Shown: one piece after another, positions 1 through 52,864 of the stretch
How positions within the stretch are numbered: position 1 is the first letter of the stretch
Layout: every line of letters begins with the position of its first letter
Virus record (IMG/VR): IMGVR_UViG_3300001472_000023
Location: 1 to 52,864 of that record
Reading direction: 5' to 3' (one strand)
DNA length: 52,864 nucleotides
DNA from: a virus
Program-made: the position numbers and the translations under genes
The notes under the pieces: model-generated
Databases searched by the model: none
The model's input: the letters and a program-made list of their open reading frames with translations, nothing else
What the model was told of the DNA's origin: nothing

Positions 1-845
1 TTTGCAAGTCTTATCGACCCACCATCAGTGCCACTATTAGCTGAATAAATTGTACCAGCAACGTGAAGTTTTTGACTCGGACTAGTTGTTCCTATACCAA
101 CGTTACCTGAAGGCAGTATCCTTGCGACTTCTGAACCTGCTTGTTTAAATACGTGGGAGTAACCAGACTCAGCATCAAAGTTGAAGTTACCCCCCATATC
201 TATGGTTGAAGTAGCTGCAACTCCTATTCTTTTAATTCCTATACTGCCCTCTACCTCTAACTTTTCACTTGGATTCGTTGTTCCTATACCAACGTGGCCA
301 TTAGCTAATACTGATATGTTAGTAGATGCTGCTGTATCCGCTCTTCCAAACGAGGCTATACCCCCTTCTGCTACCATATAAGCAGAAGTATCATTATCCG
401 ATACGGCTAGTTTGGCTCTATTAGTTCTAGATTTTATCGTGAGACCAATTTCCGCGCCACCTTCTGAATTAAAGATCGCTGTTTTTGTCTGACCAGACAC
501 GCTATTACCAAGCTGCAACCCTACTGATGGAGATGTTGCCCCAATACCAACGTTATTATTTAATCTATGAATTGTTAATGAATCAGCCCCTAATTGAGAA
601 TTGTAAATACGGAACATGTCATTAGTTGCCCCATTAACATACTGATTCTCCAAGCTCCAAGTGGTATAAGTACCTACAAGATCAACTTTTGCTGACGTAC
701 TCCCAGAACTTTCTATATCTAACCCTGCAAATGTAGGAGAGTCGGAGGTATTCAAACTTAAATCGTCTAGAACCTCACTAGTCGAGAGAGATGAAAAGTT
801 CGTTTGGTTGTTTACTCCTGTTGATCCTACAAAATACTCAGACAT
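1..845 (-). CDS. Tail fibre-like structural protein (C-terminus beyond window)
   Basis: The gene starts at an ATG at 845-843 (MSEYFVGSTG) and stays open to the left edge, so about 281 residues are visible and the C-terminus is missing. The visible part is rich in Gly, Ser, Thr and Asn, and carries the recurrent phrases NVGIGATSPS, HVGIGTTNPSEKLEVEG and NVGIGTTSPSQKLHVAG. These are typical of phage and bacterial fibre shafts that often end in a self-cleaving intramolecular chaperone domain; any such domain would lie outside the window. It is likely a trimeric host-contact fibre. It is the last gene of the left structural block, placed after a terminator and with its own GTGTAAC element upstream, so it is probably transcribed as a separate late unit. 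Confidence 0.75.
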   Translation of the reverse strand, partial: MSEYFVGSTGVNNQTNFSSLSTSEVLDDLSLNTSDSPTFAGLDIESSGSTSAKVDLVGTYTTWSLENQYVNGATNDMFRIYNSQLGADSLTIHRLNNNVGIGATSPSVGLQLGNSVSGQTKTAIFNSEGGAEIGLTIKSRTNRAKLAVSDNDTSAYMVAEGGIASFGRADTAASTNISVLANGHVGIGTTNPSEKLEVEGSIGIKRIGVAATSTIDMGGNFNFDAESGYSHVFKQAGSEVARILPSGNVGIGTTSPSQKLHVAGTIYSANSGTDGGSIRLA

Positions 846-866
846 AGCTATAAATTATATAGATTG

Positions 867-872
867 TTACAC
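867..872 (-). promoter_or_regulatory. GTGTAAC element upstream of fibre gene
   Basis: On the minus strand GGTGTAAC lies about 22 bases before the fibre ATG and is followed by TATATAAT. A second relative, GTGTAT, lies at 892-887 directly after the terminator T-tract. It belongs to the set of GTGTAAY/GTGTAT elements found upstream of structural genes in this window. Promoter function is inferred. Confidence 0.4.
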
Positions 873-892
873 CTATTTATAGTTAAATACAC

Positions 893-921
893 AAAAAAAC
901 CCAACCCTTTCTAGGGTTGGG
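893..921 (-). terminator. Rho-independent terminator after 536-residue structural gene
   Basis: There is a perfect 9-bp stem, CCCAACCCT (900-908) with AGGGTTGGG (913-921), around a 4-base loop. On the minus strand it is followed directly by seven T (plus-strand A run 893-899). It lies 20 bases beyond the stop of the gene at 941-2551 and separates it from the next fibre gene. Confidence 0.9.
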
Positions 922-940
922 TGATTAAAAATAATTAAGT

Positions 941-2551
941 TTAATTAGTTTCTTCTATCCAATTGTAATTGATAGTCGCAGAAGTCACTAACGTTGTTGT
1001 AGATTGATCGCTGGCTATCTTTAAACCATTACCGTTTACGCTAACAGATAGACCGTAACTAGAAGCGTTAGATCCTGCAAATGTTTTTATAACAAAAGAG
1101 GATAACATGTCTGTGCTGTCAGAATCCCTACGAATAACACCTTGAATCTTCCACATAGCAACGTAAGTGCCATTATCTGAATCTTGAGCCGTATCAATTG
1201 ATTGTACAACACCCTCAAAAGCTACTGTAGTTTTATCATTTAAGTCTATAGCATTCCCATCTGTTCCAGAAGCTGATATTCCATTATTGTCTGTTCCACG
1301 TAAAATTAAAGAACCTCCTTTAGTAACTACATTACTAATGCTAGTATTATCACTTCCAAGCTCAATCTTATTGAGGTGGCCTTGGTCTGAAACTGTAGCG
1401 ATCGCAGATGTCGAAGATCCCAAGTCAACAGATCCTCCCCCTGTAAGGCCAGAAGAAACAGAAACTGTTACGGAATCATTAGAAAGTTTAGAGTTAGCTA
1501 TAGAACCTGCCAACATGTCATTTTCAACAGCGCCAGCAGCAATTGTTGCGGTCAGAGTCTCAGTAGTGTCTGACCCATCAAATACGACAGAACCTCCCAA
1601 GTCTCCAGCTAAAGAAAGAGTTGTAGCAGCAGACCATTTAGAGGCTGTAGCCGCATTACCAACAATATCAGCTTCAATATCTAAACTATTAGTTTTCCAA
1701 CGATTATTCGTAGAGTCGTAAGTGAACTCTGCAATTGTAGAAGCGGCTGTTCCAGAAATTATAATACCACCACCATCTGCAGCAGCATCATTCGCTGCTC
1801 CAGTTCCTAAAACCAAGTTTATGTCACCAATCTGGACATCTGTAGAAGAAATGGTAGTAGTCGTGCCTTCAACTTGCAAATCTCCTTGAATAACGACTGT
1901 ACCAGCTGGGCCAGAACTATCTGGATCGATTGTAATTGTAGATGGTCCCGTAATATTACCTCCGTTAACTCGAAGATCTTCTACTTGTATGTCTTGGTTT
2001 GTAGTCGCTCCATTATCACAGACATTATCTAAAGTGAGGCTTTGGAAAGACCCTGAAACAGCTTGAAGAGCTGAAATCTCAGTATCGTTACTATTAATTC
2101 TACCATTTAAATTCCCAGTAGCAGTCCTCAGGGTTGTTAGCTCTGCATCATTCCCATCAATCCTAGTATCTATAGCTCCAGAAATAGCGTTAACCTCTGT
2201 CTCTGTATAATAACGATTATCTAAGTTAACAGAAGAGAAATCAGCCGTGGTAACGTGTCCAAGATCATCAAAAACAAACTCAACAGACTGAAGAACACTG
2301 CCGTCAGCATTATTAATATCGAAATCCGAAGCCTCCGTAATATCTGGGTGAGCATTAGCTGCCAGATAGCCAGACATCGCAATAAGAGCATCTTGAGACG
2401 CTCCGCGATCTGTAACCCCATCCGTAATGGAGTTTTGTATTGCTGATGACCTTACATCAGTATCGAAAGTTGATATATCTGTTAGGCTACCTGTCTGAAA
2501 ATCGACCTGAGTCCCATTCAGCTCTCCTTTGTAAATAATATTTGTCGCCAT
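941..2551 (-). CDS. Virion structural / tail fibre-like protein
   Basis: This 536-residue protein is low in Cys and rich in Ser, Thr, Asn, Asp and Gly. The centre contains a stretch reading GDLQVEGTTTTISSTDVQ followed by INLVLGTG, a phrase recurrent in marine phage and cyanophage fibre or neck-appendage proteins. Further on come NAATASKW, LAGDLGGSVVFDGS and SSGLTGGGSVDLG, typical of beta-rich fibre shafts. The C-terminal 120 residues (AFEGVVQSIDTAQ to the end) look like a compact beta domain of the kind that caps fibres. The likely role is host recognition or virion decoration. It is first of its transcription unit with a GTGTAAT element upstream, and ends at a strong terminator. The family call is by motif resemblance only. 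Confidence 0.75.
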   Translation of the reverse strand: MATNIIYKGELNGTQVDFQTGSLTDISTFDTDVRSSAIQNSITDGVTDRGASQDALIAMSGYLAANAHPDITEASDFDINNADGSVLQSVEFVFDDLGHVTTADFSSVNLDNRYYTETEVNAISGAIDTRIDGNDAELTTLRTATGNLNGRINSNDTEISALQAVSGSFQSLTLDNVCDNGATTNQDIQVEDLRVNGGNITGPSTITIDPDSSGPAGTVVIQGDLQVEGTTTTISSTDVQIGDINLVLGTGAANDAAADGGGIIISGTAASTIAEFTYDSTNNRWKTNSLDIEADIVGNAATASKWSAATTLSLAGDLGGSVVFDGSDTTETLTATIAAGAVENDMLAGSIANSKLSNDSVTVSVSSGLTGGGSVDLGSSTSAIATVSDQGHLNKIELGSDNTSISNVVTKGGSLILRGTDNNGISASGTDGNAIDLNDKTTVAFEGVVQSIDTAQDSDNGTYVAMWKIQGVIRRDSDSTDMLSSFVIKTFAGSNASSYGLSVSVNGNGLKIASDQSTTTLVTSATINYNWIEETN

Positions 2552-2552
2552 A

Positions 2553-2580
2553 TGTGTAACTAGTTATTGCTAATTACACA
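2553..2580. promoter_or_regulatory. Inverted GTGTAA pair upstream of structural gene
   Basis: TGTGTAA (2553-2559) and TTACACA (2574-2580) form a 7-bp inverted repeat with a 14-base centre, right before the ATG at 2551. The minus-strand copy GTGTAAT has the same sequence as the element before other structural genes, while the second arm points the other way. This may be an operator or a promoter with dyad symmetry. Confidence 0.4.
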
Positions 2581-2602
2581 ACAAAGACTAAATAAGAAAA
2601 AA

Positions 2603-3142
2603 TTAATATTTTAACTGAGATAAATCAACTTTTCCTAACCAACGCACATTTGTTGCAGCTTTACCTGCGGCATGGAATTTCAAAGAGCCATTCGAAGGGC
2701 TAACTGAAAATTGCACATCCCCTACCCCTATTTCATCTTGTATTATATGAGTATGGGGAGTACCCAAAAGAGCAACAGAATTAGCACTATTACCCCTTTT
2801 TGCACCACCATTCACATGCATAATGACGGTATCTCCATTTTGCGCTCTACCTATAAAATGGCAGCTAAAAAAGTAAGAAGTATTGTCCTCTAAGACAAAC
2901 CTAGCGTTAGTACCATCTAAAAACAATTCGGTTTCTGAAGCATCTGTAGAAGAACCCCTTAAGAGAAAGATTGCATTTTGTGCGTCTCCAGCTACAGAAA
3001 AATAACCATTAGATATTACAAACTGGTTTTGTTGGGCATTTAAATTTGCATTTTTGGCACCATCTCCAAAGATAACTTCAGAAACATTCTCTGTATTGAG
3101 AGTTTCTAAAACTAAATTTTTTAATTTTACTTCTAACGCCAT
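2603..3142 (-). CDS. Putative fibre or appendage protein
   Basis: A 179-residue protein that I do not recognise by family. It has no signal peptide or membrane segment. The composition (many short beta-type stretches, Gly/Asn/Ser-rich, GTPHTHIIQDEIGVGDVQF near residue 128) resembles the beta-sandwich tips of phage fibres. The final segment VRWLGKVDLSQLKY recalls C-terminal ends of fibre proteins. Its ATG shares one base with the stop of the upstream gene (3142..3561), so the two are probably translationally coupled. It sits among fibre-type genes, so a role in the same adhesion device is inferred. Confidence 0.6.
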   Translation of the reverse strand: MALEVKLKNLVLETLNTENVSEVIFGDGAKNANLNAQQNQFVISNGYFSVAGDAQNAIFLLRGSSTDASETELFLDGTNARFVLEDNTSYFFSCHFIGRAQNGDTVIMHVNGGAKRGNSANSVALLGTPHTHIIQDEIGVGDVQFSVSPSNGSLKFHAAGKAATNVRWLGKVDLSQLKY

Positions 3143-3561
3143 TATGTGTTTGGTATTGCTCTAGTTTGTAATACGTATCCTGTACCTATATTATCTGAAA
3201 ATTCTACAAAGAATCCAGTGGTACTTATATCTCTAACTGCAGTAAAATAAGTTCTCTCTACCCCATTTGGCAACTGAAGCTCGCATTGAACCATAGGTAC
3301 AGAAGAAAATGCGGTACCAAATGCTATTCCTGTTTCTTCTATTCCAGAAGGTAAAACAAAATCAACCCTTTGACTAAAGCTCTGATCTAAAAATTTGTTA
3401 TACTGGTCTAATGACAGATGATAATATTCATTGTTAGCACCACCTTGAATCGATAAAAGCCCATTATGGGAAATACCGTCCACAGCCACATCTAAGCCTG
3501 TCGAAGAAATTATCGACAAATCTACATTTGGAGTCTCTGTAACTGTTACATTAATACTCAT
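3142..3561 (-). CDS. Putative receptor-binding / H-type-lectin-like fibre protein
   Basis: A 139-residue protein. The middle, GGANNEYYHLSLDQYNKFLDQ, matches the common phage fibre phrase in which a Gly-rich turn is followed by YYHL and a short helix. The C-terminal 70 residues (VDFVLPSGIEETGIAFGTAFSSVPMVQ onward) have the pattern of the small H-type lectin-like beta-sandwich found at fibre tips: strand, pause, 'F...F.S.P.V...L', strand. It overlaps the upstream gene by 4 bases (ATGA). Likely a subunit of a carbohydrate-binding fibre. The lectin assignment is by pattern and should be tested by structure prediction. Confidence 0.6.
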   Translation of the reverse strand: MSINVTVTETPNVDLSIISSTGLDVAVDGISHNGLLSIQGGANNEYYHLSLDQYNKFLDQSFSQRVDFVLPSGIEETGIAFGTAFSSVPMVQCELQLPNGVERTYFTAVRDISTTGFFVEFSDNIGTGYVLQTRAIPNT

Positions 3562-3905
3562 GGAAGAGGAGTAGCTGTTCCATTAACAGTTGCTGTTCCA
3601 TATAACAACCTATCAACACAACCATCGGCTTTGATTAAAAATATATCATAAGAACTATAAGCTGGCTCCATAGCTTGAGTGTCAGCACTATTTAGAGACA
3701 TTTTCGCAACACCGTTTACAGCGTCAGTTTCTGCATAAGTAAATGTGGCTTGAACAGCTTGATCATAATCTCTATAAACAACTCCAGTCAAATACACTGC
3801 ATCCGTTCTTAAATCATAGGCTGTATTAGTGTCATCCTTCAAAGTTAAAGGGATGTCAAGGCAAGCTCCTTGCTCAATAATAATATCATATTTTGTCCCA
3901 GCCAT
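3558..3905 (-). CDS. Phage structural protein, baseplate/appendage type
   Basis: A 115-residue protein. The N-terminus 'YDIIIEQGACLDIPLTLKDD' followed by 'AYDLRTDA' fits a widespread phage motif (Q-G-A followed by alternating hydrophobics, then D-L) found in small tail or appendage proteins, including the N-termini of some baseplate upper proteins. The rest predicts as beta-rich. It overlaps the next gene (3142..3561) by 4 bases and leads a three-gene fibre set. A GTGTAAC element is 10-15 bases upstream. Function as an adaptor that attaches fibres is inferred from size and context. Confidence 0.6.
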   Translation of the reverse strand: MAGTKYDIIIEQGACLDIPLTLKDDTNTAYDLRTDAVYLTGVVYRDYDQAVQATFTYAETDAVNGVAKMSLNSADTQAMEPAYSSYDIFLIKADGCVDRLLYGTATVNGTATPLP

Positions 3906-3914
3906 TGCCTTTAG

Positions 3915-3920
3915 TTACAC
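3915..3920 (-). promoter_or_regulatory. GTGTAAC element before fibre gene set
   Basis: Minus-strand GTGTAAC begins 15 bases before the ATG at 3905. The gap between the holin-like gene and this one is only 22 bases, so a motif here is unlikely to be random filler. Confidence 0.4.
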
Positions 3921-3927
3921 TAATTAT

Positions 3928-4242
3928 CTATTTTTTTAAGAATTTATCAGGATTCTTTTCAAACTTCTTCGCTAAAGCGATTATTCCATTGATAATCTCT
4001 GGGCTTACTACTCCAACTACACCATATGCTATAGCTTTAATGAAATCACTAATGGGAGCATCTTGAAGCACAAACCATAATATACCAGATAAGATTGTAG
4101 CAGCGACGACATTTCTAAGAAAAGTTCTCATGGAGTAAGCACCCTTGTAAGTGAGCATCCTTGCCACCATGCCAGCCGCCCCGATCATTGGTATGATCCA
4201 ACCTCCATCCATAAACTCTCTCATCAAGCTTTTAAAATCCAT
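3928..4242 (-). CDS. Putative holin
   Basis: A 104-residue membrane protein. Hydrophobic segments lie at about residues 14-32 (GGWIIPMIGAAGMVARML), 42-60 (NVVAATILSGILWFVL) and 68-92 (IKAIAYGVVGVVSPEIINGI). The C-terminus is short and basic (KKFEKNPDKFLKK). Size, two to three membrane segments, charged tail and position beside virion genes match phage holins, which permeabilise the inner membrane at the end of infection. The 'GGW..P..GA.GM.AR' start is a recurrent theme in small phage holin-type proteins. No endolysin is visible in the window, so this is not a complete lysis cassette. Confidence 0.65.
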   Translation of the reverse strand: MDFKSLMREFMDGGWIIPMIGAAGMVARMLTYKGAYSMRTFLRNVVAATILSGILWFVLQDAPISDFIKAIAYGVVGVVSPEIINGIIALAKKFEKNPDKFLKK

Positions 4243-4291
4243 GTAAAATATATTACACCAAAATATTTTTTTTTGTGTATCTTATTTTAAG
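4243..4291. promoter_or_regulatory. Divergent intergenic region with opposed GTGTAA/GTGTAT elements
   Basis: This 49-base gap separates the minus-strand holin-like gene from the plus-strand island. Minus-strand GTGTAAT lies at 4258-4253, about 16 bases before the holin ATG. Plus-strand GTGTAT lies at 4275-4280, 17 bases before the ATG at 4292, preceded by a T run. The nearly symmetric placement suggests two facing-away start sites of one promoter class. Confidence 0.45.
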
Positions 4292-5602
4292 ATGGGGGAA
4301 CATCGAAAAGACCTTGAAGAAGCAGAACATTTTGCTAAAAAATACTGTAACCCAAAAGATAGCGAAATTATCTCTGACTTAGATCGTCATGCAAGAGAAA
4401 CAGCATGGGCTTTGTTACAGAGAATTAAATACTTGGAACAGAAGTCTTGTGTTTGTGAAGAGTGTGGTGGTGAGGTGGACGATGAGCCTTTAGAAGAAGA
4501 AGTCTCTGAAGAAGAAGTTAAAGTTGAAAAAAATAAAGGTCAGGAGGTGAAAGCTGAAACCCCTGAGACTTCTACTATGGATAAGTTATCTGAGATAGCT
4601 GAGAAAAATAAAGATATTTTGGATAAAGCTGCAAAAGGTACGGCTGCTGCTGCCGCTGCTGGAGCAACCACCCAAACAGCAAGTGCCGCTACTGGCTTAA
4701 GCGCTTTTGTGCAAGAGACCGTTCAAAAAGTAGGAACAATTGGGGTCGCTGGAACTATGTCCATAGGTAGTGGAGCTTACTTCCAAGCCAAAACAACAAA
4801 AGAAAAGGGTACTGAAATAGCTGTTGTGGCAGAACAAGAGCACAAAGTATTTTCTAATTTAAATGATTTTACTGAAACAACAATTGGATTCCAGCCTTTT
4901 GGCGGCGTTACCGAAGCGATTGTAGAATATGCCGAAAAGGGTTATGGAGATGTCGTCGGTACATCTGAAGAAGGTTACAAGGGAGGCGAAGAAGGAGAAG
5001 GAGAAGAATCTAGCGGCGAAGAGGGTGAAGGCGAAACCTCAAATGAAGAAGCCTCTAACGAGGGAGAAGGAAATGAAGACGAGCCTACAGAAAAAAATAA
5101 TGAAGAAGGTGAAGGGGAAGCTGTTAAAGAAGAGGATTCTGTAAAGACTGAAGAAGAAACTGAAGGAGAGGAAACAGAAGAATCCGAAGAGGGGTCCGAA
5201 GAAGAGGGGTCCGAAGAAGAGGGGTCCGAAGAAGAGGAATCTGAAGGAGAGGAAACAGAAGAATCCGAAGAGGAATCCGAAGAGGAGGAATCCGAAGAGG
5301 AGGAATCCGAAGAGGAGGAATCCGAAGAAGAGGAATCTGAAGGAGAGGAAACAGAAGAATCCGAAGAGGAATCCGAAGAGGAGGAATCCGAAGAGGAGGA
5401 GCCTGAAGAAGAGGAGGAAGAATCTGAAGAGGGTGAGCCTGAAGAAAAAGAGCAGCCTGAAGAACAGTCTGAAGAGGGCGGAGAGGGCGAAGAGAAAAAA
5501 ACAGATATTGAGAATTCAGAAGAGACATTTGAACTAGAAGAAGATGATCAAGTCACTCAAGTCCCTGATGTGATTAAACTCCCTAATATGATAAGAAAAT
5601 AA
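4292..5602 (+). CDS. Very acidic Glu-rich repeat protein
   Basis: A 436-residue protein of unknown function. Residues 1-50 are helical and charged; residues 52-58 hold a CVCEECGG cluster (possible metal site). Residues about 113-165 are Ala/Gly/Thr-rich (six consecutive Ala in one place) and could be a membrane-associated or flexible segment. Residues 230-405 are an extremely acidic low-complexity tail of ESEEE-type repeats. The last 30 residues are more ordered. Such a tail could mimic nucleic acid charge, bind cations or act as a disordered spacer; I cannot choose. It opens the only plus-strand island in the left third and is followed by two membrane/secreted proteins. Its repeat is coded by near-identical DNA units, suggesting recent expansion. 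Confidence 0.7.
   Translation: MGEHRKDLEEAEHFAKKYCNPKDSEIISDLDRHARETAWALLQRIKYLEQKSCVCEECGGEVDDEPLEEEVSEEEVKVEKNKGQEVKAETPETSTMDKLSEIAEKNKDILDKAAKGTAAAAAAGATTQTASAATGLSAFVQETVQKVGTIGVAGTMSIGSGAYFQAKTTKEKGTEIAVVAEQEHKVFSNLNDFTETTIGFQPFGGVTEAIVEYAEKGYGDVVGTSEEGYKGGEEGEGEESSGEEGEGETSNEEASNEGEGNEDEPTEKNNEEGEGEAVKEEDSVKTEEETEGEETEESEEGSEEEGSEEEGSEEEESEGEETEESEEESEEEESEEEESEEEESEEEESEGEETEESEEESEEEESEEEEPEEEEEESEEGEPEEKEQPEEQSEEGGEGEEKKTDIENSEETFELEEDDQVTQVPDVIKLPNMIRK
5158..5445 (+). repeat. Tandem GAA/GAG-rich coding repeats with 96-bp duplication
   Basis: Units of 12-15 bases built on TCCGAAGAGGAGGAA repeat through the acidic tail. On top of this a longer block beginning AGGAATCTGAAGG occurs at 5235 and again at 5331, exactly 96 bases apart, with nearly identical sequence after it. 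Frame is kept, so it changes only tail length. Confidence 0.85.
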
Positions 5603-5607
5603 TTAAA

Positions 5608-5799
5608 ATGGAAGATTTATTCGACAAAATCCTAGCTCCTTATATGGGGTCAATGCCTGAGTTCATTATTTCTATATTAGGGCTTCTCGGAACACTTTCT
5701 TATATCGTTCCAGAGAATAGTAAACTAGGAAGAATACTTGGAAAATTAACTGGGAACTTAGGGAAATTGAAAAACTATTTGCTTAAAAAGAAAAAATGA
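5608..5799 (+). CDS. Small membrane protein, possible second holin or antiholin
   Basis: A 63-residue protein with one hydrophobic segment at about residues 15-35 (SMPEFIISILGLLGTLSYIV) followed by an amphipathic, strongly basic tail (KLTGNLGKLKNYLLKKKK). It starts five bases after the stop of the acidic protein and overlaps the next gene by 4 bases (ATGA), so the three are one operon. The single span plus basic tail resembles class III or pinholin-type proteins and small membrane-active peptides. With a three-span holin candidate encoded divergently at 3928-4242, it could be its partner or antagonist, but no direct evidence shows this. Confidence 0.55.
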   Translation: MEDLFDKILAPYMGSMPEFIISILGLLGTLSYIVPENSKLGRILGKLTGNLGKLKNYLLKKKK

Positions 5800-6632
5800 A
5801 ATATCTCTTACCTATACTTATACCCCTACTATGCCTAACTTCATTGCTGGAAGCGGCTATAATTACCTCTGTAGAAGGCAACATTCTCATAATAGACCCA
5901 ATAGGTAACCCGAATATTAATCCTGTAGTCAATATCCAAAGACCCATTCAGATCAGCACTGAGGAAGTTGTAGATATAGCCGAAAGTAAAGATAAAAAAT
6001 TAGATATGGTTATAACTTGGGACGCAGATGAAGAAGAGATTTATGATTTTTATGATGCTCCAAACTGGGATTTTTCTCAATCAGATTCTCTGGAATTAGA
6101 CAGGGATTCGCCCATCTCTAATATATTGACTATAACCGACGCCTTGATACTTGAAGATAGCCCCTCTTATTCAAATATTGAGATCGGGAATGGTTTTTCA
6201 GTAACGTTAAAATCTACCTCTTTAACCTTCCAAAACAATAATGGTTTTACTGGAGTCGATGATGATGACGATATTGTTTCTACTTTGAACATCTTTGAAG
6301 GCTCTGATATGGACGCTATGTTTTCTGCAATCGGGCTAGAAATAAATGTAGATTCAACTAGCAGCTTAACACTACGAGGGGCTGGAGACTCAATCAATAG
6401 TCAAACCGAAAGATCTATCGTTAACTTATCTCCAAATGCCCAACTCACTTTAAGTTCATTAGATCAATTCGCGGTACAAGGCGATGATATTTACTTCAAT
6501 GGTGTATCATTCTCCCAAAACCCCTCTATTTTAAAGTTTAATGGTAATACAGGTACTGCAATCCCAGAGATGAATTTTATTCTTTTTAGCGCAATCCCTA
6601 TTATATTGCTTTTAAATAACAAAAGACGATAG
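5796..6632 (+). CDS. Secreted protein with PEP-CTERM-like C-terminal sorting signal
   Basis: A 278-residue protein. Residues 1-21 are a signal peptide (MKYLLPILIPLLCLTSLLEA, with a possible cut after Ala). The mature region has no recognised catalytic motif. It looks like a beta-solenoid or adhesin-like repeat: SNILTITDALIL, NIEIGNGFSVTLKSTSLTF, LEINVDSTSSLTLRGAG, PNAQLTLSSLDQF. The end has the tripartite form of an exosortase substrate: IPE at 256-258, a short hydrophobic stretch at 261-273 and KRR at 276-278. Classical signals are P-E-P; here the third residue is Met. In bacteria such proteins are cut and attached by an exosortase and go with exopolysaccharide clusters. No exosortase gene is visible here, so the host's would be needed. 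A plain membrane anchor is the alternative. Confidence 0.65.
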   Translation: MKYLLPILIPLLCLTSLLEAAIITSVEGNILIIDPIGNPNINPVVNIQRPIQISTEEVVDIAESKDKKLDMVITWDADEEEIYDFYDAPNWDFSQSDSLELDRDSPISNILTITDALILEDSPSYSNIEIGNGFSVTLKSTSLTFQNNNGFTGVDDDDDIVSTLNIFEGSDMDAMFSAIGLEINVDSTSSLTLRGAGDSINSQTERSIVNLSPNAQLTLSSLDQFAVQGDDIYFNGVSFSQNPSILKFNGNTGTAIPEMNFILFSAIPIILLLNNKRR

Positions 6633-6650
6633 TGAATAATAAATAGATAA

Positions 6651-6680
6651 AAACGGCATCTTAAATAGATGCCGTTTTTT
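6651..6680. terminator. Bidirectional rho-independent terminator
   Basis: There is a perfect 11-bp stem, AAACGGCATCT (6651-6661) with AGATGCCGTTT (6667-6677), around TAAAT. T-rich tracts follow on both strands (TTTTTTATTT on plus, TTTTTATC on minus). It lies between the convergent stops at 6632 and 6683 and closes both operons. Confidence 0.92.
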
Positions 6681-6682
6681 AT

Positions 6683-6931
6683 TTAATCAAAAAGTTCTCT
6701 TTCTAATTTTCTGTATCGGGCATCAGAATGCCAGACTTCATCACTTTGAGGAGTGTACGTCCCCTCTTGAGTTTGAACTGGAATCCCCGCCTTGAGCTTC
6801 AAGGAAGACGGCTGATATATGTTTAAAGTCGTCGTTTTCGGACTTGAGCCGCCGCCGCAGGAGGTCAGCCCGATCAGAGGAGTTACTATCACCAGCAGCC
6901 CGTAATTCTTCAATTTCATTAATGAGTTCAT
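6683..6931 (-). CDS. Small lipoprotein, candidate outer-membrane spanin
   Basis: An 82-residue protein with a lipoprotein signal peptide: Lys at residues 6 and 8, hydrophobic GLLVIVTPLIGLTS, then the acceptor C25 followed by GGGSS. The mature part is only about 58 residues. Most of the gene lies, in another frame, inside the coiled-coil gene at 6741-7037. Embedded or overlapping lipoprotein genes are characteristic of phage Rz/Rz1 spanin pairs, which fuse inner and outer membrane in the last step of lysis of Gram-negative hosts. The partner here lacks an obvious membrane span, so the spanin call is tentative; the lipoprotein call is firm. Confidence 0.65.
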   Translation of the reverse strand: MNSLMKLKNYGLLVIVTPLIGLTSCGGGSSPKTTTLNIYQPSSLKLKAGIPVQTQEGTYTPQSDEVWHSDARYRKLERELFD

Positions 6932-7037
6932 TTTTTATCTTTCTATGGTTATTTTTAATTTCAAAAAAAGCTAATTTATTCCTTAATTCAAGATACAATT
7001 TAAGGCTTTGAGCTAAAGTTTTAATTAAGGACATCAT
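6741..7037 (-). CDS. Coiled-coil protein overlapping the lipoprotein gene
   Basis: The open frame reaches up to 7085, but the pair of ATGs at 7037 and 7034 is preferred: they follow AAAAGAAG and begin just after the stop of hldD (7045). The product is about 98 residues, MMSLIKTLAQSLKLYLELR..., mostly charged helix with heptad-like spacing to about residue 85, ending in a Gly/Ser-rich tail. The lipoprotein gene starts inside it in another reading frame. This is the gene order of an inner-membrane spanin and its lipoprotein partner, but no transmembrane segment is visible at the N-terminus; only an amphipathic helix. It could be peripheral, or a different helper. Confidence 0.55.
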   Translation of the reverse strand: MMSLIKTLAQSLKLYLELRNKLAFFEIKNNHRKIKNELINEIEELRAAGDSNSSDRADLLRRRLKSENDDFKHISAVFLEAQGGDSSSNSRGDVHSSK

Positions 7038-7044
7038 ACTTCTT

Positions 7045-7845
7045 TTATATACACTCCAAAACCTGTTTCCACTCCATCTCCCCAATCACAGAGGTTAACT
7101 TAGTTATATCTGCCTTAGTGAACTTTTGATACTGGCCCTTTAGGTTGGAAGGCATAGTAATCTGCTTAACTTTAGCCCCAGAGTTTTCAGCCATTCTGTC
7201 AGCAATATCTTTAAATGAAACAGCATTACCAGTCCCGACATTAAAAATACCAGAGTCATCATGATGAAGCATACGATAATGCACCTCACAAACGTCTTCG
7301 ACGTTAACAAAATCTCTGCTTGCTTTGGTCCTAAAAACTTTGATCTCTCCATCTTCCCGAACTTGTTTAATAAATTTAGTTATCGGACTGGCCTGTTCGC
7401 CTTTGTCCTCTTCGTGCGGACCATAGACATTGAAGTATCTAAATCCTTGATATGGATGATCTTCATTCAAGAGCCAATTGTCAAACATATATTTACTATA
7501 AGCGTAAGGACTTAATGGAATACAAAACTGATCCTCTTCGAAAGTATCAGCTAATCCATAAACAGAAGCACTGCTAGCATACTGGAATTTAATATCCATA
7601 GCTGCACATAACTGATAAAGAGTACCAGAAAAGATAAAATTCTCTTTTAAAATCTTTTTGAGGTCTGTCTCTGTAGTACTTGAGTTAGCCCCAAGGTGAA
7701 TTACTGCATCAATACCGTTTAAAGGCGGTAAATCCCCACCATTTTTTGTATCGTACCCTTCTACCTCAATACCCCTCTTAGATAAATAAGGGCAAAGGTT
7801 CTTGCCAATAAAACCTTCGCTACCAGTCACTAATACTCTTTTCAC
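7045..7845 (-). CDS. hldD: HldD-like NDP-heptose 6-epimerase (extended SDR family)
   Basis: A 266-residue NAD(P)-binding epimerase. It has the Rossmann start VTGSEGFIGKNL (residues 6-17) and the HldD-specific pattern GANSSTTETD. It also has YASSASVYG, the YAYSK catalytic Tyr-Lys pair, FRYFNVYGPHEEDKG, RDFVNVEDV and NLKGQYQKFTKAD near the end. These phrases in this order are those of ADP-L-glycero-D-manno-heptose 6-epimerase, which inverts C6 of the activated heptose for lipopolysaccharide core or surface glycans. It is somewhat shorter than the bacterial enzyme (about 310), mainly in the first third. It lies away from the main sugar cluster (21.6-28.4 kb) but on the same strand. Together they could supply a nucleotide-activated heptose. 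Confidence 0.82.
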   Translation of the reverse strand: MKRVLVTGSEGFIGKNLCPYLSKRGIEVEGYDTKNGGDLPPLNGIDAVIHLGANSSTTETDLKKILKENFIFSGTLYQLCAAMDIKFQYASSASVYGLADTFEEDQFCIPLSPYAYSKYMFDNWLLNEDHPYQGFRYFNVYGPHEEDKGEQASPITKFIKQVREDGEIKVFRTKASRDFVNVEDVCEVHYRMLHHDDSGIFNVGTGNAVSFKDIADRMAENSGAKVKQITMPSNLKGQYQKFTKADITKLTSVIGEMEWKQVLECI

Positions 7846-7857
7846 AGAGATATTATA

Positions 7858-8832
7858 TTAAAGATCGCCCTTATCTTCAATAACTTCTTTAATATCAGAA
7901 AGGAAGGGATAAGCATTCAACAGATCTTGATGTTCTGCAAAATTTTCGTCTGCCCATCCCCACTCTGTTAAGACCTCATCTTCATCCCATTCCATAGCTT
8001 CTTCTGAAGCCATAGAACTAACAGGTTTTTTAGACCAGAATTTACAACTCCAGTACCTTGGAGTAGTTTTATCTTTAGCTGTATCGCACTTATGTCTAGC
8101 CCTAAAGCTTCTACGACGATCAGGATCATCACGCTTGATCTCCATATTAGGATCACCAAACTTTACCATGATCACATTGCCAGTTTTAGGGTTTTTTACG
8201 TATACCCCAAACTTTTTTTTACCGCCCTTTAATCTAAAGGGTTTATTTAAAGTCTTTTTTTCTGCTTCAGAGTAGTCTATATCCTCTATGTCTTGGCTAG
8301 ACTCCGCCGAAGCGTCTATTTTAACAAAATCTAAGCGAGCTAAAGCAAAATCCAATTCATCAAAATCTATAAAGGCTTTGCCATGCTCTTCAATGTAGTA
8401 ATCTTCTGAGCCTTTTGCTACATCTTGGTCTGCAGCACGATAAGATTTTTTAACCTTACCCCCACGGACCATCTTCAAAAACATATTAACCCTAGCCATA
8501 GCCCATTGACCTCTGGTCTTTCCGGGCCTATGGCTAGAACTAAATGCTCCCGCACCACGGCGGTATATTTTTTTTAACTGAGTAAGAGATACTTTTTTGG
8601 AATACTTCTCATTATGCTCTTTAACTTTGTTTTTAAGAGCTGTTACAACTTTTTCAGAAAAAGCAATTTTTTTTCCATCTTTACCTCCAGCACTGCCTTT
8701 CTTGTTCTTACTAGAACCTTTTTTACGCTCACTAGGCTTAGAGGGAGTTTGTGCCTCACCCTTAGGCCCAGAACGCTTAGCAGACCGAGATTCAAGAAAA
8801 TCCTTGGCTTCTTTAGAAAAATCGTATTCCAT
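7858..8832 (-). CDS. Conserved phage protein with C-terminal FGDPNMEIKRD-type domain
   Basis: About 324 residues from the ATG at 8832; a TTG three bases upstream is less likely. Residues 1-55 are basic, Ser/Lys-rich and probably disordered. Residues 75-115 contain RRGAGAFSSSHRPGKTRGQWAMARVNMFLK, a small domain met in phage and large-virus proteins as a domain of unknown function. Residues 200-260 contain FGVYVKNPKTGNVIMVKFGDPN, then RRRSFRARHKCDT and RYWSCKFW. These are a strongly conserved phrase in many large phages, where it sits in or near prohead or scaffold-type genes. The last 60 residues are acidic. Its exact role is unknown; association with head assembly or DNA is a guess. Confidence 0.65.
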   Translation of the reverse strand: MEYDFSKEAKDFLESRSAKRSGPKGEAQTPSKPSERKKGSSKNKKGSAGGKDGKKIAFSEKVVTALKNKVKEHNEKYSKKVSLTQLKKIYRRGAGAFSSSHRPGKTRGQWAMARVNMFLKMVRGGKVKKSYRAADQDVAKGSEDYYIEEHGKAFIDFDELDFALARLDFVKIDASAESSQDIEDIDYSEAEKKTLNKPFRLKGGKKKFGVYVKNPKTGNVIMVKFGDPNMEIKRDDPDRRRSFRARHKCDTAKDKTTPRYWSCKFWSKKPVSSMASEEAMEWDEDEVLTEWGWADENFAEHQDLLNAYPFLSDIKEVIEDKGDL

Positions 8833-8841
8833 CAAGATTTG

Positions 8842-9048
8842 TTACACGCTTTCTTCAAAAACTTCATTATAAGTTTGAAGTTTTTCTTCTTCACTCATTC
8901 CCGATAATTGTTTCGACACTTCATTCACAGACAAAGATGTCACAATATCGATTAATTCAGAGAAGGTCAGATTGCTTGCTATCCGATTCACAAGAGCTTT
9001 TTCTAGCTTTTCGACTTGTTCTTCAGACAATTTCTCTAACTCAGGCAT
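8842..9048 (-). CDS. Small acidic helical protein
   Basis: A 68-residue protein, mostly charged helix (LEKLSEEQVEKLEKALVNRIASN), with no recognised family. It overlaps the stop of the upstream gene (9048..9254) by one base (TAATG). It is part of a run of five small genes with one- to four-base overlaps between 8.8 and 9.6 kb. Such clusters usually code early host-interaction or replication accessory proteins, but nothing specific can be assigned. Confidence 0.6.
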   Translation of the reverse strand: MPELEKLSEEQVEKLEKALVNRIASNLTFSELIDIVTSLSVNEVSKQLSGMSEEEKLQTYNEVFEESV

Positions 9049-9254
9049 TAACCTTGGTCTACAGGCTTACTTTTATAAATTCGAAGATCAGGCTGAGTAT
9101 CCTTTTCTTTGAATTTATTAGTGAAAATGACAATCTCCAACTTCTCCCCGTTAATTGTTAAATTACCAGAGTAGAAGGGCTTGTCTCCACCTTTGCGCCA
9201 AAGAGCGCCTACTTCACGATCAGACCATTCGCTGCTTGTTTTACTTTCATTCAT
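9048..9254 (-). CDS. Conserved small phage protein (GALWxK / NKxK family)
   Basis: A 68-residue protein with the layout SEWSDREVGALWRKG, then a short beta pair (FYSGNLTINGEKLEIVIFTNK) and QPDLRIYKSKP. This matches a common small phage and bacterial protein type in which a 'GALW' start is followed by a small beta-barrel-like body and 'PD.R.Y'. Its function is unknown to me; similarity to DUF736-like single-stranded DNA-associated proteins is only superficial. Its ATG overlaps the stop of the 49-residue gene upstream. Confidence 0.62.
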   Translation of the reverse strand: MNESKTSSEWSDREVGALWRKGGDKPFYSGNLTINGEKLEIVIFTNKFKEKDTQPDLRIYKSKPVDQG

Positions 9255-9400
9255 AGATTGATATAAGTTTTAATTAAATGTTTTTCATTGTGAGGGAGTT
9301 TATTATAACGCTTCTTGATGCGCCGATAGATTCTCCTCATAATAGGGTTTTCTTGAAATGAGATTAAACTCCTAAGATACTTAGATGTTGACCCACTCAT
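9251..9400 (-). CDS. 49-residue basic protein, hypothetical
   Basis: A short ORF from the ATG at 9400 to the TGA at 9251-9253. The product starts MSGSTSKYLRSLISFQENP and is strongly basic in the middle (MRRIYRRIKKRYNKL). Two junctions support it. Its ATG shares one base with the TAA of the gene at 9400..9609, and its TGA overlaps the ATG of the next gene in an ATGA. Without it there would be a 145-base gap in an otherwise gapless array. The basic stretch suggests binding to nucleic acid or RNA polymerase; this is only a guess. Confidence 0.7.
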   Translation of the reverse strand: MSGSTSKYLRSLISFQENPIMRRIYRRIKKRYNKLPHNEKHLIKTYINL

Positions 9401-9609
9401 TACTTACTTGAATTAACTGACGCTAGACTAGTTTTAGCTAGGCGACGATTTGAACGGTTATTCCGATCAAAAATAGTAATGTAATTGTTGGTCTCACTAA
9501 GAAACTGTGCATTGTAGACTTCCCCTTGTACAGTCTTAAGGCCGAAGAATCTACCCTTTGTTGCACGAATCGCCTTGAGCGCCGACATTTGTTTACGATT
9601 AAGTTTCAT
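9400..9609 (-). CDS. Conserved small phage protein
   Basis: A 69-residue basic protein: MKLNRKQMSALKAIRATKG followed by RFFGLKT, NAQFLSETNNYITIFDRN and RRLAKTSLASV. Small proteins with the same 'A.RATKGRFFGL..... NAQF.SET..Y...YDRN' layout occur in many phages. The fold looks like a small beta domain after an N-terminal helix. Function is unknown; the basic charge and its position beside replication genes suggest nucleic-acid binding. The next gene starts on its stop codon. Confidence 0.62.
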   Translation of the reverse strand: MKLNRKQMSALKAIRATKGRFFGLKTVQGEVYNAQFLSETNNYITIFDRNNRSNRRLAKTSLASVNSSK

Positions 9610-9654
9610 AACAGCATTATTATTAAGAATCCCGGTGAAAAATCCAGTAAAATT

Positions 9655-11934
9655 TCATATTTTATCTAAATTTATCTTTACCTTATCCAAAGTTATCTGG
9701 TGACAAATAAATTTATTAATCTTCTCATCAAATCTTTTTTGAAAGTCGATTAAGTTTTTGGAGTTTTTAGCAAAACTTTTCAAAAAACCTAAGGAATAAG
9801 TCAAGCTTATCCCATTTATCTTTAAATCTTTATTTATCCCATGTAATTTTTGCCAGAGGACTCGGAAAATATCTTTTTTCTTCAATTGCTTCAAAAAGAC
9901 ATGGCAATCAAAAAACACAGATAACTCTTTAAACACCGCTGCCGTAGGGGTTTCAGCACTACAGTTAAAGCCCATTGATGAATCATTCTCTACTCCGCTA
10001 GTTACAAAAATTTTACTATTAGAAAAGTCTGCTATATCTCCGTTGGACATCTGAAGCTTACCTTCCTTTAAAATCTGAGCGAATAAAGTTTTCACCGAAA
10101 AATGAACTTTATGAAAGTCATCTATAATTATAACGCTATTAGGTTGAATATTAATCTTTTCACTCAAAGATGTGTTTGCGTTATTCTCTGGTAGTATTTT
10201 AAATTTAGCATATTCATCTGAAAAGTGAACCCCACTATAACTAAGTACGTTAACCCCACTCCTTTCTAAAGTGTCTTTTAATACAGAGCATAAAAAGCTC
10301 TTACCTGTAGACTCACCCCCAGTGATGCAATAAATATTTGGAGCAGAACCTTTTCTATTAACGCCGTAGTTAGATAAGCTAATCTCCTCACCCAATTTTT
10401 TAATTGTAGAATTATTGCCAACGAACCTTTTCTTAACATCCTTTAGTAAATCAGATAATATCTCAGGCTTACACAAGGGGTTCTCCTTCTTCGAAAAGAA
10501 ATCTTTTAAGTGCTGCAATGTCACCTTAGGAGATTCTTTCTGCATGTCTTCTCCCCACTTGAGTAGTTTTTCATTCATTGCTGATATTAAATCCTCTGTA
10601 GACACCTTCTCCTCTAAATTACAAATTATTTGCTCTTGTATCTCTTTTATAGAAGGGTCTACCTCCCAATAACTCAATTTAGATTGTGCGCCACAATGAT
10701 CAACAACATCAATAGCTTTATCGGGATAAAATTTATTCGGCAAATATTTTTCACAATAATCGATAACATTATTTACAAAATTATCTGTATACTCGACCCC
10801 ATGAAACTCTTCGTAATGAGAAGTTATAGTAGGAAGGATTTTTTTCATTTGGAATTTAGAAGGTTCTTTAATTATGACCTTTTCGAAACGCCTATCTAAA
10901 GCTGAATCCTTTTTAATAGTGTTAGTGTATTCATTAATCGTCGTTGCGCCAATACAACTAATTGTACCACGAGCCAACTCTGGCTTTAAGATATTAGAAG
11001 CTTCAAGAGAATTCTCTGTAGTTCCTCCTGCACCAACTAAAGTGTGAACCTCGTCGATAAATAAGATGATATTATCATATTTCTTCACTTCATCAACGAA
11101 CTTCTCCAACCTTTCTTCAAACTGACCGCGATACTGAGTACCTGCAACCATGCTGGACAAGCTAAGAGAGTATATAACTTTATTGGCGATCAGCTCTGGA
11201 GAATCCCCAGAAACTATTCTTGCCGCTAAACCTTCGACTAAAGAAGTTTTACCCGTCCCAGCTGGTCCAACCAATATCGCGTTAGGTTTCTTTTTACGAC
11301 AAAGAATTGTAGATATCTCAGATATCTTGTCGTCAAAATCAACTATTTTGTCGAACTCATTCTTAGCTGCTTTAGCATTTAGGTTTTCAGCAAACTCATC
11401 TAAGATAGGGTTTTTATCAAACATGTCTATCCAGTCTTCCGTAGCATCTTTAGATAAAGACTCCCAAATATCTTCCGGCTCCGTTAACTCAATATCTTCA
11501 TCCCTACAAAACATAGAAATGTCATACATTAAATCATTATGGATGTCGTCATCAATAACCTCCTTAAAGGCTTTAGGCATATAATCTTCGTTCAGAAAAT
11601 TCAACAAAATTATTTCTGGGGCTATATAATCGCCTTGGAAAAAATCTATTTGAGTCTCTTCACAATAACCAACGAACTTATTAAACTTCGGAGTGAACTT
11701 ACTTGATATAGATTTAGTTTCTTTTTTCTTAGTGATAACTTTTGCAGAAGCCAATTTTAAAGGCTCGATACAGCCATATTTGTCTAATATAGTAAAACAA
11801 GACAAACTCAAATCATTAATAAAACAATGAAAAAATAAATCCATATCCACACCGTTCCTTTTTAAACTAAGGGAAAGATCACTGGATTCTTTAAATACAG
11901 AACGTATTTGAGGAGTGAAGGGTAAATCAATCAT
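9655..11934 (-). CDS. ClpA/ClpC-like AAA+ ATPase
   Basis: A 759-residue two-module Clp/Hsp100 ATPase. Residues 1-200 are an unusual N-terminal region. Module 1 has Walker A GPAGTGKTS (about 223-231), a pore-loop-type AGTQYRGQFEERL, Walker B ILFIDEVHTLVGAGG (about 288-302) and the sensor-like IGATTINEY and DRRFEKV. Module 2 is diverged: Walker A GGESTGKS (about 538-545) and VIIIDDFHKV (about 600) are present, but the rest matches Clp poorly. I see no ClpP-docking IG(F/L) loop. It probably unfolds proteins using ATP, perhaps without ClpP. It overlaps the polymerase gene by 4 bases, so it is co-translated with replication proteins and may remodel them, or act on host proteins. Confidence 0.85.
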   Translation of the reverse strand: MIDLPFTPQIRSVFKESSDLSLSLKRNGVDMDLFFHCFINDLSLSCFTILDKYGCIEPLKLASAKVITKKKETKSISSKFTPKFNKFVGYCEETQIDFFQGDYIAPEIILLNFLNEDYMPKAFKEVIDDDIHNDLMYDISMFCRDEDIELTEPEDIWESLSKDATEDWIDMFDKNPILDEFAENLNAKAAKNEFDKIVDFDDKISEISTILCRKKKPNAILVGPAGTGKTSLVEGLAARIVSGDSPELIANKVIYSLSLSSMVAGTQYRGQFEERLEKFVDEVKKYDNIILFIDEVHTLVGAGGTTENSLEASNILKPELARGTISCIGATTINEYTNTIKKDSALDRRFEKVIIKEPSKFQMKKILPTITSHYEEFHGVEYTDNFVNNVIDYCEKYLPNKFYPDKAIDVVDHCGAQSKLSYWEVDPSIKEIQEQIICNLEEKVSTEDLISAMNEKLLKWGEDMQKESPKVTLQHLKDFFSKKENPLCKPEILSDLLKDVKKRFVGNNSTIKKLGEEISLSNYGVNRKGSAPNIYCITGGESTGKSFLCSVLKDTLERSGVNVLSYSGVHFSDEYAKFKILPENNANTSLSEKINIQPNSVIIIDDFHKVHFSVKTLFAQILKEGKLQMSNGDIADFSNSKIFVTSGVENDSSMGFNCSAETPTAAVFKELSVFFDCHVFLKQLKKKDIFRVLWQKLHGINKDLKINGISLTYSLGFLKSFAKNSKNLIDFQKRFDEKINKFICHQITLDKVKINLDKI

Positions 11935-14489
11935 TTGGTTTTTAAATCCTTAAGCTTCATCATAATCTTTGTATCTACAACTCTAGCTGAATTAATAAAA
12001 CTAGTATCACGACTCTTACTAGCATTCAAGACTAATACCGCATCTTTAGAAATTTTATAATTATTAAGGAAGTCTGAGAGCTTTTCCTCCCTTGAATTAT
12101 CCATCAATATAAATTTAGAAGAGGCTGTATTGTCAGAAGCTTCTATGATCATATACTTATTGCCGTTTTGAGAAATCTTAGTGAAGAAATCTTTTACCTG
12201 ACAGACGACTTTATAACAAGTTTGTTCTGGAAGCTCTTTAACCTCCTTTAGAGTATTCAAAACTCCATACTGCTCTTCAAAGCATTCCTTTAAATCATGA
12301 GAATAACTATAGCCCAATAAAGAGTTTTCATACCACCAATTCGAAAATTTTTGGTAAGACTTATTTTTATCATACATCTCTCTATAATTAGAAAATTTCT
12401 TTAAGAAAGTCTTAAACCTACTATCCTTCATTAATACTCTGTTATCATCAGCAATAACGCCCATTTCAACCGCTTGAGCTATAGCGTGTAGCACATCTTC
12501 TCCCAAAATATCCTTCAACTTAATAAAATTCCTCTTCTCTCTATCTGTTAAGATATTAAAAGCTTGGCTTTCTAAAACCAAACGACTTCTAGTTTCAGTA
12601 GATTCATCCATTGATCCAGCCTGTATTAATGCTGCCAATACAGATATATTTATACCGCAACCCTTTGCTGCTGTAAAAACCTCATACTTACTATTAAAGC
12701 TCTTACCTCTAAAAGCAACCAATCCTTCTATAGATTTTTCTGATATACCTTTAATGCTATTAAGACCATACCTAATGTTATCGCCCTCAATACAAAAGTT
12801 AACCTTTGACTTAAACAAACTAGGCGGCAAAAGTTTTATCCCAAAATCGCCAAGCTCTTCGTGAACAGCCTTAATAACACCAAGTGGTTCAGGGTCAAAT
12901 TCTGAAGATTCTAAAACTGAAAGAAAAAACTCTTTAGGGTACCTGTATTTTAAGTAAACTGTTTTAGCAGCTAATTCTGCGTAAGCAAAGCTGTGAGATT
13001 TGTTAAACGAGTAATCAGCCGAAGCCTGTAATGCGTTCCAATAAAAATCACTAATCTCTTCATCCAACTCTAATTCTTCTCCAGCTTTATAAATTCGCTT
13101 CTTCCAAGATGGCATCTCTTCAGTTTTTTTCTTACCAACGATTCGGCGAAGAGTTTCAGCTTCTTCTAAAGAAAGGCCAAATACTTTATTAGCGATCTGC
13201 ATTAACTGCTCTTGATACAAAATCACATTTTTGGACCAAGATAAAATGTCATCCAATTCTGGATGCAAATTTAAGACAGTGGGGGAGTGTTTTTGGCTCA
13301 CATAATCACCTACAAATTGTAAAGCCCCCGGACGCGCTAAAGCCACAACATCAGATAATTCATTTAAGTTGTCTGGCTTTACATCTCTACAAACACTAAA
13401 GTTCGTATTCGCTGATATCTGGAACAGACCTTCTGGATGGCTATAGTCTTGAAGGGTCTCATAAATAAAAGGATCGTTCGCATCAATACTATCTATATCT
13501 ATACCTATCTTCTCGCAAGTTTTATGCGCGATAGTCAATGTTTTAAGGCCAAGAATATCAAACTTGACCATCAGATCAGCAACATCATGCATGTTATATC
13601 CAGTAATTAAATCTCCATCTTTTGTCTTCTGAAGCGGCACTACATTACGAATATCTTGAGAACAAATAGCGATCCCAGATGGATGTACTCCAGTATTCTT
13701 AATTAAATTTTCTATTTTTTTCGCGTTGACTAGAGTCCTTCTATGATTCCGACACCAAGCAGAAAACTTCTCACTCTCTTCTTCTGCGTTGGAAAGAGAT
13801 GATACCTTCCCGTGAAGCTTAGGGATCATATCACTAACAGCATTAGCTTGCTCCTCTTTCGCCTCATCAAAATACTTAGTCGCCTCTCTGATGCATAATT
13901 TAGAACTAAAAGTATTAAAAGTTAATATCTTAGCTGTCTTACCTTTATGCTTTCGTTCGATATAATCAATGACTCTTTGTCTTTGCTCATAACTAATGTC
14001 TGAATCAACATCTGGTAATAAACTACCAACAAGAAATTCTTTATTCCTAATATCGTATACTTTTTTAGCGCGACTCTTCGAAACAAATCTCTCAAAGAAA
14101 AGGTTATGGGGTATTGGGTCAATATTAGTCACACACAATAAATACAAAACCAAAGAACCCGCCGCTGACCCTCGACCAGCACCAGTGGGTATTTTATTTT
14201 CATGACAAAAGTTCAATACATCCCAATTGAGCAAAATATAATCCGTAAACCCCAACTCTTCAAAAGTTTCAAGCTCTTGCTTCGCACGATCAAAGTACTC
14301 TTTTTTATTAGCCAATTTAGTTATACCCTTATCCCTCAATCCTTTTCTGGTAAGTTCATACATAATATCCTTAGTAGAACTATCCTCGACAAGACCTATA
14401 GACTTCAATATTTCATTACCAACTAATGTTTTAGGTAGCTCTACCCCAATAGGCTCGCAATCGTCATATACTGTAAAATTTTCAAACAT
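11931..14489 (-). CDS. dnaE: DNA polymerase III alpha subunit, polymerase part
   Basis: An 852-residue DnaE-type polymerase core. It has GAGRGSAAGSLVLYLL (about 102-117) and PDVDSD (about 158-163), holding two of the catalytic aspartates. VKFDILGLKTLTI (about 306) holds the third, so all three metal ligands appear intact. The fingers and thumb motifs VALARPGAL, YQEQLMQIA and ADYSFNKSHSFAYA are present. A helix-hairpin-helix (NSIKGISEKSIEGL) and an OB-fold (CYKVVCQVKDFFTKI...) follow near residues 560 and 750. The PHP and exonuclease parts normally fused or associated are separate genes directly upstream. It shares one base with the exonuclease gene's stop. It should be the phage replicative polymerase; clamp and clamp loader are not in the window. 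Confidence 0.95.
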   Translation of the reverse strand: MFENFTVYDDCEPIGVELPKTLVGNEILKSIGLVEDSSTKDIMYELTRKGLRDKGITKLANKKEYFDRAKQELETFEELGFTDYILLNWDVLNFCHENKIPTGAGRGSAAGSLVLYLLCVTNIDPIPHNLFFERFVSKSRAKKVYDIRNKEFLVGSLLPDVDSDISYEQRQRVIDYIERKHKGKTAKILTFNTFSSKLCIREATKYFDEAKEEQANAVSDMIPKLHGKVSSLSNAEEESEKFSAWCRNHRRTLVNAKKIENLIKNTGVHPSGIAICSQDIRNVVPLQKTKDGDLITGYNMHDVADLMVKFDILGLKTLTIAHKTCEKIGIDIDSIDANDPFIYETLQDYSHPEGLFQISANTNFSVCRDVKPDNLNELSDVVALARPGALQFVGDYVSQKHSPTVLNLHPELDDILSWSKNVILYQEQLMQIANKVFGLSLEEAETLRRIVGKKKTEEMPSWKKRIYKAGEELELDEEISDFYWNALQASADYSFNKSHSFAYAELAAKTVYLKYRYPKEFFLSVLESSEFDPEPLGVIKAVHEELGDFGIKLLPPSLFKSKVNFCIEGDNIRYGLNSIKGISEKSIEGLVAFRGKSFNSKYEVFTAAKGCGINISVLAALIQAGSMDESTETRSRLVLESQAFNILTDREKRNFIKLKDILGEDVLHAIAQAVEMGVIADDNRVLMKDSRFKTFLKKFSNYREMYDKNKSYQKFSNWWYENSLLGYSYSHDLKECFEEQYGVLNTLKEVKELPEQTCYKVVCQVKDFFTKISQNGNKYMIIEASDNTASSKFILMDNSREEKLSDFLNNYKISKDAVLVLNASKSRDTSFINSARVVDTKIMMKLKDLKTK

Positions 14490-15130
14490 TATAAATTCAT
14501 GTGTTTTTTCAGCGCCTTAAAAACCTCATAGCACTTCTGGTTATCATATAGAGCGTTGTGTAAAAGATCTTCTTCAAAATCTATCCCAAAAAATTTAAGC
14601 AATTGGTTTTGAGATACCCTAGCCTTAAGAGATCGATCATGTATTATCTTATACTGCCAACTCAATAAATTATCTTTAGGTTTATCTAATTCTTCCCTGT
14701 AAGCCTTGCCGTAAGCTCTAGTGTCATAGATCCTTTTCAAATAACTATAGTCTGGAGTCTCACCCAAAGATCTTTGCATTCCTGCCACCATATAAACGTC
14801 AAATCCCAATAAGTTTTGGCCAACAACCTTATACTCAGGATCGAATAAATCTTTTTTGAAATCAGCCCAAACATTTTTCAAAGGCTCCTTCCTCTCGTTA
14901 TACTCGTCCCAACTAAAACCAGTCAAATGCTCTACCTTTTTATTAATTTGTAGATCCTTGTGACTAATATATCGATCATTCTCTTTTAAAATCCTATCTC
15001 CCTGACAGATGAGCCAAGAGACTTGCCAAGTACGAGAAGAATGAAGGTTCAACCCTTCAGTCTCAGTGTCAAATACTAAATATTTTTGGTTATACGGTAA
15101 CATCTTTGTAAGACTCCCAACAGAAATCAT
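14489..15130 (-). CDS. DnaQ-like 3'-5' proofreading exonuclease
   Basis: A 213-residue DEDD exonuclease. Motif ExoI is YLVFDTETEGL, ExoII is LLGFDVYMVAG, and ExoIII is HNALYDNQKC (His and Asp of the DEDDh type). An internal ATG at 15103 (MLPYNQKYLVFDTE) may be the true start, because the longer frame overlaps the upstream PHP gene by 41 bases. The gene lies between the PHP-domain gene and the polymerase gene, with one-base overlap to the latter. It very likely proofreads for the phage Pol III. The order PHP-exonuclease-polymerase recalls PolC, where the exonuclease is inserted in the PHP domain. Confidence 0.9.
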   Translation of the reverse strand: MISVGSLTKMLPYNQKYLVFDTETEGLNLHSSRTWQVSWLICQGDRILKENDRYISHKDLQINKKVEHLTGFSWDEYNERKEPLKNVWADFKKDLFDPEYKVVGQNLLGFDVYMVAGMQRSLGETPDYSYLKRIYDTRAYGKAYREELDKPKDNLLSWQYKIIHDRSLKARVSQNQLLKFFGIDFEEDLLHNALYDNQKCYEVFKALKKHMNL

Positions 15131-15791
15131 CTGAACAGAAGTGGTCTAGGTTTGGTTTTTGAAAAGTTGGTGCTCGCCCTTGAGATCTACTACAAGAAGC
15201 TTTGTACATCTGAAAAGCCTCAAAATCATCTTTGTTATGATGGAGTATTGTTTTAACCATTTTAGTCTCAACGTCTAGTCCTTCAATCACTTCCCTAATC
15301 TGGAAGTCAAAAGGGTGATTATTATCCTCAATAAAAAAAACTGGATCTAATCCCTTAAGACCCAAATGAGAAAGTCCGAAGTGGAATAAATTATTATAGA
15401 TATAAGAATCATAAAAAGGAACAGCCGTCTTTACGTCCTTGAAATCTTCTACTGAATAATGACTGAGAACCAAGCTATTCTTGTCGTTTAATGAAGCGTC
15501 AGAATATAGACGCTTTATAGTTTTGAGGCCATCATTATTTTTAGCAAAGAAAACCAACTTGCTAGGTCTCTCATCTTGAATCAAGTCGTCATTCACAACA
15601 GACAACCTAAGGCCAAAAACAAGAGGAATTTCATTCTCTTGGAATAACTGGTTAAAAACCCTAAATCCGTAAAAAGAATCTTCAACCATAACAACCCTTT
15701 CTAAAGAGTTGATTTGAGCTATATTAAGAATCTTCTCAGCGGTAAGAATAGACTTTCCGACACTGAATTGACTCTTGAAAAGTGGCGTCAT
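15090..15791 (-). CDS. Detached, probably inactive PHP domain of DNA polymerase III
   Basis: A 233-residue protein. The start, PLFKSQFSVGKSILTAEKILNIAQINSLERVVMVEDSFYGFRVFNQLFQENEIPLVFGLRLSV, follows the DnaE N-terminal PHP pattern 'HS.FS...(10)..A......... LTDH...G...F........G..P..G'. The metal-binding His pair of 'L..HS' is replaced by FKS, and 'DH' by 'EDS', so phosphoesterase activity is probably lost. 'LVFFAKNNDGLKTIKRLYSDA' matches the next PHP segment. It overlaps the exonuclease gene by 41 bases. Likely it assembles with the exonuclease and polymerase polypeptides as a structural domain. Confidence 0.8.
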   Translation of the reverse strand: MTPLFKSQFSVGKSILTAEKILNIAQINSLERVVMVEDSFYGFRVFNQLFQENEIPLVFGLRLSVVNDDLIQDERPSKLVFFAKNNDGLKTIKRLYSDASLNDKNSLVLSHYSVEDFKDVKTAVPFYDSYIYNNLFHFGLSHLGLKGLDPVFFIEDNNHPFDFQIREVIEGLDVETKMVKTILHHNKDDFEAFQMYKASCSRSQGRAPTFQKPNLDHFCSDDFCWESYKDVTV

Positions 15792-15800
15792 GCAAGAAAC

Positions 15801-16859
15801 CTATAGAAGATCCATAGGCTTGTCAAATGAAAAAGCTGGGCAACCTTTATATTTTTTCTTTTCAATCCTAGAGCCTTTCCCCTCCTCAAGCAGAACCTCA
15901 AGATCCTCCTTGTTATAGGACGACTTCAAGAAAGCCCCATCTTCTTTTAGTAAATGGAAGTAATCAAACCCAAATTTAAATGGACAATGCCACATCAAAT
16001 CACCATTTTTTTTAAGTTGGCCTACCTTCGTAGCACGGCCACAAACAATCTTTCCTGCAAACCCCTCTTCTTTCGCAGGGTATCCTTTGTCCCAAGCCAA
16101 TCCACTTGTCGCAGTCTCTTCACTAAAATTGTTTATTACTTTTTGTACGTCAGTCAAGAAGTATTCAAATCCCTCTAAGTCCAAGTCATCCAATGGCTCC
16201 ATTTCCAAAAGACCCTCTCCGTTTAAATCAAACTTGAGAAACAAAAACTCCATTCGCCTCTTTAAATATTCTGGGTATAGGTATTTTACAGCAAGACAAT
16301 ACATGTAATCCTGCATGTTGTCACTGTACTCTTTACCTTCAAAAATGCTTTTTGATGTTTTAAAGTCCCGAATAATCGCCGTTTTTTTTCTTTTAAATAA
16401 AAACAACTTATCTATGAAACCTAAAATGCGATAATCTTTGTCTCCGTCTTTAACTTTTATATCGAAGTCTTTCTCTGAAATAGACTCCGTAGGCTTGCTT
16501 CCAGTATCACCAAAAAAATCAAAATTTAACCCCTCTACAGTCATTTTATTAATGAGATCCATATTCTCGAAATCATCAATCTCATATTTTTTAGCATAAG
16601 CCTCTACCATTCTTTTTATAGGAGGGCTGACGTTAATATCCTGAGCCTTTATTATAGAACGGTAGTGCTTCCTATGACGAGGATTCCCCAAATTCTCAAA
16701 CACCGCATGACAAATTGTGCCACGTAAAGATCCATGATTAGATTTATCGGGAAGACGTAAATGATATTTTGCCCAATATTGCCAAGTGCAAGTTTGCATC
16801 GTTTTGATGCGGGAAGCGGAAAGAGGTTTATTTTCAGATTTCTCCATAATGGAAGTCAT
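15801..16859 (-). CDS. PD-(D/E)XK nuclease, Cas4/RecB-like
   Basis: A 352-residue protein. The N-terminus LSASRIKTMQTCTWQYWAKY matches the start of RecB/Cas4-type nucleases ('S.S.i..f..CP..w...Y'). The core GFIDKLFLFKRKKTAIIRDFKTSK (about 143-168) gives the D...(D/E)xK site (D in GFIDKL; D-F-K), followed by the QxxxY motif MQDYMYCLAV. Several Cys in the C-terminal third (VCGR, WHCPF, GCPAF) plus the N-terminal Cys could hold an iron-sulfur cluster as in Cas4 and AddB. It is likely an exonuclease for recombination or end processing. It overlaps the primase gene by 26 bases (an internal ATG at 16847, MEKSENK, would reduce this). Confidence 0.85.
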   Translation of the reverse strand: MTSIMEKSENKPLSASRIKTMQTCTWQYWAKYHLRLPDKSNHGSLRGTICHAVFENLGNPRHRKHYRSIIKAQDINVSPPIKRMVEAYAKKYEIDDFENMDLINKMTVEGLNFDFFGDTGSKPTESISEKDFDIKVKDGDKDYRILGFIDKLFLFKRKKTAIIRDFKTSKSIFEGKEYSDNMQDYMYCLAVKYLYPEYLKRRMEFLFLKFDLNGEGLLEMEPLDDLDLEGFEYFLTDVQKVINNFSEETATSGLAWDKGYPAKEEGFAGKIVCGRATKVGQLKKNGDLMWHCPFKFGFDYFHLLKEDGAFLKSSYNKEDLEVLLEEGKGSRIEKKKYKGCPAFSFDKPMDLL

Positions 16860-17880
16860 ATTTTTTTTCGAACTTCCTTAAATTAGAAGCAAATGTCTTG
16901 TTAACTCCCCGTTTATTCATTTCTTTAGCAAAATCAACAACGTTAGTCATTGATTCATTATGAGACATGAAACTGCAATATTCAACAAATTTATCTAATT
17001 GGTATTTTTCCATGTCCCCAAAATCATTTTCAAAAGGTGGGGCAAAAAATATCTTTTCGAAATCCATTTGATCAGAAAGTTTAAATATAGATTTTATAGC
17101 GCCCTCGAAACCCCTGTTAAATTCTGAGTTAAAATCATTATTAAATGAGATGAAAACTTTATCTACAGGTAAGCCATTTAGTTTAGCTATAAATTTAGGG
17201 GATATATTTAATCCAAATGAAACTAAAACGTTCTTAATGCCTGAATTAAATAAAGATATACAATCACCAATTGATTCAACAATGTAAACGCTCTTCTCCC
17301 TCTCTATCGCTTCAGAGACCTCCTTTACTGAATAGTATGGATAAAACCAATCAGAACAGCGACCATTATGCAACCACTTTGGCCTAGGGTCATCTGTTAC
17401 CTTTCTGCCCGAAAAGCCGTGTATGAGGCCATCGGGACGAAATATGGGGAATACAATACGTTGGTATAGTTTACCTGACATAGCGAGGCCACAGTAAAAG
17501 GATTTCAAAGTGTCTTGAGAAATACCTCTATCTAGATAAAAATCATAATGAGGCAGCAACCTGTCTAAACAAGATTTTAAATATGTCTTCTCTTCACTCA
17601 AAAGTTTCTTTTTAGGACTCTTTGTAAAGTTGTTTACACCAACATCCTTAATATAAGAACTTAAAATACTCTTATCATTAGTATTGAGGGTTTTTTGAAG
17701 TAAGACTTCGAAGGGTAAGAAAATAGAGTCCTCGACGTAATCTTTCCAAACTCCCGTATCTTTATAAATCTGGAGTGCTGTAGAATTGTCTCCAGACCTA
17801 TAAACAGCGCTCGTCCTCCAATAAGAACCGTGATCCTTTAACCTGTAACCCAAGTCTTCTAATACTTGTTTGTAGTCCAT
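16834..17880 (-). CDS. DnaG-type DNA primase with TOPRIM domain
   Basis: A 348-residue protein. The N-terminal 55 residues (GSYWRTSAVYRSGDN...GVWKDYVED) have the shape of a primase zinc-binding domain but lack the Cys/His ligands. Residues about 115-165 (LDRGISQDTLKSFYCG, RIVFPIFRPDGLIHGFSGRKV) match the DnaG RNA-polymerase-domain entry. The TOPRIM site has the glutamate in YIVESIGDCISLF (about 196-208) and FISFNNDFNSEFNRGFEGA as the Asp-containing second motif. The C-terminus is unassigned. It makes RNA primers for the phage fork and lies 3 bases after the DnaB gene. The loss of zinc ligands is notable but seen in other phages. Confidence 0.87.
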   Translation of the reverse strand: MDYKQVLEDLGYRLKDHGSYWRTSAVYRSGDNSTALQIYKDTGVWKDYVEDSIFLPFEVLLQKTLNTNDKSILSSYIKDVGVNNFTKSPKKKLLSEEKTYLKSCLDRLLPHYDFYLDRGISQDTLKSFYCGLAMSGKLYQRIVFPIFRPDGLIHGFSGRKVTDDPRPKWLHNGRCSDWFYPYYSVKEVSEAIEREKSVYIVESIGDCISLFNSGIKNVLVSFGLNISPKFIAKLNGLPVDKVFISFNNDFNSEFNRGFEGAIKSIFKLSDQMDFEKIFFAPPFENDFGDMEKYQLDKFVEYCSFMSHNESMTNVVDFAKEMNKRGVNKTFASNLRKFEKKYDFHYGEI

Positions 17881-17883
17881 ACA

Positions 17884-19422
17884 TTAAGTGGTTAATACCA
17901 CAGGGATGTCTTCAACTTCATTTGTCACCACACTAACATCATTGTTATTCATTGAATCAACTATATCCTGTAGGTCGCCTCTCTCTGTTACTTTAAAATT
18001 CTTAATGTGCAGGTTAATAAAATTATTTCTGTTAGAGCCGTCCGGCATCTCTACAGGGTTTATAGCCCTAAGAGCATCTTTACCCAAGTGACGAGCCTTT
18101 AAATTTATTAACTTGTGAGTCCCAAAACGGTCTCCTTCTTGGTGAATTTCATCGGGTATTTTCCTGCGTAGAAGAAATAAATGAGAACAAAATTGAGTGA
18201 TCCCATCAGAAAGCGAGACGACACTTTCATCATCGACAATTGAATCTGCACCCCTGTTCCCCGTTATTCCAAGTCTATTCGCTTGAACAGAGGTCATCAT
18301 TGAAACGCACGGCTTGCCATCAAAACAAAGGTCTCTATGTATTGTCTGTTTGAATTTATGAACCATAGAGGCGACTTGCTGCCATCCGTCCACCTTCCCT
18401 AAATTATTGAAGTCTGTCTTTATGTAATCAAAACTAAAAATCATTTTTTTACCTCGACCCACTTTTGAGTAATAAAATCTCTTCAATAAAGAACACATCT
18501 CATCAGAAGACATACCTGCCACATTTTCATAGTAAAACCTCATGTTTTTTGTTTTACCCCAAGCCTCCCTAACCTTTCGAGTGACTTCTTCAGCAGACCA
18601 TTCGCCATAACTAGAGCTTCTCCATTTACCACTTTGCAGTAAAAATATGGGTATTCCCGTCATAGCTGAGCATTGACGAAAGATCAACTCCTCCTCACTC
18701 ATCTCTCCATTATCAAAGTGTAGGACTGGCACTTCATATTTTGCTGCAGCCCTAGTCGTATAATCCATGCAAAACTGAGTTTTACCTACTCCAGATCTAG
18801 CTACTATAACTGATATATTACCCTCTAATAAAAGAGAGCCATAGATATCATTAATCCTCTGATGTGGACCCATCATCCCAGACTCTTCAACAGGGTTATT
18901 ACCCCTGTCCTCAATGACATCCTCCATTATTTCGAATAGATTTACAGGACCATCCTCATTAAATTCGAATTCCTTTATGCTTTTATTGTAAATTTCATCT
19001 GCCTTATCTACAATCTCAGAGTACTTTAAATTTGGATCAATTTTCTTTACGAATTTAGCTACATCCTTACAAGAATGATAAATTTCGCGCCTCGCCGAAA
19101 ACTTCTTTAGCTCCTTAACCGAAGAAAGGAATATTTCTTCTGTTATCTTATGGTAAACTAAAGAACGGATATACTCAGCTAAATCGATGCTATCTGGGAA
19201 GCTAACCTTAAGTTCATTAAGACGAGGTATTAAAATAATATCATCTATAGTCTCAGCATTATCTAGAGCATTCTTGATTAACTTAAATATAGAAAGATGA
19301 ACTTGAGAATCTTCGCTATAAAAATCCTTCTCATTTAAAAAAATAGAAATTTCAGCCCACTTATGTGGATGTTGTAAGAGACCTTTTAAAACAGTCTTCT
19401 CTAAATCCATGTTGTAAATCAT
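17884..19422 (-). CDS. dnaB: Replicative DNA helicase, DnaB family
   Basis: A 512-residue protein. The N-terminal helical domain (LEKTVLKGLLQHPHKWAEI...DFYSEDSQVHLSIFKLI) is typical of DnaB. The RecA-type motor has Walker A ARSGVGKTQF (about 207-216), the DNGEMSEEEL acidic box, Walker B KMIFSFDYIKTD and TSVQANRL as the H3/Q motif. RAHL-like KARHLGKDA supplies the arginine-rich end. It unwinds DNA at the phage fork with the neighbouring primase and Pol III. It overlaps the 73-residue gene upstream by 4 bases (ATGA) and is 3 bases from the primase gene. Confidence 0.95.
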   Translation of the reverse strand: MIYNMDLEKTVLKGLLQHPHKWAEISIFLNEKDFYSEDSQVHLSIFKLIKNALDNAETIDDIILIPRLNELKVSFPDSIDLAEYIRSLVYHKITEEIFLSSVKELKKFSARREIYHSCKDVAKFVKKIDPNLKYSEIVDKADEIYNKSIKEFEFNEDGPVNLFEIMEDVIEDRGNNPVEESGMMGPHQRINDIYGSLLLEGNISVIVARSGVGKTQFCMDYTTRAAAKYEVPVLHFDNGEMSEEELIFRQCSAMTGIPIFLLQSGKWRSSSYGEWSAEEVTRKVREAWGKTKNMRFYYENVAGMSSDEMCSLLKRFYYSKVGRGKKMIFSFDYIKTDFNNLGKVDGWQQVASMVHKFKQTIHRDLCFDGKPCVSMMTSVQANRLGITGNRGADSIVDDESVVSLSDGITQFCSHLFLLRRKIPDEIHQEGDRFGTHKLINLKARHLGKDALRAINPVEMPDGSNRNNFINLHIKNFKVTERGDLQDIVDSMNNNDVSVVTNEVEDIPVVLTT

Positions 19423-19640
19423 GGTCCCACCTCCTTATCGAAAGACAATTCTATCAACTTACTAAGAGCCATATCGACACAAGAATTTTCAGTCTTAGTC
19501 GCTATACTTGGTTGGCCCCGGTCATTAATATAAAACAAGAAAAACCCTTGATTTGCCCCAGATGGGGAACCAGTACAGTCGAATAACTTTGTTAAAATAC
19601 TCGCAGGTAGTGTATTGTCAGTTTGATCTAATATACTCAT
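19419..19640 (-). CDS. Conserved small phage protein
   Basis: A 73-residue protein: LPASILTKLFDCTGSPSGANQGFFLFYINDRGQPSI...DMALSKLIELS. Small proteins with this layout ('LP..IL.KLFDFTG.......GFLLFYI...G.P') occur in other large phages next to replication genes. No catalytic motif is visible. It is tied by ATGA overlaps to both neighbours (endonuclease and DnaB), so it may be a helicase-loading or regulatory accessory. That is inference from position. Confidence 0.6.
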   Translation of the reverse strand: MSILDQTDNTLPASILTKLFDCTGSPSGANQGFFLFYINDRGQPSIATKTENSCVDMALSKLIELSFDKEVGP

Positions 19641-20044
19641 ATTATGTCCAACTTCTGGAGAAGCTCTTCGTTAAGCGTATCATTCTCAAGTATCCTTACA
19701 AGCTTAATTTGGTTGATCTCGCAAAAATATTCCTTTTTCTCATCCCTCTGTAGTTGTGAGAGAAAATTTTGCCTAGAGTTAGAATGAAAAAATTTATTAA
19801 ATTTGTAATGCTGATTACCGTCCACTTCTACTGCCACTTTCTTATTAGCATTGTAAAAGTCTATGGTCATTCTTGTGCCAACCACAGGAAGCTCTTCGAA
19901 TACTACATCAGCAACCCAATATTTATATAAAAGATCCTTTACTCTTTTCTGGACCTTACTGCGACAACCTTTATCCCAGTTCACCAGATACTTGCAAGAG
20001 TTTTTTAGCTTTTTCTCTTTGCCATTACTAGTAAGGAATATCAT
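19637..20044 (-). CDS. PD-(D/E)XK endonuclease, DUF559/Vsr-like
   Basis: A 135-residue protein. Core features are TRMTIDFYNANKKVAVEVDGNQHYKF (D in IDF, then E-V-D), SQLQRDEKKEYFCEINQIKLVRI (the conserved RD..K...C...G/N...LVRI end of Vsr/DUF559 nucleases). This is a small single-domain nuclease fold used for nicking or repair. It overlaps recA and the 73-residue gene by 4 bases each. It could process recombination intermediates or host DNA. I see no additional DNA-binding domain except a basic N-terminus (GCRSKVQKRVKDLLYKYW). Confidence 0.8.
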   Translation of the reverse strand: MIFLTSNGKEKKLKNSCKYLVNWDKGCRSKVQKRVKDLLYKYWVADVVFEELPVVGTRMTIDFYNANKKVAVEVDGNQHYKFNKFFHSNSRQNFLSQLQRDEKKEYFCEINQIKLVRILENDTLNEELLQKLDII

Positions 20045-21168
20045 GATAAAATGTTCTCCCTAACAAACTCTTTTAAAGAATTTGTGAGATCGTCATTTTC
20101 CTCCAAAAGAGAGTATAGTGAATTCATCCCCTGATACTTTTCTTTCACCTCGAAACCCCTTTCAGTTAGGAAGGCTATAATTTCTGGATCAATCTTAAAC
20201 CAAGAAGCTGATTTCTCTATATAACTCCACATCAAAAGCATTTCTATTATTTCACGCTCGACCCATATAGACTTACCTCCAGATCGACCATATTTAATAG
20301 GGTACCTAATCCGAAGACCACTACTCTCATTAGTCGATTTTTGGATATGCACTTTAGCATAATGACCTATTATTTTGTTTTCTGGACTTGGCCTAGCCTT
20401 TGGATCTTGAACAATTAAATCCGCTTGATTCCTTTTCTCAAAATTGATAATCCAATCAGGATAATGAAGAGCTGCATTGCCACCGCTAGAATTAGTTTGA
20501 TTGTTCGGATCGCTAGATGCGTATTGGCTCGTCTTAATGGTTGACCGAACCTGAGACACCATAATACACATGTGACCAAACCTACTCATACCAAGACTAA
20601 CCCTCTTTAAGAAATCAGAAGTTAAAGTGGCTCCTGCTGCAACCTTAGCTGCTTCACTAGTACTTTTTTCTAAGTCTCCTTTCGAAAGCAAGCCATCCAT
20701 GCTATCGATGACAATGCAAAATCTTTCTTTATCAGGGTTATTCTTTAGAAGCTCCCTTAGACCATCAAAAACCGTATCATAAATATTACAATCCCAAACA
20801 AGGCAGGTTCCAATATCCCACTTCTCAGGGTCTTGGACGAAGTTAAGCCCAGACCTTTCTTGTATATTTTTAGACAACCGACCTTCTGCTTTTATGTAAA
20901 GACCTTTTGTATTTTCTACTGTCTCCAACATATTCAACATCACATGAAGAGCCTCATTCGTTTTCCCTCCCTCATTACATCCAATAAACCTTTGCAATCC
21001 AGAACTAAGTCCACCTCCCATGCATTGATCAAGAATCATAGATCCAGTAGAAACTAAGTAAGAATCTGCTGACTCTTCGTAGTTGTAATGGAAATCTTTA
21101 TTGGATTTAAAAAACTTCGACATAAACTCTGATGTCCCTACCTTATTCTTACTGCTAACTTTACTCAT
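20041..21168 (-). CDS. RecA/UvsX-type recombinase
   Basis: A 375-residue protein. After LVSTGSMILDQCMGGGLSSGLQRFIG comes an unusual Walker A, GCNEGGKT (about 64-71), where cellular RecA has GPESSGKT. The segment GLYIKAEGRLSKN holds the catalytic acidic position, FCIVIDSMDGL is Walker B, and CIMVSQVRSTI is the L2-proximal motif. Strand-exchange loop regions lie around TSQYASSDPNNQTNSSGGNA. It drives homologous recombination, repair and recombination-dependent replication. It overlaps the zinc-ribbon gene by 8 bases and the endonuclease gene by 4. Confidence 0.92.
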   Translation of the reverse strand: MSKVSSKNKVGTSEFMSKFFKSNKDFHYNYEESADSYLVSTGSMILDQCMGGGLSSGLQRFIGCNEGGKTNEALHVMLNMLETVENTKGLYIKAEGRLSKNIQERSGLNFVQDPEKWDIGTCLVWDCNIYDTVFDGLRELLKNNPDKERFCIVIDSMDGLLSKGDLEKSTSEAAKVAAGATLTSDFLKRVSLGMSRFGHMCIMVSQVRSTIKTSQYASSDPNNQTNSSGGNAALHYPDWIINFEKRNQADLIVQDPKARPSPENKIIGHYAKVHIQKSTNESSGLRIRYPIKYGRSGGKSIWVEREIIEMLLMWSYIEKSASWFKIDPEIIAFLTERGFEVKEKYQGMNSLYSLLEENDDLTNSLKEFVRENILS

Positions 21169-21634
21169 CTAAAAAATCTCTTAGGTTTTTCTTTTTCTTT
21201 ACTTCTCTATCTTCACCAGACTTATGGTCTTGTTCAACCATTTTCTCAGGTTTATCTGGTTTATAATGAAACTCAAGCCTTTTTTTCCTTAAGTAATCCT
21301 TACCCTTTTTCGTCCTAAAGTATCTTATGGAATCAACCATCTTAAAAGGAGGTTTAACCTTCCTTAAAAAATCTAGATCATAATCTACGAACTTAAATAC
21401 TTCATTAGCTATCATCATCTCGAACTGGTAGGGAGAAGGTGTTACCCCGTCCAACATCCTTAGAATGAAGTCTTGCTTGTCCTTGAATGTTTTATTCTTT
21501 ACCTTGGGCGTTTTATTCTTTACCTTGGGCGTTTTTTTTCTTTTTCGCTCAAACTTGTAACCACATGAGCATAAAATCTGAGGACAACCACATACGTTGC
21601 CACATTTAGGACAGGTTTTTTTTCCTTTGGGCAT
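21161..21634 (-). CDS. Zinc-ribbon protein of unknown role
   Basis: A 157-residue protein. Residues 8-23 form a zinc ribbon (CPKCGNVCGCPQILCSCGYKF). A basic linker with tandem KTPKVKN repeats follows. Residues 52-120 form a small basic domain (DFILRMLDGVTPSPYQFEMMIANEVFKF...). The C-terminus (KKKKNLRDFLDE) is charged. Zinc ribbon plus basic body suggests nucleic-acid or polymerase binding, for example a transcription factor or recombination mediator beside RecA. No specific family is recognised. It lies between the sugar cluster and recA and overlaps recA by 8 bases. Confidence 0.6.
   Translation of the reverse strand: MPKGKKTCPKCGNVCGCPQILCSCGYKFERKRKKTPKVKNKTPKVKNKTFKDKQDFILRMLDGVTPSPYQFEMMIANEVFKFVDYDLDFLRKVKPPFKMVDSIRYFRTKKGKDYLRKKRLEFHYKPDKPEKMVEQDHKSGEDREVKKKKNLRDFLDE
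21489..21530 (-). repeat. Perfect 21-bp tandem duplication in coding sequence
   Basis: Copies at 21489-21509 and 21510-21530 are identical and give two KTPKVKN-type heptapeptides in the basic linker. A third, diverged unit follows. In-frame, so probably neutral linker-length variation. Confidence 0.9.
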
Positions 21635-21643
21635 GAGATTATC

Positions 21644-22672
21644 TTAAACTAATCTCATGTCATTATCAACCATTTTTCTTACAAGTCCAACAAAATCTGT
21701 TTTAGGTTCCCAGCCTAAATTTCTCCTAGCTTCCGAAGAGTCCCCCCAAAGCATATCTACTTCAGCAGGTCTATAGAATTTTGGGTTAATCTTCATCAAA
21801 GTCCTGCCTTCATGCACATACTTCTCATCTACACCCTTACCAACCCACTTACACTCTTCTACAGCAAAGCCAGCAAAATTAAACGCTTGTTCTACAAATT
21901 CCCTAATAGTATGAGTTTCATTTGAAGAAAGGACATACTCTCTAGGAGCTTCTTGATTCAACATTAACCAAACACCTTCTACAAAGTCTTCCGCATCACT
22001 CCAATCTCTTTTTGAATCAATATTCCCCAACTCAAGAGGTTTAAAATCATTTAAAATATACTCATTTTTAATACGAGCCACATTCTTTGTTATCTTACGA
22101 GTGACGAACTCTTCTCCACGACGAGTACCTTCATGATTAAACAACCAACCTTGAATAGCGTAAAGGTCGTAAGAATCCCTCCATACTTTTACCATGTGCC
22201 TCGCACTAGCCTTAGAAACACCGTAGGGGCTTCTTGGGCGCAAAGGGTGAAGCTCTGACTGGGGAGAGTATAAAACGTCTCCAAACTCTTCTGAAGAGCC
22301 AGCATTGTAGTAGCGGCAATTAGGACAATGTTTCCTTATAGCCTCTAGTTGATAAAGAACAGCCATTGCGTTTGTCTCCATATGATTAACTGGCATCTTC
22401 CAACTCACACCAACAAAAGAATTAGCAGCGAAATTGATGAAGTAATCTGGCTTGTGCTCTGCTATCACCAGCTCTGTATTAGTTTGATCAGCGACATCTA
22501 AGTCAATAAGTTTGAATCGAGGATTGTCTATTAGATGAGCAATATTATCGTGGTTTTTTACACTTAATCTGCGGACACCAGCTACAATAGTATGCTCAGT
22601 ATTCTTTAAGAGATAATCTGCCATAAAACTACCGTCTTGACCTGTTACCCCTGTAATAATAATCTTTTTCAT
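21644..22672 (-). CDS. gmd: GDP-mannose 4,6-dehydratase
   Basis: The start is taken at the ATG at 22672 (MKKIIITGVTGQDG), which overlaps the previous stop as ATGA; the frame is open 30 bases further but without need. The product is about 342 residues, the usual Gmd length. It has GVTGQDG for NAD(P), GSSEEFG with the catalytic Ser/Glu, YGVSK (Tyr-Lys) and FNHEGTRRGEEFVTRKI as substrate loop, then RDWSDAEDFVEGVWLML. It converts GDP-mannose to GDP-4-keto-6-deoxymannose, precursor of fucose, rhamnose, perosamine and similar sugars. No partner fucose synthase is seen in the window, so the host or another phage gene must finish the sugar. Confidence 0.95.
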   Translation of the reverse strand: MKKIIITGVTGQDGSFMADYLLKNTEHTIVAGVRRLSVKNHDNIAHLIDNPRFKLIDLDVADQTNTELVIAEHKPDYFINFAANSFVGVSWKMPVNHMETNAMAVLYQLEAIRKHCPNCRYYNAGSSEEFGDVLYSPQSELHPLRPRSPYGVSKASARHMVKVWRDSYDLYAIQGWLFNHEGTRRGEEFVTRKITKNVARIKNEYILNDFKPLELGNIDSKRDWSDAEDFVEGVWLMLNQEAPREYVLSSNETHTIREFVEQAFNFAGFAVEECKWVGKGVDEKYVHEGRTLMKINPKFYRPAEVDMLWGDSSEARRNLGWEPKTDFVGLVRKMVDNDMRLV

Positions 22673-23082
22673 ATGATATAGTCGCTGCAAACCCCAAAGC
22701 AATCGTAATATTTAGACCGCCAGTTTCTATCATTATCTACTATAATAGATTTATCGACAACAGGTTTATTGGGGAATGTCCAAATAAAACCTTTAGACGT
22801 TAAGGTGTAACTATCAGAATCATGCCAAAAATAATTTACATTGCTTGAGCAATACTGTAGAGCTTCTGCATTTTTACAATGAACCCAAAGACCTTCTTGA
22901 TCTAGAAACGCAGGATGAATAATATACTCTGGGATATCATGACCCAGAAAAAGTTTACCAAATTCGTACCACAGATCTATTTCACAATCATACCCTAAAC
23001 TTAGAACTTTTTTTATTTGTTCTGGATGGTTTTCTAAATCAGATGGGCCATTTAGATTACCTCTATGGGAAATAACCTTCAT
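22669..23082 (-). CDS. GDPD-like capsule-cluster protein
   Basis: A 137-residue protein. The start MKVISHRGNLNGPSDLENHPEQIKKVLSLGYDCEIDLWYEFGKLFLGHDIP has the HRG....EN and E-D-LW of glycerophosphodiester phosphodiesterases. GLWVHCKNAEAL, FWHDSDSYTLTSKGFIWTFP follow. The protein is far shorter than classical GDPD enzymes (about 250), but this short type recurs in bacterial capsule clusters next to sugar nucleotidyltransferases. It may trim or transfer phosphodiester-linked substituents on a glycan. Overlaps: one base with the cupin gene, four with gmd. Confidence 0.75.
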   Translation of the reverse strand: MKVISHRGNLNGPSDLENHPEQIKKVLSLGYDCEIDLWYEFGKLFLGHDIPEYIIHPAFLDQEGLWVHCKNAEALQYCSSNVNYFWHDSDSYTLTSKGFIWTFPNKPVVDKSIIVDNDRNWRSKYYDCFGVCSDYII

Positions 23083-23405
23083 TATCCTACTAAATACTTA
23101 TCCGCAGTATTCGAAGAAGTCCTTATCACAATCAAATGAGTATCTTCGTGAAATTTAGACTCTGATACCATATAAGGATCAATCACGAAAACCTCCCCTT
23201 CTATAAACCTTTCTCCATTTATCTCTACATCACCCTTTGTGACAACATTAATCTCTGTGCTTAATTTATGATAATGGTTCTGAGTTTCACAACCCTTATC
23301 ATACTTATGGTAGCCAACTTCAAAGTCTTGAGTTTTAAAAATGGAAGGCTCAAAGTTTCCAACCAACCACCCATTAACCATATCACCCAACTTATATTTT
23401 TTCAT
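23082..23405 (-). CDS. Small cupin-fold protein
   Basis: The start is taken at the ATG at 23405 (MKKYKLGDMVNGWLVGNF); the open frame reaches 23450 only through a TTG. The product is about 107 residues with cupin motifs: VGYHKYDKGCETQNHYHKLSTEINVV (metal His-x-His and Glu) and GEVFVIDPYMVSESKFHEDTHLIVIRT (second His). Such single-domain cupins in sugar clusters act as isomerases, epimerases or regulators of glycan synthesis. The substrate is unknown. It overlaps the nucleotidyltransferase-RpiB gene by 14 bases. Confidence 0.75.
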   Translation of the reverse strand: MKKYKLGDMVNGWLVGNFEPSIFKTQDFEVGYHKYDKGCETQNHYHKLSTEINVVTKGDVEINGERFIEGEVFVIDPYMVSESKFHEDTHLIVIRTSSNTADKYLVG

Positions 23406-24567
23406 TGAATTCAGCTTTAGTGATTCTCGGGATATGCCTACCCCCGTCAAAAGAGGTTCTTTCCCAGATATCTACCATGTTTGAAAGCATGCTTGCATCA
23501 ACAACTCTAGATGGTACTGAAAAATAATTAGCACAATTATGTTTTATCGAATATTCTGCTGCGTATTCGTCGTAAACAACAGCGGCTCTTACACCTTTAT
23601 TTTTACTACCCGCTATATTGACTCCTTGCCCAGTCCTACAAAAAGCTATAACATGATCACTGAACCCTCTATTTAGAGCATCTATAGCTTGCCCAACATA
23701 ATCATTGTAATCACAATCTTTATCGACAAAAGTTCCATAATCAACGTAACGGAGACCTCTTTCAGTTAAGATTTTACAAGCTTCATTTTTTAAGTCAAAC
23801 CCAGAATGGTCAGCGCATATTGCTATTGGCTTATCTCCAAATTTAACTAAGGAGTGAGTTAAATAAAACTCTAATTCTTCTGGAGTCCCCATCAAGTGCA
23901 TCTTATTAACCTCATTTATATTTACCTTAGCCCCATCTTTAATCATAAGGTTATAAAGAGGACAGATGTAAAACTCTCCACGAGTCATAATTTCCTGATC
24001 AATCATTTGTTCTGCATACTTCACGAATGAAGCCCCACTACCAAATGTGTAAACGCCAACCGCCGCATTCTCACTGATAACTTCTTTTTCCGCTGTTTTT
24101 GTAACGAAACCCTCGTCATTTAATTTGGCATAACTATAACCATTATTATTACTCTTGAATGTAAGAATCGTTCCATCTACATCTGGTTCTATATCAGTTG
24201 GATCAAAAAAATCTTCGAAGTAAACATCCAATGTGTAAATCATTAATGGATTATCATTATTTATATAATTCTTCGCCATTAAACAAGTTTCTACCGAACC
24301 TCTTGTTACATGATCTAGAATAATTAACTTTATGTCTTCTCCATACTTTTGTTTTAAAATCTTATCTAAAGAGTAATCATTAACGTGGTCTCTCCGCAAA
24401 CAAAAAATTAAATTACACCGATCTTTATTTAAAATTGAACTTAAACTAAGATCAATCATTTGAGTATCACCAACCATAATTAATTGTTTAGGCATCACGT
24501 AACCCTCATCAACAAATCTTTGCCCCCTCCCGGCGATAGGTATTAATATGTTTGTTTTATTTTTCAT
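23392..24567 (-). CDS. Fused sugar nucleotidyltransferase - RpiB/LacB-type isomerase
   Basis: A 391-residue two-domain protein. Residues 1-240 are a nucleotidyltransferase: IPIAGRGQRFVDEGYVMPKQLI gives the GxGxRF...PK site, TLDVYFED the metal Asp, NAAVGVYTFGS later. Residues 245-391 are a complete RpiB/LacB-family sugar-phosphate isomerase: KPIAICADHSGFDLKNE, DYGTFVDKDCDYNDYVGQA, AFCRTGQGVNIAGSKNKGVRAAVVYDEYAAEYS, HNCANYFSVPSRVV and DGGRHIPRI. The catalytic C..TG..... site (C at about 309) is kept, although CGTGIG is changed to CRTGQG. One chain thus offers an aldose-ketose phosphate isomerase and a nucleotide activation step. With the kinase, phosphatase and HldD it could complete an NDP-sugar route. 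Overlaps the kinase gene by 11 bases. Confidence 0.88.
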   Translation of the reverse strand: MKNKTNILIPIAGRGQRFVDEGYVMPKQLIMVGDTQMIDLSLSSILNKDRCNLIFCLRRDHVNDYSLDKILKQKYGEDIKLIILDHVTRGSVETCLMAKNYINNDNPLMIYTLDVYFEDFFDPTDIEPDVDGTILTFKSNNNGYSYAKLNDEGFVTKTAEKEVISENAAVGVYTFGSGASFVKYAEQMIDQEIMTRGEFYICPLYNLMIKDGAKVNINEVNKMHLMGTPEELEFYLTHSLVKFGDKPIAICADHSGFDLKNEACKILTERGLRYVDYGTFVDKDCDYNDYVGQAIDALNRGFSDHVIAFCRTGQGVNIAGSKNKGVRAAVVYDEYAAEYSIKHNCANYFSVPSRVVDASMLSNMVDIWERTSFDGGRHIPRITKAEFNEKI

Positions 24568-25249
24568 TTTTTGATTTGATTAGATTAAATGTTTTTTTAT
24601 GGCTGTCACTTATTATTTTTTCTAAACTAACACCTTTGCTATCAATTAAATAACTTATAACAGCGGCTGCAAACATATCGCCCGCTCCAAGTATATTCGC
24701 ATCAGTTAAAGTTTTTTCAATTTCCGTTTCAAAAAAATCTCCGTTTTTTCTGTAGAAATAACTCCCGTGAGAGTGGTGAACCAAAATGTCCCCTTTGACA
24801 AGTTTTTTCAATTCTTCCACAGGCAACCATAAATCGTCATCAGAAATAAATAACAAATCCACATACTTTAATAACTCAACGTCTTTTAAGCTTAAACCAG
24901 CGCAAATATCCGCAGATACAAATTTACTTTTGGTAGCAACCTCTGAGATAAATCCAGTCTCCTTTAATTGATTTAAATATAAAACATGAGACCAGTCTGA
25001 ATTATGTATGAATGGAATTCTTTTCTTCAAAGAAAGAGATGCTTTAGAAGATCTTCTACTCTTATCCGTATCAACGTAAATTAAAGCTTCTCCTATTTCA
25101 GTAGGCTCTACATGAACTTTATGATTACACACTTGTATCAGAGCATCCCAAACATTAGCTAATCCACCAACAGTTTCATGGATCTTGATCCCATCGAAAA
25201 TAGTATCATGTGTCAGATGGCCATATAAGCTTATTTCAAAATTTTTCAT
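24557..25249 (-). CDS. PfkB-family sugar kinase
   Basis: A 230-residue protein, shorter than the usual 300. The N-terminal SLYGHLTHDTIFDG...ETVGGLANVWDALI corresponds to the PfkB start and Gly-Gly substrate motif. VSADICAG, LLFISDDDLWL and DANILGAGDMFAAAVISYL follow; the last is the PfkB GAGD site with the catalytic Asp. It should phosphorylate a sugar or sugar phosphate with ATP. HldE/HldA heptose kinases belong to this family. Given HldD and GT9 in this window, heptose-phosphate is an attractive substrate, but sequence alone does not show it. Confidence 0.8.
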   Translation of the reverse strand: MKNFEISLYGHLTHDTIFDGIKIHETVGGLANVWDALIQVCNHKVHVEPTEIGEALIYVDTDKSRRSSKASLSLKKRIPFIHNSDWSHVLYLNQLKETGFISEVATKSKFVSADICAGLSLKDVELLKYVDLLFISDDDLWLPVEELKKLVKGDILVHHSHGSYFYRKNGDFFETEIEKTLTDANILGAGDMFAAAVISYLIDSKGVSLEKIISDSHKKTFNLIKSKNEK

Positions 25250-25760
25250 CTTTATCTAAAGCTAAGAAATCATTTAGTAAGAATTTTTTTACAAGACCCC
25301 TAGAAGAGCATACGTTATACAATTCGTCTAAAACATTTTCTCCCCCTTTGCTATGAAGGGTATTCTGATTACCACAAATATCTCTTATCTCGGAAACAGC
25401 GTCTTTAGGGCAAAATTTATAAGAAACTCTTTCCATTATGGGAGCGTCAAATATATCATCTCCTATAAAACACATTGAATCTTCTGTAACGGAGTATTTA
25501 TTCTTAAATTCAGATATAAAAGAAGACTTGCATTTATCGCGAGCATAATAAAAATCTAAATTTCTATTTAAAGCGATAGACTCATTGATATTCTTATCTC
25601 CTGATAAAAATATAACCCTACAAGAAGAAGCTTTAAACTTTTTAATTGCAGAAAAATCCTTGTCACAAAAGGTCTTATACTTAGCTAACCCAGTGTCATC
25701 ATAATACTTTTTACCGTCAGTCAACACTCCGTCTACATCCAATATCAAAAGCTTTATCAT
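25236..25760 (-). CDS. KdsC-like HAD sugar-phosphate phosphatase
   Basis: The start is taken at the ATG at 25760 (MIKLLILDVDGVLTDGKKYYD), one base beyond the upstream stop; the longer frame needs TTG. The product is about 174 residues. HAD motif I is DVDGVLTDG, motif II FLSGD, motif III a Lys in RDKCKSS, motif IV FIGDDIFDAPIM. Size and lack of a cap match the KdsC/tetrameric C0 class, which removes phosphate from 3-deoxy-octulosonate 8-phosphate and related sugars. Here it would be the dephosphorylation step in the NDP-sugar route. Overlaps the kinase gene by 14 bases. Confidence 0.85.
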   Translation of the reverse strand: MIKLLILDVDGVLTDGKKYYDDTGLAKYKTFCDKDFSAIKKFKASSCRVIFLSGDKNINESIALNRNLDFYYARDKCKSSFISEFKNKYSVTEDSMCFIGDDIFDAPIMERVSYKFCPKDAVSEIRDICGNQNTLHSKGGENVLDELYNVCSSRGLVKKFLLNDFLALDKDEKF

Positions 25761-25761
25761 T

Positions 25762-26427
25762 TTATCTTTTTGGGAAGGCTTCATTGCCATCAATTGTTAT
25801 ATGAGCGTTTTCAGACATGTCGCAATTATACCTAATGCAATGGATATCTAAAGAGTCCTTTACTAAGTCTACATTAATAAAACTCATCTTGTCAACCATT
25901 TCCTCATAAGTCCACCCGTTTTTTTTCATTATGTTATAACATAATTGTTTTTCTGGTTGATTAAAATCAGGACCAACTTGACGGTAAGACCATAAATCTA
26001 AAGCGTAATCAAGCCCACTAAATGTAACGAAATCATGCATCTCATGTATGCTTGGTTTGTAATTGAGATACGAGCATAAAGAATCCTCCTTTATCATTTT
26101 TTCAAAAGCCATACGGATAACTCCTTTTTGATTTGTCCATAATAAATCACCTCTAACTTTAACTATCCAAGGTTTATTTATTGCACGAATACCTGCCTCA
26201 GAACTCATGCATTGTAAATTTATATTATTATAACCCTTAAACGATGGGGTTGTATTTAAAATAATAGGGACTTGCTTGGCAACCTCTTTTATATTCTCTA
26301 TTGGCTCATTATCCCAAGTAGACCAAACGTAAGAAAAGCTCTGGTCTAAGTTAGATAAAACCCTTTCGTAGTTATTCGTTGGTCCTTGGATAACTATTCC
26401 GACATCATTTAAATCAAAGTCCCTCAT
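25762..26427 (-). CDS. WavE-like surface-glycan protein
   Basis: A 221-residue protein. The opening DVGIVIQGPTNNYERVLSNLDQSFSYVWSTWDNEP resembles the WavE family from lipopolysaccharide core clusters ('IQGP.........L......Y.....STW'). LQCMSSEAGIRAINKPWIVKVRGDLLWTN follows, with the 'K.R.D' site of a GT-A-like fold. It is probably a glycosyl- or phosphosugar transferase for the surface glycan. ATGA overlap with the GT2 gene upstream links the two. Specificity is unknown. Confidence 0.7.
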   Translation of the reverse strand: MRDFDLNDVGIVIQGPTNNYERVLSNLDQSFSYVWSTWDNEPIENIKEVAKQVPIILNTTPSFKGYNNINLQCMSSEAGIRAINKPWIVKVRGDLLWTNQKGVIRMAFEKMIKEDSLCSYLNYKPSIHEMHDFVTFSGLDYALDLWSYRQVGPDFNQPEKQLCYNIMKKNGWTYEEMVDKMSFINVDLVKDSLDIHCIRYNCDMSENAHITIDGNEAFPKR

Positions 26428-27029
26428 ATCTTGTCGTATAATTGATTTTGTTTTTTTTGTTTATCTATATCTTTAACGTGAAGAATACTAAACATGGGGT
26501 CTATTTGAGATTGCCCACCAGAGCGAAACCCCTTTGGGATTTCATGCACCTTACCCTCCCACCTAATGTGGCCTTGAGTGGACATAAATCTTAATTGATA
26601 GTCAGGATAACCTTCCCAACCCATATCATTAATTTGCCAATTAAAATTTTTAATATCTTTTTCTGTAGCACCTCTAACTACATTAATCCGAGGAACAGCA
26701 AATAAATCATATTGACATGACTTAGCTACATTCCTAATTAAATTCAAAAGGGTAAATGGAATTTGCTCATCAGCATCTATTTGGAATAAAAAGGGCTTGG
26801 TAGCATATTTAAATAATTCGTTCTTAAATTCTGCAAAATCATTTTGAAAATCAAAATACTTTAAAGTTAATCCAACATATCCGCAAAAATCTTGTATTTC
26901 CTTCGTTACTTTGTTTTTATCTGCTAAGACAATAACCTCCTCTTCTGGTAAAATATAAGGTTCAAGTGAATTAATTAATCTTTTAAATTCAAAAAACTCG
27001 TCTGCTACAGTTATTCCATAAGTAATCAT
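26424..27029 (-). CDS. GT2-family glycosyltransferase
   Basis: A 201-residue GT-A enzyme. MITYGITVADEFFEFKRLINSL is the Rossmann-like start. DFQNDFAEFKNELFKYATKPFLFQIDADEQIP (Asp-Ala-Asp at about 80-83) is the metal/nucleotide-sugar site. PDYQLRFMSTQGHIRWEGKVHEIPKG has the acceptor-side R and W-x-x-x-x-H-E motif found in many compact GT2 enzymes of phages. It transfers a sugar to a glycan or protein. It is shorter than typical GT2 but has all core elements. Confidence 0.85.
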   Translation of the reverse strand: MITYGITVADEFFEFKRLINSLEPYILPEEEVIVLADKNKVTKEIQDFCGYVGLTLKYFDFQNDFAEFKNELFKYATKPFLFQIDADEQIPFTLLNLIRNVAKSCQYDLFAVPRINVVRGATEKDIKNFNWQINDMGWEGYPDYQLRFMSTQGHIRWEGKVHEIPKGFRSGGQSQIDPMFSILHVKDIDKQKKQNQLYDKI

Positions 27030-27043
27030 GATACTTGGTGACT

Positions 27044-27703
27044 CTAATCAATATACTTTTTATTTATAAAAATTAAATCAGCTTCCGGGCAAGATACCAA
27101 AGAGCAATCATTTTCATGAATCAACTCAAACCCTAAATCGTTTAAGGCTTTAATATCTTGGTCTTTATTTGTCTGACCTTCATACATCATTTCGATATCT
27201 GTTGAAGACACACAAGACTCCATTTGTATAAAAACAGTTTTTTGTAACCAGTCTCCAGCACTCAAGATACAATCTAAATCATTTCCTTGTGCATCCACTT
27301 TTATATAATCAACTCTATCAAAATCCGTTTTATCTAAAATTGATTTTAAAGTAACACAATCAACTTGTATTTCTCCAGTTTTTGAAATATTGCGCGGTGC
27401 ATACCAACCATCTCTTGACCTATCCCTTACTAAATTTTCTAATTTCATTTTTAATAGGGAATTACAACCCGCTTCATCATAAGTGTTGAAATTAGCCTTC
27501 CCTGTTTTTGTAGAAATTGCAGCCTGAATGAATTTATTGCAAGCGTTCGTTTCATAATTTATTGGATCTATTCCAATTGTATAAAACTTCTTGCCTCGCA
27601 TCTTAAATAAAAACTGGCGTATAAAACCACCTCTATGATGACCAATGTCAACAACATTCAATAAATCTCTTTCTTCTAATACTGTAGATATTAAATTTTC
27701 CAT
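27044..27703 (-). CDS. FkbM-family methyltransferase
   Basis: A 219-residue SAM-dependent methyltransferase. VVDIGHHRGGFIRQFL is motif I, GIDPINYE motif II. The FkbM hallmark is VDCVTLKSILDKTDFDRVDYIKVDAQGNDLDCILSAGDWL. EADLIFINKKYID closes the fold. FkbM enzymes O-methylate sugars or polyketides; beside glycosyltransferases, sugar O-methylation is most likely. It is 14 bases from the CmcI/class I methyltransferase gene downstream of the terminator-RBS element. Confidence 0.88.
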   Translation of the reverse strand: MENLISTVLEERDLLNVVDIGHHRGGFIRQFLFKMRGKKFYTIGIDPINYETNACNKFIQAAISTKTGKANFNTYDEAGCNSLLKMKLENLVRDRSRDGWYAPRNISKTGEIQVDCVTLKSILDKTDFDRVDYIKVDAQGNDLDCILSAGDWLQKTVFIQMESCVSSTDIEMMYEGQTNKDQDIKALNDLGFELIHENDCSLVSCPEADLIFINKKYID

Positions 27704-27717
27704 AATGTTTCAAATAA

Positions 27718-28380
27718 CTAAATTTTAAGTGCTCCCCAAATTCCGAAAAGATAAGAAAACTTACTAAATTTATCGCTGTCCCTAATTTCTTCATTTACAG
27801 CCTGAGCTAGTCCTTCAAAACCTGCATTTTCTATCTTAGGATCTGGATAGTCATGGCCAAAAATAATTCCACCTGATTTTAATTTAGGAGTCCACGATAG
27901 TATATCTAATTTCACGTTCTCGTAATCATGTTCTGCGTCAATAAAAATTAGATCAAGAGAATTATCTTCAAAATCTTTGGCCGCATCTGCTGAATATTTT
28001 TCTATAACGGAGATAGAATCTAAAATACCACTATCTTTTAAATTCTTCTCGAAATCCGCTCTTGTGGAGGCTCCTTGCAAAGAGTCTTTGTGCTCTGCTG
28101 ATCCTAAAAAGGGGTCTACACAAAATAGTTCAAATTGATCTTTTGGTATATTGGATTTGAAAGCGTAAGTGGCTCTACCTTTCCAGCATCCAACTTCAAT
28201 AGCCTTACCTTCAAGAGTGGAGAAGATAACCCACATCAATGGAATTTGATAACCACATAACCAACCTTCAATCTTATTGGTTTCGTCAATAAGATTTTTT
28301 ATGAAGTTCGGGTTGATTCTATTTAATAAATTTTGGTATTTTTTGAATATACCAAGATCTCTTTCTAATAGTTCACTCAT
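27718..28380 (-). CDS. Class I SAM methyltransferase, glycan-modifying type
   Basis: A 220-residue protein. GKAIEVGCWKGRATYAFKSN is motif I, LFCVDPFLG motif II, NSLDLIFIDAEHDYENVKLDILSWTPKLKSGGIIFGHDYP the acidic and post motifs. The I-D-A-x-H-x-Y phrase is shared by metal-dependent class I methyltransferases (Methyltransf_24/CmcI-like). Probably O-methylates sugars together with the FkbM enzyme. It is the first gene after a terminator whose 3' arm carries its Shine-Dalgarno sequence (AAGGAG, 6 bases before ATG), the clearest ribosome site seen in this strand. Confidence 0.85.
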   Translation of the reverse strand: MSELLERDLGIFKKYQNLLNRINPNFIKNLIDETNKIEGWLCGYQIPLMWVIFSTLEGKAIEVGCWKGRATYAFKSNIPKDQFELFCVDPFLGSAEHKDSLQGASTRADFEKNLKDSGILDSISVIEKYSADAAKDFEDNSLDLIFIDAEHDYENVKLDILSWTPKLKSGGIIFGHDYPDPKIENAGFEGLAQAVNEEIRDSDKFSKFSYLFGIWGALKI

Positions 28381-28417
28381 AAAAAACTCCTTCTAGGTAA
28401 GCACGACCTAGAAGGAG
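28381..28417 (-). terminator. Rho-independent terminator whose 3' arm holds the next gene's ribosome site
   Basis: A perfect 12-bp stem: CTCCTTCTAGGT (28387-28398) with ACCTAGAAGGAG (28406-28417), 7-base loop, followed on the minus strand by six T (28386-28381) and directly by the ATG at 28380. Read on the minus strand the second arm ends AGAAGGAG, an excellent Shine-Dalgarno sequence 6 bases before ATG. Folding would both end transcription from hsp20 and hide the ribosome site of any read-through RNA. Confidence 0.9.
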
Positions 28418-28439
28418 CGATATAAGTCACCTCAAAGCT

Positions 28440-28865
28440 TTACTTAACTTTGATCATTATATCTTTCTGTTCCTCTTTCTCAAGAGGTATTTTGATTCTC
28501 AATAGGCCATTTTTATATTCTGCCTCAATGGAATCCTTATCAACGTTCTGGTGCAAGGTGAAGTGCTTCTTGACAGAGCGTCGAGATATTTTTCTATGGT
28601 AGAATTCAGCATCATCATCTTTTTGCTGAGATCCCGCCTCAATCTTTAAGGTTTGGCCAGATACAGATACAGAAATATCTTCCTGATCTAATCCAACCAA
28701 TGCAAACTCAAGAATAAAATCATCATCCTTGTCTTTATAAGCATCAAAAGGCTCTGAGCCTGAATAAAATGGAGTGTTAGCTTGATTAGCTAACGATTGC
28801 ATACGCTTAAAGATATCTCCCTCGAAAACCAAGGGAGCCAACATTTTGTTTATCATCATTGTCAT
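28440..28865 (-). CDS. Small heat-shock protein, Hsp20/alpha-crystallin
   Basis: About 141 residues from the ATG at 28865; the frame extends to a TTG at 28904 without ribosome site. The alpha-crystallin domain runs from PFDAYKDKDDDFILEFALVGLDQEDISVSVSGQTLKIEAG to NGLLRIKIPLEKEEQ, with the A-x-x-x-G-L signature replaced by NGLLRI in its usual place and an I-K-I tail-like end. The N-terminal arm is MTMMINKMLAPLVFEGDIFKRM. It is an ATP-independent holdase. Hsp20 genes are common in large marine phages and may aid virion assembly. It ends at the terminator-RBS element and is preceded by a 33-residue ORF. Confidence 0.88.
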   Translation of the reverse strand: MTMMINKMLAPLVFEGDIFKRMQSLANQANTPFYSGSEPFDAYKDKDDDFILEFALVGLDQEDISVSVSGQTLKIEAGSQQKDDDAEFYHRKISRRSVKKHFTLHQNVDKDSIEAEYKNGLLRIKIPLEKEEQKDIMIKVK

Positions 28866-28945
28866 ACTACTATTTTTAGTTAGTTTTTGTTTTTCTAGCC
28901 CCAATTTGGGTACTGGAAATTCTCAGACAATAGAGATATACTAAA

Positions 28946-29047
28946 TTAATCCTCGTCGAATTGTGCTTCGTCGATACGATCTAGTATAAATGCTATTGTT
29001 TCATCGAGTTCTACCTCGTCTGTTAAATTAATTTCTGGTTCGGTCAT
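28946..29047 (-). CDS. 33-residue acidic micropeptide (hypothetical)
   Basis: An ATG (29047) to TAA (28946) frame fills most of the 181-base gap between nrdA and hsp20. The peptide, MTEPEINLTDEVELDETIA..., is strongly acidic with one predicted helix (TIAFILDRIDEAQF). A GTGTAT element lies 17 bases upstream. There is no homology I recognise. The composition is like other small phage proteins, and nothing else explains the gap, but length alone gives little proof of coding. Confidence 0.5.
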   Translation of the reverse strand: MTEPEINLTDEVELDETIAFILDRIDEAQFDED

Positions 29048-29085
29048 AGTGCATGTATATACACAAACGAAACCCTTGGGGAATT

Positions 29086-30729
29086 TTACCCCTCACAAGA
29101 TTTACATTCCATCAAAGACCTTGATAGTTCTTGGCTTGGATTAGCGCTCCTTTGGTAATACAAACCTTTCACTCCATTCTCCCAAGCGAAAATCATAAGT
29201 TGATTAACTTCTTTCATTGGGGTCTTTGGTGCTATCATTAAATTAAGAGACTGGCCTTGATCCAAATACTTTTGCCTCTGCGCTGCCTGTATTACGATTT
29301 CTTTTTGGGAAATCTCCTCGAAAGTCTTGAAAACCTCCTTATCATCCTCTGACATAAAGCTCAAATGTTGGACAGAACCTCCTGTTTTAAGTATGCCAAG
29401 CCAGACTTCATCATTATCCTGACCATACTCCGCCAAAGCCTCCTTTAAATAAGGGTTTCTATAAGTGAATTTCCCTTTCGCCAAGTTCTTTACAAAGTAA
29501 TTTGAGTTTAAGGGTTCAATTGAAGGAGAGACTTGGCCTAAAATAAATGAACTGCTAGTCGTAGGAGCTATTGCTAAAGTAGTTGTATTCCTGCGCCAAT
29601 ATTTTTTGGCATATAAAGGCCCACCAAGAAGCTGAAATAATTGGCCTGTAGCCTTATCACTCTTCTTCCTAATCTCTTTGAATATAGAACTATTTGCTAA
29701 TTTAGCTTCCATGCTCTCAAATCCAATTTTTTTACTTTGTAGATAAGAATGCCAACCTAGAACCCCCATCCCCAATGCTCTATGACGTTTTGCGAAATTA
29801 TGAGAAGACTCCATAAACGGTAAATCTTTCGTTTTCTGAATATACTCCTCCATTACCGAATCAAGAAACATAGTCAAAGTTTCAATCGCATCGGTTTTAA
29901 TAATCTCATCCCACTGAACTAAATTCAAGGAAGATAAACAACAAACAAAAGACTCATCCTCTTTCGAAGGAAGACTGATTTCATTGCAAAGATTAGAAGC
30001 AAATATCTCCATCGCATTTTCCTTATAACAGTCTGGAGCTTGGTTATTTGCAGTGTCCCTGAAAAATAAGTATGGGTACCCAGTCTCAAACCTTTTTTTA
30101 ATCACTGAAGCCCAGATCTGACGCTTATCTGGATCTCCACCAATCATCGATTTCATCCAATTATCTCCGACCGTAATTCCGAAAGACATTTCTTGAATTG
30201 GGTTTCCTTCACTCCTTATCCTTAAAAACTCCTTTATATCTGGGTGATCTATAGGTAGGTAAGCAGCGAAAGAACCGCGACGAACATTACCCTGAGAAAC
30301 TACAGCAGCAACCTTATCAAAAAGTTCCATGAAATGCACCGCTCCAGAAGATTCTCCTCCAGAGTTAATTTTAGCTCCCCTAGCCCTCAAATCTCCAAAA
30401 TAAGCAGACGTACCAGAACCGTGTTTGGTTTGCATACCCACTTCGCTTTGCTTAGCTAAGATGCCATCCATCCTGTCTGGCACGTAAACTCCATTACAGG
30501 AAATGGGTAGACCACGTTTTCTGCCAAAGTTTGACCAAACAGGAGAAGCTAGAGAATAAAACCCCTGCTCCATATAAGAAACAAATTTCTCAGCGAACCC
30601 GTCTATGCCCAAGTAACCTTGAGCGGTCTTCGCTATATCTTCAATCCTTTCTTCTGGGGTTTCTCCTTTTAGGTAGCCTCTCTCAAGAAAAACTCTTGAG
30701 TCCTCGTTAAGCCAATAATTTTTTGTCAT
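29086..30729 (-). CDS. nrdA: Ribonucleotide reductase class I, large subunit
   Basis: A 547-residue protein; it lacks the N-terminal ATP-cone regulator and is shorter than the E. coli enzyme (about 760), as in many phages. Active-site features: ISCNGVYV (about 75), SNLCNEISLP (about 246) with the radical Cys/Glu, CCLSSLNL (about 262) and C-terminal redox pair C542/C545 (ECKSCEG). SQGNVRRGSFAAYLP and APTTSSSFILGQVSPSIEP complete the barrel. GLYYQRS holds the radical-transfer tyrosines. With NrdB it makes deoxynucleotides for phage DNA. Its ATG directly follows the NrdB stop (TAAATG). The missing cone implies loss of dATP feedback control. Confidence 0.96.
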   Translation of the reverse strand: MTKNYWLNEDSRVFLERGYLKGETPEERIEDIAKTAQGYLGIDGFAEKFVSYMEQGFYSLASPVWSNFGRKRGLPISCNGVYVPDRMDGILAKQSEVGMQTKHGSGTSAYFGDLRARGAKINSGGESSGAVHFMELFDKVAAVVSQGNVRRGSFAAYLPIDHPDIKEFLRIRSEGNPIQEMSFGITVGDNWMKSMIGGDPDKRQIWASVIKKRFETGYPYLFFRDTANNQAPDCYKENAMEIFASNLCNEISLPSKEDESFVCCLSSLNLVQWDEIIKTDAIETLTMFLDSVMEEYIQKTKDLPFMESSHNFAKRHRALGMGVLGWHSYLQSKKIGFESMEAKLANSSIFKEIRKKSDKATGQLFQLLGGPLYAKKYWRRNTTTLAIAPTTSSSFILGQVSPSIEPLNSNYFVKNLAKGKFTYRNPYLKEALAEYGQDNDEVWLGILKTGGSVQHLSFMSEDDKEVFKTFEEISQKEIVIQAAQRQKYLDQGQSLNLMIAPKTPMKEVNQLMIFAWENGVKGLYYQRSANPSQELSRSLMECKSCEG

Positions 30730-31701
30730 TTAGAACAAGTCGTCTGCATTGTAAGTTTGTGAATTCTTTGAGTATTCCACGGGTCTAGAGTAAAAGAAGT
30801 CTGTAGCATTATTGCCAAGTAACTCCTCTTCAAACCAGATGGTATCTTTCAGCAGATTTTTGTCAACCTCAAAAGGCTCTTTAAAGCCAATTTGTTGCAT
30901 CGACTCATTTATTCTATTTTTAATAAATTCTTTTAATACAATGGCGTTCAATCCTTTTTGACGGATGCCATTAATCATCCAGTCCACGATCTTGCTTTCA
31001 GCTTCAAAAGCGCAAACTGCTTCTTGGGCAATTCTTTCCTCAAGCTCTTCATCAAATAATTCTGGATGCTCTTCACGGATAGTATTTATAAGCTTCATCC
31101 CCACAAGAGCATGTAAATTTTCTTCGTTTCTTGTATACTTCACTTGCTGGTCTGTATCTTTTAAGACATTTTTATTACGAGCAAACCAGTTTATGACGTA
31201 AAATTGAGAAAATAACGACACATTCTCTACGAAAAGGGTAAACAAGATTAAGGCATAAACATATTGCTTCTTGCTATTTTTGTAAAACCTGTGGGTATAT
31301 TTACGTAAATAGTTTACTCGTCCCTCGATAAAATCCAACTTTAGGTTTTCTTCGAATACCTCTTCCAAACCAAGTACTTCAAGTAGCCTTTCGTAAGCGT
31401 TATTGTGAATAACTTCCACGTTAGCCATAACAAAACCCAAGTCACTAAGAGAGGGGTGCGGCAAATTGTCACCAAGTTTGCTCCAGAACTTTTTAACAGC
31501 TACCTCGATCTGGCCAATAGCAGATAAAGTCCGCACAATTATTTCTTTTTCTTGATCATCAAGAACCACGTTAAAGTCCTGTATATCAGAAGCGAAACTA
31601 AATTCTTTGTCGGTCCAAAACCCGTTGTGCATTGCTTCGATAAAATCCCCAGCCCATGAATAATGGTCTGGCTTACGTGATACTTGCTCTTCGAAAATCA
31701 T
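30730..31701 (-). CDS. nrdB: Ribonucleotide reductase class I, small subunit
   Basis: A 323-residue ferritin-like radical protein. The first helix carries SAIGQIEVAVKKFW, where Glu replaces the Asp ligand of the E. coli enzyme, a pattern I know from phage and Bacteroidetes relatives. The second has NVEVIHNNAYERLL with E96, H99 and the candidate radical Y103. The third has LFVENVSLFSQF and the fourth RNEENLHALVGMKL (Glu/His ligands). The C-terminus YNADDLF is the peptide that docks on NrdA. It starts the long minus-strand array, adjacent to the palindrome-rich divergent region, with a GTGTAAC element 17 bases before the ATG. Confidence 0.95.
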   Translation of the reverse strand: MIFEEQVSRKPDHYSWAGDFIEAMHNGFWTDKEFSFASDIQDFNVVLDDQEKEIIVRTLSAIGQIEVAVKKFWSKLGDNLPHPSLSDLGFVMANVEVIHNNAYERLLEVLGLEEVFEENLKLDFIEGRVNYLRKYTHRFYKNSKKQYVYALILFTLFVENVSLFSQFYVINWFARNKNVLKDTDQQVKYTRNEENLHALVGMKLINTIREEHPELFDEELEERIAQEAVCAFEAESKIVDWMINGIRQKGLNAIVLKEFIKNRINESMQQIGFKEPFEVDKNLLKDTIWFEEELLGNNATDFFYSRPVEYSKNSQTYNADDLF

Positions 31702-31712
31702 GTCTTAATAAG

Positions 31713-31718
31713 TTACAC
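31713..31718 (-). promoter_or_regulatory. GTGTAAC element before nrdB
   Basis: Minus-strand TGTGTAAC starts 17 bases before the nrdB ATG, the same spacing as before the holin-like gene, the acidic protein and the tape measure gene. A sigma70 -10 box is not evident in this leader. Confidence 0.4.
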
Positions 31719-31761
31719 AGATGGTATCGATCTTGGCGTTTTGGTCAACGAAAATTTCAAT

Positions 31762-31783
31762 AAAAAAATGGCGAAGCCATTTT
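31762..31783 (-). terminator. Hairpin terminator upstream of nrdB
   Basis: An 8-bp stem AAAATGGC (31765-31772) with GCCATTTT (31776-31783), GAA loop. On the minus strand the stem is followed by seven T and ATT, a good terminator; on plus the tract is weaker (TTTTATTAAT). It would stop leftward RNA that begins in the TACGTA region before it reaches nrdB. Confidence 0.7.
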
Positions 31784-31814
31784 ATTAATACGAACGTAGA
31801 GAGTATTAATAAAA
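31780..31814. repeat. Perfect 12-bp inverted repeat
   Basis: TTTTATTAATAC (31780-31791) and GTATTAATAAAA (31803-31814) around an 11-base spacer, GAACGTAGAGA. AT-rich and overlapping both the hairpin to its left and the TACGTA array to its right. It could be an unwinding element or an operator. Confidence 0.85.
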
Positions 31815-31896
31815 TACGTATCCTAACAGCACTGGTAGGATACGTATCCTTACTACAACGGTAGGATACGTATCCGTAGAACGATACCGATACGTG
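31814..31896. repeat. TACGTA palindrome array (candidate iterons or operators)
   Basis: The 12-bp palindrome GGATACGTATCC occurs exactly at 31838-31849 and 31864-31875, within a longer direct repeat GGTAGGATACGTATCC. A partial copy (ATACGTATCC) lies at 31814-31823 and a degenerate one (GATACGTGAT) near 31889-31898. Palindrome centres are 26, 26 and about 24 bases apart, so a dimeric protein would bind at similar helical faces. The array lies between divergent early operons. Confidence 0.85.
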
Positions 31897-31937
31897 ATAA
31901 TCGGAATAAAAATCGGTTTGTCAAGAAAAAAAATAAC

Positions 31938-31969
31938 TTGACAGAAATGGGTTAGGTGTAGATTATACG
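31938..31969 (+). promoter_or_regulatory. Sigma70-like promoter of the rightward operon
   Basis: A perfect -35 TTGACA lies at 31938-31943. Possible -10 boxes are GATTAT (31961-31966, 17-base spacer) or TATACG (31964-31969, 20-base spacer). The sigma-factor ATG is 15-24 bases further on. Just upstream is the TACGTA array, so binding there could control this promoter. A GTGTAG also occurs at 31955. Confidence 0.6.
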
Positions 31970-31984
31970 TTTTAACGAAATAAC

Positions 31985-32575
31985 ATGGAGTTCTCAGAAG
32001 AAACAGACCCTTATTTAACAAATCTAGTTAAAGAAGACGACAACGAAGATGCTTTAAATATGCTAATAAGTAGACATTCTGGTATTTACGCCGATATGGT
32101 AAAAAGATACGGATCTAAGTCATTATCGATTAATCAGATTTATGACTTAATGAATGAGAAAGATTATGTTATTTACAAAGCAGCTCTAGAGTATGATGAG
32201 AGTAAGGCGAAATTTTCTACTCATGTTGGCAACAAAGCGAAGTACTTATGTTTAAGCAAGAAAACTGCTTGTAAAAAGAATAATAAAACTTTATCCTTCG
32301 ATTCTATCGAATACGCTGAAGAATCAAGCGAACTACTACCAAATGAAAAATGTCAATTGGGAGAGGCATTCCTTGATATTATTAATATGATCAATGATCA
32401 TTCAGATGAAAGAGTAAAATTTATTTTTAAAGAAAGGTATTTCGGTGGGGAAAGAGGTAAGCTAAAAACTTGGAAAAAGATTAGTCAAGGGCTTGGCTTA
32501 TCTGCTCAAGGCTGTATAAATATACACGATAGAACTTTACTAGAATTCCAAAAACAAATTAAGAACAATGCGTAA
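31985..32575 (+). CDS. Phage sigma-70-family factor
   Basis: A 196-residue protein. Residues 22-93 (NMLISRHSGIYADMVKRYG...YDESKAKFSTHVGNKAKYL) match sigma region 2, including the FSTH/Y..... aromatic-rich segment after the core-binding helix. Residues 125-190 (LDIINMINDHSDERVKFIFKERYF...TWKKISQGLGLSAQGCINIHDRTL) match region 4 with a helix-turn-helix. No region 1.1 or 3 is visible, as in ECF-like and T4-type late sigma factors. It likely directs host RNA polymerase to phage promoters, perhaps the GTGTAAY class. It is the first gene of the rightward operon and overlaps the next by 8 bases. Confidence 0.78.
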   Translation: MEFSEETDPYLTNLVKEDDNEDALNMLISRHSGIYADMVKRYGSKSLSINQIYDLMNEKDYVIYKAALEYDESKAKFSTHVGNKAKYLCLSKKTACKKNNKTLSFDSIEYAEESSELLPNEKCQLGEAFLDIINMINDHSDERVKFIFKERYFGGERGKLKTWKKISQGLGLSAQGCINIHDRTLLEFQKQIKNNA

Positions 32576-33650
32576 ATTAAACTTAGACGTACCCTTCAAT
32601 TCCCTTAGTTTAGGCAATGTGTCACTAAACTTTGCTAGAGAATTAAAAGAAAAAGACTTAGATTTAAATATCTTCCCTATGGGAAGATCTGATCTAAAAG
32701 CCTACGATAAATTGTCTCAAGATTTTTTTGAATGGATAAAAGACAAAGCGTTGAATAATCTAAAAAAATTAGATAGAAACACCCCCACACTAAAGGTTTG
32801 GCATATCAATGGATCTGAGAAGAAAGTATCAGATAATCAATTCTTGTATTCGTTCTATGAGCTTGATTCCCCGACAGAAGAGGAGATAAACATAGTGAAA
32901 GCTCAGAATCATGTTTTTTTCTCTTGCTCCGAGGCTGCTGAAATTTTTAAATCGAAAGGGTGTGATAATGTATCTTATGTTCCATTAGGGTTTGATAAAG
33001 ACTTCCATGTTACAAACAAAAGTTATTTAGGAGATGATATTATACACTTTGGGATTATAGGGAAAATGGAGCGTAGAAAAAATACGCAAGCTTTGATGCA
33101 ACTATGGTGCAGAAAATTTGGCAATAACCCAAGGTATCAACTTAGTTGTTTGGTTGGAAACCCCTTCTTGAATAAGGAACAAATGGATGATCAAATTAAA
33201 TTATCGCTAAATAACGAAACCTACTCTAACGTAAATATTTTACCTAGGTTAGAGACTAATAGTGAAGTTAATGAATTAATTAATTCTATTGATATAGACC
33301 TTTCAGGTCTTTCGAATGGAGAAGGTTGGAATCTACCGTCTTTTAATGCTACAGCTCTCGGAAAGTGGTCCATTGTTAGCAATTGTACCTCACATAAAGA
33401 TTGGGCTAATGAAAATAACGCGATCTTGGTTGATCCTATAGGTAAACAACCATGTTACGATAATGTATTCTTCAGAGAAGGTGGTCAATTTAACCAAGGA
33501 GAATATTACAGACTAAATGGAGAACATATAGGTGACGCTATGGATCAATCAATACAAATGGCTAAGTCTGAGAACACAGAAGGACTAAAACTTCAAGAAG
33601 AATTCACCTATAAAAAAACAATTGAAAAAATTCTAGAGAGGATCTACTAA
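32568..33650 (+). CDS. GT-B glycosyltransferase
   Basis: A 360-residue protein of GT4-like layout. The N-terminal half has LNLDVPFNSLSLGNVSLNFARELKEK and SFYELDSPTEEE. The C-terminal half has YVPLGFDKDFH, IHFGIIGKMERRKNTQALMQLW (donor-domain start with G-K-.-R-K), and SIDIDLSGLSNGEGWNLPSFNATALGKWSIVSNCTSHKDW, the G-E-G...P.....LG motif at the nucleotide-sugar site. It transfers an activated sugar to a glycan or virion protein. Its start overlaps the sigma-factor gene; it is thus expressed early. Specificity unknown. Confidence 0.82.
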   Translation: MRKLNLDVPFNSLSLGNVSLNFARELKEKDLDLNIFPMGRSDLKAYDKLSQDFFEWIKDKALNNLKKLDRNTPTLKVWHINGSEKKVSDNQFLYSFYELDSPTEEEINIVKAQNHVFFSCSEAAEIFKSKGCDNVSYVPLGFDKDFHVTNKSYLGDDIIHFGIIGKMERRKNTQALMQLWCRKFGNNPRYQLSCLVGNPFLNKEQMDDQIKLSLNNETYSNVNILPRLETNSEVNELINSIDIDLSGLSNGEGWNLPSFNATALGKWSIVSNCTSHKDWANENNAILVDPIGKQPCYDNVFFREGGQFNQGEYYRLNGEHIGDAMDQSIQMAKSENTEGLKLQEEFTYKKTIEKILERIY

Positions 33651-33651
33651 T

Positions 33652-34035
33652 ATGCCAATTTACATTTACAAAAACCCAGACACAGACGAACGCATAGAAG
33701 TCATCCAAACAATGGCAGAAGAACACATCTATATTGATGAGTTTGGTCTAGAATGGAAAAGAGTATTTACAGTTCCGCATGCATCAATTGACACAAAGGA
33801 TGATGCATGGGATCATAATCGGTTTGTTGAGAAAACTGGTAAAATGAAGGGGACAGTAGGAGACGTTTTAGACTACTCTTCAGAACTCTCTGAAAAAAGA
33901 GCGCAAGCTAATGGGGGGGAAGACCCGATAAAAAAGAAGGCGTTCAACGAATACGAAAAAAGTGTCGGCAAAAAACACCTTTCTGATAGGAAAAAGACTA
34001 TAGAAACTTCTAAAATAAGAGTGGACCTAGATTAG
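33652..34035 (+). CDS. Conserved phage protein of unknown function
   Basis: A 127-residue protein. The start MPIYIYKNPDTDERIEVIQTMAEEHIYIDEFGLEWKRVF resembles FmdB-type zinc-ribbon starts ('MP.Y.Y.....') but has no Cys. VPHASIDTKDD follows, and the rest is charged helix. Similar small proteins are common in large marine phages without known role. It starts 1 base after the glycosyltransferase stop and converges on the fibre gene, with 4 bases overlap. Confidence 0.6.
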   Translation: MPIYIYKNPDTDERIEVIQTMAEEHIYIDEFGLEWKRVFTVPHASIDTKDDAWDHNRFVEKTGKMKGTVGDVLDYSSELSEKRAQANGGEDPIKKKAFNEYEKSVGKKHLSDRKKTIETSKIRVDLD

Positions 34036-35051
34036 GTAGTCTGGTCTATCAATGAGGTGTTAAAATAATCAAATTTCAGGGCTCCTGTGAAAGAAGGAGT
34101 TTCTACTACGAAATGAGCCTTATGTGCCGGGTTAGTAGCACTATTATATCCTGTTATAATATAACCTGTAACGATTTCTGCTACGCCAGCAATTGCACTA
34201 CCTTTCGATGTCTGATTAGCTCTAGTTGCCGCTGCATGATGAGTATTTACAAGATAGGAGGAAGGGTTATGGGCAACTCTAACGCCAGCCCATCCTTGAG
34301 AGGCAGCTTCAGTGCCATCAGATAAAGTTACGGTAGAATTACCTGTAATCGGCGTATTAAATTCTGCAGAGCTATTAAAATTCACGGATGGTCCTTGGAA
34401 GGTAACAGCACTAACCACATTACCATTCATACTAATACCACCATCGAAAACAACAGACCCGTCAAACTCTGCAGACCCATCGAAATGAGTATTCCCTCTA
34501 AATCTCCCAGAATGAGGTGAAGTAACCTCAAGATGAGCGCCTATGGAAACATCTCCACCAGCAATGGTAGTTCCGCTAGCGAAGTTTATAAGTAAAGACT
34601 CGTTAGTGCTATGACTTATAGATGTTTTATGATCTGCAATGACAACGCAACCCGTGGTTTTATCTCCAAGAACAACAGATTTACCTGCAACAATGGTATT
34701 ATTTTGCCCACTAGCTCCGAAATCATTTGAGATCCCATTCAGAAGAACGTTATAATCTCCCGAAAATGCTGTATTACTCGAACCATTGACTAAAACATTA
34801 TTAGCCCCTGTCACGGTATTATTTACACCACCTAAAGCTATACTAGTACTAGAGGTATTGTTAGAATTGGCCGTAGTGATAACCTCCTTAGAGGCGATAG
34901 TTAAAGAGTGAGAAAAATTAAAGTCTCCATTTAAAGTCCTGTTAAGAATAGCATTTACGCCAGTTACTTGATCGGTAAATGTAATATCCCCGCTATGGCT
35001 TATAAAAGTTGGGAGTTGTAATTGTTGTGGTTGAATTTTGCTATACGGCAT
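34032..35051 (-). CDS. Fibre-like beta-helix structural protein
   Basis: A 339-residue protein, Asn/Ser/Thr/Gly-rich, no Cys-rich or enzymatic motif. The N-terminus MPYSKIQPQQLQLPTFISHSGDITFTDQ is like fibre attachment ends. The centre has repeated turns (NNTSSTSIALGGVNNTVTG, NNVLVNGSSNTAFSG, NYNVLLNGISNDFG) typical of a beta-helix with Asn ladders, like head-like YadA-type repeats. Then HLEVTSPHSGRFRGNTHFDGSAEFDGSV. The last 100 residues form a separate beta tip. It is a lone minus-strand gene inside a rightward early operon, with its own GTGTAAT upstream, so it is probably a late adhesin. Confidence 0.7.
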   Translation of the reverse strand: MPYSKIQPQQLQLPTFISHSGDITFTDQVTGVNAILNRTLNGDFNFSHSLTIASKEVITTANSNNTSSTSIALGGVNNTVTGANNVLVNGSSNTAFSGDYNVLLNGISNDFGASGQNNTIVAGKSVVLGDKTTGCVVIADHKTSISHSTNESLLINFASGTTIAGGDVSIGAHLEVTSPHSGRFRGNTHFDGSAEFDGSVVFDGGISMNGNVVSAVTFQGPSVNFNSSAEFNTPITGNSTVTLSDGTEAASQGWAGVRVAHNPSSYLVNTHHAAATRANQTSKGSAIAGVAEIVTGYIITGYNSATNPAHKAHFVVETPSFTGALKFDYFNTSLIDQTT

Positions 35052-35059
35052 AATACAAT
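35031..35059 (+). promoter_or_regulatory. Sigma70-like promoter upstream of ssb
   Basis: TTGAAT (35031-35036), 17-base spacer, TACAAT (35054-35059); ATG 31 bases after. The promoter overlaps the 5' end of the oppositely oriented fibre gene, so early rightward and late leftward transcription may exclude each other here. Confidence 0.55.
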
Positions 35060-35076
35060 AGATTATCTAAAGAACA

Positions 35077-35082
35077 TTACAC
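35077..35082 (-). promoter_or_regulatory. GTGTAAT element before beta-helix fibre gene
   Basis: Minus-strand AGTGTAATG lies about 31 bases before the ATG at 35051, in the 38-base divergent gap. It supports independent late transcription of the fibre gene. Confidence 0.35.
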
Positions 35083-35089
35083 TTTTTCT

Positions 35090-35680
35090 ATGAAATTTAC
35101 ACTTTATAAGCCAAATGCTAAAAATACAGGGTCTGCATTTACTTTTGACGCCACTAAAGACAATAGTGGTAAATCAGTATTGTTTGTATCAATGATCCAG
35201 CAATATAGTTGGGATGATCAGAAAAAAACTGGTTCTTTTAAGCAAAACGCTAAAAATCCAGATAAATCAACCACCATCAAGTTGACTGAAGTTGAAGCGG
35301 GAGAGTTCATCTCTTCGTTCAAAACCCGTATTCCGTTTGTAGGATTCCATAAAACTCAAGAAAAAACAACAGTTATCAAGCTAACCCCTTGGGATAAGAA
35401 CAGGACGATCAAAAATAAGAACGTTCAAGGAGAATGGACAGAAACCAATTATAAAACTCCAGCTTGGGGTTTTACTATTACAAAAGACTCTTCACAATAC
35501 TTCAAGCTACCTATGGAAGCAGGAGAGGCCGAAGCCTTGGCTATATTGCTAGAACACTATATTAAAGAAAGTTTTACTGCTCAAGCGGAAGCCTATAAGA
35601 AAACCTCAAATAATTCTTACCAAAAACCAGCTCCAAAACCCTCTCCGATAGAAGAGGATGACGACGATGTCCCATTCTAA
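35090..35680 (+). CDS. ssb: Single-stranded DNA-binding protein
   Basis: A 196-residue protein. The start MKFTLYKPNAKNTGSAFTFDA and the body (VLFVSMIQQYSWDDQKKTGSFKQNAKNPDKSTTIKLTEVEAGEF...FVGFHKTQEKTTVIKLTPWD) match a phage ssDNA-binding family with a compact beta fold. A Pro/Ser/Lys linker (about 168-187) leads to an acidic tip EEDDDDVPF. This is the interaction tail typical of SSB (E. coli ends DDDIPF), used to recruit helicase, nuclease or primase. It coats ssDNA in replication and recombination. Its end overlaps the next gene by 14 bases. Confidence 0.88.
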   Translation: MKFTLYKPNAKNTGSAFTFDATKDNSGKSVLFVSMIQQYSWDDQKKTGSFKQNAKNPDKSTTIKLTEVEAGEFISSFKTRIPFVGFHKTQEKTTVIKLTPWDKNRTIKNKNVQGEWTETNYKTPAWGFTITKDSSQYFKLPMEAGEAEALAILLEHYIKESFTAQAEAYKKTSNNSYQKPAPKPSPIEEDDDDVPF

Positions 35681-37382
35681 GATAAAAGTTTTAGTGCAGT
35701 CCAATTACTGCCGAATGGTAACTGGCTTTGGGAAGAATATGAAAAATATTCTTCTGGCACTTCATAAAGACCCTGACATTGAAGTTTTCGAAGCTTCTAA
35801 TGGAGTACCATACGGGCGTGATACTGGGACTCCTTGGGAATCATATGGGACATACCCATCTGACCCTAAAATCCTGAAATTAATAGAGAAAGATCCCGCG
35901 AAAAAAAGGGCGGCACAATACGGATTTTACAATATAGATAAGATAGTAGAAGAAGTAAAACCTGACGTATTTTTGGGTATAGAAGACGTATGGGCATTTC
36001 GAGAGTATGAGAAGAAAAAATGGTGGGCTAAAACTAAAAAAATTATATGGACAACCCTAGATAGTCTACCGATCTTAGATCAAGCATTAGAAACAGAGCC
36101 AAAATGTGATCAAATGTTAGTTTGGGCTTCTTTCGCAGAAGAAGCTATGAAGAAACTTGGACACAAGACGGTTTCTACGGTACATGGAGCCGTTGATTAC
36201 AGCCACTTTAAACCTTTAGAGAATAGAAATGAACTACGAAATTTGCATGGTCTTGATAGCGATTTCGTTATTGGTTTTGTATTTAAAAATCAACTAAGAA
36301 AATCTGTACCAAATCTCTTAGAAGGTTTCAAAATATTTAAAAAACGCAATCCAGAAATTTCTACCAAATTACTTCTTCATACAGACTGGGGAGAAAAATC
36401 AATGGGCTGGGATATCCCAAGATACTTGAAGGAAAAGGATCTAGAAAATGGAGAAGTATTAGCGACTTACGTTTGCCATAAGTGCGATGATTATTTTGTG
36501 CAACCATATTCAGGAGAGGACAAAGATTGTTCTAGCTGTGGCGCAGAAAAATCAGTTAAAACGAAAAATAGCGCTAAGGGAGTCGGTGAAAAAGAACTCA
36601 ACGAGATCTATAACTTAATGGATGTCTACTGTCACCCATTTACAAGTGGTGGGCAAGAATTACCTATTCAAGAAGCTAAGGCTGCAGGACTAATAACGTT
36701 AGTAACCGACTACTCTTGTGGTACGGATTCAGCCTATGAACATCAAGGAGGATTACCTTTAGCTTGGAATGAATATAGAGAACCTAGTACTCAGTTTATA
36801 AAAGCTACGACTTGTCCTGATAGTATCTGTGAAAGGCTTGAAGAGGTTTATAATATGAGTGAGACCTCAAGGTCTCAACTTATTGAAACTGGTATAGAAT
36901 ATGTAAAAAAAGAGTTTTCGGTTGAGAATACTATATCTAAATTAAAATATTTTATAAAAACAGTAGAACTAAAAAAAGATCAAGGGGAAGTCAAACAAGA
37001 AGAAGATACTGGAAATAAAAAAATAATCCTAAACGAATTATTAAAAGATATACCATTAAAAGATAGAATAGCTGTTGTTTTACCTAGATCAGCAGGAGAT
37101 GTCTTGATAGCGAACTCTTTAATGGAAAATTTGCAATCCCTTTATCCAAATAAAAAAATATTCTTTGTGACAAACCCAGAATATTACGAACTAATCAATG
37201 ATAATCCCTTCGTATATAAAACAATTCCATATACAGAATCTTTTGAAAACCTTTATTCTTTAGAAGGACAAGGATCATATGAAGGTCTTTTCGAAATAGC
37301 CTTCTTGCCTCACTGTATGACTCAAAAAACTTACAGTTATACTCATAATGGTAAAGATAAAACCCAATTCGAATTACGATGA
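35667..37382 (+). CDS. Glycosyltransferase: GT4-type domain plus N-terminal part of a GT9 domain
   Basis: About 571 residues from the ATG at 35667, preceded by GAGG; an ATG nine bases earlier is also possible. Residues 1-420 are a GT-B enzyme: QSNYCRMVTGFGKNMKNIL, TVHGAVDYSHFKPL, GFVFKNQLRKSVPNLLEGF and HPFTSGGQELPIQEAKAAG (donor site with GGQELP..E). A four-Cys zinc ribbon (CHKC and CSSCG, about 271-295) is inserted in the donor domain. Residues 470-571 (AVVLPRSAGDVLIANSLMENLQ...FFVTNPEYYELINDNPFV) are the start of a GT9 heptosyltransferase-type domain, which stops in mid-domain. The rest is in the next ORF. Probably one former or functional two-domain protein. Confidence 0.8.
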   Translation: MSHSKIKVLVQSNYCRMVTGFGKNMKNILLALHKDPDIEVFEASNGVPYGRDTGTPWESYGTYPSDPKILKLIEKDPAKKRAAQYGFYNIDKIVEEVKPDVFLGIEDVWAFREYEKKKWWAKTKKIIWTTLDSLPILDQALETEPKCDQMLVWASFAEEAMKKLGHKTVSTVHGAVDYSHFKPLENRNELRNLHGLDSDFVIGFVFKNQLRKSVPNLLEGFKIFKKRNPEISTKLLLHTDWGEKSMGWDIPRYLKEKDLENGEVLATYVCHKCDDYFVQPYSGEDKDCSSCGAEKSVKTKNSAKGVGEKELNEIYNLMDVYCHPFTSGGQELPIQEAKAAGLITLVTDYSCGTDSAYEHQGGLPLAWNEYREPSTQFIKATTCPDSICERLEEVYNMSETSRSQLIETGIEYVKKEFSVENTISKLKYFIKTVELKKDQGEVKQEEDTGNKKIILNELLKDIPLKDRIAVVLPRSAGDVLIANSLMENLQSLYPNKKIFFVTNPEYYELINDNPFVYKTIPYTESFENLYSLEGQGSYEGLFEIAFLPHCMTQKTYSYTHNGKDKTQFELR

Positions 37383-38497
37383 GTCATTTAGTAGAAGTTT
37401 ATGCCAAAGATTTAGGTGTGAAAATCGGGGAGCCGATATTTAAACCTCATTTCTATCCTATCCTAGAGGATAACTATATAACAATACATACGGACAATAA
37501 AGTCCCAGCAAAAGAATACGATTACTGGGAAGAGGTGATTTTAATAGTTAAAAAAGAATTACCAGAGATTAAATTCATCCAAATTGGATCTGGTAAAGAG
37601 CCTATAATAAAAACCGCAGATAAATTTATAAAAACAGAATCTATAAAACAATCTGCGTATATTATAGAAAAATCTTTAATGCATGTTGGTATAGATAGCA
37701 TGCCAGTTCACATAGCGTCGAGCTTTAATAAAAAAATAGTAGCTGTATATAGTCACACTTACGCTTCCACTTGTGAACCCATTTGGGGGGATAGGGAAAA
37801 TTACTGCATAATTGAATCTCACCGAAATGGCTTTAAGCCATCCTTCTCGTTAAAGGAGACGCCTAAAACAATTAACTTAATAAAGCCTGAAGAGATATCG
37901 AATGCTATCTTAACAAAATTAGGCGGAGACAAAAGCAGTAGGGAAACCATGTATATAGGGGGTAAATATAAGAACCCACTCATACAAATAATACCTGATA
38001 AAAAATATAGTTGTTCTAACGCGAAGATAAACTTGCGTTTAGATCTTTTACACAAAGAAGAAAATGTTTTGCATTTATTTTCCAACAATAAAGTTTCGAT
38101 TATAACAAAAAAAACTTTGAGTGATGATATTTTATCCAAGCCAAATATAGAAGGAATACATTATTTTAGTAATAGTTTCGACGCGAGCTTTATTGAGAAA
38201 GTAAAAAAGAAAGGTTTAGATCTACACCTGTTTTGCACTAAAGAAAAAAAAATATCAGAACAACGATTCAAGTTTTTCGACGAAAAAATAAATCTTTTCG
38301 AAAGACACAAGAAGATCCGAGACAATAAAAAGAATTTTAAATTAAAAGAAGAGAATTTTAAAATTAAATCCTACAATCTTTATTATAAGGGAGGAGAAGC
38401 TCATACTTCTTTATACGAAGCTAACGGGAAAAAGAAAATAAATGATATTTTTCTTGATCTAGAGTACCTTATGATTTATAAAGATGGCGATGAGTGA
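37379..38497 (+). CDS. C-terminal part of GT9 (heptosyltransferase-family) domain plus unknown domain
   Basis: A 372-residue protein in the -1 frame from the preceding gene, with ATGA overlap. Residues 1-170 continue a GT9 fold: LVEVYAKDLGVKIGEPIFKP, ITIHTDNKVPAKEYDYWEEVI, IKFIQIGSGKEP and LMHVGIDSMPVHIASSFNKKIVAVYSHT, which is the GT9 'GxDS...H.A......VA..G' donor site with Gly-Ile-Asp-Ser. Residues 180-372 have no recognised family and may be an acceptor-binding domain. The first half of GT9 lies in the upstream ORF, so the two chains probably assemble. GT9 enzymes use NDP-heptose. Confidence 0.75.
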   Translation: MSHLVEVYAKDLGVKIGEPIFKPHFYPILEDNYITIHTDNKVPAKEYDYWEEVILIVKKELPEIKFIQIGSGKEPIIKTADKFIKTESIKQSAYIIEKSLMHVGIDSMPVHIASSFNKKIVAVYSHTYASTCEPIWGDRENYCIIESHRNGFKPSFSLKETPKTINLIKPEEISNAILTKLGGDKSSRETMYIGGKYKNPLIQIIPDKKYSCSNAKINLRLDLLHKEENVLHLFSNNKVSIITKKTLSDDILSKPNIEGIHYFSNSFDASFIEKVKKKGLDLHLFCTKEKKISEQRFKFFDEKINLFERHKKIRDNKKNFKLKEENFKIKSYNLYYKGGEAHTSLYEANGKKKINDIFLDLEYLMIYKDGDE

Positions 38498-39263
38498 GAA
38501 TACTATTTACGGTCCTGAAGTCTACAAGAGAAACAATCATGGTCTCCTCAGTAACGCTACGTACCTATTCAATGAAGATGGTTCTGTCGATTGGAGATCA
38601 ATGGTAAAGGACGAGTTCCTTTATCCGAACAAAGGTTGGTTTGATTCTAGAAAGAAAAGTGTCCCAACATCTGTCGATGGACTTCAAGATAATCAGCTTT
38701 TAATAATGTTAGGGGGTATAAAAGAACTCGCTAAATTAAGGGGGTTCGACTCTGTATCTTTTAAAACTGAGAATGTAGCTGACGGATATGTAAAGAGCAC
38801 TTGCAAGATCAATTGGATCGGCAATTATGAAAGTAATGGGTTACCCATCTCATACGAAGATGTCGCAAATGCTTCTCTATACAATACAAACTCCTTCGCG
38901 GCTAAATTTTTGGAAACAATAGCTTGTAATAGAGCTTTCGTGCGTTGCGTTCGTAATTTTCTTAATATCCATATTGTAGGTGCAGATGAAATTGATAAAT
39001 CTAAAGACGCTGACAATTCCTTCTCTATAGAATCTTCTAGTGATGAAGTTAATTCAATAGCTTCTCTTTCGCCTCACGCTCAGCTTAAAACGATTTTTGT
39101 AGACGAAATGAATGGAGGTTCGTTCGAAGAGTTCAAAGAGCTACTACGCACCTTCTGGTCCCAAGAAAAGTACCAGAACCCAGATGCAAAAAATTGGAAT
39201 CAATTCTCTGACATACCAGTTAAAGAGGCCCGTAAGATCAGGGTTTTATTGAAAAATCTATAA
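38490..39263 (+). CDS. Possible ssDNA-annealing recombination protein
   Basis: About 257 residues from the ATG at 38490 (MSENTIYGPEVYKRN); an ATG two codons earlier is possible. The central part (NQLLIMLGGIKELAKLRGFDSVSFKTENV...CKINWIGN) is followed by YEDVANASLYNTNSFAAKFLETIACNRAFVRCVRNFLNIHIVGADEID. The phrase 'A.NRA..R..RN.L.I...G.DE' resembles phage annealing proteins of the Rad52/RecT types. The C-terminal 80 residues are acidic and separate. It sits at the end of the early operon that starts with SSB, which fits a recombination role. Family assignment is tentative. Confidence 0.5.
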   Translation: MSENTIYGPEVYKRNNHGLLSNATYLFNEDGSVDWRSMVKDEFLYPNKGWFDSRKKSVPTSVDGLQDNQLLIMLGGIKELAKLRGFDSVSFKTENVADGYVKSTCKINWIGNYESNGLPISYEDVANASLYNTNSFAAKFLETIACNRAFVRCVRNFLNIHIVGADEIDKSKDADNSFSIESSSDEVNSIASLSPHAQLKTIFVDEMNGGSFEEFKELLRTFWSQEKYQNPDAKNWNQFSDIPVKEARKIRVLLKNL

Positions 39264-41831
39264 TCCAAGGAAGTTTCTCTGGCTAGCTTTTAATCTGTTT
39301 AACGGAGACAAGCTTCTATTTGATTTTGAATTAGAATCTATAATTATCTGCTCATCTGGGGGTAATAATTTGAGAGTGGATTCGTTTATAGTGGTAGTAA
39401 CCCCAGCAGAACCTAATTTAATGGATATCCCAGAAAGTGTTATCTTAAAAGAGGTTGGTATGCTAAGTCCAACGATAGTTCGACTAGAGTTTTGAAGGGT
39501 TTGCCCCCTAGAAGCTCTGTTAGAAATATTAGAAGCTTCAAGCGATAGTATATCAGAAATGGTACCGTCTTTTAAATCCAAGGATATTGGGAATAAAGCA
39601 TTACCCGAAGCTCCATTGCTTTTCAAACTGTAGTATCTGATATCGAATCTTTCTGATACTTCTTGTATTTTCTCAGCTAAAGCATCTAAGTTATCTTGCC
39701 TTCTAGCTTTAGCCTCTTCCTTCTTACGAGAGTCTTCTGAATCTAATAAATCCGTAGGAGTTTTAGACCTTGTGAAAAACGCTTTCATTGTATTAGGGGT
39801 CGATGCATTATCCCCTTTCATCATATCGTTCCAAATGTTTCGAGACGCAATAATAAGATCCTCTATTTTTTTTTCTAATTTTTCAGATATTCCAAGGTAA
39901 GTGGTATTGGTTTGAGGGTTCTGTACAAATTGATAATTTTTATCATTCAATAAATCATAATCTAACTCGTCCTTGCCTCTTCCAACCAAATGTTTTTGAT
40001 TATTGGATACTCGACCTATGAAACCATAAGATCCACCTCCACTAGAATTAGATTTTTCAAAAAGGAATTTCAATTTTTCAGCGGCGGCTCCACTAGCTGT
40101 TTTGTGTCGTTCAATAAATGACAACAAATCCTGTAGAGCGTCCACATCCTTTATGAGAACATCATCAGCTTTTTGTTCTCCAGCTTCTGGCTCAGGCTGC
40201 TCTAATTGGAAAGGTCCAGATATATTCATATCGGAATTATTCCATTGAGTCCTTTTGGCCCTGTAGGATCTCATTTTATTAGAACAATATATGGAATTTG
40301 TAATCACGCTAAATACATCTTTAATTAGAATGTAAGCCTTGGATTTAGAGGGTCTTTGTGGAGGCTTACCATTGTTAACATTCCTAAGTTTTAAGAACTT
40401 ACCTTTCTTTAAATTAAAGTCAGATTGATTTGCATCATCCATCAACTCTTGTGTTGCCCCTAGTCCAGCAACTTTTTCCCATTCTAACAGGCTCCCTCCG
40501 GGGACTTCATCTGCATCAGACCAATCTTCTCCCCAATCTAACTTTAAAGGTCTTCCTTTAGCTACAAAATGAGTGGCTATATAAGCTATAACATCAAAAG
40601 AATTAGCATCAAGTTTCCCAGCGAGGAAAGCTCCATAGAAAACAGCGTATAGACTTTCAGAAATACCCAAGTCCCTTAAAAAAGGGTTGACATTAACTTT
40701 GTGGAATCTAGTAAATCTATTAGAATCATTAAATTCAAAAGTCTGCTCCTGTTTCTCTATAGTAGAACTGAATCCGTTAACCACTTTTGGATTAAGGAAG
40801 TTTTCAGTAAAACTGGCGTTTAGGTACTTGGATTGAATAGCTCCGCTTTGTGTTAAAGGATTAGTCACGCTTAAATTAGAAGCCGAGGAAGAACTGACAA
40901 ATTGTATAACTCCCGGCCTAAAAGGATTAACAAACCAATAGTAACCATATTTAGACGCGATAGTAGACAATATAGAATCTAGAGTCCCAGATTCTGTAAA
41001 TAAAACTTTGTTGGTTGTAGATTCTGGCAATCCAATTATGTTAATTCCAGCTGCCGAAAATCCTTTCTTAGCTTCCGCTAACGTGTACCCATACTTTAAA
41101 TTGTAATTTGCTAAATCGGGGTTTTGTTTGTAAAAAATACTGACAGGTGAACCTGTACCATCTCCCTCAAGATAACTTAAATTTTCTTGTAATGTTTTGT
41201 TTTGATAAACCAAAGAGATCTTTGTTCCAGAAGAAGAAACAGAACTTTCTTCGTTATAAATATTACCTATTAAGATGACTCCACCATTTTGTCTTGGCTG
41301 CTTAAAAGGAAACCTTTGTTCTGCAATTGTGATCGGCGAGTTAGGTAGTTCACCAAAATAAGGCATTGTTACATAAGAACCTCCAGAAGATGATAAATAC
41401 TGAGTTGAGGTAGCGCCAAGCCCATTATATTGTCGTCCTCCAGTAGCAAAGATTTGAGTGGTACTAGAGGGCATTCCCCCAGATCCTTTGTCATGAGGAT
41501 GAGAACTCAGACCTCTCACCAAGAAACAATGAGATTTAAGTCTTAACGAAGTTATATCTTCATAAGATCTAGATATAGTTCTTTGCCTTCCATTTTTTTG
41601 TTCTGTTTTCTCCACCATAATGAAGTTCAACATTAATTTTTCGAGGTCCGGGTTAGAGAACGTAGTTCTGCCTCCGCCACTCCCAATTAAAGACCCTAAT
41701 TCATCTTCCTCGTTAGTAATGTCTTTAGCTTTCAAAACAGTTTGAACGCTAGCGGTATGGCTACTTCCACCATTAGAGAAGTTTATGTCTACACTAATTA
41801 TAGTTTCGGTATCAGGGATAATGTTGCTCAT
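39258..41831 (-). CDS. Tail hub / tip protein
   Basis: An 857-residue protein, the longest in the tail module after the tape measure. It lies downstream of the tape measure in the typical place for distal tail hub or tip proteins. Features: N-terminal beta region (ISVDINFSNGG), GGVILIGNIYNEESS (about 183), TLDSILSTIASKYGYYWFVNPFRPGVIQF (about 283-311), a typical hub-type segment. A central basic region (KMRSYRAKRTQWNN) and a helical coil with KARRQDNLDALAEKIQEVSERFD (about 705) precede a C-terminal beta domain. It ends 6 bases inside the converging gene's end. Role as baseplate or tip scaffold is inferred from position and the hub-like segment. Confidence 0.65.
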   Translation of the reverse strand: MSNIIPDTETIISVDINFSNGGSSHTASVQTVLKAKDITNEEDELGSLIGSGGGRTTFSNPDLEKLMLNFIMVEKTEQKNGRQRTISRSYEDITSLRLKSHCFLVRGLSSHPHDKGSGGMPSSTTQIFATGGRQYNGLGATSTQYLSSSGGSYVTMPYFGELPNSPITIAEQRFPFKQPRQNGGVILIGNIYNEESSVSSSGTKISLVYQNKTLQENLSYLEGDGTGSPVSIFYKQNPDLANYNLKYGYTLAEAKKGFSAAGINIIGLPESTTNKVLFTESGTLDSILSTIASKYGYYWFVNPFRPGVIQFVSSSSASNLSVTNPLTQSGAIQSKYLNASFTENFLNPKVVNGFSSTIEKQEQTFEFNDSNRFTRFHKVNVNPFLRDLGISESLYAVFYGAFLAGKLDANSFDVIAYIATHFVAKGRPLKLDWGEDWSDADEVPGGSLLEWEKVAGLGATQELMDDANQSDFNLKKGKFLKLRNVNNGKPPQRPSKSKAYILIKDVFSVITNSIYCSNKMRSYRAKRTQWNNSDMNISGPFQLEQPEPEAGEQKADDVLIKDVDALQDLLSFIERHKTASGAAAEKLKFLFEKSNSSGGGSYGFIGRVSNNQKHLVGRGKDELDYDLLNDKNYQFVQNPQTNTTYLGISEKLEKKIEDLIIASRNIWNDMMKGDNASTPNTMKAFFTRSKTPTDLLDSEDSRKKEEAKARRQDNLDALAEKIQEVSERFDIRYYSLKSNGASGNALFPISLDLKDGTISDILSLEASNISNRASRGQTLQNSSRTIVGLSIPTSFKITLSGISIKLGSAGVTTTINESTLKLLPPDEQIIIDSNSKSNRSLSPLNRLKASQRNFLGL

Positions 41832-42637
41832 AAAGAAAAGGTTTCTGTAGTGGGTTGAATTAACTTTAAAGAAGTGTTAACTCCAGTTTCAATAAGAGTT
41901 ACACCCGTAAATATTTCAAGAAAGCTACTTGTTTCCTGCTCTAAACCATTTAAGTAAAGGTCTACATGATTCTCGACAAAACCAGTGCCGTAAACATCTG
42001 GATAAGTAGAGATTACTTCAGATATATTGTCTGATTTAGGAATACCAAACAATATTCCTGTTGGATCATTTAAATCGTCAGAAAGATAAACCTTTTGGCC
42101 ATTAAAGAATATATCATACTCACTTTCCATTTGCGCTATACTATCAGTCACACTTATAGAATCAGCTGCATCTTTTAAACTCGTAAACGAAATCGACCAC
42201 GCATCAGACGACTGAGCAGTTTTGTAAACTGAGATGGTGGGACTTTGAGCTTTTTTATCATAAAGAATTAAATCAGATTTAGATAAAATTAAACCCGTTT
42301 CAAAAATAAATTTATTTGCGGAATGTTCCTGATCTATAGCATAACTACCTTTATCAGTAAAAGAGTAGTAAAAACGATTTTTACCAGCCGTGGACGACAA
42401 ATTTCCTTCTAATATTGTTTGAGAGTTTAAGGAAAGTCTAGAACAGTTACTCCCAGTAATGATAAGATCATCATAATAAAAAGGGTCTTCTTTAATTTTT
42501 CCATCTGCTCCAATCATATGATAATTGGTAGATAAATACTTATCTTGTAAAAATGCAATTTGGTTGCTTTCAAAAATATTGAAAGCACTTCCAGATATAG
42601 TAGGGTCTCCTGTATGTAAAATATAATTATAGTTCAT
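41828..42637 (-). CDS. Tail-associated structural protein, unknown
   Basis: A 269-residue protein, no known family. Mainly beta, with NYILHTGDPTISGSAFNIFESNQIAFLQ at the start and DIFFNGQKVYLSDDLND and HVDLYLNGLEQETSSFLEIF near the end; the 'DLYLNG' phrases are usual in structural appendage domains. It overlaps both neighbours by 4 bases (ATGA), so it is co-translated with lectin-like and hub proteins. Likely a minor tail protein. Confidence 0.6.
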   Translation of the reverse strand: MNYNYILHTGDPTISGSAFNIFESNQIAFLQDKYLSTNYHMIGADGKIKEDPFYYDDLIITGSNCSRLSLNSQTILEGNLSSTAGKNRFYYSFTDKGSYAIDQEHSANKFIFETGLILSKSDLILYDKKAQSPTISVYKTAQSSDAWSISFTSLKDAADSISVTDSIAQMESEYDIFFNGQKVYLSDDLNDPTGILFGIPKSDNISEVISTYPDVYGTGFVENHVDLYLNGLEQETSSFLEIFTGVTLIETGVNTSLKLIQPTTETFSL

Positions 42638-44013
42638 GATCTCTCCCCCATATAATAAATATAATCCTTTTTTAATTTATCAGAATCTCCTTCAAGCGAA
42701 GATCCAGAAGAAGCTGGAGTTACTATATGATAAGTCTCTAGTAAAGGTGTTTTTTGTACTCCGCTTATATCAGACAATGTCCCAGCCAAGGGAGTTTTTC
42801 CATATAAAGTTATGTTCATGCTTGAAGCTCCCCCCTGCCTAGACATTCCAGTAGTTTCGGCGTAAGTTTGAATGGATTCTGAGATATCATTTAAGCCCAA
42901 TGTATCATAAGCATTTTCTCCTGTCGGGTAATACACTGAGCCAGAGTTAGAATGTAATTGACCTAACTCTTCTTTGTAGAAGGTTTTAGAATCTCCATTA
43001 TTTAATGTGTAATATTTATAGATTCTATCACCTTCTTTCTTATTGCTACTAGAACTTGAAGAAAAGCTTCCAGTAAAAGTTTCTCTCCCCGTCTCTATTG
43101 TTAAAGAGCCTGTAGAAGCATAATCATAACCAGTTATCCCAGTTTTATAAACTATCGTCTCATTATATCCAGTTACTCTCTGTTGTGACTGGGAAGTTTC
43201 AGCAGTGAAGGTGTAATCACTAATAATAGCTTCTCCATAATCTTTTAGCACTTGACCTTCTAAATAACCAGAAAATATAGCTAAATTATTCATTGTACCA
43301 CTAAAAGTGGGAGTTGAAGCTAAGGAAGATCTATAATAATATTCCGACCCTCCGATCATAATTGATTCTACGTCTGAAATATAATCTTTATCAACTGGAA
43401 CTTCAATACTTTTTGTAATGTTATTGAAGTAATCAAAATAACTAACCGATAAAGAATGATCAGATATAGAAATACCAATCAAGTTCCTTTTCGATAATTC
43501 TATTTCAGAGAGCACTTTTGTGGCATCTCCTTCTGGCCCAAAAGTTTGACAAAATAAATGCCCTCTATCTGTAACACCTACATTAAATCCTTCTGAATTT
43601 CTATAAGCCACTCCACCAATAGTTTCATTATCTTTTTTTAAACAACCAACCAAAACTCCGTTGTGAATAGATTTATTAAATTCAAAATCTAATATCATAG
43701 ACATAAAACTAGGGTCTAATCCATGCAACGGTATTTGTAAGTTTCCTTGGGATAAATCTAATCCAGAATTAGTCAATAAAGATTGGAGTTTTGTATTCGC
43801 ATTAGCTTCAGAAGAATCATATGAACCCAAGGCATATCCTGTGTGTAAAGAGGGATCATTAGCGAACCTATTATTTAGCAAAACTCCTGTGAAGTTTTGT
43901 CCTGCACCTAACACATCTATTTCACTTGAATCATAATTAAAGTCATGAAAAGCTACAAGCTTTTTATTACTAAGACTTTGTTGCATTCTTAAATTTAAAC
44001 TTAAATCACTCAT
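42634..44013 (-). CDS. Minor tail protein with LamG/concanavalin-like domain
   Basis: A 459-residue protein. Residues 18-250 match a LamG/jelly-roll lectin layout: LVAFHDFNYDSSE, FMSMILDFEFNKSIHNGVLVGCLKKDNETIGGVAYRN, GFNVGVTDRGHLFCQTFG, LIGISISDHSLSVSYFDYFNNITKSIEVP, IMIGGSEYYYRSSLASTPTFSGTMNNLAIFSGYLEGQVL. These are the strand pairs and the 'G.ihn..iFsg.L' end of this fold. The rest is Ser/Thr/Gly-rich. It probably binds glycans on the host surface. One-base overlap with the upstream tail gene. Confidence 0.72.
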   Translation of the reverse strand: MSDLSLNLRMQQSLSNKKLVAFHDFNYDSSEIDVLGAGQNFTGVLLNNRFANDPSLHTGYALGSYDSSEANANTKLQSLLTNSGLDLSQGNLQIPLHGLDPSFMSMILDFEFNKSIHNGVLVGCLKKDNETIGGVAYRNSEGFNVGVTDRGHLFCQTFGPEGDATKVLSEIELSKRNLIGISISDHSLSVSYFDYFNNITKSIEVPVDKDYISDVESIMIGGSEYYYRSSLASTPTFSGTMNNLAIFSGYLEGQVLKDYGEAIISDYTFTAETSQSQQRVTGYNETIVYKTGITGYDYASTGSLTIETGRETFTGSFSSSSSSNKKEGDRIYKYYTLNNGDSKTFYKEELGQLHSNSGSVYYPTGENAYDTLGLNDISESIQTYAETTGMSRQGGASSMNITLYGKTPLAGTLSDISGVQKTPLLETYHIVTPASSGSSLEGDSDKLKKDYIYYMGERS

Positions 44014-45611
44014 TAATAATACTTACTTAAATTATACGATATTGAATTTTGTCCCGTGGAAAAAGATTCAGAAATAATGTCTGACCCACTGCAATAACCA
44101 GAAACTATAGTTTTTAAAGTATCCAAGTCGTCCCCTTGATTACTACAAGAAGAAGACACCGAGTATTGACCAATTTTTCTGGAAGCCACTAGGCTAGCTT
44201 GAACTCCACTAATTGTTTCTTGCACACTGCTTAGCTGTATTGGAACTGTATCTTTTATAGAAAGAGACAAGTTGTCCAACTGACCTTGAGATAAATCCAC
44301 ATTATTACTGTAATTATAAGAATAATTTAATGTTTTTTCAATTGGATCTTTGGTAATAGAAAAATTCTTAGGCGTTGAGTCTAAATAAGATGAATTGAAT
44401 TTATATCCTGTAGCAATATCAACAAAATCTTCTAGAGCTGTTCTAGCTATATTATAAGGGTCAATCGTCTCGAAAGCTCCTGTGACAGCTAGAAATACTG
44501 GACCTTCTTCATAAACTCCAGTATTAGAAATTACAGATATACCCTGATAGGCTAAAGATCCATTTACGGAAACATTAGCAAGAGAAGAGTCTTTGGTAAG
44601 ACCTATAGACACACTATGTTTATGTACCACATTACCATCAATTAAATCAACATTCTCTGGGTTCGAAAAATTAAAAGAAAAATTCAACAAGTTAGCTCCA
44701 GTTTCTAAATCATAATTAAAAGAAGAAGGACCATCAGAAACGAATTCATATACGCCTGTTTCATAATCAGAATAAGAATTAACCAAGGCATTTATTGCTA
44801 CATCCGTAGCTTGAGCTGGAGTGAAATTACCTGTTGTTAATAGACCTACTTGCGAACCAGTATTTGAATCAATAGATCCTTGGACACTGCCTTGCACAGA
44901 AACAGACAACTCTTGGTCTACGTTATAAGAAATCGAAGTGGATAAACTAACAACTCCACTATCTGAAATTGGCCTATCGGAAGTTGAATAATCATAAACC
45001 TCGGTAACTCCATATACGTTGTTTTTTTTATCTATATTTTCTGTACGAGACTTTAAGAAACCATTACTAGAAGAGTTAAAAAGAGAAACGTCTTCATATC
45101 CGTTAGTTAACTTACTATTAACAAATGAGCGGGCATTATCAAAGGCACTTGTCGAGTCTACTTTTATACCTTTAGCTGAAACAGAGTGAGTCGCTGATAC
45201 AACTTTGTTTTTATTTTCAGAGTAAGACCAAGAATTTTGAGGCTCAGTTACCCTGAAGTATTCAGAAAAACTTTCTCCAGAATAATATAGAGCTGTTAAG
45301 CTGTAAGGTAAGAAAGACGTAAGATCGCTCTCTCCAAACTCGATAGACTCTACAAATGCGGAAGGGCAAACTTTAGATTCATTTTCTACAGTTATAGTTA
45401 AATCTTCATACTCGTTCAAAAATCCATTTATCATCTGCATTTTTTGCGAATCCAAGGAAGATAAGTCTGCACCTGTTAAATAACCAACTAAATTAACTCT
45501 TATAGCACTATGGTCCAACTCTCCTTCAAATTTTATAGAAGTATCCTCTTCAGAAAATAAAGGTATTGGAGTTGGAAAACTGTAACTCCCGTATGTAATT
45601 GAAGTGGCCAT
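44013..45611 (-). CDS. Tail protein with tandem beta modules
   Basis: A 532-residue protein without enzyme motifs. After an N-terminal 110-residue domain (SFPTPIPLFSEEDTSIKFEG...SLTALYYSG) come four similar modules of about 100 residues. Each starts with a strand pair of 'S.S.S' type (SATHSVSAKGIKV; SYNVDQELSVSVQG; KHSVSIGLTKDSSLANVSV; LSLSIKDTVPIQL), continues with a G-rich turn and ends in a short helix (AFDNARSFVNSKL; ATDVAINALVNSY; NIARTALEDFVDI; DTLKTIVSGYCSG), then an aromatic strand (FNFSNPENVDL, YSYNYSNNVDL). Similar modules seem present in the next gene upstream, so both arose from one family. Probably tail tip or side fibre. Confidence 0.65.
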   Translation of the reverse strand: MATSITYGSYSFPTPIPLFSEEDTSIKFEGELDHSAIRVNLVGYLTGADLSSLDSQKMQMINGFLNEYEDLTITVENESKVCPSAFVESIEFGESDLTSFLPYSLTALYYSGESFSEYFRVTEPQNSWSYSENKNKVVSATHSVSAKGIKVDSTSAFDNARSFVNSKLTNGYEDVSLFNSSSNGFLKSRTENIDKKNNVYGVTEVYDYSTSDRPISDSGVVSLSTSISYNVDQELSVSVQGSVQGSIDSNTGSQVGLLTTGNFTPAQATDVAINALVNSYSDYETGVYEFVSDGPSSFNYDLETGANLLNFSFNFSNPENVDLIDGNVVHKHSVSIGLTKDSSLANVSVNGSLAYQGISVISNTGVYEEGPVFLAVTGAFETIDPYNIARTALEDFVDIATGYKFNSSYLDSTPKNFSITKDPIEKTLNYSYNYSNNVDLSQGQLDNLSLSIKDTVPIQLSSVQETISGVQASLVASRKIGQYSVSSSCSNQGDDLDTLKTIVSGYCSGSDIISESFSTGQNSISYNLSKYY

Positions 45612-45612
45612 A

Positions 45613-47160
45613 TCAAGCTATTATATAGTTTATTACACGAGTTGTTGTTCCATTAATAAAATCAGTAGTTAGTACGTCACTTGTGGCGTAATAAACAGCC
45701 TCTTCTAAAGAATTATTCATATCAGATGTTTTAGAATTTAAAAAATCTTTTGATTTTAGTAATCCATAACTAGGATGAGCTATTGCAGTAGCTGTAACTG
45801 TAGCAGACCCTAAACTATCTAAATTTGACCTCACAATCTTTTCTTTTAAATTCATCAAATCTAAAACCACAGAGTTTCTTTTGTTTTTCTCCTGTTTGTC
45901 TACGTTTATTTTATATTTTATTATACCAGTAGGCAAGCCTCCTGTATTATAAGAGTCATCTGTCGAAAAAACAATAGTTTCGTTTACAGTACCAGAAGTT
46001 CTGCTTATGCTAGAGCTTCTCGATTTTTCAAAAATTAAGTTACTAGATTCGGGAAATAATCCGTTTACCTTTTCCTCATTTTTGCCCTTGGCGGATGACC
46101 AAAACGCAATCAAATTATCATACCTTTGCAGTATGTTTTTACCCTTACTTTTATAACTAGCGGATAATTCATAATTTAAAAAGGCTCCATCCTTTGACTT
46201 TTTGCAGGAGTAGGTTACAGAATTATCTTGGGATAGCCTTGGATTAGTCGAAAATTTTATAGAAAGAGTCGCAGAATTTGAGTCTTTACTAATCCCCTTC
46301 TCTATGGAAAAAGGATTACCGAAACTAGCATACTCTTGTGTGATTATAGAATCTACTGTGTCACCTAATGCTTTCTCTAAAACACGTTGAGAGTCATACT
46401 TTAATGAAGTTAAATCTATAGATATTGTTTTCGACAAATAACCAGTATCATCTACAGAAAATGAGTTTTTGATTTTTTTTGATACACCTTGGGAAGATTC
46501 AATAAAAGAAGATTCGAAAGACTCTTGTAAATCGACCTTTAAGCTAACCAAGTCTATACTCTCTGAAAGTGTACCATTATATCCTGAATTAAACTTAGCA
46601 TTTTCAGATATGCCGTCTTCATAATAACCTATTTGTGGTCTATTCTCATAATAATAATTTGTTAAAAATACCTTAGCATTTGTTAAAAATTGACTTCCAG
46701 CATCTTGTGCATATTGAATGGAAATATTTCTACTATAAGAATAAGTGGAGCTAGACCTTGAAAATGTATAGTTCTCATCAAATGATTCAATTAAATGAGG
46801 GCTTGGTATGTATTTTGAAAAAACTTTAGAACTGTAACTGCTCAACCTTCTTCTTTCTTCTATGGTTACGTTAGCGATTTCTTCACCAACTAAAGCACCT
46901 TCTGAAAAAGATAAGCTTGTGATAAGACCATTGTGTATTTCGTCTCCAGCTATTCTAGCAGTTATGTTTTGTTTTTTATAAGCTTGCCTTATTGCAGCCC
47001 TTCCAGATAATAAAACTCCATCATCATTATCAAAACTTATATCTTCAATTTTTATAGAATAATTTGAAGTTATCAAATAACCAAATATCTCTTCCGATCC
47101 CAAGTAAGAATAACTTATCTGAGATGAAGCATTTACAACGTTATTTACTATAAGACTCAT
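45613..47160 (-). CDS. Tail protein, paralogue-like to its neighbour
   Basis: A 515-residue protein with the same plan as the gene at 44013-45611: an N-terminal domain (SYSYLGSEEIFGYLITSNYSIKIEDISFDN...ANVTIEERRRLSSYSS), followed by repeating strand-turn-helix modules (SRNISIQYAQDAGSQFLTNAKVFLTN; SFSVDDTGYLSKTISIDLTS...RVLEKALGDTV; SYKSKGKNILQRYDNLIAFW; LRSNLDSLG...ATAIAH). The match is in spacing and helix endings rather than identity. It directly follows the tape measure gene, in the place of a distal tail protein. Likely part of the tail tip; the function is inferred. Confidence 0.62.
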   Translation of the reverse strand: MSLIVNNVVNASSQISYSYLGSEEIFGYLITSNYSIKIEDISFDNDDGVLLSGRAAIRQAYKKQNITARIAGDEIHNGLITSLSFSEGALVGEEIANVTIEERRRLSSYSSKVFSKYIPSPHLIESFDENYTFSRSSSTYSYSRNISIQYAQDAGSQFLTNAKVFLTNYYYENRPQIGYYEDGISENAKFNSGYNGTLSESIDLVSLKVDLQESFESSFIESSQGVSKKIKNSFSVDDTGYLSKTISIDLTSLKYDSQRVLEKALGDTVDSIITQEYASFGNPFSIEKGISKDSNSATLSIKFSTNPRLSQDNSVTYSCKKSKDGAFLNYELSASYKSKGKNILQRYDNLIAFWSSAKGKNEEKVNGLFPESSNLIFEKSRSSSISRTSGTVNETIVFSTDDSYNTGGLPTGIIKYKINVDKQEKNKRNSVVLDLMNLKEKIVRSNLDSLGSATVTATAIAHPSYGLLKSKDFLNSKTSDMNNSLEEAVYYATSDVLTTDFINGTTTRVINYIIA

Positions 47161-47167
47161 TTAAAAA

Positions 47168-50100
47168 TTATCTCGATGTGAGTTCCTGAATTTGTCCAGA
47201 CATATCCAAAACATCCGCTTTCAATCCTGTAATATTCTTTAGGTTTTCGTCTATTTTCTTTCCCGCTGCAGCGGATAACTCATTAGTTTTAGTAACTAAA
47301 GCTGCGATCCCATCACTGGCTGTTTTAAATGCGTCAATATTTGTTCCAGCGTTTTTCAAACTAACAGCCATGGCATCAAGATTCATCATAACAGTTTCGG
47401 CGCTGAAAGCTCCTGCAAAAGTATCAATGCTTTCTTGAGCATTTGCTAAAGAAATATTAAGGGCGTCTCCTTTCGTGTCTAAATCTGCTATTCCTTTCTT
47501 TGTTTGTCCTGCGTTAGTTGTAGCATAAAACCCTTCAAGTTGTTTCTCTCCAAAGCCCTCTTGTCCAATAACACTAGTATTTCGGTCCAATGATTGAAGT
47601 TCAGCAGATCCAATAAGTCCGCCCTGTTGTTTGGAAACTCCAATTCCCGCCATTTTGGTGAGAACAGCTACCATTTTTTCATTAGCCCCTTTATCCAATA
47701 AAGTGCCTTTAAGTTCTGTAATCAAGCTAGCTTTATCTTGGTCACTTCCTGCCTTTGCGAATTGGCTTCTAAAGTCTTTTATTATACTCAAGTCTATTGG
47801 CCCTTGCTTTACACTTTTAGAAATTGATGATATTCTATCCGAAGTGACTTTTGTTTCCAAGGAGGCTCTTTCTTTTGCTACTTCAGCGATCTGTTTTTCA
47901 ATCTCCATTCTCCTTTTGGTTAAAGCTATAGCCGTTTGCTCGCGACTAGCTCCATACTTTGCCTCGGCATCCTTCATGCTTTTCCTAGCTTCAGCTCTTG
48001 CCTCAGTACCTTCAGTGGTACCCCGGAATGTTTCCTGACTCTGAAGGTATGTAGCTCTAGCATTACCAGTAGCTACAATACTTTGAGATGCTGCGTTATC
48101 TGCTTGCAAAATGCCTGAAAGATTGCCTCCCACCGCTCCTAATAAAGAACTTCTTCTAGTCGAGGTTTTAGCCGCACTTTGCATTTGCTTACCTAAGGTG
48201 GCTCCAACCCCCTCGTTTACAAGGCTCTCAATTTGTTTGATTTTTTCACTAATAGCGTCATCAATTTCTAGGATAGCGTCTCTTTTAAGCATGACTTGGG
48301 CGGCTCTTTTCGCAGCAGCATTAAATTTATCACGCATTTCGAAGTAACCCTTTTCGTCTTGACTCATGGACGACAATTTATTTGCAGTCTCAACAAATCG
48401 CTTTTGAATTGAATCTATTATGGGGGCTGCAACCCCACCAGTCATTTTACTCCTGCCAGAAAAGTTCGAAAGATTAGTGCTCATGCCTTCAGCACTATTA
48501 AATCCATAATGGTTTGCAGACCCTTTCACATACCTTCCTCCCGCTTCTGCGTAAGCTTGGCTTACTCTAGAATCTTCTAACGCTTGGAGTTTCTTCTCTT
48601 CCATCTCAAAGTGATCATAAACAGCGTATCCTAATCCAGCAATGCCACCAATAGCAGCTCCCCAAGGTCCGCCAATCATAGCTCCTGTCGCCGCGAATTG
48701 CATAACTGTCCCTGCAGCTTTAGTATATTGAGCTGCAGTTTCTTCACCAGCTTCATTTAACTTTTCAGCAGCGATTGTTAGTCCACTTCCTGCCATAGAA
48801 AGGCCCATGCCAGCCCCAAATTGATTCCCCATAGCGGATTTTATTGAGTTACCTATTCTTCCGCCACCGCCAGTCATTTTAAAGCTCTTGTGATTAGAGC
48901 TAGCGCCTTTAAACCCTCCACTTTTCATGCCTCTACCCCTTTCGGTAGCATTTTTGCGTTCGGATTTTATTAAATCTTTAGTAGCTTCTTTGGTTAATCC
49001 TTGAGCCTTAGCAAGCTTTGTTACTTCCTTCCTCTGTTCCCGATATGCTTGAGTTAAATCACTACTACTTTTTGCTTGTGAGATTTGTGAAGCAGCATTA
49101 CCTGCAACATCGTCTAGTGAGAATCTACCCTGTCCGCCAAAAGAAAACATTTTATTCCTGTCCATAGACCCCGAATTGAAACGGCGAATTCCAATTCTAG
49201 AAGCTAGCCTAGAATTACTAATAGTGCCTTTCGAGTTTCTGGGAAATTTCGAAGTAATTTGACTTAGTTTTGGGAGCTTACCTTTGTTCTTCCCGAAGAT
49301 TGCGCTTTGCACTCCTTGGAATTTTGTTCCTTTTGGTCCGACACCATTTGGGAATTTTTTCTTAAACTCTGATTTAGTCATCCCCTTTTCATTTCTATGA
49401 GAATGAATGGATTCTCCTAGTTTTGAAACTCGAAATATCTTTCGAGCAGTATCTCCTGCCAAACCATCATTCCCTGATCCTTTTACCTCTCCAGTATGAG
49501 CCTTATGCCTCCTTACTTTATAGAATCCTTTGAGAGCTTTTTGCCCAGATAGATCTAAATCAAAGGTAGACCCAGTACTTTGATTAGTGTAGTCTTTAAA
49601 CTTATCATCTGTCAACAAACTCGCTAATCCCATTTCTTGGATGTTTCCCGCAAAAGCCTTAACTGTTCCCTCATTAATTTGCTTAGATACAGCTCCTTTA
49701 ATAATGCCTTCTTTCCCTTTCGGCATTACGCCATTAGACATTCTTTTAGCTACTTTTATTGCCTCGTTAACACTGCTATCTTTTAGCCCTTTTACTATAG
49801 AATTAATATCTCCGAAGTTTTTTTTATCTCTAGGAACTCCATAAGTAGGGACATTAACTAAGGTTTTATTATTTTCAGTTGGGTTTTTAGTCGGTTGACC
49901 AGCTTTACTTGGGTTTTTTGGACTTTGACCCATATAAAAACGGTTTAATTTATAACCTGTTTGTTCGCCATGCATCATGATGAACTTTCCATCTCTATTT
50001 AAAGCCCTCTTCCTATTTGCTTTTAAAGAAGAGCCTTTGTTAAATCTAGGGATTTGACCAGCTGTGAGAATTTCTTCACGACCTCCAATACTTACCTGCA

Positions 50101-51820
50101 TTTCAGAAGTATTCATTACAGCTGGGCTACCTCTAAAGTTAGTGACGTAAGGGGATGCCCCTGCTGGAGAGTCCCTAGACTCATTGACCATTGCGGTCAT
50201 TAAGTCTGGCTCCATTACACCATTACCACCAGAAGCGTATCGCTTGCCCCCCTTGCCTTTAAAAGAGCCAGAAGAGGCGCTATATCCAGTGACACCTCCC
50301 TGCCTAGCTATATTAGAAATATTTGTTACAATCTGTTGCTGTGCAGAAAGAAGAGCGTTCTCTCTTCTAATAGCATCGATAACCGCCTTTTCTTTTGTTG
50401 CTTGAGAGGCTGTAGTGCTCTCTAGCGTTTTCCTTAAAGCAGCATCTTTTTGTAATAATCCAATAAGGCCAGTTTCAATCTGGCTTATTTTTTCTGCAGC
50501 TGTACCCATCTTCATGATGGTAGAGAATCCTTCTCTAGCAAACCTGATGACAGTTTTAAATATTTTTGCAAATGCTACTGTAAAGATAGCTAAACCCGGA
50601 CCAGATAAAAAACCGCCAATAATCTTAAATAAACCCTGAACAAATGCATTACCCCTTTCAGGGTCTAATGCACGATCCAAACCTTCAGATAAGGTAGTAG
50701 CTAAACCAACAACATTTTTCAAGAGTGGCCCTAAAGTTAAATCACCCAACTTCTCAGCAAAACTCGTAACAGCTACTGTCAGTTTGTTCAATTGAGCCAG
50801 TAAAGTTTCGTTTAATTTGGCGTTTTTCTCCGTAGCCTCATTTGCTGCGCCCATTCCTACTTTCGTAGCTTCTGCGAATACAGAAGTTTGAGACCCAATG
50901 TCTTTCAAGGCAGCACTGACAACGTTAATCTGGAAAACTCCACCTGCAAGTTCTTTTATCTGACTCGCAATAGTAGGGTCAGCTAAACCTTCTAAAGCTT
51001 TGGACAACGCTTGAAGTTTTTGTACCCCCGTCTGATTAGCATCAATTTCGACACCTAATTCTTTCAGCTTTTCAATCGTGCTACCACGGCTGATTCTTGT
51101 AAAAATAGACTTAAATGCGTTACCTATAACAGCTCCACCTCTAGCAGTTCTTTGTTCTACAGCCGTAATTAAACCAAGAAGCTCATCGAAACTAACTCCG
51201 GCATCTTCAGCTGTAGAGCCTGCTCGACTAAATCCGTCTGCGAGGTCTTGAGCTGAAACAGCAAAAGCAGTATCGACTGCTACAATTTTATTCACAACTT
51301 GATTAGCAGTTAACCCAGCAGAAGTAAATCCATTCATAGCTGCTGTAAGAGCCTTTACTGATTGCTCTGCCCCTAATCCAGATATTCTAGTTAGGATTAA
51401 AGCGGCTTGAAGCCTCTTAGCACTCTCTGTGGCTCCTAGTCCCTGACGCGCCAGTTCAGCAGCTCCACTTGCAACAGTATTAAATGATTGCCCTGTCTCT
51501 TTAGCAACTTGGAAGATGGAGTTCCTGTATTTATTGAATTCAGTAGCCCCCGCCCCTAATATACTATTTATTTCCGTTAGCTTGGCTTGAACATTGACCG
51601 TAGTAGAAACTAAAGCCTTAAACGACTGTGTAATCCCATTAATAATAGATGTGGTGGCACCAAAAGCAAAAACACGAGCTGTAGAAGCATCTAGAGATTT
51701 TTGAAATTCAGAAGCTTGACCTGTTATTCTACCTAAAGCTTGCTGTACCTGCCTAGCAGAAGCATTGATGCTAGCTGGATTTAGGTTTAAATTAGCGTTA
51801 ATGTTAATTGGAGCAGCCAT
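47168..51820 (-). CDS. Tail tape measure protein
   Basis: About 1,550 residues from the ATG at 51820 (MAAPININANLN); the open frame reaches a GTG 15 bases earlier. Residues 1-340 are a TP901-type tape measure domain (RVFAFGATTSIINGITQSFKAL, ELARQGLGATESAKRLQAAL, GLTANQVVNKIVAVDTAFAVSAQDLADGFSRAGSTAEDAGVSFDELLGLI). Hydrophobic segments lie near 400-425 (GPGLAIFTVAFAKIF) and about 1010-1080 (AGMGLSMAGSGL to GGIAGLGYAVYD). Residues about 655-860 form a separate basic domain with EMGL, FDLDL and GEVKGS, discussed as nuclease-like. The C-terminal 450 residues are coiled coil. It sets tail length and is ejected with DNA. If the whole chain is extended, a long tail results. Confidence 0.93.
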   Translation of the reverse strand: MAAPININANLNLNPASINASARQVQQALGRITGQASEFQKSLDASTARVFAFGATTSIINGITQSFKALVSTTVNVQAKLTEINSILGAGATEFNKYRNSIFQVAKETGQSFNTVASGAAELARQGLGATESAKRLQAALILTRISGLGAEQSVKALTAAMNGFTSAGLTANQVVNKIVAVDTAFAVSAQDLADGFSRAGSTAEDAGVSFDELLGLITAVEQRTARGGAVIGNAFKSIFTRISRGSTIEKLKELGVEIDANQTGVQKLQALSKALEGLADPTIASQIKELAGGVFQINVVSAALKDIGSQTSVFAEATKVGMGAANEATEKNAKLNETLLAQLNKLTVAVTSFAEKLGDLTLGPLLKNVVGLATTLSEGLDRALDPERGNAFVQGLFKIIGGFLSGPGLAIFTVAFAKIFKTVIRFAREGFSTIMKMGTAAEKISQIETGLIGLLQKDAALRKTLESTTASQATKEKAVIDAIRRENALLSAQQQIVTNISNIARQGGVTGYSASSGSFKGKGGKRYASGGNGVMEPDLMTAMVNESRDSPAGASPYVTNFRGSPAVMNTSEMQVSIGGREEILTAGQIPRFNKGSSLKANRKRALNRDGKFIMMHGEQTGYKLNRFYMGQSPKNPSKAGQPTKNPTENNKTLVNVPTYGVPRDKKNFGDINSIVKGLKDSSVNEAIKVAKRMSNGVMPKGKEGIIKGAVSKQINEGTVKAFAGNIQEMGLASLLTDDKFKDYTNQSTGSTFDLDLSGQKALKGFYKVRRHKAHTGEVKGSGNDGLAGDTARKIFRVSKLGESIHSHRNEKGMTKSEFKKKFPNGVGPKGTKFQGVQSAIFGKNKGKLPKLSQITSKFPRNSKGTISNSRLASRIGIRRFNSGSMDRNKMFSFGGQGRFSLDDVAGNAASQISQAKSSSDLTQAYREQRKEVTKLAKAQGLTKEATKDLIKSERKNATERGRGMKSGGFKGASSNHKSFKMTGGGGRIGNSIKSAMGNQFGAGMGLSMAGSGLTIAAEKLNEAGEETAAQYTKAAGTVMQFAATGAMIGGPWGAAIGGIAGLGYAVYDHFEMEEKKLQALEDSRVSQAYAEAGGRYVKGSANHYGFNSAEGMSTNLSNFSGRSKMTGGVAAPIIDSIQKRFVETANKLSSMSQDEKGYFEMRDKFNAAAKRAAQVMLKRDAILEIDDAISEKIKQIESLVNEGVGATLGKQMQSAAKTSTRRSSLLGAVGGNLSGILQADNAASQSIVATGNARATYLQSQETFRGTTEGTEARAEARKSMKDAEAKYGASREQTAIALTKRRMEIEKQIAEVAKERASLETKVTSDRISSISKSVKQGPIDLSIIKDFRSQFAKAGSDQDKASLITELKGTLLDKGANEKMVAVLTKMAGIGVSKQQGGLIGSAELQSLDRNTSVIGQEGFGEKQLEGFYATTNAGQTKKGIADLDTKGDALNISLANAQESIDTFAGAFSAETVMMNLDAMAVSLKNAGTNIDAFKTASDGIAALVTKTNELSAAAGKKIDENLKNITGLKADVLDMSGQIQELTSR

Positions 51821-51829
51821 TGTAATTAA

Positions 51830-51835
51830 ATACAC
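51830..51835 (-). promoter_or_regulatory. GTGTAT element before tape measure gene
   Basis: Minus-strand GTGTATTTAATTACA is followed directly by the ATG at 51820; the spacing (15) is that of other structural genes. It could allow a second start within the tail operon. Confidence 0.35.
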
Positions 51836-51844
51836 TAAAGTAGC

Positions 51845-52714
51845 CTAAAAGTCCTCTGCTCCTAACTTACCTCCCTTTTCAGCCATTTTTGCTCTTAAGT
51901 CTTCAACCCCATGTACTACATTATTAGAGGTATCTTTTTCCTCTTTTGGAGAGAATTTAAATAATTTAACTGGGTCTTCTCTTACATCATCAGGTACATC
52001 TAGATTTTTTAATTTATTCAGTAAAACGGAAGCGTAAAATATTAAATTTTTCTGCCATAGAGATATCGTAAATACATTAACACCAATCATTTCATGAGGT
52101 TGTCTATACATCAGACAATAGGTATCGAAAAAAGAAGGGTTGAAAGCGGCTGCAATTAAATTTTGTTCTTTGCTTAATTGGTGTATCTTTTCGTTGATCA
52201 GCGGCATCAAAAAGTATATATCGTCTTCATCAACCAAAGTTTCCATTTTCTCGTCTTTAAATAGATTAAAGCCAATTTCTTTTTTATTTCTTTTCCTAGA
52301 TGCTAGATTTTCTGCACTATGCATTATTATGCTAGACTTCCTTGAGTTCAATTCATCTAATTCATCTCTTTGCTCTTTAATTGACTTTTCGAAACTTTTT
52401 TTGACCATGTAGTCAGAAATTTTGGAAGAAGCTTTTTCTGATTTAGAGATCATCCATTCTAAGTTTTTTATAGAGGACTCTTCTTCTTTAGACCAAACTT
52501 TTCTCTCAATAGCCTTTTCTAATAACTGCTTTTTACTTTTAATACCTCTTTTTATAGCAGACTCTACACTTTCAGACTCATACTCTAAAAGCTCCAAGGA
52601 ATCATAAACCCTGAAGTGCTTTAAGAAATAAGTGTTAGATTTGTATGTGATTTTGCTATAACCCCGCAATATGTCTAATAATAGCAAGGGTATTTCTGGA
52701 CCTTCTTCAATCAT
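51845..52714 (-). CDS. Putative tail assembly protein upstream of tape measure
   Basis: A 289-residue protein, not recognised. Residues 1-140 are charged helix (SVESAIKRGIKSKKQLLEKAIERK, SFEKSIKEQRDELDELNSRKSS), then a compact domain (LVDEDDIYFLMPLINEKIHQLSKEQN, FNPSFFDTYCLMYRQPHEMIGVNVFTI, LWQKNLIFYASVLLNKL) and a short acidic/Gly C-terminus. It lies where tail assembly chaperones occur, directly before the tape measure and after a small acidic C-terminus gene. The 4-base overlap with that gene (ATGA) suggests coupling; no programmed frameshift is seen. Chaperone role is inferred. Confidence 0.5.
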   Translation of the reverse strand: MIEEGPEIPLLLLDILRGYSKITYKSNTYFLKHFRVYDSLELLEYESESVESAIKRGIKSKKQLLEKAIERKVWSKEEESSIKNLEWMISKSEKASSKISDYMVKKSFEKSIKEQRDELDELNSRKSSIIMHSAENLASRKRNKKEIGFNLFKDEKMETLVDEDDIYFLMPLINEKIHQLSKEQNLIAAAFNPSFFDTYCLMYRQPHEMIGVNVFTISLWQKNLIFYASVLLNKLKNLDVPDDVREDPVKLFKFSPKEEKDTSNNVVHGVEDLRAKMAEKGGKLGAEDF

Positions 52715-52864
52715 TCATTAGGGAATATTCTCTCTAACTGCTCTTCAATTTCCTTTTGGTCTGACCCCATTTTATTATACCAAAGATTCGCGACACGAGC
52801 TAAGGTCAAGAAGCTTTGATCAAAAACCCCTTTGTTTTTCAATAAATCCTTATCTTCAATATCG
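52711..52864 (-). CDS. C-terminal end of a gene continuing beyond the window
   Basis: Open in one minus-strand frame from the right edge to the TGA at 52713-52711; about 50 residues, including KGVFDQSFLTLARVANLWYN and GSDQKEIEEQLERIFPNE. The helical, acidic end would fit a tail assembly chaperone or a tail tube-associated protein. The start and most of the gene are outside. Confidence 0.6.
   Translation of the reverse strand, partial: DIEDKDLLKNKGVFDQSFLTLARVANLWYNKMGSDQKEIEEQLERIFPNE

Follow-up and report, generated by a model that had tools for sequence, protein, structure and literature searches.

A conserved PEP-CTERM-like tail on the exchangeable exported proteins of a marine phage cassette

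In a group of uncultured marine phages, an exported protein is encoded by the last gene of a translationally coupled three-gene cassette (an acidic protein, a 63-aa membrane protein, and the exported protein), and it ends in a tail whose design stays constant while recombination exchanges the passengers that carry it. The cassette is present in about 60 IMG/VR contigs, including the 52,864-base record analyzed here (the window), which also encodes a tape-measure protein, DNA polymerase III alpha, and a DnaB-like helicase. The product of the window's third cassette gene (5796-6632) is probably a cassette payload with a PEP-CTERM-like signal, which a host exosortase would cut for delivery to the cell surface or its polysaccharide. 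The sorting-like layout of this protein is more than chance, because intact relatives keep the tail, an unrelated passenger in the same slot ends alike, and a profile hidden Markov model (HMM) built from the tails of one family recognizes those of the other.

Cassette layout and neighboring genes

The cassette and its surroundings comprise the following features (open reading frames unless another basis is given).

3928-4242, minus strand: small membrane protein, probable holin
4292-5602, plus strand: first cassette gene, very acidic 436-aa protein with Glu-rich low-complexity repeats
5608-5799, plus strand: second cassette gene, 63-aa protein, basic at the C-terminus, with a single hydrophobic segment
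5796-6632, plus strand: third cassette gene, exported 278-aa protein with a sorting-type tail (open reading frame and relatives)
5796-5858, plus strand: signal peptide, residues 1-21 (sequence inspection and relatives)
5859-6560, plus strand: passenger, residues 22-255 (composition and structure model)
6561-6629, plus strand: sorting-type tail, residues 256-278 (conservation, mosaic joint, and cross-family HMM)
6649-6679, no strand assigned: terminator-like hairpin, bidirectional, between the cassette and the convergent lysis genes
6683-6931, minus strand: o-spanin-like 82-aa lipoprotein (lipobox LTSC) whose gene is nested in the one that follows
6741-7085, minus strand: charged coiled-coil-like protein whose gene overlaps that of the lipoprotein

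The preliminary description of 5796-6632 needs one correction: the gene does not stand alone but sits third in a coupled cassette. In all 31 window-type relatives, the stop codon of the 63-aa gene overlaps the start codon of the third gene as ATGA. The acidic protein, whose gene precedes the 63-aa gene in relatives of both passenger types described below, has no match in Pfam, NCBIfam, or PHROG. Roughly its second half consists of Glu/Ser/Gly-rich low-complexity repeats, and a spurious open reading frame (5124-5528) runs on the reverse strand of this repeat region.

The probable holin gene, so named by inference, is divergent from the cassette, with 49 bases between them, and lies beside the cassette in many relatives. 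On the other side, the lipobox Cys of the 82-aa lipoprotein is invariant among relatives, and its Rz-like PHROG matches are sub-threshold only; the nested arrangement suggests that the product of 6741-7085 is a putative inner spanin partner. These lysis genes are found on the opposite side of the cassette in some relatives. They are adjoined, in the window and conservedly in relatives, by a gene for an ADP-heptose epimerase-like protein (7045-7845; TIGR02197, E value = 1.5e-67, under the equivalog cutoff). In three relatives (L014, L029, and L030), a sigma-70-like box, TTTACA-16/17-TATAAT, lies 3' of the third gene and about 6 bases before an ATG, a position that suggests possible leaderless transcription; clear genome-wide enrichment of this motif was not seen. 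A sugar-nucleotide/glycosylation cluster at 21644-27029 encodes GDP-mannose dehydratase-like, cupin, PfkB-like kinase, HAD phosphatase, and glycosyltransferase proteins, together with a fusion of a nucleotidyltransferase and an RpiB-type isomerase (23392-24567). The window's sugar genes, which the preliminary description had brought into its proposal of exopolysaccharide remodeling, superinfection exclusion, or aggregation as conceivable roles, show no linkage to the cassette.

The protein layout first described (278 aa, a signal peptide, IPE, a hydrophobic stretch, and KRR) proved exact on translation. The N-terminus, MKYLLPILIPLLCLTSLLEAA, is signal-like and is probably cut by signal peptidase I after about A20/A21, and the tail consists of IPE (256-258), M259, a hydrophobic stretch (261-273), and KRR (276-278). 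No other open reading frame longer than 100 aa in the window combines an N-terminal hydrophobic segment with a C-terminal hydrophobic segment and basic end. The passenger (residues 22-255) is rich in Ser and Asn, contains no Cys, and has a K+R content of 3.8%. The full protein has no convincing match to Pfam, NCBIfam, or PHROG families; a 24-residue sub-threshold match of the passenger to STT3_PglB_C (Pfam) was dismissed as chance. A structure model of residues 23-258 has a mean pLDDT of 53, with higher values in the second half (mostly 58-87 per block of ten), where regular, solenoid-type beta strands are predicted at moderate confidence. Fold searches with the model gave no significant structural match; among the top-ranking nonsignificant ones are solenoids, for example, antigen 43 and ice-binding proteins. 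The solenoid fold raised earlier is weakly supported, and we do not claim it because the structure model is too weak.

Tail conservation and passenger exchange

Two IMG/VR scans recovered 36 loci; no relatives of the 278-aa protein were found among INPHARED phages, PLSDB plasmids, or GTDB genomes. All intact window-type relatives have TAIPE, after which come one variable position, a hydrophobic segment, and a basic terminus, and the loss of the IPE and KRR ends that would have spoken against the preliminary description was not seen. IPE is invariant despite much synonymous change, although amino acid identity among relatives, 82% in the body, is down to 54% for the hydrophobic segment and 42% for the end. 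One relative, L034, has a literal IPEP, the sole true PEP among the 31 window-type relatives.

Distances in body and tail are moderately correlated (r = 0.45). The bodies of L011 and L014 are 9% different and their hydrophobic segments 75% different, whereas the corresponding figures for L007 and L019 are 21% and 0%. DNA profiles, which reach into the downstream flank, place a mosaic joint at about nucleotide 765, that is, at the IPE codons; part of the tail variation therefore moves with the flank by recombination. Every tail that arrives by recombination shares one design.

With the 63-aa protein as the query, we found 64 loci. In 30 complete cassettes, a third gene that overlaps its neighbor at the spacing of the window type encodes another exported protein of about 240-250 residues, which profile comparison showed to be unrelated to the window passenger. 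Tails of this second kind include VPEANSLLFLTVALLPLFRRKR, IPEASVALLSGLSILLLLQRRKFYR, and APELGSSLFGGLGCLLLLQRRRR. All 61 complete third genes (31 window-type and 30 of the second kind) end in PE followed by 19-22 residues, hydrophobic and then basic. There are 38 distinct tails among them, and the 61 do not represent 61 independent events because many of the contigs are closely related. PE is invariant even though the linker that precedes it differs in length, while the third motif residue is A, S, I, V, M, or F, most often A (M in the window, and P only in L034). The exchange is clearest in a sister phage, L097, in which most of the flanking DNA is >80% identical to that of the window phage and a nonhomologous passenger lies between a signal peptide and a tail that both resemble those of the window phage. 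That the tail is kept while the rest is swapped for an unrelated protein suggests that a host exosortase is used for surface placement.

Relation of the tail to PEP-CTERM signals

Proteins of the PEP-CTERM/exosortase (EpsH) system (TIGR02595/PF07589) likewise have a signal peptide, PE, a short hydrophobic stretch, and a basic C-terminal end, and their modular tail is borne by diverse passengers without Cys, with few basic residues, and with more Ser, Asn, and Thr (PMC1569441). The phage proteins share this composition and, by inspection, the signal peptide, and all 61 third genes place a short hydrophobic segment and a basic cluster at the extreme C-terminus. They differ in that the third motif residue is rarely Pro, in HMM scores below the cutoff, in being phage-borne without an exosortase of their own, and in belonging to a three-gene operon. 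The window tail reads IPEM in place of Pro-Glu-Pro, and neither the full protein nor the tail alone matched a PEP-CTERM HMM, while a positive control did. No phage tail reached the TIGR02595/PF07589 cutoff, the nearest being L034 (15.2 bits, versus 16 bits for TIGR02595). Since the window tail falls short on two formal tests of PEP-CTERM membership, the motif and the score, it should not be filed there.

Relatives came closer to known families. Among the window-type tails, L034 alone scored against bacterial PEP-CTERM models, matching NF038129 (E value = 0.0016) and XDP1 (E value = 0.0022). All 16 scanned second-kind proteins matched NF038120 (QFxxD, a PEP-CTERM family; best E value = 5.9e-6), and second-kind proteins also matched floc_PepA (best E value = 3.4e-6). 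These scores are well below the curated cutoffs of 80 bits (about 26 bits for one member against NF038120), so the similarity is significant but does not amount to membership; the window passenger itself is unmatched. When the tail was removed, the NF038120 match was lost in 6 of 6 rescanned proteins, one of which kept a weak floc_PepA match. The HMM check proposed in the preliminary description thus went against the window tail and in favor of its relatives.

An HMM built from second-kind tails only scored the window tail at 16.9 bits, above all 1,764 decoy C-termini, and 16 of 19 window-type tails exceeded the best noncassette decoy among them (6.8 bits). This HMM gave no score to two canonical proteobacterial-type PEP-CTERM tails, which makes the phage tails a dialect, describable as [IVAL]PEx, about 14 hydrophobic residues, and a basic end. 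The earlier exosortase-substrate reading is supported in part: the tail is a conserved module, but the HMM match of the window tail itself is missing.

The protein might instead be secreted and held in the inner membrane by a plain C-terminal anchor, facing the periplasm, with PE as a conserved juxtamembrane turn; it could then act in the periplasm, for example, in superinfection exclusion as T4 Spackle does. We regard this as possible but unlikely. It accommodates the unmatched window tail and an exosortase that is unproven in the host, and a hydrophobic stretch with a basic end fits the positive-inside rule. What it explains poorly is that PE persists on both kinds of passenger, unrelated as these are and with linkers of differing length, that the tail behaves as a separate module, and that the family-level PEP-CTERM matches depend on the tail. 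An exosortase-type signal is favored over such an anchor by the presence of the tail module on two passengers, by the literal PEP of L034, and by the tail dependence of the second-kind scores, and the window tail most likely works like a PEP-CTERM signal. The exosortase reading has to be weighed against the failed match of the window tail, the true PEP in only 1 of 31 window-type relatives, the canonical tails that the phage HMM leaves unscored, the exosortase-free phage contigs, the near absence of canonical PEP-CTERM and the lack of observed phage-like tails in Flavobacteriaceae (see below), and the fact that a simple anchor would likewise keep a hydrophobic segment and a basic end.

Candidate hosts and proposed function

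No exosortase was encoded in the phage contigs searched, so the host would supply it; the candidate hosts are XrtF-bearing Flavobacteriaceae or a bacterium of the PVC group. A phage contig that is 77-79% identical in DNA to the window phage sits in the Flavobacteriaceae MAG UBA5079, which encodes XrtF (230 bits), and no exosortase was found in the other MAGs tested. One candidate host lineage thus carries an exosortase, which the preliminary description would require of the actual host. Contigs of the phage group (L053, L054, L055, and L060) occur in the MAGs UBA5079, ERR2094171_bin.138 (Flavobacteriaceae, with more than one phage contig), and Hel_238_bin13. Because the last is a Lokiarchaeota MAG, binning is unreliable here, and we distrust a host call made from it despite the two Flavobacteriaceae MAGs. 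DNA searches of 396 Flavobacteriales found a phage contig only in UBA5079 and no convincing CRISPR spacer match, and host searches by the tail HMM, the lysis proteins, and the second passenger were negative.

Canonical PEP-CTERM is nearly absent from sampled Flavobacteriaceae (3 of 150 genomes). In these three genomes, the matches occupy small contigs or sit close to the end of a contig and are probably contamination; the two inspected (L082 and L083) resemble proteobacterial proteins. No phage-like tails were seen in 120 Flavobacteriaceae genomes. The phage genes are without Shine-Dalgarno sites, which precede 27 of 259 starts (10%), compared with 242 of 1,623 internal Met codons (15%), in the window together with G004, G002, G003, and G007. 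Such absence is reported for Bacteroidota and for some Verrucomicrobia, including Akkermansia (PMC10783764), which has 23 PEP-CTERM proteins (PMC4960237).

The tail may also be a signal for another C-terminal processing enzyme, such as XrtF or an uncharacterized exosortase relative, rather than for an EpsH-type exosortase. This is a subcase of exosortase-type processing, its confidence overlaps that of the preferred reading, and we hold it to be improbable. It would account for a dialect different from TIGR02595, for the related contig in the XrtF-encoding UBA5079, and for the Bacteroidota-like lack of Shine-Dalgarno sites. No XrtF targets are known, and they are predicted not to resemble PEP-CTERM (PMC10936215). 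The comparison with XrtF of Flavobacterium johnsoniae (TIGR04128) lies in its membership of the exosortase family and in the occurrence of XrtF in a Flavobacteriaceae MAG into which a related phage contig is binned. Weighing on the other side are the 120 Flavobacteriaceae genomes without similar tails, the unreliable binning that also places related contigs in a Lokiarchaeota MAG, and the Shine-Dalgarno-poor Verrucomicrobia. That these phages infect Flavobacteriaceae and that [IVAL]PEx is the XrtF signal is, as a joint proposition, similarly doubtful.

A role as a lysis accessory, in which the exported protein helps envelope disruption or its timing, is very unlikely: its conserved position between holin-like and spanin-like genes and its coupling to a small membrane protein would suit it, but an o-spanin-type lipoprotein is already encoded, cassette and lysis genes are transcribed in opposite directions, and free passenger exchange would be odd for a lysis enzyme. 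Nor is the third-gene protein a unimolecular spanin, as the signal peptides of its relatives lack a conserved lipobox or Cys.

For the preferred exosortase-type signal, recognition, cleavage, surface location, and biological purpose are inferred; the route proposed here follows the published exosortase model (PMC12188702; PMC1569441) as an analogy. Sec would export the third-gene protein, the tail would tether it in the inner membrane, and a host exosortase would cut at or near PE. The cleaved protein would then be passed to the cell surface or extracellular polysaccharide, where it may alter the infected cell's exterior, for example, by receptor masking or by changed adhesion or release.

By description, the protein can be set beside superinfection-exclusion and surface proteins such as T4 Spackle and P22 SieA, which are also phage accessory proteins exported to the envelope. 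To our knowledge, no protein of this type has a C-terminal sorting signal. In agreement with the preliminary description, which knew of no established case, our literature search found no phage use of PEP-CTERM/exosortase sorting.

If the exosortase reading is true, phages exploit a host surface-sorting enzyme by placing its signal on exchangeable payloads, a route to act on the cell surface of which we found no description in the literature searched. The tails would then point to an undescribed dialect of the exosortase signal and, if the XrtF reading applies, the cassette would reveal an XrtF substrate motif and the first viral exosortase sorting. Such phages would also offer a testable entry to exosortase biology, in which substrates and outer membrane export are poorly understood.
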